Shown here one piece after another: positions 1 to 64,000 of a stretch of DNA of 64,000 nucleotides. Source of the DNA: Neoarius graeffei (Eukaryota > Chordata > Actinopteri > Siluriformes > Ariidae); contig NC_083582.1 in assembly GCF_027579695.1 (NCBI RefSeq), positions 33,683,464-33,747,463 of the forward strand, in the 5' to 3' direction. The notes under the pieces were generated by a model that was not told the DNA's origin, searched no databases, and saw only the letters and a program-made list of their open reading frames with translations. The position numbers were made by a program, and so were the translations under genes. Numbering within the stretch: position 1 is the stretch's first letter; each line of letters starts with the position of its first letter.

Positions 1-979
1 TTGGCCCAGATGCAGCAAAACAGGCCCAAACCATGATACTACCACCACCATGTTTCACAGATGGGATAAGGTTCTTATGCTGGAATGCAGTGTTTTCCTT
101 TCTCCAAACATCGCACCTCTCATTTAAACCAAAAAGTTCTATTTTGGTCTCATCTGTCCACAAAACATTTTTCTAATAGCCTTCTGGCTTGTCCACGTGA
201 TCTTTAACAAACTGCAGATGAGCAGCAATGTTCTTTTTGGAGAGCAGTGGCTTTCTCCTTGCAACTCTGTCATGCACACCATTGTTGTTCAGTGTTCTCC
301 TGATGGTGGACTCATGAACATTCACATTAGCCAATGTGAGAGAGGCCTTCAGTTGCTTAGAAGTTACCCTGGGGTCCTTTGTGACCTTGCCGACTATTAC
401 ACACCTTCCTCTTGGAGTGATCTTTGTCGGTCGACCACTCCTGGGGAGGATAACAATGGTCTTGAATTTCCTCCATTTGTACACAGTCTGTCTGACTGTG
501 GATTGGTGGAGTCCGAACTCTTTAGAGATGGTTTTGTAACCTTTTCCAGCCTGATGAGCATCAACAACGCTTTTTCTGAGGTCTTCAGAAATCTCCTTTG
601 CTCGTGCCATGATACACTTCCACAAACATGTGTTGTGAAGATCAGACTTTGGTAGATCCCTGTTCTTTAAATAAAACAGGGTGCCCACTCACACCTGATT
701 GTCATCCCATTGATTGAAAACATCTGACTCTAATTTCACCTTCAAATTAACTGCTAATCCTAGAGGTTCACATACTTTTGCCACTCACAGATATGTAATA
801 TTGGATCATTTTCCTCAATAAATAAATGACCAAGGATAATATTTTTGTCTCATTTGTTTAACTGGGTTCTCTTTATCTACTTTTAGGACTTGTGTGAAAA
901 TCTGATGATGTTTTAGGTCATATTTATGCAGAAATATTGAAAATTCTAAAGGGTTCACAAACTTTCAAGCACCACTGTA
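1..979 (-). mobile_element. Tc1/mariner transposon, cut by window edge
   Basis: This is the 5' half of a Tc1-like element on the minus strand; the rest lies outside the window. Its end reads CAGTGGTGCTTGAAAG (reverse complement of 963-979), flanked by TA. The open frame 688-173 encodes the N-terminal paired-like helix-turn-helix region (starts near MARAKEISEDLRKSVVDAH, then GRPTKITPRG). Past a stop near 173 the sequence continues as catalytic-core text with [11 protein letters not shown] and HGGGSIMVW. It encodes a cut-and-paste transposase and is broken in this copy. The family is widespread in fish genomes. Confidence 0.85.
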
Positions 980-1506
980 CATTATATATATATTAGCCTA
1001 GTCTCGCAAGCGAGCAAAATACAGAAACAGCTAAACAATTAGAGAATGCTAAACGTATAAAATAAATTAATGATTAAATATTATCTCCTTTTTTCTTTTC
1101 GTTTTTCGTATTTGTTTATACGATGTTCGTTCAATTTGTTGCATGTCGTTTTGATGCTCTGTCACCACTTAACACGATCAGCAACAAAGTCAGACCATGT
1201 ATTGAGCAAACCACCAACTTTTAATAAAGGAGCAGAAGGAGCAGAATCACATCAAGAAAGCACTTCAAAACTGCAGGTATCCCAACTGGTCTTTCCTCAA
1301 GAGCAGAAAAAGGAACAGAACGGACAAGGAGGATAACAGGAACAAACACAAGAACATTGTCATTCCCTACATTTCTGGTCTATCTGAGAAACTCAGGAGG
1401 ATCAGGAGGATCACAGCATTCCGGTACATTTCAGACCCAGTAACACCCTGAAGCAGAAACTGGTCCACCCTAAGGACAGAATACCCAGATACAAACAGGA
1501 CAATGT

Positions 1507-1885
1507 CTCATCTCATCTCATTATCTCTAGCCGCTTTATCCTGTTCTACAGGGTCGCAGGCAAGCTGGAGCCTATCCCAGCTGACTACAGGCGAAAGGCG
1601 GGGTACACCCTGGACAAGTCGCCAGGTCATCACAGGGCTGACACATAGACACAGACAACCATTCACACTCACATTCACACCTACGGTCAATTTAGAGTCA
1701 CCAGTTAACCTAACCTGCATGTCTTTGGACTGTGGGGGAAACCGGAGCACCCGGAGGAAACCCACGCGGACACGGGGAGAACATGCAAACTCCGCACAGA
1801 AAGGCCCTCGCCGGCCCCGGGGCTCGAACCCAGGACCTTCTTGCTGTGAGGCGACAGTGCTAACCACTACACCACTGTGCCGCCC
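1507..1885 (-). mobile_element. tRNA-derived SINE copy 1
   Basis: The full-length SINE is in reverse orientation and begins with the (TCATC)n tail. The target-site duplication ACAGGACAATGT is perfect at 1495-1506 and 1886-1897. On the minus strand the head contains an A box (TGGTGTAGTGG) and a B box (GGTTCGAGCCC), a Pol III promoter derived from a tRNA. The host sequence is the PLE reading frame. Confidence 0.92.
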
Positions 1886-1941
1886 ACAGGACAATGTAGT
1901 GTATGCAATTCAGTGCAGTGAGGAATGCACAGACTCATATA

Positions 1942-3529
<1,588 letters not shown>

Positions 3530-3985
3530 TATTGGAGAGACAAAACAACCGCTTCACAGGCATATGGCTCAACACAGGAGAGCCAGTTCCTCAGGTCAGG
3601 ACTCTGCTGTCTACCTTCATCTTAACAACAAAGGACACTCATTTCAGGATTGCAACATACGCATTTTAGCCAGAGAGGATCGTTGGTATGAGCGAGGAGT
3701 TAAAGAAGCCATTTTTGTCAACCTGGAACGGCCATCACTGAACAGAGGTGGGGGTCTAAGACATCATTTATCAGCCACCTACAATGCAGTCCTTGGCACA
3801 CTTCCCAGACAACTGAATGCACACCAAAACCCAGCTGTTTTCAGTGACTCACAGGAGGACAGAGAGAATCAGCATTCCATTGATCACCCTAACGGGCAAT
3901 CCATTGATCATCCTAACGACTCTCGAGGCCGTTCACAACCAGCCCCCAGTGACCCACACCAACAGGATGACTCAATGACACCTTA

Positions 3986-4689
3986 GGTGGGGTTTACATT
4001 AGACCGTATCAGCGGATCATCAGATTAACGTTTTTAAAACGATTAGCGTGCACACAACAACGCCAATACACGATTAGCGTGCACACAGCAATGCCAATAC
4101 ACGGATACACTCGGCTCCACAGGCATCCTGCGCTCCAAATCACTCCGCCCTGAACAGCGAGTGCCCTCTGGAGGGTGTGCACTCTGGCCCTGCGCAGCTC
4201 ACAGAGCGCGCGAGTGAAGCGCACGAGCAGTGATTCGGGACTGAGCCGCTGTGTGTGTGATCCCAGTGCATATTGGGCATGCGCGTCACTTACCACTTGC
4301 AAGTGGAAGGATGGCAAGCCTAAAGACAATCATAACTACACAATGGGCAGTATTTGCATCAGTATTTGCTGTATTTTCATACTTTTATACTCTTTAATGA
4401 AAGGTGATACAAGGCAGAAGTCCGTGCCGTTTTTCAGCAGTCGCGTCACATGACCAACGCCAGCGAATCAGGAAGGTGGATGTCACAGTGACGTTGTCCA
4501 ATGACGACGCCAGCTAGAGCTCAGCACAGCGTATCCGCGTATTCTCAGTGTTTACACAGCACCGGACCAGACACGATCTGGATTGAATACGTGGACCCTG
4601 GCGGATTCCCGTTTCCAGGCGTTTTAATGTAAACAGACAGTGCATCCATGAAGAAAACGAGACAGATACGGTCTAATGTAAACTTGGCC
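3986..4689. mobile_element. PIF/Harbinger-like MITE (704 bp)
   Basis: The ends are inverted repeats reading GTTTACATTAGACCGTATC (left, from about 3992) and its complement before 4689. The duplicated target is TTA (3983-3985 and 4690-4692). TTA targets with G/C-rich ends fit the PIF/Harbinger superfamily. No transposase is encoded, so it is non-autonomous. It sits in the 3' untranslated part of the PLE. Confidence 0.65.
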
Positions 4690-4867
4690 TTAGATGAGCT
4701 TTTCATCCATGAGAGGATAAATACCTGATGCTCCCTACGGTACCAGTCAGACAGAACTGAAGAAGCCTTTCGGATGAGAGGTGAAACGTCTTCAAGAATC
4801 GTCAAGCAAGTCCAGTTGCTCTCTTTTACCACCCACAGTTTACCATGACCTGGATGACTGAGAATCT

Positions 4868-6823
4868 TCACAGACATTCTTCGTTGCTAACGAAGTCATC
4901 CCACTTGATATTCATGATTGATCTGAGGTGTTGTTGTTGGATAGTGCGTAGCTGTTTTATTTCATGGGCGTACAACGACCAAGATTCACTTCCATATAGA
5001 AGGATCGGTAATAGACACTGAACGTAAACATTTACTTTTGTTCTTATGGTTAGATTGTGGTTGTCGAAAACTCGTTGTTTCAGTCGCCCATAAGCACTTG
5101 ATGTGTTCTGTATACGTGTGATCAGCTCCTGCTTCAGAGTGCAGTCTTTCAAAACATAACTGCCCAGCTATTTGAAGCGATTGACGTTGACCAGTTTTTC
5201 ATCATCAATGAAAAAGTCTGTATCTGGGCCGAGGCACATGATTTCAGTCTTCTTTGCGTTGATTTTTAAACCAAAACGCTTCGCGGTGTTGTTATATGCG
5301 TTCAATAGGTTTTGCAGACCAAAGGCAGTATCACTAAACAGTGCGATGTCATCGGCATATTGGGCTTCCCTGAGGAATTCGTAAAATACCTTAGATTTTG
5401 CTTTGAGTCTCCTTAAATCAAACAGGTTACCGTCTGTACGGAAACAGATCAAGATTGAGTGGTCGTGTTTGATATCTTTAAAGGCTACCCATAACAATAT
5501 AGCCGCGTATATTCCATAAAGTGTAGAGGCAAGTTTACATCCCTGTTTAATGCCACTGTTGTAGTCAAAAGGTTTCGAAAGTTTGCCATCTATAATAAGC
5601 TGAGCTTTTACATTCGTATACAGCAGTTCAATGAGTTTCAGCAATTTCGGAGGACAGCCAATTTTAGCAAGAATTTTAAAGAGGAGGGTGCGGATGATGG
5701 TGTCAAAGGCTTTGGTGAAGTCTATAAAGGCTATGTAAAGATGGCGATGTTGTTCCCTTGACTTTTCCATGAGTTGTCTCACTGTGAATATTCCATCGAT
5801 AGTACCACGGCCAGTCCGATAACCATGTTGTGACTCAGGATAAACTACGTTAACAATTCTTTTCAGTCTTTGAAGTACAATGTCTGTGATGACCTTTCCA
5901 ACGGTACTTAAAAGTGAAATTCCCCGATAATTGCTACAAACACTGCGATCGCCTTTTTTAAAAAGAATTGAGATGTTTGGATTGTGATCCATAAAACAGT
6001 CAGCTTTAAGGTCAACTTTGGTTACTGTTATACTTTGTTTGGCAGATTTACTGGCAAGGACATGGTCAAGCTGATGCCAATGCTTGGATCTCAAATGTTG
6101 CCAAGTCATTTTCAGATGGTTTCGTAATTGGAACATTGTTCCCATGACAGCAAATTTATTTTGCATGCAAAAGTCAAGGAGCATGAGACCGTTCGAGTTC
6201 ATTCGACCAATCCCATGTTTTCCTAGTGCCTCTGGCCAGAGCTTCCAGTCAGCACCAACTCGTGCATTAAAATCGCCAAGAACGATTGTACGGTCATCCC
6301 TGTTGATGCTTATAGCTTGAGTTAGGCTTTCATAGAAGTGTTCTTTTTCCTCTTGCGATCGCTGCATAGTTGGTCCGTAAGTACTAATGAGTTTCAAGTA
6401 ATTCCCCGACTGAAGTTTAATTCGAAGTACCATGAGCCTGTCCAATATGGGGATGGGAGTTATGGCTACGTTTGAGAGTCGGTTTGAGATGGCAAAACCT
6501 ACTCCAGCTTCCTTTTTCGACCCTCCACTCCTGTATATGGTGTAGTCTCGTTCAATGATGTTTCCTGATCCTTCCCTTCTCGTTTCACTGAGGGCACAAA
6601 TATTGATGTGAGCTTTGCACAGTTCTTTAGAAATAATAGCCGTTATCCTTTCTGGTCTGTTGGAGGTGAAGCTGTCATTTGTGGTGCGTACATTCCAGGC
6701 ACCAAGTTTAATTTTTTGCACTTTACACGGATTTCGCTGATTTTCCACCACCACCGTGACAGGTGGCGCATCAGTTTCCTCGGATGCAGTAGCAGTAACA
6801 TTAACATTCTCATATCGTATCAT
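4868..6823 (-). pseudogene. LINE endonuclease-reverse transcriptase with internal deletion
   Basis: A long open frame, 6823-5168, continues in the same frame to 4868 after one TAG where a Tyr codon is expected (..VNRFK stop LGSYV..). The N-terminus is an APE-type endonuclease: KLGAWNVRTT, ALSETRREGSG, VLGDFNARVG, then DH near DCFMDHNPN. It passes directly to RT text at [19 protein letters not shown], skipping the usual linker, so an in-frame deletion joined the two domains. RT motifs AFIDFTKAFD, GIKQGCKLA and AQYADDIALFSD are present. The clade is probably RTE-like but unresolved. The 3' end stops at the PLE boundary. Confidence 0.75.
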
Positions 6824-6956
6824 TTTGTTTCTGTAAGGCTACCCCATGATGACATCACTTTGTGGCAAGAACAGTGATCCTTGGCAGAAAATTCTTACTT
6901 GGCCAGTGGCAAAGCAGAGCTGAGACAGCTGTGAAGAATAGACTGTTGCATAATAA

Positions 6957-7080
6957 GCCAGATGAACTGTCGAGTTGACAAAAAAAACATCTGCCAGAGC
7001 CAGATGAACTGCCGAGTTGACAAAAAAACATCTGCCAGAGCCAGTACTGATGCCGTGTTGACAAAAACAGTACTGCCAGG
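6957..7080. repeat. 41-42 bp tandem repeat, three units
   Basis: Units start at 6957, 6999 and 7040. Each has the form GCCAGATGAACTG-CGAGTTGAC-A(n)-CATCTGCCAGA, and the third is diverged. They lie just upstream of the minus-strand LINE coding region and could be part of its 5' leader, which in LINEs often holds short tandem repeats; that link is an inference. From 7081 to 7350 I see no gene. Confidence 0.7.
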
Positions 7081-7822
7081 TGTTGTGACCCTGACGGGGG
7101 AGGCTAAGAGTGTAGTATCACTTGCTCAAGGTGAACACTCAAGCTAGTGGAGGGAAGGAGTCACTTTATTTCTCCATTCTGAGGTGTAGCCCAGGCTAGA
7201 CCCCAGCCACTGCCCATAATATACATTAGTTTCCAAAATTATTTACAAATAAAAAAAAAATGAAGTTGTGATCGCATAAGTATTTATTCCATGTTGTTGT
7301 GAAACCCCTAAATTAGTTCTGGTGCAACCAAACATTTGGTTATAATGCATACAGTACCAGTCAAAAGTTTGGACACCCCATTCATTCATAGGTTTTTCTG
7401 TATTGTGACTCTATTCTACATTGTAGAGCAATATTGAAGACGTCAAAACTATGAAATAATACAACCCCAATTCCAAAAAAGTTGGGACAAAGTACAAATT
7501 GTAAATAAAAACGGAATGCAATAATTTACAAATCTCAAAAACTGATATTGTATTCACAATAGAACATAGACAACATATCAAATGTAGAAAGTGAGACATT
7601 TTGAAATTTCATGCCAAATATTGGCTCATTTGAAATTTCATGACAGCAACACATCTCAAAAAAGATGGGATGGGGCAATAAGAGGCTGGAAAAGTTAAAG
7701 GTACAAAAAAGGAACAGCTGGAGGACCAAATTGCAACTCATTAGGTCAATTGGCAATAGGTCATTAACATGACTGGGTATAAAAAGAGCATCTTGGAGTG
7801 GCAGCGGCTGTCAGAAGTAAAG

Positions 7823-8751
7823 ATGGGAAGAGGATCACCAATCCCCCTAATTCTGCGCCGACAAATAGTGGAGCAATATCAGAAAGGAGTTTGACAATGT
7901 AAAATTGCAAAGAGTTTGAACATATCATCATCTACAGTGCATAATATCATCAAAAGATTCAGAGAATCTGGAAGAATCTCTGTGCATAAGGGTCAAGGCC
8001 AGAAAACCATACCGGGTGCCCGTGATCTTCGGGCCCTTAGACGGCACTGCATCACATACAGGCATGCTTCTGTATTGGAAATCACAAAATGGGCTCAGGA
8101 ATATTTCCAGAGAACATTATCTGTGGACACAATTCACCGTGCCATCCACCGTTGCCAGCTAAAACTCTATAGTTCAAAGAAGAAGCCGTATCTAAACATG
8201 ATCCAGAAGCGCAGACGTCTTCTCTGGGCCAAGGCTCATTTAAAATGGACTGTGGCAAAGTGGAAAACTGTTCTGTGGTCAGACGAATCAAAATTTGAAG
8301 TTCTTTATGGAAATCAGGGATGCCGTGTCATTCAGACTAAAGAGGAGAAGGACGACCCAAGTTGTTATCAGCGCTCAGTTCAGAAGCCTGCATCTCTGAT
8401 GGTATGGGGTTGCATTAGTGCGTGTGGCATGGGCAGCTTACACATCTGGAAAGACACCATCAATGCTGAAAGGTATATCCAGGTTCTAGAGCAACATATG
8501 CTCCCATCCAGACGACGTCTCTTTCAGGGAAGACCTTGCATTTTCCAACATGACAATGCCAAACCACATACTGCATCAATTACAGCATCATGGCTGCGTA
8601 GAAGAAGGGTCCGGGTACTGAACTGGCCAGCCTGCAGTCCAGATCTTTCACCCATAGAAAACATTTGGCGCATCATAAAACGGAAGATATGACAAAAAAG
8701 ACCTAAGACAGTCGAGCAACTAGAATCCTACATTAGACAAGAATGGGTTAA
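7823..8751 (+). pseudogene. Tc1 transposase copy A, main part
   Basis: It starts [20 protein letters not shown] and continues with a helix-turn-helix ([14 protein letters not shown]), then the DDE core: [24 protein letters not shown] and [11 protein letters not shown]. The open stretch 7916-8692 ends at an in-frame TGA where copy B keeps an arginine codon. The last 27 or so codons (ending GDVSQW, TAA at 13789-13791) lie beyond the LTR element. Both internal stops are CpG-decay type. The protein would bind the IR/DR ends and move the element; this copy is dead. Confidence 0.88.
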
Positions 8752-8756
8752 CATTC

Positions 8757-9068
8757 TGTAACGTTCCGTAGAAGTGGGTGGAGCACAGAGGACGGCAGGA
8801 CAGAGACTGAGTTCGCAAAACTCTTTTATTTTCACTTTTCAGTGGGAAAACGTTTCTCTCTCAGCCACGCATGCACACACATTCCGGTCCTCGGCTTGTA
8901 GAGAGAGACCCTCTGCTCTCGCTCTCCCTCCTTAAATAGCCCGGTTTACTGGGGAGAACACACACAAAACAGATTAATCACACTCAGGTGAAGCGATTCT
9001 GCCACTTACCTTCCCCAACTCCGCCCTCCTGTCACAGACCGGCGCTTGACCATGCCCCCGCTGCCACA
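8757..9068 (-). repeat. 3' LTR of Gmr1-like element
   Basis: This 312-bp repeat pairs with 13386-13697. It starts TGTAACG and ends TGCCACA as read on the plus strand. A TATA-like CTATTTAAG (reverse complement) lies about two-fifths of the way into the repeat in the element's orientation. Because the element is on the minus strand, this is its downstream LTR. Confidence 0.93.
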
Positions 9069-12000
9069 TACCACCACCGCCCAACTCAGGCCGGGCGCCC
9101 GTCCGGCCCGCAGCCGACTCCCCCCCCCCTTGACGGGAGAGGAAGTCCGCAACGACCATCTGCGCCCCCGGCCTGTGGACCACCTTGAAGTTGAAAGGTT
9201 GGAGCGCTAGATACCAACGGGTGATCCGCGCGTTGGCATCCTTCATGCGGTGGAGCCACTGGAGGGGCGCGTGGTCCGAACAGAGGGTGAAAGAGCGCCC
9301 CAGCAGGTAGTAACGGAGGGCGAGGACCGCCCACTTGATCGCCAGGCACTCCTTCTCGATAGTGCTGTAGCGCCCCTCACGCACCGACAGCTTCCGGCTG
9401 ATGTATAATACTGGGCGATCCTCTCCCCCCACCTGCTGGGATAAAACGGCCCCCAGCCCTCTGTCCGACGCATCCGTCTGTAACAAAAAAGGGAGAGAGA
9501 AGTCAGGGGAGTGTAAAAGTGGCCCCCCACACAGTGCAGCCTTTACCTCAGAGAAAGCCCGCTGGCACTGCTCCGTCCACTGGACCGGATCTGGCGCCCC
9601 CTTTTTAGTGAGGTCAGTCAGCGGGCTGGTGACGTCCGAATAATTAGGTATAAACCTACGATAATAGCCAGCCAGCCCCAGGAACTGTCTCACCCCCTTT
9701 TTGGTCTTAGGCCTCGGGCAGGCCGCAATCGCTGCTGTCTTATTAATTTGGGGACGCACCTGCCCGTTACCCAAGTGGAAGCCCAGATACCGTACTTCCA
9801 CCCGCCCAATTGCACACTTCTTCGGGTTGGCAGTGAGCCCCGCCCGCCTCAGCGACCTAAGGACGGCCCTCAGGTGTTGCAGGTGCCGCTGCCAGTCATT
9901 ACTATAAATGATGATGTCATCCAAGTAAGCGGCCGCATAGGTGGCGTGGGGCCGGAGGATCCGGTCCATCAGCCGCTGAAACGTAGCGGGCACCCCAAAC
10001 AGCCCAAACGGAAGTGTGACGAACTGGTGTAAGCCGAACGGTGTGGAAAAGGCCGTTTTTTCCCGGGATAATGGAGTCAAGGGGATCTGCCAATATCCCT
10101 TCGTCAAATCCAGTGTCGAGTAAAAGCGAGCCGTGCCTAGTCGATCGAGCAGCTCATCAATACGAGGCATTGGGTACGCGTCGAATTTAGACACCGCGTT
10201 GACTTTTCTATAATCCACACAGAACCGGACCGAGCCGTCAGCCTTGGGAACCAAGACCACCGGGCTGCTCCAGTCACTGTGGGACTCCTCGACGATGCCC
10301 ATTTCGAGCATGGCCTGAAGTTCTTCCCGAACCACCTTTTTTTTGTGTTCGGGTAATCTATAAGGACGGCTACGCACTACCACCCCCGGGGGCGTCTCTA
10401 TGTGGTGTTCTATGAGGTTGGTGCGACCGGACAGGGGCGAGAACACATCCGAAAACTCGGCCTGCAACTGGGCGACCTCCGTGAGTTGGGTCGGGGAGAG
10501 GTGGTCTCCACAGGGGACCGGAGAGGTGCGAGATGCCAATGACCCTTTTTGGACCTCCGGCCCCAGCTCCGCCTTCTCCGGAACTACCGACACCAACGCC
10601 ACGGGGACCTCCTCGTTCCAGAGCTTCAGTAGATTGAGGTGGTAGATCTGTAGCGCCCCCTCCCTGTCCGTTCGCCTAACCTCATAGTCGACGTCCCAGA
10701 CTCGCCGTGTGACCTCGAAGGGCCCTTGCCACTTGGCGATTAATTTGGAGCTCGACGTGGGCAGCAGGACGAGTACCTTATCTCCCGGAGTGAACTCTCT
10801 AAGGCGCGTGCCCTTGTTGTACAGGCGGGTTTGCCGTTCCTGGGCCTGCCGCAAATTCTCCTGAGTTAAGTGGGTGAGCGTGTGGAGTTTTGCGCGCAGA
10901 TCCATAACGTATTGAATTTCATTTTTGCTCTGTGAAGGTCCCTCCTCCCAATTTTCCCGCAGTACATCTAAGATGCCGCGCGGCTTACGCCCATACAATA
11001 ATTCAAACGGGGAGAACCCCGTGGAGGCTTGGGGGACCTCTCGCACTGCAAACAGCAAGGGTTCGAGCCACTTATCCCAGTTACGTGCGTCCTCACTTAC
11101 GAATTTTTTGATAATGTTCTTGAGGGTGCGGTTGAACCGTTCGACTAAACCGTCCATCTGTGGGTGATACACGCTGGTGCGGATCGGCTTAATACCCAGT
11201 AGCCCATACAGTTCTGCCAGTGTTCGTGACATAAACGAGGTGCCTTGGTCAGTCAGAATCTCTTTCGGGATTCCGACCCGGGAGATGACGTGGAAGAGGG
11301 CCTCTGCAATACTACGTGCGGAGATATTGCGAAGAGGCACCGCCTCCGGGTATCGCGTTGCATAGTCCACCAGAACCAATATAAAGCGGTACCCTCATGT
11401 TGACCGATCTAATGGCCCGACGAGATCCATCCCAATTCTTTCAAACGGGGTCTCGATTAATGGTAGGGGGCGCAAAGGCGCTTTTGGAATGGCCGCTGGA
11501 TTTACTAACTGGCATTCGCGGCACGCCGTACACCACTTATGGACGTCGCCGCGAATCCCCGGCCAATAGAATCGGGCCATTATCCGGGCGAGTGTTTTAT
11601 CCTGCCCGAGGTGTCCCGCCATGGGATTAAAGTGAGCCGCCTGGAATACCAATTCCCGGCGGCTCTTTGGAATTAACAACTGGGTGACACGCTCCTTCGT
11701 CTGAGTGTCCTGCGTCACTCGGTACAACCTATCCTTTAAAATGGAAAAATAGGGGAAGGTCGGGGTGGCGTTCGGCTGGAGCGTTTGACCATCGATTACT
11801 CTCACTTGGTCAAACGCGTGTCGCAGAGTTTCGTCTCGCGATTGTTCCAGTGGGAAATCCGCGAGGGATTCCCCAATAGAAAGAGGAGGGGCCGGGGGCT
11901 CCTCACTCTGTCGCGGAGATGACGTAGACGGCTCTGCGACCGCAGCTCCAGCCAAAACGACACCGGGACCCCCCCCTGCTAACCGGCAGGACCCACTCTT

Positions 12001-13385
12001 TACTAGGTGTGCCATCAACCCCCGGAATCCCGGCCAATCAGTCCCCAAGATCAAAGAGTGGGTAAGGCGAGGATTAACCGCCGCCTTTACTATGGATTTG
12101 TCCCCTCTGAAATGTATGTGGACCGACACCAACGGGTAGCAGTGAACATCCCCGTGCACACACAACACCTTCACCCCTTGTGCTCCCCCCAATGCCTCGT
12201 CTTGCACCAGGCTTTGGCGGATCGAGGTCTGGTTGCAACCCGAATCCACCAACGCCTGATATGTCGCCCCTTGTACACTTACCGGTATGCGATACGCTCC
12301 GGCCTGATCGAGGGCAGCCTCTGGCGCGTCGGGGATCCGCACCACCGCCCCCACCTCCATCGCGACACACTGTTGCTGCAGGTGGCCCGGTTCCCCGCAG
12401 CGCCAGCAAACCGGCCCGGGCCTCCCCTCTGCAGCTGTGGTTTGAGGGCAACTCACCTGAGGGGGGGGGAGAGACAGACACAGAAGGGAGAAACGGGAGG
12501 GCACCGCTGGTGCGGCGGGCCGGCTGGGGTGGAGCCGGCCCCCGCCTCTGTGGTGGGGGAATGGGGCGAGGACTGGACACGGGAGGAGGGGGAAGAGAGA
12601 GAGAAAGAGAAGAGGAGAGAGAAGATGATGACAGCCGTTGTCCTGCCGCCGGGACAGCCGCCAGATGATCCTCCGCCAGTCCTACGGCCTGATCCAGCGA
12701 CGCCGGGCGGTGGCACTGGACCCACTCCGCGGTTCCGGCGGGTAGGCGGGCGATGAACTGTTCCAGCGCCACCTGGTCGATGATCCCCTCGTCGTCGCGA
12801 TCTTCGGCCCTCAGCCACCGCCAGCAGGCGTCCCGGAGCTGCTGGCCGAACGCGAACGGGCTGCCGACTTCCTCCATTCGCAGCGCGCGGAAGCGCTGGC
12901 GCTGCTGCTCCGGCGTGCGCCCCACGCGCTGGAGGACAGCCCGGCGAAGGTCGGCGTAGGCCAGCCGGTGGTCGGCGGGGAGCTGTAGTGCGGCTAACTG
13001 CGCCTCTCCCGTCAGGAGGGGGAGGAGGCGCGCCGCGCGCTGCTCCATCGGCCACCCCGAGGCTTCGGCGACCTGTTCGAACAACGCGATGAATGCCTCG
13101 GGGTCGTCCTGCGGGCCCATCTTAGTCAAGGTGATGGGAGATGGGCCCGCGGCCGGGGCGCTGGTGGACCCCGCCGACGCGAGGAGGCGCCGGAACGCCT
13201 CTCGGTCTTCCTGTTGATCCAGCACCAGGGCTTCGAAGCGCTGCTCCTGCTCCTTCCGGAGCGTGACGAGTGCCTGGTGCTGGCTCTGCTGAGCTGTGGC
13301 GAGGGCGTGGATCAAGTCCGCGAACGGGGAGGATTCCATGGGGCTGCAGGACAGGTGCTCCACGATTCCTGGGTTTCGGCACCAC

Positions 13386-13697
13386 TGTAACGTTCCGTAG
13401 AAGTGGGTGGAGCACAGAGGACGGCAGGACAGAGACTGAGTTCGCAAAACTCTTTTATTTTCACTTTTCAGTGGGAAAACGTTTCTCTCTCAGCCACGCA
13501 CGCACACACATTCCGGTCCTCGGCTTGTAGAGAGAGACCCTCTGCTCTCGCTCTCCCTCCTTAAATAGCCCGGTTTACTGGGGAGAACACACACAAAACA
13601 GATTAATCACACTCAGGTGAAGCGATTCTGCCACTTACCTTCCCCAACTCCGCCCTCCTGTCACAGACCGGCGCTTGACCACGCCCCCGCTGCCACA
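13386..13697 (-). repeat. 5' LTR of Gmr1-like element
   Basis: This is the upstream LTR of the minus-strand element and is nearly identical to 8757-9068. It is followed by the Tc1 copy A transposase tail after the CATTC duplication. Confidence 0.93.
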
Positions 13698-14034
13698 CAT
13701 TCCTATCCCTAAACTTGAGCAACTTGTCTCCTCAGTCCCCAGACGTTTACAGACTGTTGTAAAGAGAAAAGGGGATGTCTCACAGTGGTAAACATGGCCT
13801 TGTCCCAACTTTTTTGAGATGTGTTGTTGTCATGAAATTTAAAATCACCTAATTTTTCTCTTTAAATGATACATTTTCTCAGTTTAAACATTTGATATGT
13901 CATCTATGTTCTATTCTGAATAAAATATGGAATTTTGAAACTTCCACATCATTGCATTCCGTTTTTATTTACAATTTGTACTTTGTCCCAACTTTTTTGG
14001 AATCGGGGTTGTATATGGAACATATATGGAATTA

Positions 14035-14391
14035 GGGTGGCACGGTGGTGTAGTGGTTAGCGCTGTCGCCTCACAGCAAGAAGGTCCGGGTTCAAGCCCC
14101 GTGGCTGGCGAGGGGCTTTCTGTGCAGAGTTTGCATGTTTTCCCTGTGTCCGCGTGGGTTTCCTCCGGGTGCTCCGGTTTCCCCCACAGTCCAAAGGCAT
14201 GGTGACTCTAAATTGACCGTAGGTGTGAATGTGAGTGTGAATGGTTGTCCGTGTCTATGTGTCAGCCCTGTGATGACCTGGCGACTTGTCCAGGGTGTAC
14301 CCCGCCTTTCGCCCGTAGTCAGCTGGGATAGGCTCCAGCTTGCCTGCGACCCTGTAGATCAGGATAAAGCGGCTAGAGATAATGAGATGAG
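14035..14391 (+). mobile_element. tRNA-derived SINE copy 2
   Basis: A 13-bp target duplication ATATATGGAATTA flanks it (14022-14034, 14392-14404). Pol III A and B boxes are present (TGGTGTAGTGG; GGTTCAAGCCC). It ends in ATGAGATGAGAT. The host sequence is the Tc1-like MITE relic. Confidence 0.92.
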
Positions 14392-14951
14392 ATATATGGA
14401 ATTATGTGTTAAACAAAAAAAGCATTTTAAAAAACAATACATTTCAAATTTTAGATTCTTCAAAGTAGCCAGCGTTTACCTTGATGACGCTTTGCACACT
14501 TTTTGGCTTCATCTTAACCAGCTTCATAAGGTCACCTGGAATGCTTCAGTTAAAGCTAGACAGCCTTTCAATTTCATAAAATCAAAATTAATTCCAATTA
14601 AGTCCATTTGAAGGGGGTGAACATTTATGCAAGCCTCTGGTATTTTGGTGTGTTTTATAGAATTGATTAAAGCTGTGTTTGTTTGTTTTCCAGAAGATAT
14701 TTAGTGGGTGCCTGGAACCTTGTTGGTGCTTGAGGGGATTCAGGAACCTGGTGTGAAAATATTTGCCCCCATGTATGATTTCTCGTAGATTCTCCATCCC
14801 CCATTCATACACACATGGAAGGAAAATGCTGTGGTTTTCCAGAGTGTTCCACTCAGGCCTTTAAAGAGGAATGCAGTGGAGGGGTGAAGAAGGCACCTCT
14901 AGCAGCTGACACTATCTGTCCTAAAATAGTCCAGATCACTGAGCTACACTT

Positions 14952-14985
14952 CACACACACATACACACACACACACACACATACA
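14952..14985. repeat. (CA)n microsatellite
   Basis: An interrupted CA run lies about 110 bp upstream of the proposed ptges3l start codon. From 14,560 to 14,950 I see no gene. Confidence 0.85.
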
Positions 14986-15098
14986 CTGCACTCACTCACA
15001 GTGGGGACACGGTTTGCGAAAGCTCTGAGAATTCTACTGGATTATACATTAAAGAATCCAAACATTTCTACTCCAAGGGTGAACTCTGAAGACTCAAA

Positions 15099-18000
15099 AT
15101 GCCAAAGATTGTCAGACCGGACAACTGGTGGGTGAAACTCGAATGTGTCGTGTCAAAGAAGAGAAAATGTCATGATTATGAATGCCCGTGTGTGTTCACT
15201 GAATAACCATGTAAACAGTGGTATAGTTACTGAAACTGAAATGATGTTACATATATAAGATATTAAGGTTTTTGTGGTGTTGAAATGATATGGCTAAATT
15301 ATATGAATGTTTTTTTATCTTGCTTCAAGTCAACCAGCAAAAACACTGTGGTTTGACCGCAAAAAGTATGTTACTATAAACTTCCTGGTTCAGAAAGCGA
15401 CAAATGTTCAGACCGATATCCAGGACACCAAAATGATCCTCAGGTGAGAACTTATTGCTATACAGTGCTTTGCAGAAGTATTCACCCCCTTGAATCTTTC
15501 TACATTTTGTAATGTTAGAAGCAGGACTTGAAATTGACTTGATTAGGTTTTTAATTTTTCTCAGATTCTTTTACAGCCAGGTACCCCTTCATTTCCTGAA
15601 CATTATTTAAATGTAAAAATAATATTTATCATAGCACCAGAAAGCTTTTTATTCTTGAACTTTCCACCAACAGAACATATTACATCCAAGTTGACATCAG
15701 CGAGAGGACAATTTGTTTTGGAGTTATTGAGGTTTGGATTAAAATGATTCAAAATAAATAACCAATCAAACAGGCTATAGTAACTGCAAGAACCCAATGA
15801 TAAAAATATAACTTTGATAATAATGGGTTGCATTTTCTAACATTTTAATTATTTAAAAGGTCCTGGCTATGCCTGGCTATTGTATCTTGAACTGTAATGT
15901 ATTCAGTGTTGGAAGCAGGAAAAATGGCCAAGCCAAGCATCAGGGTCTGAGTGACTTTGACAAGGGCCAAATTGTGATGGCTAGATGACTGGGTCTGAGC
16001 ATCTCCAAACCGGCACATCTTGTGGGGTGTTCCCGGTATGCAGTGGTTGGTATCTACCAAAAGTGGTCCAAGGAAAGACAACCGGTGAACCGGGGACAGG
16101 GTCATGGGTGTCGAAGGCTCACTGATTCACATGGGGCATGGAAGCTAGTCCACATGGTCCAACCCCACAGAAGAACTCCTGTAGCACAAACAGCTGAAAA
16201 AGTTAATCCTGGCTAAAACAGAAAAGTGTCAGCATTAACTTTTTTCCTGCTTCCAACACATCAACTTCAAGAACTGATTGTTCTCTTACTGCCTAATATA
16301 TCCCACCCCTTGACAGGTGCTACTGTAACAACATAATTGATATAAGTCACTTCACCTGTCAGTGTTTTTAATTTTATAGCTAATCGGTGTATACAACCCC
16401 GATTCCAAAAAAGTTGGGACAAAGTGCAAATTGTAAATAAAAACAATGCAATAATTTACAAATGTCAAAAACTGATATTGTATTCACAATAGAACATAGA
16501 CAACATATCAAATGTAGAAAGTGAGACATTTTGAAATTTCATGCCAAATATTGGCTCATTTGAAATTTCATGACAGCAACACATCTCAAAAAAGTTGGGA
16601 CAGGGGCAATAAGAGGCTGGAAAAGTTAAAGGTACAAAAAAGGAACAGCTGGAGGACCAAATTGCAACTCATTAGGTCAATTGGCAATAGGTCATTAACA
16701 TGACTGGGTATAAAAAGAGCATCTTGGAGTGACAGCGGCTCTCAGAAGTAAAAATGGGAAGAGGATCACCAATCCCCCCAATTCTGCGCTGACAAATAGT
16801 GGAGCAATATCAGAAAGGAGTTCGACAGTGTAAAATTGCAAAGAGTTTGAACATATCATCATCTACAGTGCATAATATCATCAAAAGATTCAGAGAATCT
16901 GGAAGAATCTCTGTGCGTAAGGGTCAAGGCTGGAAAACCATACCGGGTGCCCGTGATCTTCGGGCCCTTAGACGGCACTGCATCACATACAGGCATGCTT
17001 CTGTATTGGAAATCACAAAATGGGCTCAGGAATATTTCCAGAGAACATTATCTGTGAACACAATTCACCGTGCCATCCGCCATTGCCAGCAAAAACTCTA
17101 TAGTTCAAAGAAGAAGCCGTATCTAAACATGATCCAGAAGTGCAGACGTCTTCTCTGGGCCAAGGCTCATTTAAAATGGACTGTGGCAAAGTGGAAAACT
17201 GTTCTGTGGTCAGACGAATCAAAATTTGAAGTTCTTTATGGAAATCAGGGATGCAGTGTCATTCGGACTAAAGAGGAGAAGGACGACCCAAGTTGTTATC
17301 AGTGCTCAGTTCAGAAGCCTGGATCTCTGATGGTATGGGGTTGCATTAGTGCGTGTGGCATGGGTAGCTTACACATCTGGAAAGACACCATCAATGCTGA
17401 AAGGTATATCCAGGTCCTAGAGCAACATATGCTCCCATCCAGACGACGCCTCTTTCAGGGAAGACCTTGCATTTTCCAACATGACAATGCCAAACCACAT
17501 ACTGCATCAATTACAGCATCATGGCTGCATAGAAGAAGGGTCCGGGTACTGAATTAGCCAGCCTGCAGTCCAGATCTTTCACCCATAGAAAACATTTGGC
17601 GCATCATAAAACGGAAGATACGACAAAAAAGACCTAAGACAGTTGAGCAACTAGAATCCTACATTAGACAAGAATGGGTTAACATTCCTATCCCTAAACT
17701 TGAGCAACTTGTCTCCTCAGTCCCCAGACGTTTACAGACTGTTGTAAAGAGAAAAGGGGATGTCTCACAGTGGTAAACATAGCCTTGTCCCAACTTTTTT
17801 GAGATGTGTTGTTGTCATGAAATTTAAAATCACCTAATTTTTCTCTTTAAATGATACATTTTCTCAGTTGAAACATTTGATATGCCATCTATGTTCTATT
17901 CTGAATAAAATATGAAATTTTGAGACTTCCACATCATTGCATTCCGTTTTTATTTACAATTTGTACTTTGTCCCAACTTTTTTGGAATCGGGGTTGTAGA

Positions 18001-21000
18001 TCTATTGTGACAAAGTTTAATTCACCAAAGACATTTATTGGTTAAGTATGCACCCCATTGGGTAAATACTTGGCAGAACCACCACTGGCTCCAGCTGCAA
18101 ATCTTCTGGGATGTACAAGCTCTATCAGCTTTGCACATCTAGATCCCAATATGTTTACCAATTCTTCTTGCTCAAGCTCTGTTGGTTTATATGGACACTG
18201 CTTATTAAAAAGAAAAATTCAAGTCTTCCCAATTCCAGTCCTGCTGGAAGGTGAACCTCCACTCCAATCACAAGTCTCTATGATATTTAATCCCAATTAA
18301 GTCCAGTTCAGTTCCAGGTTGCAACGCTGCACAGTATGGACACGTTTAAGGGAGTGAATACTTGCGCAAGACACCATATTCCACCAACTTCTTTACATGA
18401 CTTTACATAAAAGCTTAAATATTCAAGCAAATTATTAACACCAATTAATCTAACAGTTCAATCCTTTACATCTTTTTTTTGCAGCTGCAAAGATGACGAC
18501 GACAACAACATCTATAACGAGATCGAATTTTATGATCGAGTGCACAAAAATGTAAGCTCACAAACCACAGTTCCATTATGGAAAGTCATGGAAAAAATTA
18601 ATTCATTGTTCAGGAATGCTCCTTGACAACAAAATTCTTCAGTACTTTATGAATGCAGTTAGGTTCAGATCAGTCCAAGTGAACCCTGACAGCTGTTTTG
18701 CTGTGTTCTTGATGTCCTTGTAGCAGAAGTATCTTGTCTTAAATGCTATTTTATATTTATTTTTGCAGCATTGCTTCAACTGCTTGTTCTGAGCAATGGA
18801 ATTTATCTACATCTAAAAGTCACAATCTGCTTCCAAGAGCGGTTTTGATTTGATTTTGCTACGTATTACTTTAAGACCAGTATACTGAAGGGGGGAAAAA
18901 GCAAACATTTTATTGAAATAAAATAGGGGGAAACAATGGACCAAGGACATGAAAGTGCATGAAATTTTGCATTTTTAATTTAACAGTGAGTAAATACAGT
19001 ACATAGTTAAGTGAACTAGTTAAGATTTTTGCTTTTGGAAAAACAAAATAGCTTTTTTATTTCATATTTTTGGGGTAACCACTCAGACTATTTTACACAC
19101 CGGTATGTTAATGTTATTCCAGTTTTACTTGCTCTCACTGATGATAGACATAATATCAGGAAGCAGTATTAGGTGTGTGAACAGGAAATGGGTCTTAACT
19201 TTAAATCTTCTGCAAGACTTTTGTAGCAAAACTAGTGTATATACTGTAAATGTGTCCCAGAGTATATAGTGCCAGTCAAAAGTTTGGACACACCTTCTAA
19301 TTCAATGTTTGTTTGTTTGTTTGTTTGTTTGTTTGTTTGTTTGGGGTTTTTTATGAATTAAAAGACACATCATGTCTTAAAGTAATGATGGATGTCATTT
19401 CTCTTTATTTGGTTGAGCGGTTCATGAAGTAATATGGATTACTACAGTTGTGGAATAGGGATATTTACTGTATTTTTATTATTTACTATTTACTGTTTGA
19501 TCTCAAATGCATTAAGAAGGCAAGAAATCAGTTAAGTCTGCTGAATTCAAAATCAATTCAGGAGTTTTACAACCCCGATTCCAAAAAAGTTGGGACAAAG
19601 TACAAATTGTAAATAAAAACAGAATGCAATGATGTGGAAGTTTCAAAATTCCATATTTTATTCAGAATAGAACATAGATGACATATCAAATATTTCAACT
19701 GAGAAAATGTATCATTTAAAGAGAAAAATTAGGTGATTTTAAATTTCATGACAACACCACATCTCAAAAAAGTTGGGACAAGGCCATGTTTACCACTGTG
19801 AGACATCACCTTTTCTCTTTACAACAGTCTGTAAACGTCTGGGGACTGAGGAGACAAGTTGCTCAAGTTTAGGGATAGGAATGTTAACCCATTCTTGTTT
19901 AATGTAGGATTCTAGTTGCTCAACTGTCTTAGGTCTTTTTTGTCGTATCTTCCGTTTTATGATGCGCCAAATGTTTTCTATGGGTGAAAGATCTGGACTG
20001 CAGGCTGGCCAGTTCAGTACCTGGACCCTTCTTCTACGCAGCCATGATGCTGTAATTGATGCAGTATGTGGATTGTCATTGTCATGTTGGAAAATGCAAG
20101 GTCTTCCCTGAAAGAGGCGTCGTCTGGATGGGAGCATATGTTGCTCTAGGACCTGGATATACCTTTCAGCATTGATGGTGTCTTTCCAGATGTGTAAGCT
20201 GCCCATGCCACACGCACTAATGCAACCCCATACCATCAGAGATGTAGGCTTCTGAACTGAGCGCTGATAACAACTTGGGTCGTCCTTCTCCTCTTTAGTC
20301 CGAATGACACAGTGTCCCTGATTTCCATAAAGAACTTCAAATTTTGCCCCTCCTAGAACTGCCACCTTATTGTGGTGGAGGGGTTTGTGTGTTTGAATGA
20401 TCCTAGGAGCTATGTTGTCGGGGGCATTATGCCCCTGTCAGGGTTTCCCAAGGCAGACAGGTCCTAGGTGACAGGCCAGACCAAGAGCAGTTCACCAAAA
20501 ACCCCTATGGAGAAAAAATCAAGGACCGTGACGTCACCCGGTATGACGCAGCCGGGGCCCCACCCTGGAGCCAAGCCCGGGGTTGGGGCTCATATGCGAG
20601 CGCTTGGTGGCCGGGCCTTTGCCCATGGGGCCCGGCCGGGCTCAGCCCGAAGAGGTGACGTGGGCCCGACCTTCTGTGGGTTCACCACCCACAGAGGTAG
20701 CAGTAGGGGATTGGTGCAATGTGGATTGGGTGGCAGTCGAAGGCAGGGGCCTCGACGACCTGATCCCCGGACACAGCGGCTGGCTGTTGGGACATGGAAT
20801 GTCACTTCACTTCGCTGGGGAAAGAGCCTGAGCTTGTGCGGGAGGTTGAGAGGTACCGGCTAGAGATAGTCGGGCTCACCTCCACGCACAGCTTGGGCTC
20901 TGGAACCCAGCTCCTCGAGAAGGGCTGGACTTTCCACTTCTCTGGAGTCGCCTGTGGTGAGTGGTGGCGGGCTGGTGTGGGCTTGCTTATAGCTCCCCAG

Positions 21001-24000
21001 CTCAGCCACCATGTGTTGGAGTTTACCCCAGTGAACGAGAGGGTCGCCTCTCTGCGCCTTCGGATTGGGGAGAGGGCTCTTGCTGTTGTTTGTGCCTACG
21101 GGCCAAATAGCAGTATAGAGTATCCGGCCTTCTTGGAGTCCCTGGGAGAGGTACTGAGGGGTGCTCAGACTGGGGACTCCATTGTGCTACTGGGGGACTT
21201 CAATGCTCACGTGGGCAATGACAGTGACACCTGGAGGGGCGTGGTTGGGAGGAACGGCCTCCCCGATCTGAACCCGAGTGGTGTTTTGTTATTGGACTTC
21301 TGTGCTAGTCACGGTTTGTCCATAACAAACACCATGTTCGAGCATAGGGGTGTCCATAAGTGCATGTGGCACCAGGACACCTTAGGTTGGAGGTCGATGA
21401 TCGACTTTGTAGTTGTTTCATCTGATCTCCGGCCCTATGTCTTGGACACTCGGGTGAAGAGAGGGGCTGAGCTGTCAACTGATCACCACCTGGTGGTGAG
21501 TTGGATCCGCTGGCAAAGGAGGAAGCTGGACAGACCTGGCAGGCCCAAACGTATGGTGAGGGTCTGCTGGGAACATCTGGCCGAGCACTCTGTTGGGGAG
21601 GTCTTTAACTCCCACCTCCGGGAGAGCTTTTCCCAGCTTCCGAGGGAGGCGGAGGACATTGAGTCTGAGTGGACCATATTCTCTACCTCCATTGGGGACG
21701 CAGCTGTTCGGAGCTGTGGCCGCAAGGTCTCCGGTGCCTGTTGTGGCGGCAATCCCCGAACCCAGTGGTGGACACCGGAAGTAAGGGATGCCGTCAAGCT
21801 GAAGAAGGAGTCCTATCGGGCCATGTTGACCTCCGGGACTCCTGAGGCAGCTGACGGGTATCGGCAGGCCAGGCATGCTGCAGCTCGGGCAGTTGCGGAG
21901 GCAAAAACTCGGAACTGGGAGGAGTTCGGTGAGGCCATGGAGAAGGACTATCGGTCGGCCTCGAAGAAATTCTGGCAAACTGTCCGGCGCCTCAGGAGGG
22001 GGAAGCAGTACTCTGCCAACACTGTTTACAGTGCGGGTGGGGAGCTGTTGACCTCGACTGGGGACATTGTCGGGCGGTGGAAGGAATACTTTGAGGATCT
22101 CCTCAATCCCACCGTCATGTCTTCCACTGAGGAGACTGAGGCTGATGACTCAGAGGTGGACTCGTCCATTACCCAAGCCGAAGTCACTGAGGTGGTTTGC
22201 AAGCTCCTCGGTGGCAAGGCACCGGGGGTGGATGAGATCCGCCCTGAGTATCTCAAGTCTCTGGAGGTTGTGGGGCTGTCTTGGTTGACACGCCTCTGCA
22301 ACATCGCGTGGTGGTCGGGGACAGTGCCTCTGGAGTGGCAGACTGGGGTGGTGGTCCCTCTTTTTAAGAAAGGGGACCGGAGAGTGTGCTCCAATTATAG
22401 GGGAATCACACTTCTCAGCCTCCCAGGGAAGGTTTACTCCAGGGTACTGGAGAGGAGAATTCGACCAATAGTCGAACCTCGGATCCAGGAGGAACAATGC
22501 AGTTTTCGTCCTGGTCGCGGAACACTGGACCAGCTCTATACCCTTCATAGGGTGCTCGAGGGTTCATGGGAGTTTGCCCAACCAGTCCACATGTGTTTTG
22601 TGGATCTGGAGAAGGCATTCGACCGTGTCCCCGTGGTATTCTGTGGGGGGTGCTTCAGGAGTATGGGGTTCGGGGCTCTTTGCTAAGGGCTGTCCGGTCC
22701 CTGTACGAACGGAGCAGGAGTCTGGTTCGCATTGCCGGCAGTAAGTCAGACCTGTTCCCAGTGCATGTTGGACTCCGGCAGGGCTACCCTTTGTCACCGG
22801 TTCTGTTCATAATTTTTATGGACAGAATTTCTAGGCGCAGCCAGGGGCTGGAAGGAATCCTGTTTGGGAACCACAGGATTTCATCTCTGCTTTTTGCGGA
22901 TGATGTTGTCCTGTTGGCTTCTTCAAACCAGGACCTTCAGCATGCACTGGGGCGGTTTGCAGTCGAGTGTGAAGCGGCTGGGATGAGAATCAGCACCTCC
23001 AAGTCCGAGGCCATGGTTCTCGACCGGAAAAGGGTGGCTTGCCCTCTCCAGGTTGGTGGAGAAGTCCTGCCTCAAGTGGAGGAGTTTAAGTATCTTGGGA
23101 TCTTGTTCACGAGTGAGGGAAGGATGGAGCGTGAGATCGACAGGCGGATCGGTGCAGCCTCCGCAGTGATGCGGTCGTTTTACCGGTCCATCGTGGTGAA
23201 GAAGGAGCTGAGCCAAAAGGCGAAGCTCTCAATTTACCAGTCGATCTACGTTCCGACTCTCACCTATGGTCATGAGCTTTGGGTAAGGACCGAAAGAACA
23301 AGATCGCGGAAAAAAGTGGCCGAAATGAGTTTCCTTCGCAGGGTGGCTGGGCGCTCCCTTAGAGATAGGGTGAGAAGCACAGTCACTCGGGAGGAGCTCG
23401 GAGTAGAGCTGCTGCTCCTCCACATCGAGAGGAATCAGCTGAGGTGGCTCGGGCATCTTTTTCGGATGCCTCCTGGACGCCTCCCTGGGGAGGTGTTCCA
23501 GGCATGTCCCCCCGGGAAGAGGCCCCGGGGAAGACCCAGGACACGCTGGAGGGACTATGTCTCTCGGCTGGCCTGGGAATGCCTCAGTGTTCTTCCCGAG
23601 GAGCTGGCCAAGGTGTCTGGGGGAAAGGGAAGTTTGGGCTTCCATGCTTAGACTGCTGCCTCTGCGACCCGGTGCCGGATAAGCAGAAGAAGACGAGACG
23701 AGACGAGACGAGACTTCAAATTTTGATTCGTCTGACCACAGAACAGTTTTCCACTTTGCCACAGTCCATTTTAAATGAGCCTTGGCCCAGAGAAGACATC
23801 TGCGCTTCTGGATCATGTTTAGATACGGTTTCTTCTTTGAACTATAGAGTTTTAGCTGGCAACGGCGGATGGCACGGTGAATTGTGTTCACAGATAATGT
23901 TCTCTGGAAATATTCCTGAGCCCATTTTGTGATTTCCAATACAGAAGCATGCCTGTATGTGATGCAGTGCTGTCTAAGGGCCCAAAGATCACGGGCACCC

Positions 24001-26891
24001 AGTATGGTTTTCTGGCCTTGACCCTTACGCACAGAGATTCTTCCAGATTCTCTGAATCTTTTGATGATATTATGCGCTGTAGATGATGATATGTTCAAAC
24101 TCTTTGCAATTTTACACTGTCAAACTCCTTTCTGATATTGCTCCACTATTTGTCGGCGCAGAATTAGGGGGATTGGTGATCCTCTTCCCATCTTTACTTC
24201 TGAGAGCTGCTGCCACTCCAAGATGCTCTTTTTATACCCAGTCATGTTAATGACCTATTGCCAATTGACCTAATGAGTTGCAATTTGGTCCTCCAGCTGT
24301 TCCTTTTTTGTACCTTTAACTTTTCCAGCCTCTTATTGCCCCTGTCCCAACTTTTTTGAGATGTGTTGCTGTCATGAAATTTCAAATGAGCCAAAATTTG
24401 GCATGAAATTTCAAAATGTCTCACTTTCTACATTTGATATGTTGTCTATGTTCTATTGTGAATACAATATCAGTTTTTGACATTTGTCAATTATTGCATT
24501 CCGTTTTTATTTACAATTTGCACTTTGTCCCAACTTTTTTGGAATCGGGGTTGTACAAGGTGACACTTTCGCTCCATTTCTGTTTAACATAGTTCTGGAT
24601 TATACGCTGAGGAAAGCTGTTGAAAGACGAGACTCTGAGCCAGAGTTTGGGTTCATGATTACCCAAAGGCATTCCTGGAGGCTTTCTGCACCATCTCTTA
24701 TAGACTTAGACTACATGGGTGACATCATGTTTTTATCAAATGATGTCTCATAAGCATAAAGACTATTGGAACGTATGGAAGAACAATGTAGCCACATTGG
24801 TCTTGTGCGTAATGTCACGAAGACTAAAGTCCTACACAGTAATATCCGTTTATAGTTACATTTAATGTTCTGGAATGTGACTGTATCACTGTAGTCCCTG
24901 TTATCACTTACGTTATAACAGCTAAAAAAGAATCGTTCTCTTACCAGGCTCTTTTTTCCCCTCTATTAAGACAAAAATGCAGCTTGTCTTATTACTGTAA
25001 AATGAGAAAGTTCAGCATGTTCCATCCAAAGACTTTCCCATGCCAGAAAACTGCAAGTGACTCCTTTACCTCTGACTTTGGAATATCCTTCCAAAAATGC
25101 GAACTAAACATCGCCTCACAGAAAATTTCACCATCGCTACATTTATAATTTGCTCATGTGGAGCACCCACCATACAAGTACTAGTCCTATAATGTAATAT
25201 AACAGTACTGTATTAGAGCAAGTGTGTTAATTTGAAAGATAGCTGGAACTGTTGTCAGGATCATGCTGTAATAGACAACTAATCAACACCTTCTAAAAAA
25301 TCAGAATTGAGAATTTAAGAGTGCTGTGGTATAAAATTAATAAGAAATACCATTTGGGACATTTTACTGTCATGAAAACAAAGCAGAATTTGCTGTATAA
25401 TGGGTCAAAAGTTCTTTTCATCTTTTAGGATTCCAGGGAGAAGGTACATGACCGGACCATTAATGTTCTGATAAGGAAAATGAAGGGCAATGTAGCCTGG
25501 CCTCGTCTCACTAAAGACACAGCAAAGGTACATTTCAGAATTTTTGCGATGATGTTTGGTGAGGCGGCACGGTGGTGTAGTGGTTAGCGCTGTCGCCTCA
25601 CAGCAAGAAGGTCCGGGTTCGAGCCCCGTGGCTGGCGAGGGCCTTTCTGTGCAGAGTTTGCATGTTCTCCCCGTGTCCGCGTGGGTTTCCTCCGGGTGCT
25701 CCGGTTTCCCCCACAGTCCAAAGATATGCAGGTTAGGTTAACTGGCGACTCTAAATTGACCGTAGGTGTGAATGTGAGTGTGAATGGTTGTCTGTGTCTG
25801 TGTGTCAGCCCTGTGATGACCTGGCGACTTGTCCAGGGTGTACCCCGCCTTTCGCCCGTAGTCAGCTGGGATAGGCTCCAGCTTGCCTGCGACCCTGTAG
25901 AACAGGATAAAGCGGCTAGAGATAATGAGAATGAGATGAGATGAGATGAGATGAGAGGAGATGTTTGGTGAAGAAGTGGCAAAATGTAGTAGTGGGTAGC
26001 ATCCAGAGACCTTGGTTTGATCATAACCTCTGGTTCTTGGCCACGCATGTTCGCAACGTGTCAACGTGGGTTTCTTCTGGGTTCTCAGGTTTCCTACCAC
26101 CACCCAAAAAATGCAAGGTAGATTGGCTATGCTAGATTGCCCCAAGTGTGAATATGAGTGTCGAGGGTATATTCCTGCATCACACCCAACATTTTTGGGA
26201 TTGCCTCATATCCATTACAACCCTGAAGGTGCTTAGGGAGGATGAATGAATGAGTGTAGTAAGTGTGTATTGGGTAGAAGTGATTTTCTGGTGGAAAAAA
26301 AACAAATAAAATGGATTGATGATACATTTTTATCTTTATATATTTGTGGTGCATTTTAACAACCAAAAAAAACCTAATGTACACATTTGTCCCCATTTAT
26401 GGCTGTCCTGATCCTCACAGCCAGCCTGGCTATCAGTAGACTTCGATAACTGGAGAGACTGGGAACATGAGGAGGAAGAGGGTCAAGCTGAGTTTGAACA
26501 GTACATGGATGTGAGTTCACATCCTCATCACTACTTCCACTTCAGATTTCTTTTTACAAGCTTAAATGTATTATTTTGGGAGACGTTTTATCTAAAGCAG
26601 TGTATAAGGATATAAGAATATAATCCAAAATACAAATTTTGCACAAAACAGCACACATGGTGTATGTCTTGAAAAAGTAAGAGTGCATTTAATCATGTAT
26701 TAATAATACACAATTTTTTTAAAAACATAGATGCTGTCTGATATGAAACAGAAAGGCGAGCCACCAAGTATGGATGACCTTGACCTTGATGTAAGTACTA
26801 TACATCCAAAGCACCAGTTTTAACATTTAATACATTTCTGGAGGTGATTATCCAAACAAAATATTTTAAAAATCCTCCACAGAGTGACTGA
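15099..26891 (+). CDS. ptges3l: ptges3l, p23-like co-chaperone family
   Basis: This is a homologue of PTGES3L, a relative of the Hsp90 co-chaperone p23. Coding exons: 15099-15127 (start exon, inferred), 15330-15443, 18485-18551, 25429-25527, 26421-26510, 26731-26790 and 26883-26891. All introns are GT-AG and phases join correctly, giving about 155 residues. Diagnostic text in order: [46 protein letters not shown], then an acidic tail [12 protein letters not shown]. The WPRLTK and WLSVDFDNW strings are the p23/CS-domain signature. A 3' UTR intron (26,911-26,998) and an AATAAA at 27,064 follow. Introns 2 and 3 (3.0 and 6.9 kb) are swollen by transposons. Exon 1 is the least certain part: it was chosen because ATG, donor and phase fit exon 2. 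Confidence 0.9.
15466..16391. mobile_element. Tc1-like relics in ptges3l intron 2
   Basis: A fragment starting CAGTGCTTTGCAGAAGTATT (15,466) is followed by a second, internally deleted Tc1 relic. The latter encodes transposase N-terminal text ([12 protein letters not shown], then [18 protein letters not shown], 15,945-16,080) and ends in a typical terminal repeat (GACAGGTGCTACTGTAAC ... GATCGGTGTA-like end at 16,391). The catalytic core is missing. A further decayed Tc1-type end lies at 18,000-18,380. Confidence 0.7.
16394..17996 (+). mobile_element. Tc1/mariner copy B, complete length
   Basis: TA-flanked (16392-16393, 17997-17998) 1603-bp element of the same family as copies A and C, with CAACCCCGATTCCAAAAAAG at both ends and about 210-bp inverted repeats holding inner and outer direct repeats. 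It lies in ptges3l intron 2, same strand as the gene. Confidence 0.93.
16754..17776 (+). pseudogene. Tc1 transposase copy B, two stops
   Basis: The frame has 341 codons from [12 protein letters not shown] to GDVSQW. Two in-frame stops break it: TGA near 16,791 (Arg codon in copy A) and TAG near 17,555 (Trp codon in copy A, within [10 protein letters not shown]). The DDE residues ([25 protein letters not shown]) are all present. The longest open stretch is 16,799-17,557. Confidence 0.9.
18552..19266. other. ptges3l intron 3, first part, no feature seen
   Basis: This AT-rich intronic stretch directly follows the donor at 18,552. I see no gene, repeat end or conserved motif in it. Confidence 0.6.
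19267..19567. mobile_element. Tc1-like relic with (GTTT)n
   Basis: It begins GTGCCAGTCAAAAGTTTGG, a fish Tc1 terminal sequence also seen at 7352 and 59,088. A (GTTT)n microsatellite of about nine units fills 19,307-19,343. The relic is truncated where Tc1 copy C starts. Confidence 0.6.
20347..23712 (+). mobile_element. Rex3 LINE (RTE clade), nearly full length
   Basis: The 3366-bp element ends in (AGACG)n and has a perfect target duplication ACTTCAAATTTTG at 20334-20346 and 23713-23725. It contains the sequence TGGCAGACTGGGGTGGTGGT and the complement of a CAGGGC-ACCCTTTGTCACCG site. These match, as I recall them, the primer sites conventionally used to amplify Rex3 RT from fish. Upstream of the coding part (20,347-20,780) the sequence is GC-rich leader. 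Confidence 0.88.
20760..23651 (+). pseudogene. Rex3 endonuclease-reverse transcriptase, two frameshifts
   Basis: APE endonuclease: GTWNVTSLR near 20,790, [29 protein letters not shown] and [10 protein letters not shown]. Reverse transcriptase: [59 protein letters not shown] and [13 protein letters not shown]. The C-terminal region ends LGFHA. Frames shift near 20,815 (N-terminal end) and near 22,630 (a base missing just after FDRVP). The frames 20,794-22,686 and 22,566-23,651 are otherwise open, so this copy is young. The protein nicks target DNA and copies element RNA. Confidence 0.88.
24556..24840 (+). pseudogene. LINE reverse transcriptase fragment
   Basis: The text [21 protein letters not shown], then [16 protein letters not shown] and LLERMEEQ, matches the RT palm and catalytic turn of a fish LINE. 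Relatives read DLDFADDI where this copy has DLDYMGDI, so a catalytic Asp is lost. It has several stops after 24,750. The clade is not resolved. It lies in ptges3l intron 3 beside Tc1 copy C. Confidence 0.6.
24850..25345 (+). repeat. Unnamed dispersed repeat, copy 1
   Basis: This shares ordered blocks with 27,635-28,030: ACATTTAAT-TT-TGGAA, ATTAAGA-AAAA-GCAGCTTGTC, TCTGACT, TTCCAAAAATG-GAA, CCACCATACAA and a final AATCAGA-TTGAGAATT ... AGTGCTGTGGTATAA. It is non-coding, a probable MITE. Ends are not clear. Confidence 0.6.
25563..25959 (+). mobile_element. tRNA-derived SINE copy 3
   Basis: Target duplication GATGTTTGGTGA (25551-25562, 25960-25971). It lies in ptges3l intron 4 just after the donor at 25,528. 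A and B boxes are intact and the 3' end is an extended (ATGAG)n. Confidence 0.93.
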
Positions 26892-27063
26892 GTGACTCCG
26901 TCTTCCCAAGGTAACTCTTTACTCAGACAAAATCTCAAAATCTTCTTTCTGTCTAATATATATTTTTTAAATGTATATATTCTTTTTCCTCCTTACAGAT
27001 TGTTGTTCATTCTTCCCAAGGCCCTGGAAAATAGCTCATTGAAATTACCTGCACTATGTAAGG

Positions 27064-27069
27064 AATAAA
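27064..27069 (+). terminator. ptges3l: ptges3l polyadenylation signal
   Basis: AATAAA lies in the last, non-coding exon (starts 26,999), about 170 bases after the stop codon in genomic distance. A (TAA)n run follows within 30 bases. Confidence 0.6.
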
Positions 27070-27089
27070 ACACTTAAGAGAGGTGCTGT

Positions 27090-27091
<2 letters not shown>

Positions 27092-27136
<45 letters not shown>
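27092..27136. repeat. (TAA)n microsatellite
   Basis: An ATAATA run is the landing site of SINE copy 4; the duplicated bases AATAATAAAG come from it. Confidence 0.9.
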
Positions 27137-27137
27137 G

Positions 27138-27500
27138 GGCGGCACGGTGGTGTAGTGGTTAGCGCTGTCGCCTCACAGCAAGAAGGTCCTGGGTTTGAGC
27201 CCCGGGGCCGGCGAGGGCCTTTCTGTGTGGAGTTTGCATGTTCTCCCCGTGTCCGCGTGGGTTTCCTCTGGGTGCTCCGGTTTCCCCCACAGTCCAAAGA
27301 CATGCAGGTTAGGTTAACTGGTGACTCTAAATTGACCGTGAGTGTGAATGGTTGTCTGTGTCTATGTGTCAGCCCTGTGATGACCTGGCGACTTGTCCAG
27401 GGTGTACCCCGCCTTTCGCCTGTAGTCAGCTGGGATAGGCTCCAGCTTGCCTGCGACCCTGAAGAACAGGATAAAGCGGCTAGAGATAATGAGATGAGAT
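27138..27500 (+). mobile_element. tRNA-derived SINE copy 4
   Basis: Target duplication AATAATAAAG (27128-27137, 27501-27510). A small internal deletion removes part of the GTAGGTGTGAATGTGAG stretch. Confidence 0.92.
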
Positions 27501-27634
27501 AATAATAAAGAAATAACATTGTGTTCAAATTACCACCCCAAAGTTGATTCTTTTTCCAATAATAGCATGTCACAAAGTGTTTTATTTCTTTTCTACCACA
27601 GCAATTCGCCAATACACATTAATTTTATCTATTT

Positions 27635-28030
27635 GTTGTTACATTTAATATTGTGGAACATCTGTGAAACAAGTAAACGGCCATTCCCTCTCTTTACCAG
27701 CATCTCATTATTTTGTCTCTTGAGGTTATTAAGATAAAAACGCAGCTTGTCATGTTACCAAAAAAACACAACGCACAAAGTCTTACATCCTTCATCCTTC
27801 CTGTGGTGTCACACTTCATGTGACAACTTTTTCTCTGACTGTTACATAACCCTGACATTTGAGACTGCTTCCAAAAATGTGAAATTACATACATTTTTAA
27901 TCTGGAAAGTCCACCATACAATTCCCAGTGTATGTTTTTTACTATAGAAGCTATAATATATTAGAATAACTGCATTAATATAAACCAATCAGATTTGAGA
28001 ATTAATCAGTGCTGTGGTATAATTGTTATT
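27635..28030 (+). repeat. Unnamed dispersed repeat, copy 2
   Basis: Second copy of the repeat at 24,850-25,345, same orientation. It ends AATCAGATTTGAGAATTAATC followed by AGTGCTGTGGTATAA. No coding content. From 28,030 to 28,564 I see only AT-rich sequence. Confidence 0.6.
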
Positions 28031-28797
28031 AAAATTATTTTAGTTAATATTAACTAATCACAGTTGTTCATATCTAGCCATTTTTGTTATGTATAAGTTA
28101 TGTTTGGTTTTTTTCGATGACAATGTTTTGTAAAGACATTCAACACCGATTTGTATAATAAATTTCTCGAAAAAAAAGTTGTTCGTAAATATTCTCCACT
28201 TTGCTTAAATGTCATTTTTATTAGAATTAAATCATTAATAATGTTCTTGAGGTATGATGTTTATATGTTTATACTTTGCTTATAGGAAGCCTAGGGTATA
28301 AATTAATTTATTTCCAACATTATCAGAACATCCTTCTACTTTGCTGTTGTGATTTGTTGCTTGCAGAATCATAGGGAAAATACTTTTTACACAGATTTTC
28401 CTGCTGTTGCCCTATTTGCAAAAAAAAAAAAAAAGCAATAATGGCTTTCCAACATGCAATGTCATGAATTTTAGACAATACTTTCAGCCTATTGGAAAAA
28501 TGTTTAGTTTTAGGCAAAACTTTTGGTAACAATTTAGAGCAATTTTGTCATGTTTTCTAAAATACAGTTCTAGAAAAAAATAAGCGACCACTTCAGTTTT
28601 TTTTTCTTAAATCAGCATCTCTGTGTATGCCAGCCATTTCATTCTAGTGTCTGTGCTGGAATTCCAACACAAGCACACCTCATTTTACTTAATGAGGTAC
28701 TGATTAGGTGATCACCTGAACCAAATCTTATTTAAAGAGGAAAAGTGTATAAAAACCACTGCTGTGGTCATCACTATCCTCTTGCAATAAGACCAGT

Positions 28798-29390
28798 TTG
28801 GATGGCAAAAACAGTGCTAGTAGTATCTTAAATTTAATTGGAAAACAAAAGTATCGATCCATGATGCCAAAAGAATTAAAAAGAAAAGTTTTGAATAAGA
28901 GAAAGAAGGGTTCAGTTCTGGCTTTATTGGCAGAGGGATACAGTGAGTGTCATGTTGCTTCCATCTTCAAAATTTCAAAGATGACAGTTCATTAGAACAA
29001 TGTCAAGCAGCAGACTTTGGAGACAACAAAGTTACAGACTGTCAAAGGGCAAAAATTACTCTCCACTGACCAAGATGGTTGTCAACTCCTTCGAATGTCA
29101 CTCAACAACTGTAGGATAACATCAAGTGACCTACAAAAAGAATGGCAAATGGCAGCTGGGGTTAAGTGCACAGCATGAACGGTTTGAAACAGGTTCCCTT
29201 GGGTGGGGTTGAAGTCATGCAAATCTAGAAAAAAGCCCTTCATCAATGAGAAGCAAAGAAGAGCCAGTCTGAGGTTTGCTAAAAACCATAAGAATTGGAC
29301 CATAGAGGACTGGAGTAAGTTCATCTCTGATGAGTCCAATTTTCAGCTTTTCCCATCACCTAGTCGTCTAATGGTTAGACAGAGACCAGG
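28798..29390 (+). pseudogene. Tc1 transposase copy D, N-terminal half
   Basis: Decayed frame with several stops. Text includes MMPKELKRKVLNKRKKGS, FKISKMTVH and KNWTIEDWSKFISDESNFQLF. The latter carries the first catalytic Asp. The remaining half is at 46,634-47,140. Confidence 0.75.
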
Positions 29391-29576
29391 TTTGTAGTAC
29401 TCGAGTCCAGGACTCGGTCTTGAGTCCAACTTGTGCCCTAATTTTAAGGACTCGTGACTTGACTTGGACTCGAGCACTGATGACTCAGACTTGGACTCAG
29501 ACTCGTGTTAATTGCATTAGGACTCGTAAATTGGAGATGAGAACTATGATTTTTTCTTTATTTTTTGTAACATGCC

Positions 29577-29893
29577 TGTAATGACTTCCCTAATATAGTG
29601 GACACTGGAACAGGCAGGCAGGATCAAGGTCACTTTCGTTTTTATTTTTATAACTCTGAGTTAAACATACTAAACACGCTTTTCAGCAGTTTCACAATAA
29701 TAAGCTGTGTGCCACTGCATGGATGTGACATCAGTCAGGGGAAGAGGTCCTCACACTCTGCTGCTCTCCCCTTTTAATTTGCTCTTTCTCACTGCACACA
29801 AACACACACAGACTGCTTCCACTTTGCCACTCACCTTCCCTGGCCTCGGTCTCCATTCACAAACCGGCACTTGACCACACCCCCGCTGCCACA
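29577..29893 (-). repeat. 3' LTR of older Gmr1-like element
   Basis: 317 bp, starts TGTAATGACTTCCC and ends CCGCTGCCACA. It pairs with 43194-43528. Confidence 0.88.
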
Positions 29894-31919
29894 TACCCCC
29901 ACTGCCCAACCGTCCGGCCTATAGCTGACTCCCCCCGTGGACCACTTTGAACTTAAAAGGCTGCAGAGCCAGATACCAATGGGTAATCCAGGCATTGGCA
30001 TCCTTTATGCAGTGAAGCCACTGGAGCAGGGTGTGATCTGAACAGAGGGTGAAAGGGCATCCCAGCAGGTAATAATGGAAGGTGAGGACTGCCCACTTGA
30101 TGGCCAAGCACTCCTTCTCAATGGTGCTGTACTTCATCTCCCACATGGAAGGCTTGCGGCTGATGTACAGCATGGGGCGCTCCTCCCCCTCCACCATTTG
30201 GGACAAAATGGCCCCTAGCCCTCTGTCCAACACATCGGTCTGCAACACAAAAGGGAGAGAGAAGTCAGGGGAGTATAAAAGTGGCCCCCCACACAGTACA
30301 GCTTTTACCTGGTTAAAGGCATTACTCTGTCCATTGGACTGGATCTGGCGCTCCCTTTTTAGTGAGGTCAGTCAGCAGGCTGGTGATGTCCAAAAAATTA
30401 GGCACAAATTGCCTATAATAGCCCGCCAGCCCCAGGAATTGCCTCACCCCCTTTTTGGTCTTAGGTCTTGGGCAGGCCGCAATTGCTGCAGTCTTATCAA
30501 TTTGGGGCCGCACCTGCCCATAACCCAAGTGGAAGCTCAGATACCATACTTCCACCTGCCCAATTGCACACTTCTTTGGGTTTGCTGTGAGTCCAGCACA
30601 CCTCAGTGACTTCAGGACCACTCTGAGATGTTGTAGATGCCACTCCCAATCATTACTATAAAGGATTATATCATCCAAGTAGGCCGCCACATATGCATTG
30701 TGGGGATGGAGAATTCGGTCCATGAGATGCTGAAATGTCACAGGGGCCCCAAACAACCCGAAAGGAAGGGTGATAAATTGATGTCAACCAAATGGAGTGG
30801 AAAAGGCCATTTTTTCCCAGGATAATGGAGTCAAGGGAATCGGCCAATGAGATTTGATCCCGAGATTTGGCCCGATGAGATCCATGCCAATTTTTTAGAA
30901 GGGGATCTCGATCAATGGGAGGGGGCGCAATGGCGCTTTTGGTGTGACCACTGAATTCACCAGCTGGCATTCGCGACATACCGCACACCATCTGCAGACA
31001 TTGGCACAAATCTCTGGCCAATAGAAATGGGCCATGAGATGATTCAGTGTTTCATCATGCCCCAAATGCCCAGCCATAGGATTATGATGAGCCACATGTA
31101 ATAAAAGTTTCCTACGGCTCTTCGGGACCAACAACTGTCATCTTTTCTTTTGTTTGAGTGTCCTGTGTCACTCTATACAACCTATCCTTAAAAATAGAAA
31201 TATACAGGAAGGAAAGTGCAATTTTAGGCTGGAGGATTTGACCATCAATTAATTTCACTTGGTCAAAGGCGTGTCTCAAAGACTTGTCACATGCCTGCTC
31301 CAATGGGAAATCCCCTAAGGGATTCCCCAGAGAGGGAGGAGGGCTCTCCTCACTCTCTGTGTCATCATGACACAGAGCTGATGCAGACATGCCCAAGACC
31401 GCCTCCCCAGCCAATGTTGCAGCGGGATTCCCCCATGACATGCTACTGCAGGACCCACCCACAACTATCTGTTTCATTAATATTTTTAATCCCCAGCCAA
31501 TCAGTTCCCAAGATCAACGGATGGGTGAGGCTTGGACTAACCGCCGCCTCTACATTATGCTTTTCTCCCTGGAAATTAATAGTGATGGGCATTAGCAGAT
31601 GTTTGTGCATATCACCGTACACACACTTAATCTTCACCAAACATGCATTCCCCAGTGCCCTGTACTGAATCAGGCTTTGATGAATGGAGGTCTGATTACA
31701 ACCCAAATCCACCAATGCCTGATGTGTACACCCTTGAATACTCACTGGTATGCAATACATTCCAGCTTGATCGGAGCTTGATTCCAGCTTGATAGACATT
31801 TTTTCCTCCCTATAAGTGGGGGGGACCGAACGAGGTGAATTTAAATCTGGGTGAGACGAATCCCACCCGTCCCACCCTCTATCTGCACCCGTGATTATGA
31901 TGCCAATGACAATACTTAC

Positions 31920-32135
31920 CTCAACATGCTTGCGGAGATTAGATGTCGAATTTTTGTATGCTGCAATGGTTGTCTTCTTGGGCACACATAATCTGCATTG
32001 CATAATGAAACTGTCACCCCTTTTCTCTATGAAGCTGAAGTGATCACGTATGTAGGGCCAGGGGTGCACTTCATTACTGGAAGAAATTGTGTTTTCTGCA
32101 GGGTCGTCCACCACAGGTTCCTCGGTCTCCTCCAT
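31920..32135 (-). pseudogene. BED zinc-finger exon of hAT transposase
   Basis: Starts MEETEEPVVDDPAENT and contains FIMQCRLCVPKKT with AAYKNSTSNLRKHVE, the C-x2-C...H zinc-binding pattern of BED fingers. It ends at a good donor (GAG|GTAAG). A homologous exon of a second hAT lies at 60,030-60,158. BED fingers bind DNA in hAT transposases and in host ZBED genes; the context here is a transposon. Confidence 0.75.
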
Positions 32136-32261
32136 GTCCGCAGGGGTGCTTTATCAACACCCGTGGCCCAGGGGCTAGGCCCCTCATAGGCTACCTGTCA
32201 ACCCTACCCTTACCGTTGGCCAGGAAAACACTCTTATTTTATTTGCAATACGTGTCAAGCA

Positions 32262-32632
32262 GGGCGGCACGGTGGTGTAGTGGTTAGCGCTGTCGCCTCA
32301 CAGCAAGAAGGTCCTGGGTTCGAGCCCCGGGGCCGGCGAGGGCCTTTCTGTGTGGAGTTTGCATGTTCTCCTCGTGTCCGCGTGGGTTTCCTCCGGGTGC
32401 TCCGGTTTCCCCCACAGTCCAAAGACATGCAGGTTAGGTTAACTGGTGACTCTAAATTGACCGTAGGTGTGAATGTGAGTGTGAATGGTTGTCTATGTGT
32501 CAGCCCTGTGATGACCTGGCGACTTGTCCAGGGTGTACCCCACCTTTCGCCCGTAGTCAGCTGGGATAGGCTCCAGCTTGCCTGCGACCCTGTAGAAGGA
32601 TAAAGCGGCTAGAGATAATGAGATGAGATGAG
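32262..32632 (+). mobile_element. tRNA-derived SINE copy 5
   Basis: Target duplication ACGTGTCAAGCA (32250-32261, 32633-32644). It is inserted in the BED-type hAT. Confidence 0.93.
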
Positions 32633-33002
32633 ACGTGTCAAGCATTTACAGTGTAAGTGCGTAATTAGCCTAGAAGTCTACGATAGGTTACGTTTGGCTC
32701 AGTGTAGCTGCGCAAGGCCCACGCTCACATCGCTCAACACTCCCTCCCACAGAGGGAGAGAAGAACGCGCGCATTATCATTACAGAGCCGGTTCTGATTA
32801 TTACCACGGACAGGATAGTGATACTGCGTAACTTTCACGCAGGGGCATGGCCAGAGATAACCACACAAGCGCGCATGCGCTAATGTAGACCTATGTGTTG
32901 TAAACATAAAACACACACACCTACAGACAAGTCCTTTTAAAAAATAAAATACATAAAAATAGCTCGGCAGCATGAAAACAAACATTCACTGCAAGACAAG
33001 GT

Positions 33003-34043
33003 GCCCTAGAATCGCCATCAGTTTTTAATATCTATATGGACTTTGTTGTCAGGATTGCACAGCATGAGATATCAAAACTGTACCCAGATACAGGCTTCAA
33101 GTTCAGATATTGCATTCCAAATGAGGTATCCACAAGAGAAATGCGTATGAAAGCACGAGCATCAGGAGAGGGTTGCATAACAGAGATTCTATACGCAGAT
33201 GATCAGGCCATACTCGCTGGATCCATCGAGGAGCTTCAGAATATTCTTCAGTTGTATGATAAGACCTACACCCGCTTTGGTTTACAAATATCATATGTCA
33301 AAACAGAAACAATGGCTTTTAACGTCAATGAGGATATCAAATGTAAACCAAGTATCATTTCCCTTGGCGGCACTAATATTAAAAACGTCCGCACCTTTAA
33401 ATATCTTGGTTATAATGTCAGCAACTGTGATGAATCCTCACACTTCCTGCATGCTAGGATAAGTGCTGCATTCATGAAATGGAATGAACTGAAACACGTT
33501 CTAACCGACCACCGAATACTACTAAAAACCCGTATAAAGTTCCTAGTGGCATGCGTTCGATCTCGCCTCCTGTACAGCACACAGGCATGGCAACTATCAT
33601 CCAGTGAAATTCACAAAATTGAGGTAGTGTGGCACGGCTTCCTAAGGAAAATGATTAAAGGTGGATATAAACGAAAGAATGCCCCAGACCAAAAGAACAC
33701 TAAAAATGAAGATATAGACTGGAGCTACAAGATGTCCAATGCTGACCTCCGGAAACTGACAGGAACCCAGGATATAAAACTATCCTGCTATGTACAACAA
33801 CTAAAATATATTGCTCACGTTTGCCGGATGGGCAATAACCAAGTGCAAAAGCAGCTCCTGTTTGACAAAAATGGTTACAAATGGACGAAATGGGAAAATC
33901 TGCTGGGCATAGACACCCAACAGATAAGACGTATGATGATGGACAAATCAAACTTTGAGCAACTGCTGCAACTGCTGCAGCAGAAGCACCCCTAGAGAGT
34001 TTAACTTTTGACAGGGGAACATGATGATGATGATGATGATGAA
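33003..34043 (+). mobile_element. 5'-truncated LINE ending in (ATG)n
   Basis: The open frame 33,036-33,995 encodes the RT C-terminal half: ILYADDQAILAGS catalytic turn, GLQISYVKTETMAFN and FKYLGYNVS, followed by the thumb and a C-terminal stretch ending LLQLLQQKHP. It is open for 319 codons, so this copy is young. The 3' end is (ATG)n at 34,019-34,041. Possible target duplication AAGGT. RTE-like by its simple tail, but the clade is uncertain. Confidence 0.75.
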
Positions 34044-35653
34044 GGTACTTGGCTTGGCGGCCATATGAAACGTAAACACCATGGACAGCGGCCAAACTCA
34101 TAACTCTACAGACCGAAATACACGAAACCAAGTCCTACTAGGGTCTATTTTACCGATCTATGTTCAAGCATCATGCAAGTCTTCCTTCTCCTTGAATAAG
34201 ACCATGCATTCAACTGCCTTTTTGACATGACTGCATCGAAATACCACTTGCAACAATATTTCACGCACTCCATCAAGAAAAAAGTTAAACATGATGAACA
34301 CGGGCATACTGTTTTGAGCATACGATTTTTTAAAAAGAAACTAGCTACATCAAAGTCCTTCAATAAACCCATCCTTTAGCGCAAATGAGCTTAACCTAGT
34401 TCAAAGCATGACGCTAGCAGTAGCTGCATAAGGCAAAATCATGTGGGCCTTTCGTCAAGAACAAGCCACGGCGGGCAAACATTAATAATCAAGTGTCCTT
34501 ACCTTAAAACATTGTCTTGACCACAGAACTTCTCAAGTATTTCACTTAAATCCACACGGGTTAACAACACACCCAACACAGCTAGCGAGAAATGTGGATA
34601 TGCGCTAGCTTTGTATTGCTATTCCCCTCAGTATGCTTACTCTGTCTGCTGCCCGAACTGTGACAATTATAGGCTACAATCTTTTCATCAGTTTCTTCAG
34701 TAGATGCCGTTTTAGACATTTTATTATCCCTATCGAAATATGCTATTATACTAACAGGATTATAACTCAAATCACACGACACGTATTCAAATCACAACTG
34801 ATTTATTTTACTGTTGGACAGATCATAGCATATCTAGCCTAGCTGCACATAGCCTAGCTGCTGGTAGGCTGATAACTGATAAGTAGCTGATATTCTGAAC
34901 AGATTGGTGATCCTTACCTTAAAAAAGTCTGTGACTTTAGGCAACGATTCTATCATTACCTGCATCTCTCTCTTTTTTTTCCTTTTATGCGCCCTGCTAA
35001 CATGTGAACGCTTCATCTTTCAAAGCCTCTAAATTTGTGTCTCAGTAGTCTGTAGTCTGCAGTCTTTGGCGCGCTTTCGTGCGTGACGTTACATTTTGTT
35101 ACATTTTATTCTGGTACAGTTGTGGGTGTTCGTTTTGCGAACCACATCCACCATGTCTCTTACAGCAGGCTACTGTGCGCTCATTTATTTCTAACCTTAT
35201 TTCTATCCGTACATTAATGTAGGCCCACGATTCCGACAGTTTATTATTTTATTAATATTACAAGGCCCCTGATTGGCTGTGGCCCAGGGGCTTGAGCCCC
35301 CCGAAGCCCCCCCCTTAAAGTGCCGGTGCATGTCCGCCATCGTCTGTGTGAGACTCGCGCGCGCGACAACTGTTCTTCCCGTGATTCATTTCCAGAACGC
35401 ATTTCCCCTTCTCCGTTTTAGCCTTTTTTTATTTTTTATTTATTTATTTTTTTACTCAGTAACGGTTGTGATGTAAAATGTACCGAAGTACACTACTTAA
35501 AAGAAAACATACTTAAGTAAAAGTAAAAGTACACTCTTTAAAAATTACTTGAAAAAGTATAAGTACACAAAAAAGCTACTCAAGTACAGTAACGCGAGTA
35601 ATGTAATTCGTTACTTTCCACCTCTGCTAACAACAATTCGGATTGACAACAAG

Positions 35654-36505
35654 ATGACCACAAGACCTGCAAGAAACACAAAAAAGGACGAAAATACATC
35701 CAAAGACAGTGCGGCCGCTAGCCAAGTGAACATGGAAGCCATAGCTGCCATGCATGAAGAACTTCGAGCAGCTCTCTCGACTGACTTCAAATCTGCGATT
35801 TCAACACTTGAATCTAAACTGGACACAATTCGAGCGAAAGTTGATGACCACGACAAGCGGGTGATTTCCCTCGAGTCCAAAGCTACTGAAACCAGCGAGA
35901 TTATTAGGGCTCTCGAGGCTAGCTGCTTAGCTATGGCCGACGACATTGCTAAGCTACAAGCAAAAGTTATAGACTTAGAAGGACGAAGCAGAAGGAATAA
36001 CATTCGCATTTTTGGCCTTCCTGAGTCGATTGAGGGCTCTCGCCCAACTGATTTTTTTGCAGAACTTCTGGTGGAGGTATTGGGGGAAGGAGTTCTCACT
36101 TCAACACCTGAGCTGGACCGTGCCCACCGCGCACTCAAGCGTGGCACCGGGGATAGACCTCACTCGGTTGTCATCTGTTTCCACAAGTACCAGACCCGTG
36201 ACCTGGTGATACGCGAATCCCACAATCTTCGAGGCAAACTTCAGTACCGTGGCACTCCAATTCAGATCTTCGAAGACTACAGCCCTGATGTTCTGGAAAT
36301 GCGGTCTGAATACTGAGACGTTATGAAGGAACTGTACAGCCTTGGTCTCAAACCCTCTTTGCAATACCCAGCCAGGCTGTTTGTCACACTCGTAGGCGTG
36401 GGCAAGACGCGTCTTTACTCGGTCAAGGAAGCGGAGGACCTTGTGTCTAAACATCATCTTTCAAACCCGAATCAAAACAACACAGAGGATCTCATCTCAT
36501 CTCAT
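35654..36505 (+). pseudogene. L1 ORF1 protein, one stop
   Basis: Starts MTTRPARNTKKDEN. It has a long coiled coil (about residues 30-120, heptads in IAAMHEELRAALS ... IAKLQAKVIDLEGR), then the RRM-like part RRNNIRIFGLPES and DRAHRAL. A TGA at 36,314 replaces an Arg codon; the frame continues DVMKELYSLGLKPSLQYPAR to 36,488. ORF1 proteins bind L1 RNA as trimers. Confidence 0.8.
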
Positions 36506-36870
36506 TATCTCTAGCCACTTTATCCTGTTCTACCGGGTCGCAGGCAAGCTGGAGCCTATCCCAGCTGACTACGGGTGAAAGGCGGGGTACACCCTGGACA
36601 AGTCGCCAGGTCATCACAGGGCTGACACATAGACACAGACAACCATTCACACTCACATTCACACCTACGGTCAATTTAGAGTCACCAGTTAACCTAACCT
36701 GCATGTCTTTTGACTGTGGGGGAAACCGGAGCACCCGGAGGAAACCCACGCGGACACGAGGAGAACATGCAAACTCCACACAGAAAGGCCCTCGCCGGCC
36801 ACGGGGCTCGAGCCCGGACCTTCTTGCTGTGAGGCAACAGCGCTAACCACTACACCACCGTGCCGCCCCC
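36491..36870 (-). mobile_element. tRNA-derived SINE copy 6
   Basis: Reverse orientation; target duplication CAACACAGAGGAT (36478-36490, 36871-36883). It landed in the last codons of L1 ORF1. Confidence 0.93.
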
Positions 36871-37575
36871 CAACACAGAGGATACAAGATAAATATCCTT
36901 TTGCACACATCTTCACTGTGCCTTGTAGACTGTTATGGAACTTTAAAACACCCAACCTTGAGTTCGTATTTCAATAGTTAGCTTGTCTCTACATGCGAGG
37001 CGTCCTTGTTGATTAGGCTTTTTTGTGTAAATGAAACAAGTAGATGCTCTTAAATTAGTAACTTAGAACTGGTTAAAAAGTGATTGTGTTTTTCAAATGT
37101 TTAAGCACTAAATGTGTTTTTCAATGTTATGTTAAGCTGCACGAAATTGCCACTGCACCCTAGTTTATATAATCACTACTGCTAGTCCTTTTTTCATTTC
37201 ATTCAATCTTTTTTAACGGGACTACAACGCGACACTCATATTTACGAGGCAGGTCTCCCAAATATTGTTGATGGCAACACTGTTCTATTTGTTGTATGCT
37301 GTTTGTTACCTGTTAACTATAACTAATAACTTAATAGTACGTTGTGGGGCAGACTTATCAGCCAGGTGGGCTACGAGTGTGAGACAGAAGAGTCTTAGAA
37401 ATGCCTTTTAGTAGTTGTAGCTGCCATTTGGGCAGTCTTCAGACTAGGGACAACTGGGATATGGGTTTTGTATGTATTTTATGTTTTTTATGTTTTCCTT
37501 TATTTCTCTCTCTTTGCCAGCACTTTTTAATATTCTTAATGACAGTGTATATATTTTGCTTTATAAACATAGAGA

Positions 37576-40500
37576 GTGACACATGCTAAAAATGTAGCTC
37601 AGGTGCACAGAGGGGGTTACTACTTTGTTAGTTGGAATGTCAAGGGCCTTGGTCATGTTATAAAACGAGCAAAGGTATTTTCTCACCTGAAGTCCCTGTG
37701 CGCAGATATAATATTTCTCCAGGAAACACACATCAAGCATACTTCTAAAGGGAAACTTAAGGTGGGCTGGGTAGATCAACTGTATGAAGCAAACTTCTCT
37801 ACCAAAGCAAGGGGGGTAGCAATTTTAATTAGGAAAAATATCCCCTTTATTAAGTCCTCAGTAATAAATGATCCCAATGGTAGATTTGTAATAGTAGCTG
37901 GAACCTTAAACTCTGTACCTACAACATTAGTAAACCTCTATGCACCTAACTTTGACAACCCTGATTTTTTCCAAAAGGTTTTTAATATGATTCCAGATTT
38001 TTTCAGCACAAATGTTATAATTGGAGGAGACTTTAATTGCGTACTTGATCCCCTGCTGGACAAACAGTTCTCCAAAGCCCTTCAAAAATCTAATTCATGC
38101 ATCCGCCTTAATACTTTGATGGAAAACCTTAACTTAGTTGACGTGTGGCGTCTCCATCACCCAACTGCAAGAGACTACTCCTTTTTCTCTCCAGTGCATA
38201 AAGCATATTCTCGCATCAATTATTTTTTAGTGGACTCCAAATTACTATCAGCTTTAGACTCAGCAACCTATCACCCTATAGTGATTTCAGACCATGCGCC
38301 TATGTCCATGGTACTAAAAATAGGCTCTGCAAGAGCAGCCTGTAATCAATGGCGTTTTGACTCTACTTAACGATGAACAGTTTACTGACTTTCTTCAAAA
38401 TCAGATCTCACTCTTTATTTCTGAAAATGACACAGGCGATGTAAATGACACAACCTTGTGGGAGGCATTCAAGGCAGTAATCAGGGGCCACATCATAGCT
38501 TATGTATCCAGGCAAAGAAGAGCTGAAGCCAAGAGGCTGGAAGATTTAAATAGGGACCTATCTATTCAGGAAGACCTCTATAAGACAACCCCCAATGACA
38601 GTACTCTTGAAAAAATTACAAGCTTAAAATATGAATATAACACCATCCTCTCTCAAAGAGTTCGCACGCTACTTGTGAGAACACAACAAAAATACTTTGA
38701 GCTTGGTGATAAGCCCCACAGGCTCCTAGCAAGGCAATTGTGACACTCTCAGGGTACCTGTGCAATACACAAAATAAAGGATAAACAAGGCAAGCTCATA
38801 ACAGATCCACAAAAAATAAACAAAGCATTTGTTTCCTTTTATGAAGAACTATACCAATCTAAAGTTAAATCCTCCGACTTACAGAAAATGAATGATTTTC
38901 TAGAGAAGAGCCAGCTTCCTAAACTTAATAAAGAAGCTTATGAATCAATAGAAGCCCCCATTACCTTGGAGGAAATCCAGTCTGCCATATCTCAATTCCC
39001 TAACAACAAAGCCCCTGGCCCTGACGGGTTTACCATTGAAATCTATAAAAAAAATACTTATCTGACTTAGCCCCCTTGTTGCTGCGAATGTTTGCCCACT
39101 CAAAAGAAACAGCAGAACTGCCACCTTCACTATATAATGCCAACATTACACTCATCCCCAAAAAAGACAGGGACCCACTGGACATGGCGTCATATCGTCC
39201 AATATCTCTCCTGCAGATGGAAACAAAAATTCTTAGTAAGGTGTTGGCTAATCGACTCCGAAAACACATAGCTAGTCTTATACATCCTGATCAAACTGGC
39301 TTTGTCCCGGGTAGGCAAATATATTTCAACCTGCGCCGCTTATTCAATATAATTTACAATAAGCAGAAGGAGGAGTCTGTGGTTATAGCGTTAGACGCAG
39401 AAAAGGCGTTTGATTTTTTGGAAAGGGAGTACATGTTCACCACCTTAAAATACTTTGATTTTGGTCCTGAATTTATTAGATGGATTCAAATCATCTATGC
39501 TCATCCTCAAGCTTCAATAATCACAAATGGCGACATTTCAGAATCATTTCCTCTTCATAGGGGTGTACGTCAAGGTTGCTCTTGCTCACCCTACCTATTC
39601 AACCTGGCTCTAGAGGCACTAGCCAGCCAAATAAGATCAAAACAGGAGATAGCCCCGATTGATATTTTGGGGGTCAAGAATAAGATATCCCTGTTTGCGG
39701 ACGACATTACTTTATTCATCTCTCGCCCTAAATCCTCTATTCCTCCTCTACTACAGCTCATTGACACATTTGGTAGCTTCTCAGGATACAAGATCAACTG
39801 GAACAAGAGTGAACTAATGCCCATATCTGACAAAGTAGATCTTAATTTCCTCCGTACAACTGCTTTTAAAATTGCAACAGACAAATTCAAATCCCTTGGC
39901 ATAATAGTAACACGTGATCATCGAAAGCTCCTCTCTAGTAATTGGGAATCCAAACTGCAACAATTCAAACAGAATATTCAATTTTGGAACACATTGCTCA
40001 TCTCTATGGTGGGACGCATCAATGCCATAAAAATGGTTGTCCTTCCTCGATTTCTTTACATTTTTCAAAATCTCCCTGTATTCATCCCCCTCTACTTCTT
40101 TAAAGAACTTGACTCAATCATATCTTCCTTCATTTGGAACAATAAACTACCTGGAATTTCTAAACAACATTTAGTGAAATCAAGGGCAGAAGGAGGCTTC
40201 AGCCTGCCCCACTTTAAACTTTACTACTGGGCGGCAAACTTGAATGTTTTACTGCATTGGCACAGTGCCCTTCCAATGGCCCATTACAATCAAGATGATG
40301 CCCCCATGTGGCTTCAGATGGAAGTATTTTCATGTGGGCCCACCTCTCTCCCTGCCCTGCTTAACAACCCTCCTAAAGTTAAAATACCTTCTTATATTAA
40401 AAGCCCTGTTATACTTCATTCCCTTAAAATTTGGAAACAAATCCAATATTTTCTAGATTTGCCCAAAGTCTATATAGACAGTCCAATCTGTCATAATCAT

Positions 40501-41407
40501 GCATTCTCTCCTGCCTTAATGGATCCAGTCTTTTCCAAGTAGAGAGCCAATGACATTTTTTTGTATACAGGACCTGTACTATGAAGGGTGTCTAGTTTCC
40601 TTTCAGCATCTCCAACAATTGTATGACCTACCATCCTCACACTTTTTCAGGTTCCTTCAAATCAGACATTTTATCAGAACTCATATACCACAGTATGAGC
40701 ATACACCCCAACACAATATTCTGGACAGTCTTATGCGTCTTACTCCAGGTAACAGAGGTACAATCTCCACTCTGTATGGCATATTGGTGGCCCATCAAAA
40801 AGTGTCCACTGATAAAGTCAAAAATAGTTGGAAACAGGAACTTGGAATAGAACTCTGCACAACAGTATGGGAGGGCATTCTAGACATGATTCATAGCACT
40901 TCAATAAACTCCAGACACTCTTTGTTACAGTTTAAGGTCCACAGGCTTCACTTCTCCAAAGCCAGGCTACATAGTATTTACCCTAACACATCTCCATTAT
41001 GTGACAAATGTAAACAGCAAACAGGGACTCTGACGCATCAGTTCTGGGGATGCCCTAAATTGACTCTTTTCTGGTCTCTCATATTTGACTATATCTCAAA
41101 AGCATTCCACAAAACTATTGCATCTGACCCACTCCTTGCCATTTTTGGCTCTGTAGAATACAATCCCAACATCAGTGGCTATGTAGGACAAGCTATTTCC
41201 CTCTGCACTCTCTTGGCTAAACGCCTCATTCTGCAACATTGGAAATCAGAAGCCTGCCCTCTGTTCCAGCAATGGCTTAGGGATCTGGGCAGTGTCTTGC
41301 ACTTAGAACGGTTACACTATAACAACACAGGTAGGGAGAGAGCCTTCTTCAAAACTTGGCAGCCACTGCTGGATAAATGGTCAGAAACCCAGGCTGCTGA
41401 CCCCTAG
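37576..41407 (+). pseudogene. L1 ORF2 endonuclease-reverse transcriptase, several breaks
   Basis: Endonuclease 37,600-38,340: VSWNVKGLG, FLQETHIKH, IIGGDFNCVLD and ISDHAPMSM. RT 39,076-40,542: YRPISLLQMETKI, TGFVPGRQI, VIALDAEKAFDFLE, GVRQGCSCSPYLFN and LFADDITLFIS. C-terminal part 40,550-41,407 with a zinc-knuckle-like CDKCKQQTGTLTHQFWGC. Breaks: frameshift near 38,360, stops near 38,741 and 39,068, and a frame change near 40,542. Between them the frames are long and open. Confidence 0.85.
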
Positions 41408-41873
41408 CTCCTGAGCTCTCTTTATTCCTTTTTTTTCCATTATCACAGTCTGACTTTTCACTGTCTTACCACTGTACATCTTTATCTGGCTGGCTCTCTT
41501 TGTTCTGTTTCTCTTTTGCTTTTTGCTTTTTTTCTTTCTTTCCCAGTTGCTATTCTTGTGGGGTTGGCTGGGGTTGTTGTTCTATGTTTTTCTTTCTGTG
41601 TATAACCAAAATTAGGAAGGGATATGTTGTATATTGATATTCTGTAAAATCTCTTTCTTTCCTTCAATAAACATTATTCATAAAAAAAAAAAGAGCGGTA
41701 ACAGGCGGGCTGCTCACTGCTCATCTGGCCACCCCCACTCCTCTTCAAACCACTTGAACAGGTCCATAAATGCCTCCGGGTCGTTGTGCGGCCCCATCAT
41801 GGTGAGGGTGACGTGTGGGAATCCTGTGGACTCTGGGGCTGATGCACCTGCAGGGTTGATGAGATGCAGGAGC

Positions 41874-42996
41874 TAGAGGTCTGCGCAGGTCGGATTTTTC
41901 AGTCCCGCTCCCGCCCACGCCCGCATTGTGCAGTCCCACTCCCGCCCGCAAAGAATTATGATTTTCAGTCCCGCTCCCACCCGCACCCACAAAGAATTAT
42001 GATTTTCATTCCCGCTCCCGCCCGCGCCTGCCATATTTTGTCCCACTCCCGCCCGCAAATCCCACATGATGCAGACGTTTGCGTTATTTCTCAGGAAAGT
42101 TCTTGTCTTACCGCCCCCTACTTTGAGTGGATTTGAGCATAAATATCTACAGCTCACGTTTATTATTTACCTTGTTTCTGATTTCAGCATGTAGTGTCTC
42201 TAATAATAATAATAAGTGCTGTCAAGCAATTAAAATATTTAATAGCAAATCACACATTTTTGTCACAGGAGAAACCATTGTAATTCTCTGATCAGCATAA
42301 AAAAGTGAATGGGCTTGCTTTGTACCAATGTTTTTTTTTTTTATTGCAAAGCGGAGCTAGCAAGAGAATCATGAGTGAACAACTCTAATCAGAGAGACAG
42401 GTTACACAGTGACGGTAGGCTTGACTCAATGCTATCCCAGGAATCCTTCCTGTAATATGCAAATTTGGCCGCCTCTGATTGGACAGCCAAATTTGCATAT
42501 TACAGGAAGGATTTCTGGGATAGCATTGAGTCAAGCCTACCATCACTGTGTACCTGTCTCTCTGATTAGAGTTGTAGACTAACGCAAGCAGTACATCACT
42601 TCACTCATGGTTCTCTTGCTAGCTGGGTGTGAACGGCAAGTCATTAGAGTGATCAAAGGATTGCCTGTTAGGGTGATCAATGGCAAATTTAAGATGCTAT
42701 TCCTCACTCAATCTGGCAATCTGACTCTCTCTCTGCAAATTTAGGCATCTTAAAATGTTTTTATTAATGCTGAATAAAATATCCAGCACAAATTATATAT
42801 GATAGACATAAATTAATAATTTATAACTTTTATTTCAAACATGTCTTTAGTTAGCGGGACTGCAGCTTATCACCACTCCCACCCGCGCCCGCATATGTGC
42901 ACTTCCGGTCGCGCCCGCAATGAGCTTTCAAAATTTGTCCCGCGCCGCACTGCTTTGCGGCGGGTCCCGCAAGTCCCGCGGGAGTGCAGGGCTCTA
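41874..42996. mobile_element. Non-autonomous hAT-like element with CCCGC repeats
   Basis: Inverted ends TAGAGGTCTGCGCAGG / complement TAGAGCCCTGCACTCC and a perfect 8-bp duplication GCAGGAGC (41866-41873, 42997-43004). Terminal regions are full of CCCGCTCCCGCCCGC-type repeats. A large foldback lies inside (42,354-42,625). No transposase. It is inserted in gag of the older Gmr1-like element. Confidence 0.8.
42354..42625. repeat. Foldback inverted repeat within hAT-like MITE
   Basis: Inner arms 42,380-42,468 and 42,487-42,574 (89 and 88 bp, very few mismatches) surround an 18-bp spacer. A second arm pair (GCTAGCAAGAGAA-CATGAGTGA and its complement near 42,600) lies outside with unequal spacing. 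Transcripts could form a long hairpin. Confidence 0.9.
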
Positions 42997-43193
42997 GCAG
43001 GAGCACCTGGCGGTCTCCCTGTTGGGCCCATAGCAGAGCCTTAAAGTGCCACTTCTGCTCCATCCTCATTGCAACCAGTGTCTGGTGCTGGTGCTGGTTC
43101 TGGTGGGTAGCAGCGAGGGCATGAATCAGTTCACTAAACGGGGAGGACTCCATGGCAACAGCTCTTTTCCAGTGTCCCGGGTGTCAGCACCAG

Positions 43194-43528
43194 TGTAACG
43201 ACTTCCCTAATACAGTGGACACTGGAACAGGCAGGCGGGATCAAGGTCACTTTCGTTTTTATTTTTATAACTCTAAGATAACACACCAAACACGCTTTTC
43301 AGCAGTTTCACAATAATAAGCTGTGTGCCACTGCACAGACGTGACATCAGTCAGGGGAAGAGATCCTCACGCTCTGCTGTTCTCCCCTTTTATCTGCTCG
43401 TCACTGCACACAAACACACACACAGACAGCACATTAATTTACAGCAAGTGCTTCCACTTTGCCACTCACCTTCCCTGGCCTCAATCTCCATTCACAAACC
43501 GGTGCTTGACCACACCCCTGCTGCCACA
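43194..43528 (-). repeat. 5' LTR of older Gmr1-like element
   Basis: 335 bp. It carries a short segment around 43,425-43,445 that is absent from the 29.6 kb partner. Confidence 0.88.
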
Positions 43529-43891
43529 ATGCCATAATAATTTGGCATAAGATATTTATATCTACATTAATTTTTGTATTAATTTCGCACAAGAGTGTCA
43601 CACCTGCATGCCTTGGCTACTGCATCAGATAGACTCTCGGGTGCACTCCGGACAGTGCGCGCATGCCGTAAATGATTCACACCTGCACAGGATTAAGGCA
43701 CAATGAGCGCGCCTATAGAGTGCTCTGAGATGATGCTAAAAATAGTAACACTGCGGTCTGCGTGGCCATCTTGGAAGTCACTCGCTCCAGAGTGCTCATA
43801 GAGTACACATCATAGAGTACACATCGTACCGATTCGTTTCCGCGTTAGAGGGCTTAGAAGCTTGGATTTTTTAAGAATTTAGACATCTGAA

Positions 43892-44128
43892 GTGATGGAG
43901 CACTACTGTGAAAGTTTGGATAAGCAGGCACGGGAGCGTTATGCTGAGAAGGTACGTTTCATTGGGAATGTAGATCCATACACTGTTAGTGAGAAGGAAT
44001 GGAAAGCTGACCCCAGCTTGTTGCCGCATGTGACATACATCGATCTTGTGAACTATCTAGTGTTTCACCCAAGTCCATTTTGTGAACTAAAGCATGTGTA
44101 CATAAACATTACTAGGCCTAGATCTTAA
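43892..44128 (+). pseudogene. YqaJ/SWIM-family N-terminal segment, copy 1
   Basis: Frame begins MEHYCESLDKQARERYAEKV and continues VDPYTVSEKEWKADPSLLPH, VTYIDLVNYLVFHPSPF. From memory this resembles the N-terminal part of fish proteins that carry SWIM zinc-finger and YqaJ exonuclease domains. Neither of those domains is present here. It may end at a splice donor near 44,097. Related to 62,117-62,381 by RERY-x2-K, D-L and Y-V/L-V spacing. Function unknown; family assignment tentative. Confidence 0.5.
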
Positions 44129-44281
44129 ATGCCATTTGATGCAACAATGCACTGCAGTAGACATAAGCTACCTAATGTGATAAATATATCCATTAATCAT
44201 TGCTGAAAGTACATAGAAAAGATAATAGTTTGTATCACATTCATTTTAGTAACTATGAAATTCAAGACAATTTAACCTACC

Positions 44282-46365
44282 TGTCACAAAGTGATCAGAA
44301 CAAATCCGGATGCAGTCAAGTTGTCCTAAATTTGATCGGTTAATGGCAGCCAGCCACTGTCATCTCCTCCGCTCGCTTTTCTCCTGTGCTGCAATTCCCT
44401 GGTTAGTCACGACTTTAGGGAGTCTGTGGAAGCTTTTGCCACCCTTTTCCCCCCCGCTACTACAGCCAACAATGACACACGTATTCGGCATTGTCACCCC
44501 TTTTTGCTTTGCTGAACAACAACAATGCACTGACACAGCGACCTTTGACTTCCAATATGGCTGCCGCTGGGTTCGCGCTGACCTCGAAGCACTCTATATA
44601 AAAACTGTGAAAGCACACTTACTTTGCAAAGTATTGAGTTGTGTTGCTGACACATTACCGAGCCTTATTTCCTTGTTTGATTTCCTGTTTCTCGTCTTTG
44701 ATTCTGCCTAGTCTACGATAGCTTGTTTGTGCCTTGCTCTACCTCAGGGGTCATCAAACTACGGCCCGCGGGCCGACTCCGGCCCGCCGCCCCCCTTTGA
44801 CCGGCCCCCCAGCCCCTCTGCCCCCCACCACTTGAACCGGCTCTATGAGGCAATCCCCAAAAGTGGTTATGGCCTATTTTTTTAAATTGCTTTTTGGCAA
44901 ATAATAACAACATGTCTGCATCTTGTATTTTGTTGATTTTATCAATTAAAATTGATATTTAGTTCTAAAATGAACTATTCATATTTTCCGAATTTTCGTC
45001 ATATGCTCGCGATCAAGCAGTGACAGGCAGTGCACGCGCAGAGAACTGTCAGTGTTCAGGACAGCAAAATGGCTGGCGGTCAGCGAAAAGCTGACAAAGA
45101 GTGCAGAGTTTTTAAACAACAGTGGACCACCAATTATTTTTTCGTTCAGTGTAAGGACCATGCGGTTTGTCTTGTATGTAAAGAAAGTGTGTCAGTTTTC
45201 AAAGAATATAATCTGCGTCGTCACTACGAAACCCGCCACAAAGAGTATGCTAGTTTGCGAAGGCAAACAAGAGAAGACAGGATTCGGAGGATGAAATGCG
45301 GACTGGCTGCACAACAGAATGTATTCCTTCGCCAAACCCAGATCAACCAGGCTGCTGTCCGAACTAGCTATAAGGTAGCTCACCTACTAGCTACCCATGG
45401 AAAGCCGTTTACTGATGGGGACTTTGTTAAAGTATGCATGCTTGCTGTGGCCGAGGAGGTGTGTCCCGACAAGAAGGATGCGCTCAACACGGTGAGTCTC
45501 TCCGCACCTACTATGACCAGGCGAACCGAAGATTTGGGGGACAACGTGTATGACCAGCTGAATGAGAAAGCATCAGAATTCGAGTTTTTTGCTTTGGCCA
45601 TGGATGAGAGCAATGACGTGCAGGACACAGCACAACTGCTGTGATCTATTGATCTATTGCTCATATTATTATAATTTCACTGTTTTTTAAAATGTATTTA
45701 TTTTATAGGCCTATTTATTTGACCTTTATTAAGTGCTGCACACAATTATTATTAATATTATTAATAATATCAACAGGCCTACCTACAATTTATAATTTTC
45801 CACTCACCTTTGCCAGTGTCAATCACCTCAACTAGGCAGATGTTTCTTACCTTGACAGCTTTGATGTTATTTTTATTAGAAAATAAATAAATGGAATATC
45901 TGTGGTATTTCAAATTAAAACAAAGTGTGAAGACTCGATTACTACTTTTGCAAACCACTAGTAAAGATAAACAAATATGTGCCAGGAATCAAGTGTTAAT
46001 ATAGTAGTGGGGATATAGTAGTGTTGATATAGTAGTGGGGATATAGTAGTGGGGATATAGTAGTGTGGATGGCTGTGCCAGGCTAGTAATCTCTACTACA
46101 CAATGAGGCCTGCTGGTGGTCATATTTGTCTGGGTCATACAATTCTATGTTATATAGCTGACCCGGCCCCCCCATCACAGTCAGGAACGACAATGTGGCC
46201 CCCAGAGAAAAAAGTTTGGTGACCCCTGCTCTACCTATTGCCTGTTTCACTGTTTTATGATTTTGCCTGCTGTTTTGGATTGTTTATCTGTCTTCACTTG
46301 TATTAATAAACACACCTTCTGCACTTACATCCATCTCTCAACCATCTCTGACAGAATACTTCACA
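44282..46365 (+). mobile_element. Solo LTR split by a hAT element
   Basis: About 590 bp without the insertion. It begins TGTCACAAAGTG and ends near TACTTCACA, with a TATA-like CTATATAAAAAC at 44,595 and AATAAA at 46,305. Flanks CTACC / CTCCC are a near-match 5-bp duplication. No internal region is next to it, so it is a solo LTR; probably Ty3/gypsy, family unresolved. Confidence 0.55.
44745..46228 (+). mobile_element. Charlie-type hAT element, internally deleted
   Basis: Ends CAGGGGTCATCAAACT / complement CAGGGGTCACCAAACT with a perfect 8-bp duplication CTCTACCT (44737-44744, 46229-46236). The frame 45,069-45,644 starts MAGGQRKADKECRVF and holds a BED-like finger (CLVCKESVSVFKEYNLRRHYETRH) and the start of the core (FFALAMDESNDVQDTAQL). 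The rest of the catalytic domain is missing. The closest host relatives are GTF2IRD2- and ZBED-type genes derived from hATs. A 15-bp minisatellite (GATATAGTAGTGGGG units) lies at 45,997-46,070. Confidence 0.85.
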
Positions 46366-46633
46366 CTCCCTGACAAAGAGAATGCACATTCACCTGTTCA
46401 TACGTCATGTTCAGGAGCAAGCTAATGTTAATGGCACTAAAAAACAGCCACTGTCAAATGGTGCGGTTGGAGTGTTGGACTCGACTCAGACTCAACTCGG
46501 ATCAATAGTGGACTCGACTCGGACTCGACTCGAAATTTTCCTTTATGACTTGGACTTGACTCTGACTTGAATACCAGGGACTCGAGACTGGACTCGGACT
46601 CAAGGTTTAGTGACTCGACTACAACACTGATGG

Positions 46634-47140
46634 AGACCTGGAGAGGCCTACAAGCCACAGTGTCTCACACCCATTTGGTGGAGGATTGGTGATGACCTGG
46701 GGGTGCTTCAGCAAGGTTGGAATGGGGCAGATTTTTGTTTGCGAAGGACACGTGAATCAACCCATGTACAAGGTTATTCTGAAAGAAAACTTGCTTTCTT
46801 CTGCTCTGACAATGTTCCCTAATTCTGAGGATTGGGTTTTCCGGCAGGACAATGCTTCATGCCGCACAGCTAGGTCAATCAAGGTGTGGATGGAGGACCA
46901 CACGATCAAGATTCTGTCATGACCAGCCCAATCTCCAGATCTGAACCCCACTGAAAACCTCTGGAATGTGATCAAGAAGAAGCTGGATGGTCACAAGCCA
47001 TCAAACAAAGCTGAGCTGATTGAATTTTTGCACCAGGAGTGGTATAAAGTCACCCAAGAGCAACGTGAAAGACTGGTGGAGAGCATGCCAAGACACATGA
47101 AAGCTGTGATTAAATGTCAGGGTTATTTCACCAAATATTG
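46634..47140 (+). pseudogene. Tc1 transposase copy D, C-terminal half
   Basis: Text MVMTWGCFSKVGMGQIF, VFRQDNASCRTARS (second Asp) and SPDLNPTENLWNVIKKKL (Glu), ending GYFTKY. A TGA near 46,920 stands before PAQSPDL. It completes the half at 28,798-29,390. Confidence 0.8.
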
Positions 47141-47449
47141 ATTTCTGAACTCATCCTAAGTTCAAACATTAGTATTGTGGTGTTTAAAATTGAATATGAT
47201 CTTGATTTCTATGCATTATTCAAGGTCTGAAAACACTTAATCTTATTTTTTATTTTGACCAGTTGTCATTTTATGCAATTAAATGCTTTAAGTGACAATA
47301 TTTTTCTGTGAAATCTGGGGGAAATGTTGTCAGTAGTTTATAGAATAAAACAAAAATGTTCACATTCCTCAAACACATACCTATAAATAGCAAAACCAGA
47401 GGAACTGATCATTTTGCAGTGGTCTCTTAATTTTTTTTTTCCAGAGCTG

Positions 47450-49316
47450 TCTATTCAATCAAATATGTTTTGTTTGTCTTCATTCCCTGTAATGTTTTGA
47501 ATCCCTGGTCACTATAAAAGAAAACTAATGGCGAAACATGCCCTTGTTGTGAATAAAGAAGCATCCTAACATCCATTAACATGCTCAGCATCCAGTGATG
47601 TCCCATGTGGACCGCTGTTGCTCAGTTGACCTTTCTTAGCTTTTATAGAGATGTCACATCACACTTCTGACTACGTCAGCTCTTGCAGATGCCAGGTGGA
47701 TGTTAATGTGTGCCTGCTCTAATTACACTAATGCAATCAAGTCCAGCAGTCATCAACAAATCTCCATTAACCCACTGATGGACATCCAATACCATAGCAC
47801 AAAGGAGCCAAAGGAGTGCACAAAGGTAGAACAGCAATGATAACAAAATGATAAGGATACAGTATACATCAGAGAGAAATAGTAACACATGACAACTAGG
47901 GGACTGGCAACTGTTTGGAAAGTCACTTAGACCTTCTTCTTCTTTACCTTTTGGGGCAATGGGGGATTTCTCTAATAGTATAATTAGGAGCTGCTTTTAC
48001 TGCCTCTATTTCTGTCTTGCAATATCTTGTTGTGTCTGAGCCGATAATTATTTTAGTAATTAAAAAAAACCTGTTTGGTTTACATTTTGCACATAACCTG
48101 TGCTCAAGAGTGCAAAACATTGATAAGCTTGTTTGCACAGTCTGTGATGTAACACAGTACTGATCGTCAGGTCTTCCAGTGGCACAAATAAAATGTCCTG
48201 CTCAAGAGCTGCAATGTAGGTAAAGGGCTAAAAGAGAACAACAAGGTGGTTAATATTTAATTGTGGTTCTCAGTATGAGAATGTGCTTACAGAGGGGTTT
48301 GTAATGTGCAAAACAAGTGGGAGTATTTGGATTTTTTTTCAAAGTAAAGATTTCTTGTAAAAACACTGAGACTGAGTGTTTACCAAAATGTCCAATATGT
48401 TGTTACGTTTTTGTTGTTGTTGTTTTTGCTTTATTACACTTTACTCATCTGGTTTATTACTTCAATACCACTGCTGTGGTATGCTATACAGTAATAATAC
48501 ACCATTCCTGAGCACCTCAACACACTTAAAGGAGACCATTAATTATTATCTTATAATGGAACGTGATGCCTTTCTGAATTTTGAAATAAGCAAGAGGAGT
48601 CGGTTCTCCAAACCCAGTGCCACCATTCAAAATTGCTGGATGGCACATGATCTCTTTTCATGGCTTAGCATTAGCTTGTACATTATTCTTTCAAATTATC
48701 TGTAGAAATCAGTGTTTAATATGAATTGTATTATTATTTTACTAATGTGAAGTCAGTAAATCCCTGAAGTTTCGACTGGTCAAAAATTTGGACCCGTGCC
48801 TACCTATAAGGTTAAAGAGTAACAAAATGAAATAACACATGGAATGGAGGTGGAATTATGCAGTGACCACGACAAACAAAAATTAAAGAAAAAAACTTTT
48901 AATATTTAAAATTCTCAACAATATGAAACATCTTGTGAAGTTCTGAAAAAAAACTTATTTGGGGAAGCAATTTAATGATAAAAAAATGGTTTTCATTGAA
49001 AACTCCATGTGGGTTTTGTCCTCGTTCTATGTTCTTCCGAAAACATGCCAGTAAGTGGATTGTCTGCACTAAACTGCCTCTAGGAGTGTGTGAATGTGTG
49101 TGTGCAAGGTGTCTTGGCATCTCATCAAGTGCGTATTCCTGTCTCAAGCCTTGACAGGCACTGGATCCACCATAACTCTGACCAGGATAAAGTGATTGCT
49201 GAAAGTGAGTGAGTGAACAAATTTGAATCATTAGCATTAAGGGGGAAAAAAGTATTTTCATTCTTTTGTGTCCAGATATTCGACTGGTAGTGTGGACCTT
49301 GTTTTGTATTAAAAAC

Positions 49317-49355
<39 letters not shown>
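47450..49355. other. No gene recognised
   Basis: AT-rich non-coding sequence; short open frames show no family motif. A (TAA)n run at 49,314-49,355 leads into SINE copy 7. Confidence 0.6.
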
Positions 49356-49716
49356 CTCATCTCATTATCTCTAGCCGCTTTATCCTGTTCTACAGGGTCG
49401 CAGACAAGCTGGAGCCTATCCCAGCTGACTACGGGCGAAAGGTGGGGTACACCCTGGACAAGTCGCCAGGTCATCACAGGGCTGACACATAGACACAGAC
49501 AACCATTCACACCTACGGTCAATTTAGAGTCACCAGTTAACCTAACCTGCATGTCTTTGGACTGTGGGGGAAACCGGAGCAGCCGGAGGAAACCCACGCG
49601 GACACGGGGAGAACATGCAAACTCTGCACAGAAAGGCCCTCACCGGCCACGGGGCTCGAACCCGGACCTTCTTGCTGTGAGGCGACAGCGCTAACCACTA
49701 CACCACCGTGCCGCCC
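49356..49716 (-). mobile_element. tRNA-derived SINE copy 7
   Basis: Reverse orientation, inserted in a (TAA)n array that continues on its other side (49,717-49,744), so the duplication is hidden in the microsatellite. Confidence 0.92.
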
Positions 49717-49759
49717 ATAATAATAATAATAATAATAATAATAAACAACTCAGGCAATG

Positions 49760-50133
49760 GGCGGCACGGTGGTGTAGTGGTTAGAGCTGTCGCCTCACAG
49801 AAAGATGGTCCGGGTTCGAGCCCCGTGGCCGGCGAGGGTCTTTCTGTGTGGAGTTTGCATGTTCTCCCCGTGTCCGCGTGGATTTCCTCCGGGTGCTCCG
49901 GTTTCCCCCACAGTCCAAAGACATGCAGGTTAGGTTAACTGGTGACTCTAAATTGACCGTAGGTGTGGATGTGAGTGTGAATGGTTGTCTGTGTCTATGT
50001 GTCAGCCCTGTGATGACCTGGTGACTTGTCCAGGGTGTACCCCGCCTTTCGCCCGTAGTCAGCTGGGATAGGCTCCAGCTTGCCTGCGACCCTGTAGAAC
50101 AGGATAAAGCGGCTAGAGATAATGAGATGAGAT
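49760..50133 (+). mobile_element. tRNA-derived SINE copy 8
   Basis: Forward copy 43 bp after the reverse copy 7, making a head-to-head SINE pair. Target duplication not clear. Confidence 0.9.
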
Positions 50134-51099
50134 GGTATTGGAAAGAAAAAAAGTTTCATCCAAGCATAAACCATAAAGTACTGCTCATGTTAGGGTTCCA
50201 GCACAGATTAGTGATTTTAATGCTCAAAGCTGATTTAAGTCATTAGTTATTAATTGCTGGGTTTATTAGGTGTATGAAAGCCAGAAAATCACCAACCTGT
50301 GCTATGAAGACTTTTCCCCCAATATTAAGAGAATAACAGATTTTCTTTAGGATGACACACATATTTACTTCGACACTTAAATGCACAGATAATTTAAACT
50401 TTATGAGTTGCACTGAACAGTTCGATAATCTCTGAAAGCTACACGAATGCAGTTGTAACTGTTGGACTTGCATGGCCCCAATGGCAATTTAGTAACTCAG
50501 CATTGTATACTCCCACTTATATAGAACACAGAGTCACACAGCTGATAGAAGGACCTTTGGACATGTTTTCTGAAAAAAGAGTCAAGTTGTAATGAATGGG
50601 CTAGACTCATTCAGAAGATATGGAAGGAGATTCCACAAGTAGACTTTTTTACCCAACAACTACACAAAGGTCTCAGTTGAAGTAAACCAAAATAAACCAC
50701 TCTTGTGTTTTCACATCAACTGGTCATTAATAGGTTCTTTAAAATGTAGAAAGAAGACCTTGCATGAGGTCCAGAAGACCTTCAGCCCTGTCTTTCCCAG
50801 ATACAAATCTTAAGTCCGTCACAGATCAAAGGAGACTATTGTTTGTGGTGTCAGAAGGTCTCAGAATGGGCTTGGCTGAAGAGTTCTTAGGCACCAGAAG
50901 GGTAATTTTTAAATACTATACAATATACATTCTGTATTATGCCTCTAAAGTATACTCAGCAAACTTGGAAGTATGAAGCCTGATCCTAAAGAAGTGCATG
51001 GAGAAGTACCTGAGCTGAATCACTGTTGAGCATTACCAGTATACTGACCTTCAGACTAAGCATTTATCATTCACCATTGTGAACCACTTAAATATTTAT
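50134..51099. other. 3' flank of minus-strand g6pc1 paralogue
   Basis: No separate gene seen. It presumably contains the 3' UTR of the gene ending at 51,100. The complement of 50,262-50,267 is AATAAA, a possible but distant poly(A) signal. Confidence 0.4.
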
Positions 51100-53165
51100 C
51101 TATGAGGCCTTTTCAACTTTCTTTACCTGTAAAACCATGGACAAACCTCTAGGAACAAGTATGGTGGGAACTAAAAGGGCAACAACACTCTTTGTGAATG
51201 ACAGAATGTAAAAAATTGTATGGTTCATTGAAGGGAAGGTCAAAAAGTCCAGGAGCTGCAGAAAAACTAATGAGATAGCAATGCAGCCTATTCTGAAGGG
51301 GGAACTGGTGCTCTTCTTGCTTTCAGTATACAATGGTGAGTGCAGGCCCAAGCCCAGACCAAACAAGGTGCCCATGTTGCGCATTAGGCTTGCGAATGGC
51401 GTCGTATCCATGAGGACCCAAGCTGGGTTCACACACCATTTCTGAGCTTTTTCCAGAGTCCACAGCAGGTCCACACCCACAACCTTCAAGGAAACATAAA
51501 AGCCCACGGCGAAAACGAGCAAGACCAGAGTGATGCTGAAGTACCTTTGAAGGCTGGTGTTGTAAATCCACTGTTGTCTTGAGAATATCTCAGCTACAAT
51601 GATACCTGGCATAAGGAGACAAGAGTTTATTTGATGATATATCAAAGCCTCTTGGGTAATACAGCTTAAAAATGCAAATGGAAAACACCCTTGTCAAGCA
51701 ATGGAGACTCATCCACCCACCTGAGATGACTCCACATATAACTTGGTGGGGGAAGTGGGCGGCAACATAAACACGAGACATGCAGACTAACAGCTCCACC
51801 AGCCCAAACAGCATCCATAGCACCATCTGTAAAAGCCTGGTGGTAAACAATGCATCATCAAACACTTTTGCAAGCTTAAGGTTTCAGCGCACTTCATGTA
51901 GAGATGATGATTACAAGTTGGATGACTTTGTGGGGACTTCTTTGTCGAAATTGCCATGAAATGTTTATAGTGCCACCAGCAGTACTGGAGCACCATTATA
52001 CAATGGCTAATACAAAATCAGAGAATATGCAAGCTTTATAAGCAAAGGTGATTTCTTCTTCTTCTTCTTCTTCTTCTTCTTCTTCTTCTTCTTCTTCTTC
52101 TTCTTCACACAGCCCTTACAGATGTCATCTCTGTATTACACTGAGGCCTTTAATCTGACAGGAGTAAAAAGTGTATATATAGGCAGTAAGACAAAATCTC
52201 AAGTAAAGTTGTTAGATTTGCCTGCCTTCTCTAAAAACTCACCAGTAAAGCAAAGAAGGAGGTTTTCTCTGAGCAGCAATGGATAGCAATGATGTGACCA
52301 TTACATACCCTATTGCAGCAGAGCCCATTGCATGACCAGAAGGACTTCCTTAAAGGAGAGAATCAAGCAGAATCAAGTAATGCATAGTAGACAATAAGAC
52401 CACAAACACCATACACTACTCTCTTTCAAGATAAGATCAGGATCCTGCAAAAGGCAAAAGGAAGAGAATGAGGGAGGGTTTTCAATTCGTCCAACCATAC
52501 CAGTTTAATTAATGTCAATGATTTATTCCTATAAAAGAATTATCAATGGGTTGAATTCAAAGGTAGTCCATAGGGAATAACATTAAGATAACCCAAGACA
52601 AGACATCATCCAGTCAGATTAGTAGAACATGCATTGCCACCTGAGTTGCACAACCATTTACAACAAGAAAAATTGATTGACCATGCAATAAGAGTTGATA
52701 TGGTAGAAGATATATTATAGTAATCAGGAGTGCTACAGCGCGTGCCATGCATTATACCTGGTCCAGTTTCACACGTGATGGGAAGCTGCCTGAGAGCAGG
52801 CGCTGACTCAGTGCCATAAAACCTGGTCTCATGAACCCACCAGTAAGGCCTTTCTCCAAAAAGAACCCTGCAAACCAAATGCTTACTGAGATGCATCACA
52901 GTTTGAACAATAATCTAAACATGTTTCCAGGTTTAAGAACCTCTTACCATTTTAGCACCAGGTTAAGCCAGTCCCCAAGCACACCCACCCAGATGAGCTT
53001 GATGCCGACATCCCTTTTCAGGTGGAACCAGATGGGGAAGAAGACAAAGAAGGTGGTGTGGAGGTCTGCTACATAGGAAATCAGCTGGAACCAACTCTCA
53101 TAGGCAATGTACTCTTTCTGCAAATAGACCGCCAGACTCACCCCCCAACTATGGAGAAAGTCCAT
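51100..53165 (-). CDS. g6pc1: Glucose-6-phosphatase catalytic subunit, divergent paralogue
   Basis: Hydrolyses glucose-6-phosphate in the ER lumen, the last step of gluconeogenesis and glycogenolysis. Exons (minus): 53165-52948, 52867-52758, 52348-52243, 51836-51721 and 51605-51100. All GT-AG, phases correct, 351 residues; exons 2-4 (110, 106, 116 bp) have the sizes I recall for human G6PC1. Catalytic residues kept: Arg79 (FGERPYWW), His115 (SPSGHAMG), Arg166 and nucleophile His172 ([14 protein letters not shown]). Multi-pass membrane protein. Odd: no N-glycosylation sequon at the site matching human Asn96, and the C-terminus VEKAS lacks the KKxx ER-retrieval signal. A TATA-like GAATAAAG lies at 53,302-53,295. 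Intact, so likely a functional but diverged duplicate. Confidence 0.93.
52053..52106. repeat. (CTT)n microsatellite
   Basis: About 18 units in intron 3 of the minus-strand g6pc1 paralogue. Confidence 0.95.
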
Positions 53166-54873
53166 GACTCAGTGACGGCAAAGGCAGGGTGCTTAGCCCA
53201 GCAAAATCACTGACGCACGGATGATGTGGATTGAAGTGTGCAAACCTGGGAGTTTTTGATCTTTTTCAGATTTCACTTGCCCCCTCCAGCTGGACTTTAT
53301 TCAAGGCTGGATCATCCATCATGTTTGCACGGCTCCTGCTGTATCCAGGAGTCTTCAGGGTCCATGACCTTTTCACCCACTGTAATGGTGAAGGGGGGCC
53401 AGGACTGATAACAAAAACATGGGGTAAGATGATTGGTCATGACACACAGAGTATGATGTCATATGACGACATTAAAGTCATTAAACCAAACAAAAGAGGT
53501 TTCTGTTAGATGGACTTTTTTCAGCATTATATATGGTAGACAGCTTTCATCATTTGTGTAACATCACATAATTACAAAAAAATTAGACAACAAAATATAC
53601 ACATTCAGTTAAATAAAAACTATATCTCAATAATTAACACATTTATTGCCTTAGATCTGTTCACTGCTGGTTACGAAATGAGCTGAGATATACTACAAAA
53701 TGACTGAAAACAGCCACCTCTGTTTTCTCAAACAAAGTTGAATGCAAATCAATAGTAACTGATCACCAGAGACTGAGTGGCTTTGTTGGTAATATACAGT
53801 ACATGATAGTTCTTTTCAAGCCTCAAACAAAATTACTGAAACCTTAGGTTGGTGTTTATTCTTGTTATATATACATGATTCAACATATTCCATAAGCATC
53901 TAAACAGACAACTAAAAGAATATGACAAAAAGGAACGTTTAGTCCTTCAGGACATTTTAGACTTGTGTCAATGAACAATGAGGCTCCATCACCTTTACTG
54001 ACTGAAACTGAATGGAAAAACATCTTCAAAATTATCCACGTCCAATGACCTTTGCTTCTTAGTACAACACCACCAAGAGAATATTTTATAGTGTTGCTGT
54101 TCAGAGTGCAGAACATATTTTGAATGAATTGCCCAAAACTTGAGGAATGACTGCACCACTGCTGTGAAAAGAATTCAGGCATTTTTCGGAATTTTGCTCT
54201 GCATGTCATAGTCAGTACATCCAACATAGACTGCAGGAGTGATACAAAACCAGGATAAAATACAGAAGGAGGACTTTCAGGCCTGGTCTTTATTGCAAAG
54301 AGTTATATAGTAAAATATATTGGTTAAAGATGTAAATGCCAATACATATTGCACATAGTATTGCATGATGAGTAACTAAAAATACATGAGAAATATATAG
54401 ACTAATAAAACTTCATTTGAAACATTATAAAGGGTCTTCAGGATACAAAAACTTTAAGCAAATAATATTACAACCTTCCTAAAATGAGTAATCTTTTCAA
54501 CTCTTTTTAATTTTACTTAACATTGAAAAGGCATGGTAACAAATGGTGACTGATAAAGTGTCCTCATTTTCTGGGTTCAAACCAAGCTGGAGTCCAGTAA
54601 CTTCTCTCCCTCCAATTAACTTGTTTGTGTCCTGTCTGCTTTCCAACAAACAGGCTGTTTGTTAACTGTATCTAACTTTTTCTGTCCCTTCTGTTTTATT
54701 ACACATGTGCAAGGTCCAAAGATCAGCGTTGTCCATGCGTTTAGCTGGTGGGCCTGCTGATATAAAGCCCAGAGCCAGCATGCTCAAGGCCATCAGTCCT
54801 CTCTCTTGCTCTCAAATCAACAGTCAGCTTTTTTATTTTTGAGAGGACTCTTAAGAATTCTCACACTGTCAGA
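53166..54873. promoter_or_regulatory. Shared intergenic region of divergent g6pc1 pair
   Basis: This 1.7 kb separates the two start codons. Toward the plus gene: forkhead-like AACAAACA (54,645-54,652), TGTTTGTTAAC (54,656-54,666, FOXO/HNF1-like), a DR1-type AGGTCCAAAGATC (54,712-54,724, HNF4-like) and TATAAA (54,761-54,766). Toward the minus gene: GAATAAAG at 53,302-53,295 and a forkhead/insulin-response-like TGTTTTTGTTATC (complement of about 53,407-53,419). These classes of site regulate mammalian G6PC. Site calls are by eye; the middle part holds no recognised feature. Confidence 0.5.
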
Positions 54874-57800
54874 ATGAACACTCTGATGGATGCTGTGCAT
54901 GGCTATGGTGTGAGCACCACACAGTATCTACAGACTCACTACAAAGACGCACAGGGCTGGTTCTTGTTTGTCTCCTTTGCTGCTGACCTGCGCAACACCT
55001 TCTTCATCTTCTTCCCCATTTGGTTCCACCTGAGGACATCTGTGGGCATCAAGCTTATCTGGGTGGCCGTGGTCGGGGATTGGCTCAATCTTGTCTTCAA
55101 ATGGTATGACATAATGAATTAATAACTTTAATATATCTATATTTTTAAATGATTTGTTATTTGTGACAAAAAAAAATTATTTTATTAATATTTTTCAAAG
55201 TTAATATGTTAAAAATAATAATGTGATAGTCGTCATATTATAAAAAATTATATATAATGGATATAAGGTATATTTATATAAAATGTACATAAAGTATTAC
55301 TTTATATTTAAAGAAAAAATTATACTGAAATCACTGTGATGATATTTGTCCTGTATGATTTTGTTAAGTAAATAAACCCCTTTTTCCCACAGTTAGACTG
55401 ATTGGCTTGCAATCAATATTGATTTTTTTTTTTTGGGTCATTCTAGGATTCTATTTGGAGAGCGGCCCTACTGGTGGGTCCATGAGACACCTTACTACAG
55501 CAACATGTCTGTGCCACACATTAAACAATTTCCCATGACCTGTGAGACAGGCCCAGGTACATCCTCTCATTACTAACACACACACCAAAACATTTTACTT
55601 TACTCTAAATGATAAACATCTAGTACACAACAGATGCTTCAGCATTACAATACAGTAGATAAACAGATTGAACCTGATGACTGTGAATTGGGTTTGATTT
55701 GATCTCAGTCACGGTGTGTGTTTTGCTTATTTCGCTGATGCAGGTAGTCCATCGGGTCATGCTATGGGTGCAGCTGGAGTTTACTATGCCATGGTCACCT
55801 CCATCCTCACCATCATGCTGAGCAGAAATAAGACATGTTCCACTAAGGCACTGTAAGAGTCTTCACATAATATCAGCTGTCGCTTTCTCATGGAATAGTA
55901 AACTTACATTTGGTTTAAACTGAAATAAAGATGCACTGATACCAATTTTTTTTTTTTCAGTCTGACTACTGATACCAAAATTAGTACTTAGTATTAAAAA
56001 ATCCGGGCGGCACGGTGGTGTAGTGGTTAGCGCTGTCGCCTCACAGCAAGAAGGTCCTGGGTTCGAGCCCCGGGGCCGGCGAGGGCCTTTCTGTGTGGAG
56101 TTTGCATGTTCTCCCCATGTCCGCGTGGGTTTCCTCCGGGTGCTCTGGTTTCCCCCACAGTCCAAAGACATGCAGGTTAGGTTAACTGGTGACTCTAAAT
56201 TGACCGTAGGTGTGAATGTGAGTGTGAATGGTTGTCTGTGTCTATGTGTCAGCCCTGTGATGACCTGGCGACTTGTCCAGGGTGTACCCCGCCTTTCGCC
56301 CGTAGTCAGCTGGGATAGGCTCCAGCTTGCCTGCGACCCTGTAGAAGGATAAAGCGGCTAGAGATAATGTGGTGTGTGTGATGTGTGATGTGATACCAAT
56401 TTTTTTTTTTTCAGTCTGACTACTGATACCAAAATTAGTACTTAGTATTAAAAAATCCGGGCGGCACGGTGGTGTAGTGGTTAGCGCTGTCGCCTCACAG
56501 CAAGAAGGTCCTGGGTTCGAGCCCCGGGGCCGGCGAGGGCCTTTCTGTGTGGAGTTTGCATGTTCTCCCCATGTCCGCGTGGGTTTCCTCCGGGTGCTCT
56601 GGTTTCCCCCACAGTCCAAAGACATGCAGGTTAGGTTAACTGGTGACTCTAAATTGACCATAGGTGTGAGTGTGAATGGTTGTCTGTGTCTATGTGTCAG
56701 CCCTGTGATGACCTGGCGACTTGTCCAGGGTGTACCCCGCCTTTCGCCCGTAGTCAGCTGGGATAGGCTCCAGCTTGCCTGCGACCCTGTAGAAGGATAA
56801 AGCGGCTAGAGATAATGAGATGAGATTAAAAAATCCAGGATATCACGTAACATCGTACGTTATTTAGCTGTTTACGGCTACTACCCGTTTAAGGCTACTA
56901 GGCTATGTTCTTTATATTATTATCTTCTTTATTCAAAATGAAGTGTATTAGCTTGCTACATTTGTTACCTTGGGTTTTGAGTCACTTCAGAAAAGCACTT
57001 CTGTCCAGCGAAGTACATTATATTGCCTTCATGATGTCAGAATCGCTTGTTCCGTCAGCTTTCTACCCAAGAATATCATACAAGATAAGAGCTGTTGTTT
57101 TCACTGAGCTAAGGTTAACCAGGTTTTTGGTGGCTGCCATGTGCAGCTAGCAAAGAACTCCTCATGAGTTTTATGTTGAAGATGTTTTTTGGATTGTAGT
57201 TACTTGTACGGGTGTAGTGGTTAGCGCTGTCACCTCACAGCAAGAAGGTCCGGGTCGAGCCCCGTGGCCGACAAGGGCCTTTCTGTGCGGAGTTTGCATG
57301 TTCTCCCTGTGTCCACATGGGTTTCCTCCGGGTGCTCCGGTTTCCCCCACAGTCCAAAGACATGCAGGTTAGGTTAACTGGTGACTCTAAATTGACCGTA
57401 GGTGTGAATGTGAGTGTGAATGGTTGTCTGTGTCTATGTGTCAGCCCTGTGATGACCTGGCGACTTGTCCAGGGTGTACCCCGCCTTTCGCCCGTAGTCA
57501 GCTGGGATAGGCTCCAGCTTGCCTGCGACCCTGTAGAACAGGATAAAGCGGCTAGAGATAATGAGATGAGTTACTTGTACTGTAGTTCCTCCTGTTGATA
57601 TCTTTTAATTGCATCACATGGTATCAGAGCATTTATGAGTCAGATTGATACTTGAAAGTATTGGTATTGATGTATTCATCATGTTATCTTGTTTTGTCAG
57701 GTACTTGCGTGGCACCCTCTGGACTCTTTTCTGGACTGTTCAGATCTGCGTGTGTCTCTCCAGGGTCTTCCTTGCTGCCCATTTCCCTCACCAGGTCATT

Positions 57801-58403
57801 GCTGGTGTAATTACAGGTCAGTTCTTATTACAGGTGGTGCATATTATGTGGAAATTCTGAGCCGGCTGTGCAAAACTAAAATCTGTTGTCTTCCTCACAG
57901 GTATGATCGTGGCTGAAGTCTTCAACAGGCAGACGTGGATCTACTACGCCAGCCTGCAGAGGTACTTCAATATCACTCTGTTCCTGCTCGTTTTCGCCGT
58001 GGGCTTTTACGTTCTCTTGAAGGCTGTGGGTGTGGATCTGCTGTGGACTCTGGAAAAAGCTCAGAAATGGTGCGTGAACCCAGCTTGGGTCCACATGGAC
58101 ACGACGCCATTCGCCAGCTTGCTGCGTAACATGGGCACATTGTTCGGTCTGGGCTTGGGCCTGCACTCGCCACTGTATACCGAGAGCAAGAAGAGCACTA
58201 GCACCCCCTTCAGGATCAGCTGTGTGCTCAGCTCTCTCCTCCTGCTCCACCTTTTCGACTCCATTAAGCCGCCGACGCACACAGCCGCACTCTTCTACCT
58301 GCTCTCGTTCTGTAAGAGTGCCACCGTTCCGCTGGTCACCGTCAGCATCATTCCGTACTGTGTGTCCGGAGCCCTGAGTTTACCAAGCAAGAAGCACCTC
58401 TAA
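54874..58403 (+). CDS. g6pc1: Glucose-6-phosphatase catalytic subunit
   Basis: Exons 54874-55103, 55447-55556, 55744-55852, 57701-57816 and 57901-58403; GT-AG introns with correct phases; 355 residues against 357 in human. Catalytic Arg83 (FGERPYWW), His119 (SPSGHAMG), Arg171 and nucleophile His177 ([14 protein letters not shown]; one codon is added in exon 3). The Asn96-Met-Ser sequon matches the human glycosylation site. The C-terminus KKHL is a KKxx ER-retrieval signal. About nine membrane spans expected from the family. Start chosen at the first ATG after the TATA box, aligning with human. Intron 3 is enlarged by three SINEs. It is the orthodox member of the pair. Confidence 0.96.
56006..56369 (+). 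mobile_element. tRNA-derived SINE copy 9
   Basis: First SINE of the tandem duplication in g6pc1 intron 3. Pol III boxes intact. Confidence 0.92.
56460..56825 (+). mobile_element. tRNA-derived SINE copy 10
   Basis: Second SINE of the tandem duplication, almost identical to copy 9 but lacking a few bases near GTGTGAATGTGAG. Confidence 0.92.
57210..57570 (+). mobile_element. tRNA-derived SINE copy 11, 5'-truncated
   Basis: Target duplication TTACTTGTAC (57200-57209, 57571-57580). The first dozen bases (GGCGGCACGGTG) are missing, which fits 5' truncation during reverse transcription. It lies in g6pc1 intron 3. Confidence 0.9.
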
Positions 58404-58918
58404 AAGAACTTCTGAAAGACAATTCTAGCAAGAATACAAACCTTCAGCAGTATTTTCCAGTTTTCATTCTTCATAACACCACCCTTCGGCTACACCAACT
58501 CAACTTCAATGCCAACTTGGTTTGGTTTCCTCCCTCTCTACCCCAAACCCCACCAAAAAAGACAATGTACATCCTGAAGCACTGTGCAAAATTGTTTATT
58601 GCTCAGGATTATGGTATTGTGTGTATATTACTGTTTTATTTAATCTCATAACTCGTACTTTAGTGCTCTTTAAGTGTACTGAGAATAGGCTTGGCATCTA
58701 GCCTAAGCACACAAATGCTTTTTGATGAGGTTCATTTTTAAGAACTGATATGTAGTACTTTACGACAGTGATGAAGAATGGCGTTCTATTTCATGCAATC
58801 AAACAGAAAGTGCTGCCTGTCTGTATTGTGAAATCCCTCCTTTTTGTCTGTATATGTGTATGGAAATGATAGCTGCTTGTGATTTCTGTAAAATTCTATT
58901 TTTCAAAATGTTTATTTT

Positions 58919-58924
58919 TAATAA
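58919..58924 (+). terminator. g6pc1: g6pc1 polyadenylation signal
   Basis: AATAAA about 515 bases after the stop codon in an AT-rich 3' UTR. A second AATAAA lies near 59,028. Confidence 0.6.
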
Positions 58925-59087
58925 AACATTCAAAACATACGGAGCAATCTTTCATTTATCAGCATTTCCTTTTCACAAGCTTTTTTTTCCTATGTCTTTC
59001 TTCTAGACATGTACTCAAGACACATTAAATAAAGACGTGGGATCACCAGTAATTTGTATGATTTTAACATTTTACCACATACAGTAC

Positions 59088-59310
59088 GTCAAAAGTTTGG
59101 ACACCCCTACTCATTCATCGGTTTTTCTGTATTTTGAGTATTTTCTACAGAAAAATACTGAAGATATCAAAACTGTGAAATAACATATGGACATTCATAT
59201 TTTAGATTCTTCAAAGTAGCTGCCATTTACCTTGATAATGCTTTACACACTATTATCTTACCCAGCTTCATGAGGTAGTCACCTGGATTGCTTTTCAATT
59301 AATAGGTGTT
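59088..59310 (+). mobile_element. Tc1-like MITE relic
   Basis: Begins ACAGTACGTCAAAAGTTTGG and continues TTCAAAGTAGCTGCCATTTA. Same family as 7352-14,560. A SINE follows directly. Confidence 0.7.
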
Positions 59311-59316
59311 CCTCGT

Positions 59317-59695
59317 GGGTGGCACGGTGGTGTAGTGGTTAGCGCTGTCGCCTCACAGCAAGAAGGTCCAGGTTCGAGCCCCGTGGCCGGCCGGCGAGGG
59401 CCTTTCTGTGTGGAGTTTGCATGTTCTCCCCGTGTCCGCGTGGGTTTCCTCCGGGTGCTCCGGTTTCCCCCACAGTCCAAAGACATGCAGGTTAGGTTAA
59501 CTGGTGACTCTAAATTGACCGTAGGTGTGAATGTGAGTGTGAATGGTTGTCTGTGTCTATGTGTCAGCCCTGTGATGACCTGGCGACTTGTCCAGGGTGT
59601 ACCCCGCCTTTCGCCCGTAGTCAGCTGGGATAGGCTCCAGCTTGCCTGCGACCCTGTAGAACAGGATAAAGCGGTTAGAGATAATGAGATGAGAT
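59317..59695 (+). mobile_element. tRNA-derived SINE copy 12
   Basis: Full-length copy with a duplicated CCGG in the B-box region (GGCCGGCCGGCGAGG). It joins the Tc1 relic to a hAT fragment. Confidence 0.9.
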
Positions 59696-61537
59696 AAATT
59701 TTTTTGGAAACTTATGACTTTAACGTCACTACATTTGAAAGACAAATATCGTACTTTTCACTCCATTACATTTCTATCAAGGTCCTCGTTACTCGTTACT
59801 ATAAAGTGGCTTTGAAAGTGGATGTTTTTTCTTTTCTAAAAAGTGGCTGGTTTTTTCACAGGTGACATTGAGACAGCTGATCAGTAATCAGTAAGGTCGC
59901 GTCACGTCCATAGACTGGATAAAATCAAATTTGATGATTTCTCCGCAGCATTATTTAACATGATCAGTTGATGGCAGAATGGAAGGAGGCGGTTCTTCTG
60001 GGGAATGCACGCACTCATGGCTATAGCTAGAACCCATGTTTGAGTTTTCTGAAAGGAATAAAGAGTCGTTTCATTTTAAATGTTTGCTTTGTTTGCCTAA
60101 AACGAACCACATCACGGCCTACGAAAACTCGCTGTCCGACCTGCGGAAGCATATTGAGGTATATAAACGTTTTGTTTCAAGAGAAAGCTTGCAATGAAGT
60201 TGTCTGTGCTTTTAGAGCTAGCGATAATGTTGCAATTGCTATGCAGTCGGGTTAGTCAAATGACTTTCTATGGATTTTCCCGCCAAGTTGCCATCGCCTT
60301 GTCCATGGCTAACGTTTACACATAGCCAGTTAATTTGGACACTGTTAGTTAGCATGTAAAAACAGAGTTACACTAACATGAATAACATTAACTTATCTGA
60401 AGTGCTTTCAGAAATGTTTTAGCATAATCCTGCCAAATAAACAATGTAGAAACCTTTCTTTTCTAGTAACGTTAGCTACCCAGTATGATTTTGAGTTTGA
60501 AAAGATTTTGCTAGCATGTCAGGTGGAGCTTCACTGACTAGCTTAACGTTAAACCACCATGATTCCACAGGCAGATTCATATGTGCATGAATACATACAC
60601 TTGCGTGCGTGCATGCACACACACGCACACGTGAGACCTGTGAGATGGACAGTATTGTACTAGTCAGTCACAACAAATTGTTGGAATTTTTTGTTTTGAT
60701 GTCAGATGATGGTCTTGCACTTTTTTGTCTTGCTTATCTGCCGATGGCATGCTTTTCTTGCTTGTCTGGTGACGGCATGCCAGAATGGCTTGTGACCCAT
60801 AACAGTTCTGATTTCATCTGCTGAAGCGAGACCAGTATCGCACATCAGTTGGTTGACATATGACAGCAGTGTTGCTGTTGGGCAGTTATTAAGCTCGAGG
60901 TGTGGACCTGGGTTTTAATCAGGTTGGATTGTCACTTTTATTTTCTGAGCAAGCTGCATTTACAGCTATTCCACTGTCTTCCTGATTAACATGCACATGC
61001 ATGTGTGCACACACTGACAGAGCTGGGTCAGAACACTACCATGCTGCTTTGTGGGGTGGGGAGGAGTGTTACAATTAAAAAAAATGACAATGGCGCTTCT
61101 TTTGTCAATTCAGTTGTGTTTCATTTTGTAACACTCTACCAGGTGTTTATTCTACAGGTTTTACATGCTAGTCAGTAAATCCAGTCGGTTGCTTCAGAGG
61201 CATTAGGTTTTGTAAGCACTATGGCAATAATACAACAATGCATTGACAGAAAATGTACTTTTAACACTTAAGTATTTTTAAAAGCAAATACTTCAGTACT
61301 TTAACTTAAAGGGGTACCAAATATAATATATACAGTTGCTGATGTGACAAAGTAACGTATTCTTAAGTATTCTATCAAATTTATATACTAGAAAACAACA
61401 AAATATCTTGGTAATTGTAAATATAATACTTTATACGCTAAACCGCACAAGAGTTGCCATTTTTAAAAGACCGTGACGTCAGCGCTACCCACTGCACTAG
61501 CAGAACTCTCCGAAATAGAGGAGATAAGCGTATAATC

Positions 61538-62116
61538 ATGGCGTCGGGCGCATCAAGTGAAAGCGACAGCTCTGTCGAATCATACGAAGAGATCCCGCAA
61601 GACACACTGCAAGCAGGCTATGGCTTAGAAGGGTACCAGTTTGAACCTAGGAGAGGTACTCTCGACTCCGGTGATGAAATAAGAGAAGAAAGCTCGGATG
61701 ACGGCGAGGATGAGACTGATGCGGACCATGGGCATGGCGAGCGTGGGGCAGAGCGTCTGCGTGCAGGTGACACGGCGTGGTGCTCGTGCGGAAAATGTAA
61801 CGTGGAGTTGCTCACGAGTCCAGCAGAATTTATTTGCTGCAATGAGATAGGCGCCACCTGTGGACTTGCGAAATCGTCGCAAGAGGCAGAAACAGGTATT
61901 TCACACATGCTATTGAGGTATTTCACCCACGTGACCAAGTCATGTGATGCTGCCATTTTGGACGGCACAGCTCGAATCAGTTTGAATGCGAGGAAGGCGA
62001 CAAACGAAAAACATAAAAGAAAAAGGAGCGAGATGCAGAAAACACCTTCACTATCCAGCGACGTAGGGCATTTACAGGGCGAGCAGAGGGAGAGGTATTT
62101 GCAAAAATTGAGGTGA
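61538..62116 (+). pseudogene. P2X7-tail-like Cys-rich segment
   Basis: Frame begins MASGASSESDSSVESYEE, then an acidic stretch (about residues 45-75) and GDTAWCSCGKCNVELLTSPA, EFICCNEIG. The C-x-C-x2-C ... CC pattern resembles the zinc-binding cytoplasmic ballast domain of P2X7 receptors, which occurs alone in many fish genes. A possible donor (CAG|GTATTT) lies near 61,895; the rest of the domain is missing. A CRE-like TGACGTCA sits at about 61,473-61,480. The frame ends at TGA 62,114-62,116, and coding-like text continues beyond in the same frame. Confidence 0.55.
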
Positions 62117-62381
62117 GCAGGCTTAGAGAACGACGTTTACCTGCTTCCACCAGGATTGTTCACTGACGTACGGAAGTACACGAAGCCCTCGTCTTTACCT
62201 GACTTCGGCACACATGATCTGTATACCTATGTCGTTAAAAACCCATCGCCATACAGAGGTATTGATCTGAAAGCGTACAAGAGTTTGGATACCTACAAAT
62301 ATTTTGTGTCAGGCTGGGTAACATGCCTACATCAGTGGGTCGTCCCTGGAGCCGGTGGTCGCCATCTTATTACAGCTAAGG
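62117..62381 (+). pseudogene. YqaJ/SWIM-family N-terminal segment, copy 2
   Basis: In frame with the preceding segment across one TGA: AGLENDVYLLPPGLFTDVRK, SLPDFGTHDLYTYVVKNPSP, YRGIDLKAYKSLDTYKYFVS, GWVTCLHQWV. The string DLKAYKSL...YKYFVSGWV is, from memory, characteristic of fish proteins with SWIM and YqaJ domains. It ends at a donor-like AAG|GTTTGT near 62,381; downstream exons are absent. Homologous to 43,892-44,128 at low identity. Confidence 0.55.
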
Positions 62382-62568
62382 TTTGTTCACATTTTCATTT
62401 ACTTTCGGTCCTCAGGATAAACAAAATGTTATTAAATGTCATTGAAATAACTTCTTAGTCTGTTGAGACATGGCCCGTTATAAATTTGCTGTTACCAGGC
62501 AATGACCAAGAACTGTATTATTAGGGTCGGTGTAGTTGTAGCAGTGTATTAGCAACTAGCTGTTAGCA

Positions 62569-62880
62569 CTAGCTAATGTCAACAACAGTAGCTGGTATGT
62601 TACTGTAGCAATGTTTACGTTCAGTCATTTGGATGACTGTTAAAACCTTTCAGTCTCAAGTTTTTCCTTTACTGGATTTACTAGTTTACTGAGCTAGCGC
62701 GCTCGGGCAAGCTGGGAGCTAGCGCGCGCTAGCCTGCCGGCGGCCAGCGCGCTAGCTCAGTAAACTAGTAAATCCAGTAAAGGAAAAACTTGAGACTGAA
62801 AGGTTTTAACAGTCATCCAAATGACTGAACGTAAACATTGCTACAGTAACATACCAGCTACTGTTGTTGACATTAGCTAG
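62569..62880. repeat. Perfect 135-bp inverted repeat (hairpin)
   Basis: Arm 62,569-62,703 and arm 62,746-62,880 are exact reverse complements by eye (135 of 135). The 42-bp loop (62,704-62,745) holds the palindrome GCTAGCGCGCGCTAGC. It lies inside the Kolobok-like element. Confidence 0.95.
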
Positions 62881-63343
62881 CTTGACGTTCAAAATGGCGG
62901 ACACCAGGGCGTCACGTGACCCTGTGACGTCAGGTGAAATACCTCGATTCCCAACCTCAATGAGCCAACACAACTGGGCACATACATACGTCATGAGTGT
63001 TACGCAGAGAAAATGAACGTGCATTCTGATTGGATAAAATTAATATCATGGCGGGCTGTTCAAACTGCGGAAATAGTTTGCTCAAGCTACTTTCAAAACA
63101 CTATAACTTTCCAACCTTAGAACAAAAAACTTTTGTAAGTCTTGAATAAGGTTCGTTAATGTGTGTTTTATTGTTATATTTACTCTATATATTGCCCTCT
63201 GTTCCCCTTTAAGGAAAAATTTGACTGTACAACTTTCACTTGTATTGGAGTGACATTAGACCAGTAGGATTTGTACTTTGACTTAAATAATGAAGTTGGG
63301 TACTTTGTCCACCTCTGCCTACAACAGACTTATTTTCCATTTA

Positions 63344-63784
63344 CAGTACTGTGGAAGCCATAATAAATGAAACAAAGTCAATATCTGGTGTAAGACGACC
63401 CTTTATTGAAAAAAAAAATAGTCTCAGGTACAGTGAGTGCAGTTTTATAAGGAAATGAGCTGTAGGTTTTACTGAGCATCTTACAGAACCAGACACAGTT
63501 CTTCTGGACAATGACTGTCACACTCACTTCTTAATTTTGCACCAAAACCCAGTCGCCTTCATTACGTTTTCTTTTTTAATCTGAAAAGTGCTCTCTTCTG
63601 TAATATGCTGCTCAGATTTTAACAAATTTTTCTGTAACATTTAATTTTGTGCTGGAAAATGAATGTTTGGAACTCTAAAATGTTTTTGTACTGACTCGAT
63701 AATGGAGAAATCATGAAATAGAAATCTATAACAAAGTTTGCATGAAAAAAAAAAAAGGATGTCTAAGACTTTTGCAAAGCACTG
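63344..63784. mobile_element. Tc1-like MITE (441 bp)
   Basis: TA-flanked (63342-63343, 63785-63786). The left end is CAGTACTGTGG; the right end as complement is CAGTGCTTTGCAAAAGTCTT. No coding content. 63,787-64,000 shows nothing recognisable. Confidence 0.6.
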
Positions 63785-64000
63785 TACATCACAACAGTGG
63801 CTCCACAGAACGTAAACATTTCCTTACAAAAAACTTCCCCATCTAAATATTTACAGATTTTTCTTGATTCAATAACATTTCTGATCTATTATTATTTATC
63901 ACCAGCCTGTTGATGTAAACTGTTAGCCATATAAGTCCCTGTATATATCAGCTGTTACGAGAGAAACAATAACTTAATGCACAGTAATAAGTGTATTAAT

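Follow-up and report, generated by a model that had tools for sequence, protein, structure and literature searches.

Transposons of the hAT superfamily have two inverted ends and an 8-bp target duplication. Autonomous Kolobok copies encode a DDD/E transposase, and those of ISL2EU a DDE transposase that carries an HTH/THAP domain. Kolobok elements are recognized by termini of the form 5'-RR...YY-3' and by a duplicated TTAA target, and it is the RR...YY termini that set them apart from piggyBac, which duplicates TTAA as well (section 3, PMC9587614). The Kol0 lineage of Kolobok encodes both a transposase and a protein called KolX. KolX resembles the tail of P2X7, and it has been proposed that P2X7 arose by fusion with such a transposon protein (Kojima and Bao 2022, PMC9587614). 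The ballast domain outside P2X7 had been described earlier by Rump and colleagues (PMC7016195). The ISL2EU group of PHIS/Harbinger-like transposons is characterized by the duplication of AT; its second gene is YqaJ, with a YqaJ exonuclease domain, its inverted ends usually start with GG, and its target is A-AT-T, with the AT in the middle duplicated (PMC4482050, PMC9179366).

How does the present locus compare? The sequence analyzed is a window of 64,000 nucleotides from Neoarius graeffei, to which all positions below refer. Near its right end lies what is, with high confidence, a nest of DNA transposons in three layers: a Kolobok-type element sits in a hAT-like repeat and itself holds an ISL2EU-type element. 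The nesting is demonstrated by target sites that are uninterrupted in other copies of the outer element and of the host repeat; what we infer are the names of the families and the transposases that would have moved the elements. Measured against Kol0 with KolX, the outer element likewise has a TTAA duplication, RR...YY termini, and a coding fragment like the P2X7 ballast (a weak match), but the window copy has no transposase, retains only a fragment of KolX, and is interrupted by another transposon. The inner element shares with ISL2EU the AT duplication and the inverted ends. It differs in starting with TG rather than GG, in a target that is mostly T-AT-A rather than A-AT-T, and in an internal inverted repeat of 135 bp.

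Nesting of two elements in a host repeat

The outermost layer is a host repeat that extends from 59722 to 63317 (no strand assigned) and is interrupted by the outer element. Its limits come from two other copies, of which L060 aligns from 59722 and L004 up to 63317. The sequence CAGAGGTGGACAAAGTA at 63300-63317 is a terminus that we take to be hAT-like. The likeness to the hAT superfamily lies in this right terminus, whereas the left end and the 8-bp duplication were searched for in the host repeat and not found. When the two flanks of the window unit are joined, L060 and L004 both match across them at about 88% identity. Neither contains the outer unit; in its place L060 has a single unfilled GTAA and L004 a single TTAA. 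The original prediction had the unit inserted cleanly in a hAT. The clean insertion is borne out by these two copies, and the hAT label is partly supported, through the right terminus.

The middle layer, 61310-63208 on the plus strand, begins with AGGGG, ends with CCCCT, and has a TTAA on each side (61306-61309 and 63209-63212, neither with a strand), just as had been noticed beforehand. It had been regarded as one element of 1.9 kb, and a search of the genome (2.34 Gb in 38 contigs) gave a different picture. Among the 40 places scored of 4293 candidates, so that all counts are lower bounds, the window matched itself over the full length of the query, and at least 39 other places matched only about 61911-62948, at 96-98% identity. 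The stretch 61914-62946 (plus strand) is a separate repeat of 1033 bp, and in at least 39 other places it occurs unaccompanied by the outer sequence.

What do other copies of the outer element look like at the point where the inner one sits? Outer copies were picked with the right arm (62949-63208) as query, and 40 places were scored of 1025 candidates. The arm matched itself and at least 39 other places, all at 100% identity after rounding, and the junction and the ends were inspected in all 39. None has the inner element at the window's junction site. In 21 of the 39, the outer sequence runs straight through the insertion point, with a single target in place of the window's AT, 1033 bp, and second AT; this dinucleotide is AT in 20 copies and GT in one (L022). 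In the remaining 18, what precedes the right arm is a different sequence, and these copies do not allow the insertion point to be tested cleanly.

The same question can be asked from the side of the inner family. The joined flanks of each inner copy were compared with the retrieved sequence, at most two matches per copy being considered, and 17 of 28 copies gave matches that span the junction. The junction is gapless with a single AT for L001, L002, L004, L029/L038, L033, L039, L042, L044, and L046. The matches of L006 have AC, and those of L003, L031, L036, L037, L041, and L048 are gapped, weak, or without the AT. No match to the joined flanks was found for the other eleven.

The nest would have formed in two steps. 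First, a non-autonomous Kolobok-type element, presumably moved in trans by a Kolobok transposase, would have inserted into a TTAA of a hAT-like repeat. That copy would then have been hit at an AT by the 1033-bp non-autonomous ISL2EU-type element, moved in trans, in its turn, by an ISL2EU transposase. Because neither element has a complete gene, both transposases would have been supplied from elsewhere.

The inner element and its assignment

Ends and flanks of the inner family were read in 28 of the 40 places, that is, in the window and 27 others. The AT on the left of the element (61912-61913) is present in 26 of the 28 and that on the right (62947-62948) in 27; no strand applies to either. 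The inverted-repeat search returned terminal inverted repeats at 61914-61927 (plus strand) and 62933-62946 (minus strand), and the terminal sequence of the family is TGAGGTATTTCACC. By eye, the flanks differ among the 28 copies, save for L029 and L038, which have theirs in common. On contig 13 these two are separated by about 5 kb and point in opposite directions, as though an inverted duplication of the stretch had taken place. Divergence from the majority sequence averages 1.1% over the 28 copies (0.96% for the window copy), and this low value suggests that the family spread recently.

Within the element is a further inverted repeat, a perfectly complementary pair of 135-bp arms at 62569-62703 (plus strand) and 62746-62880 (minus strand). 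In the window copy, 42 nucleotides separate the arms, and the repeat matches in reverse in 39 other copies at 91-96%. As a separate observation, the target beside the insertion held, at 61894-61907, the sequence AGGTATTTCACA before the inner element arrived, which agrees with 11 of 13 letters of the element's own end. The idea that the inner element generally favors sites like its own end was considered and rejected, as only 2 of the 28 copies (L001 and L005) reach 11 of 13 within 60 bp.

The coding part of the inner element, 62033-62380 on the plus strand with a putative start and splice end, is open in the majority of the 28 copies. We take it to be YqaJ-like from an apparent resemblance to fish YqaJ-type proteins. 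The AT duplication lends this name indirect support, as it is the mark of ISL2EU, a group in which YqaJ is the second gene (PMC4482050, PMC9179366). Of the YqaJ/SWIM segment that had been predicted, the coding-like open frame stands, but the inner segment gave no Pfam match. When viral contigs were scanned with this protein fragment, nothing matched. The piece looks like what is left of a gene belonging to the inner element itself, probably ISL2EU's YqaJ gene.

Is the family then ISL2EU proper? The name is a best fit from termini, target duplication, and gene fragment, and on these sequence features the element is probably a non-autonomous member of the ISL2EU type. The nest could be just as described and the inner family belong to another AT-duplicating group. 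Pointing that way are the TG with which the ends start, where the cited paper gives GG as usual; the target, with T before the duplication in 22 of 28 copies and A after it in 22 of 28, hence mostly T-AT-A; and the absent Pfam match. These points, like the weak P2RX7_C match and the hAT left end that was not found, concern the names and leave the nesting untouched. Against another group are the apparent likeness to fish YqaJ-type proteins and the AT duplication, seen in nearly all copies and as a single AT at unfilled sites, which is the very feature given for ISL2EU in PMC4482050 and PMC9179366. Such a placement outside ISL2EU is unlikely. It is also unlikely that the family forms a lineage of its own close to ISL2EU, likewise duplicating AT, marked by TG ends, a T-AT-A target, and a long internal hairpin, and recently spread in this genome.

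The outer family and its KolX-like fragment

The outer element has AG...CT termini, which fit the 5'-RR / YY-3' pattern of Kolobok, and the 4-bp TTAA duplication of that group. Its terminal stretches are 73% complementary over 37 nucleotides in an inverted-repeat search, and the terminal sequence of the family is AGGGGTACC. The TTAA is shared with piggyBac, but the AG...CT termini differ from it and are of the Kolobok type, so piggyBac is ruled out. These ends and the TTAA support the internally deleted Kolobok that had been proposed as one reading of the unit. Judged by termini, target duplication, and gene fragment, the name that fits best is that of a non-autonomous, internally deleted Kolobok-type element, enlarged here by the inner one. 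No Kolobok transposase is present in the window copy. Of the 39 other loci of the outer element, four (L049, L057, L061, and L067) had their reading frames inspected by eye, and neither a Kolobok nor an ISL2EU transposase was recognized there. Inside the outer element of L057 is a frame that we take to resemble Tc1.

Are the ends particular to this copy? On the contrary, the TTAA and AGGGG ends, whose absence elsewhere would have spoken against the original prediction, are common to many copies. A TTAA follows the right end in all 39 other copies. A motif scan found the left end in 35 of them, each time preceded by TTAA (35 of 35), and these 35 copies measure from 634 to 2825 bp. The left arms of L061 and L067, both short copies, were missed by the motif scan and brought out by BLAST, and no left arm was found by the motif scan in L011 and L020. 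In the 21 copies with an uninterrupted target, the aligned pieces of the left arm show 94.9-98.5% identity with the window.

A second structural class accounts for 18 of the 39 outer copies (L010, L013, L014, L016, L017, L020, L024, L028, L052, L056, L060-L065, L067, and L068), which have different sequence upstream of a near-identical right arm. Their left arm is only 88-91% like that of the window in the nine copies where it was measured, all copies having been chosen by their match to the right arm.

Left of the insertion point, at 61538-61897 on the plus strand, is the coding fragment that had been described as like the tail of P2X7. Its match to Pfam P2RX7_C is weak: the window frame scores E=0.021 and the copy L025 E=0.0037, both below the curated cut-off. 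The 120-residue fragment occurs in five other loci at 97-98% identity. A possible splice donor is the GT that follows 61895. Searches of solved structures with the KolX-like and the YqaJ-like fragments returned matches at chance level only (best E, 0.76 and 0.49, respectively).

Where does this piece come from? To judge from its sequence, it looks like a remnant of the outer element's own accessory gene KolX. The alternative that had been put forward is that a Kolobok trapped host exons, among them an exon of P2X7. The weak P2X7-like Pfam match is what speaks for such trapping. The piece, however, is found in other copies as a component of the outer repeat family, and KolX, which Kolobok itself encodes, is reported to be such a protein (PMC9587614). 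Because the segment belongs to the repeat family elsewhere and fits the published description of KolX, the trapped exon is disfavored and, at the strength of this evidence, highly improbable; the P2X7-like piece is probably the KolX of the outer element and not of host origin. Read as a KolX remnant, it adds the outer family to the Kolobok-type families that have a KolX-like fragment, in agreement with the published proposal of a transposon origin for the tail of the immune receptor P2X7.

The shared reading frame and other inserts

The two coding-like segments had been seen to lie in one phase with a single TGA between them, and so they do: the KolX-like frame and the inner frame share their phase, and the TGA is at 62114-62116. 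How much should be made of this? A random insertion in this orientation has a one-in-three chance of producing a shared phase. As for the TGA, among the 28 inner copies read it occurs in that of the window alone, the other 27 lacking it. The shared frame is a coincidence, and the two pieces are not one gene. The second segment arrived as part of another transposon, one with ends, a duplication, and copies of its own, and the joining of the two segments in the original prediction was wrong.

The segments would be one unit if a Kolobok lineage carried a real KolX-YqaJ fusion, or a set of two accessory genes, of which the window held a damaged copy; the single phase inside TTAA-flanked ends and the lambda-exonuclease-like nuclease of the published KolobokE lineage (section 3, PMC9587614) lend it some color, but its probability is next to nil given a target that is uninterrupted in 21 of 39 outer copies, an inner element with ends, duplication, and at least 39 other places of its own, and a single full-length composite among the 40 places scored. 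The uninterrupted sites contradict a fusion gene or new accessory set. That the segments might never occur together elsewhere had been named beforehand as a finding that would tell against the fusion, and this is what was seen among the scored copies: they are joined in 1 of 40 scored places (of 4293 candidates), which is the window itself, and in none of the 39 other outer copies at the window's site. A search of the full-text literature, in the parts of articles available, turned up no report of a KolX-YqaJ combination. With three nested transposons in its place, a false gene fusion is removed, and the case illustrates how nested transposons can imitate a new set of accessory genes when one copy alone is read.

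Inserts were also observed at other points of the outer element. Nine of the 21 outer copies with an uninterrupted target (L015, L018, L019, L023, L050, L053, L054, L057, and L058) are split at one place, corresponding to 61647-61660 of the window, and two of the 21 are split near 61708-61716. Two inserts of the 61647-61660 group were compared, those of L018 and L023; they are alike and have long inverted arms. It looks as if the insert at 61647-61660 had been copied together with the outer element, and inserts within the outer element may travel with it.
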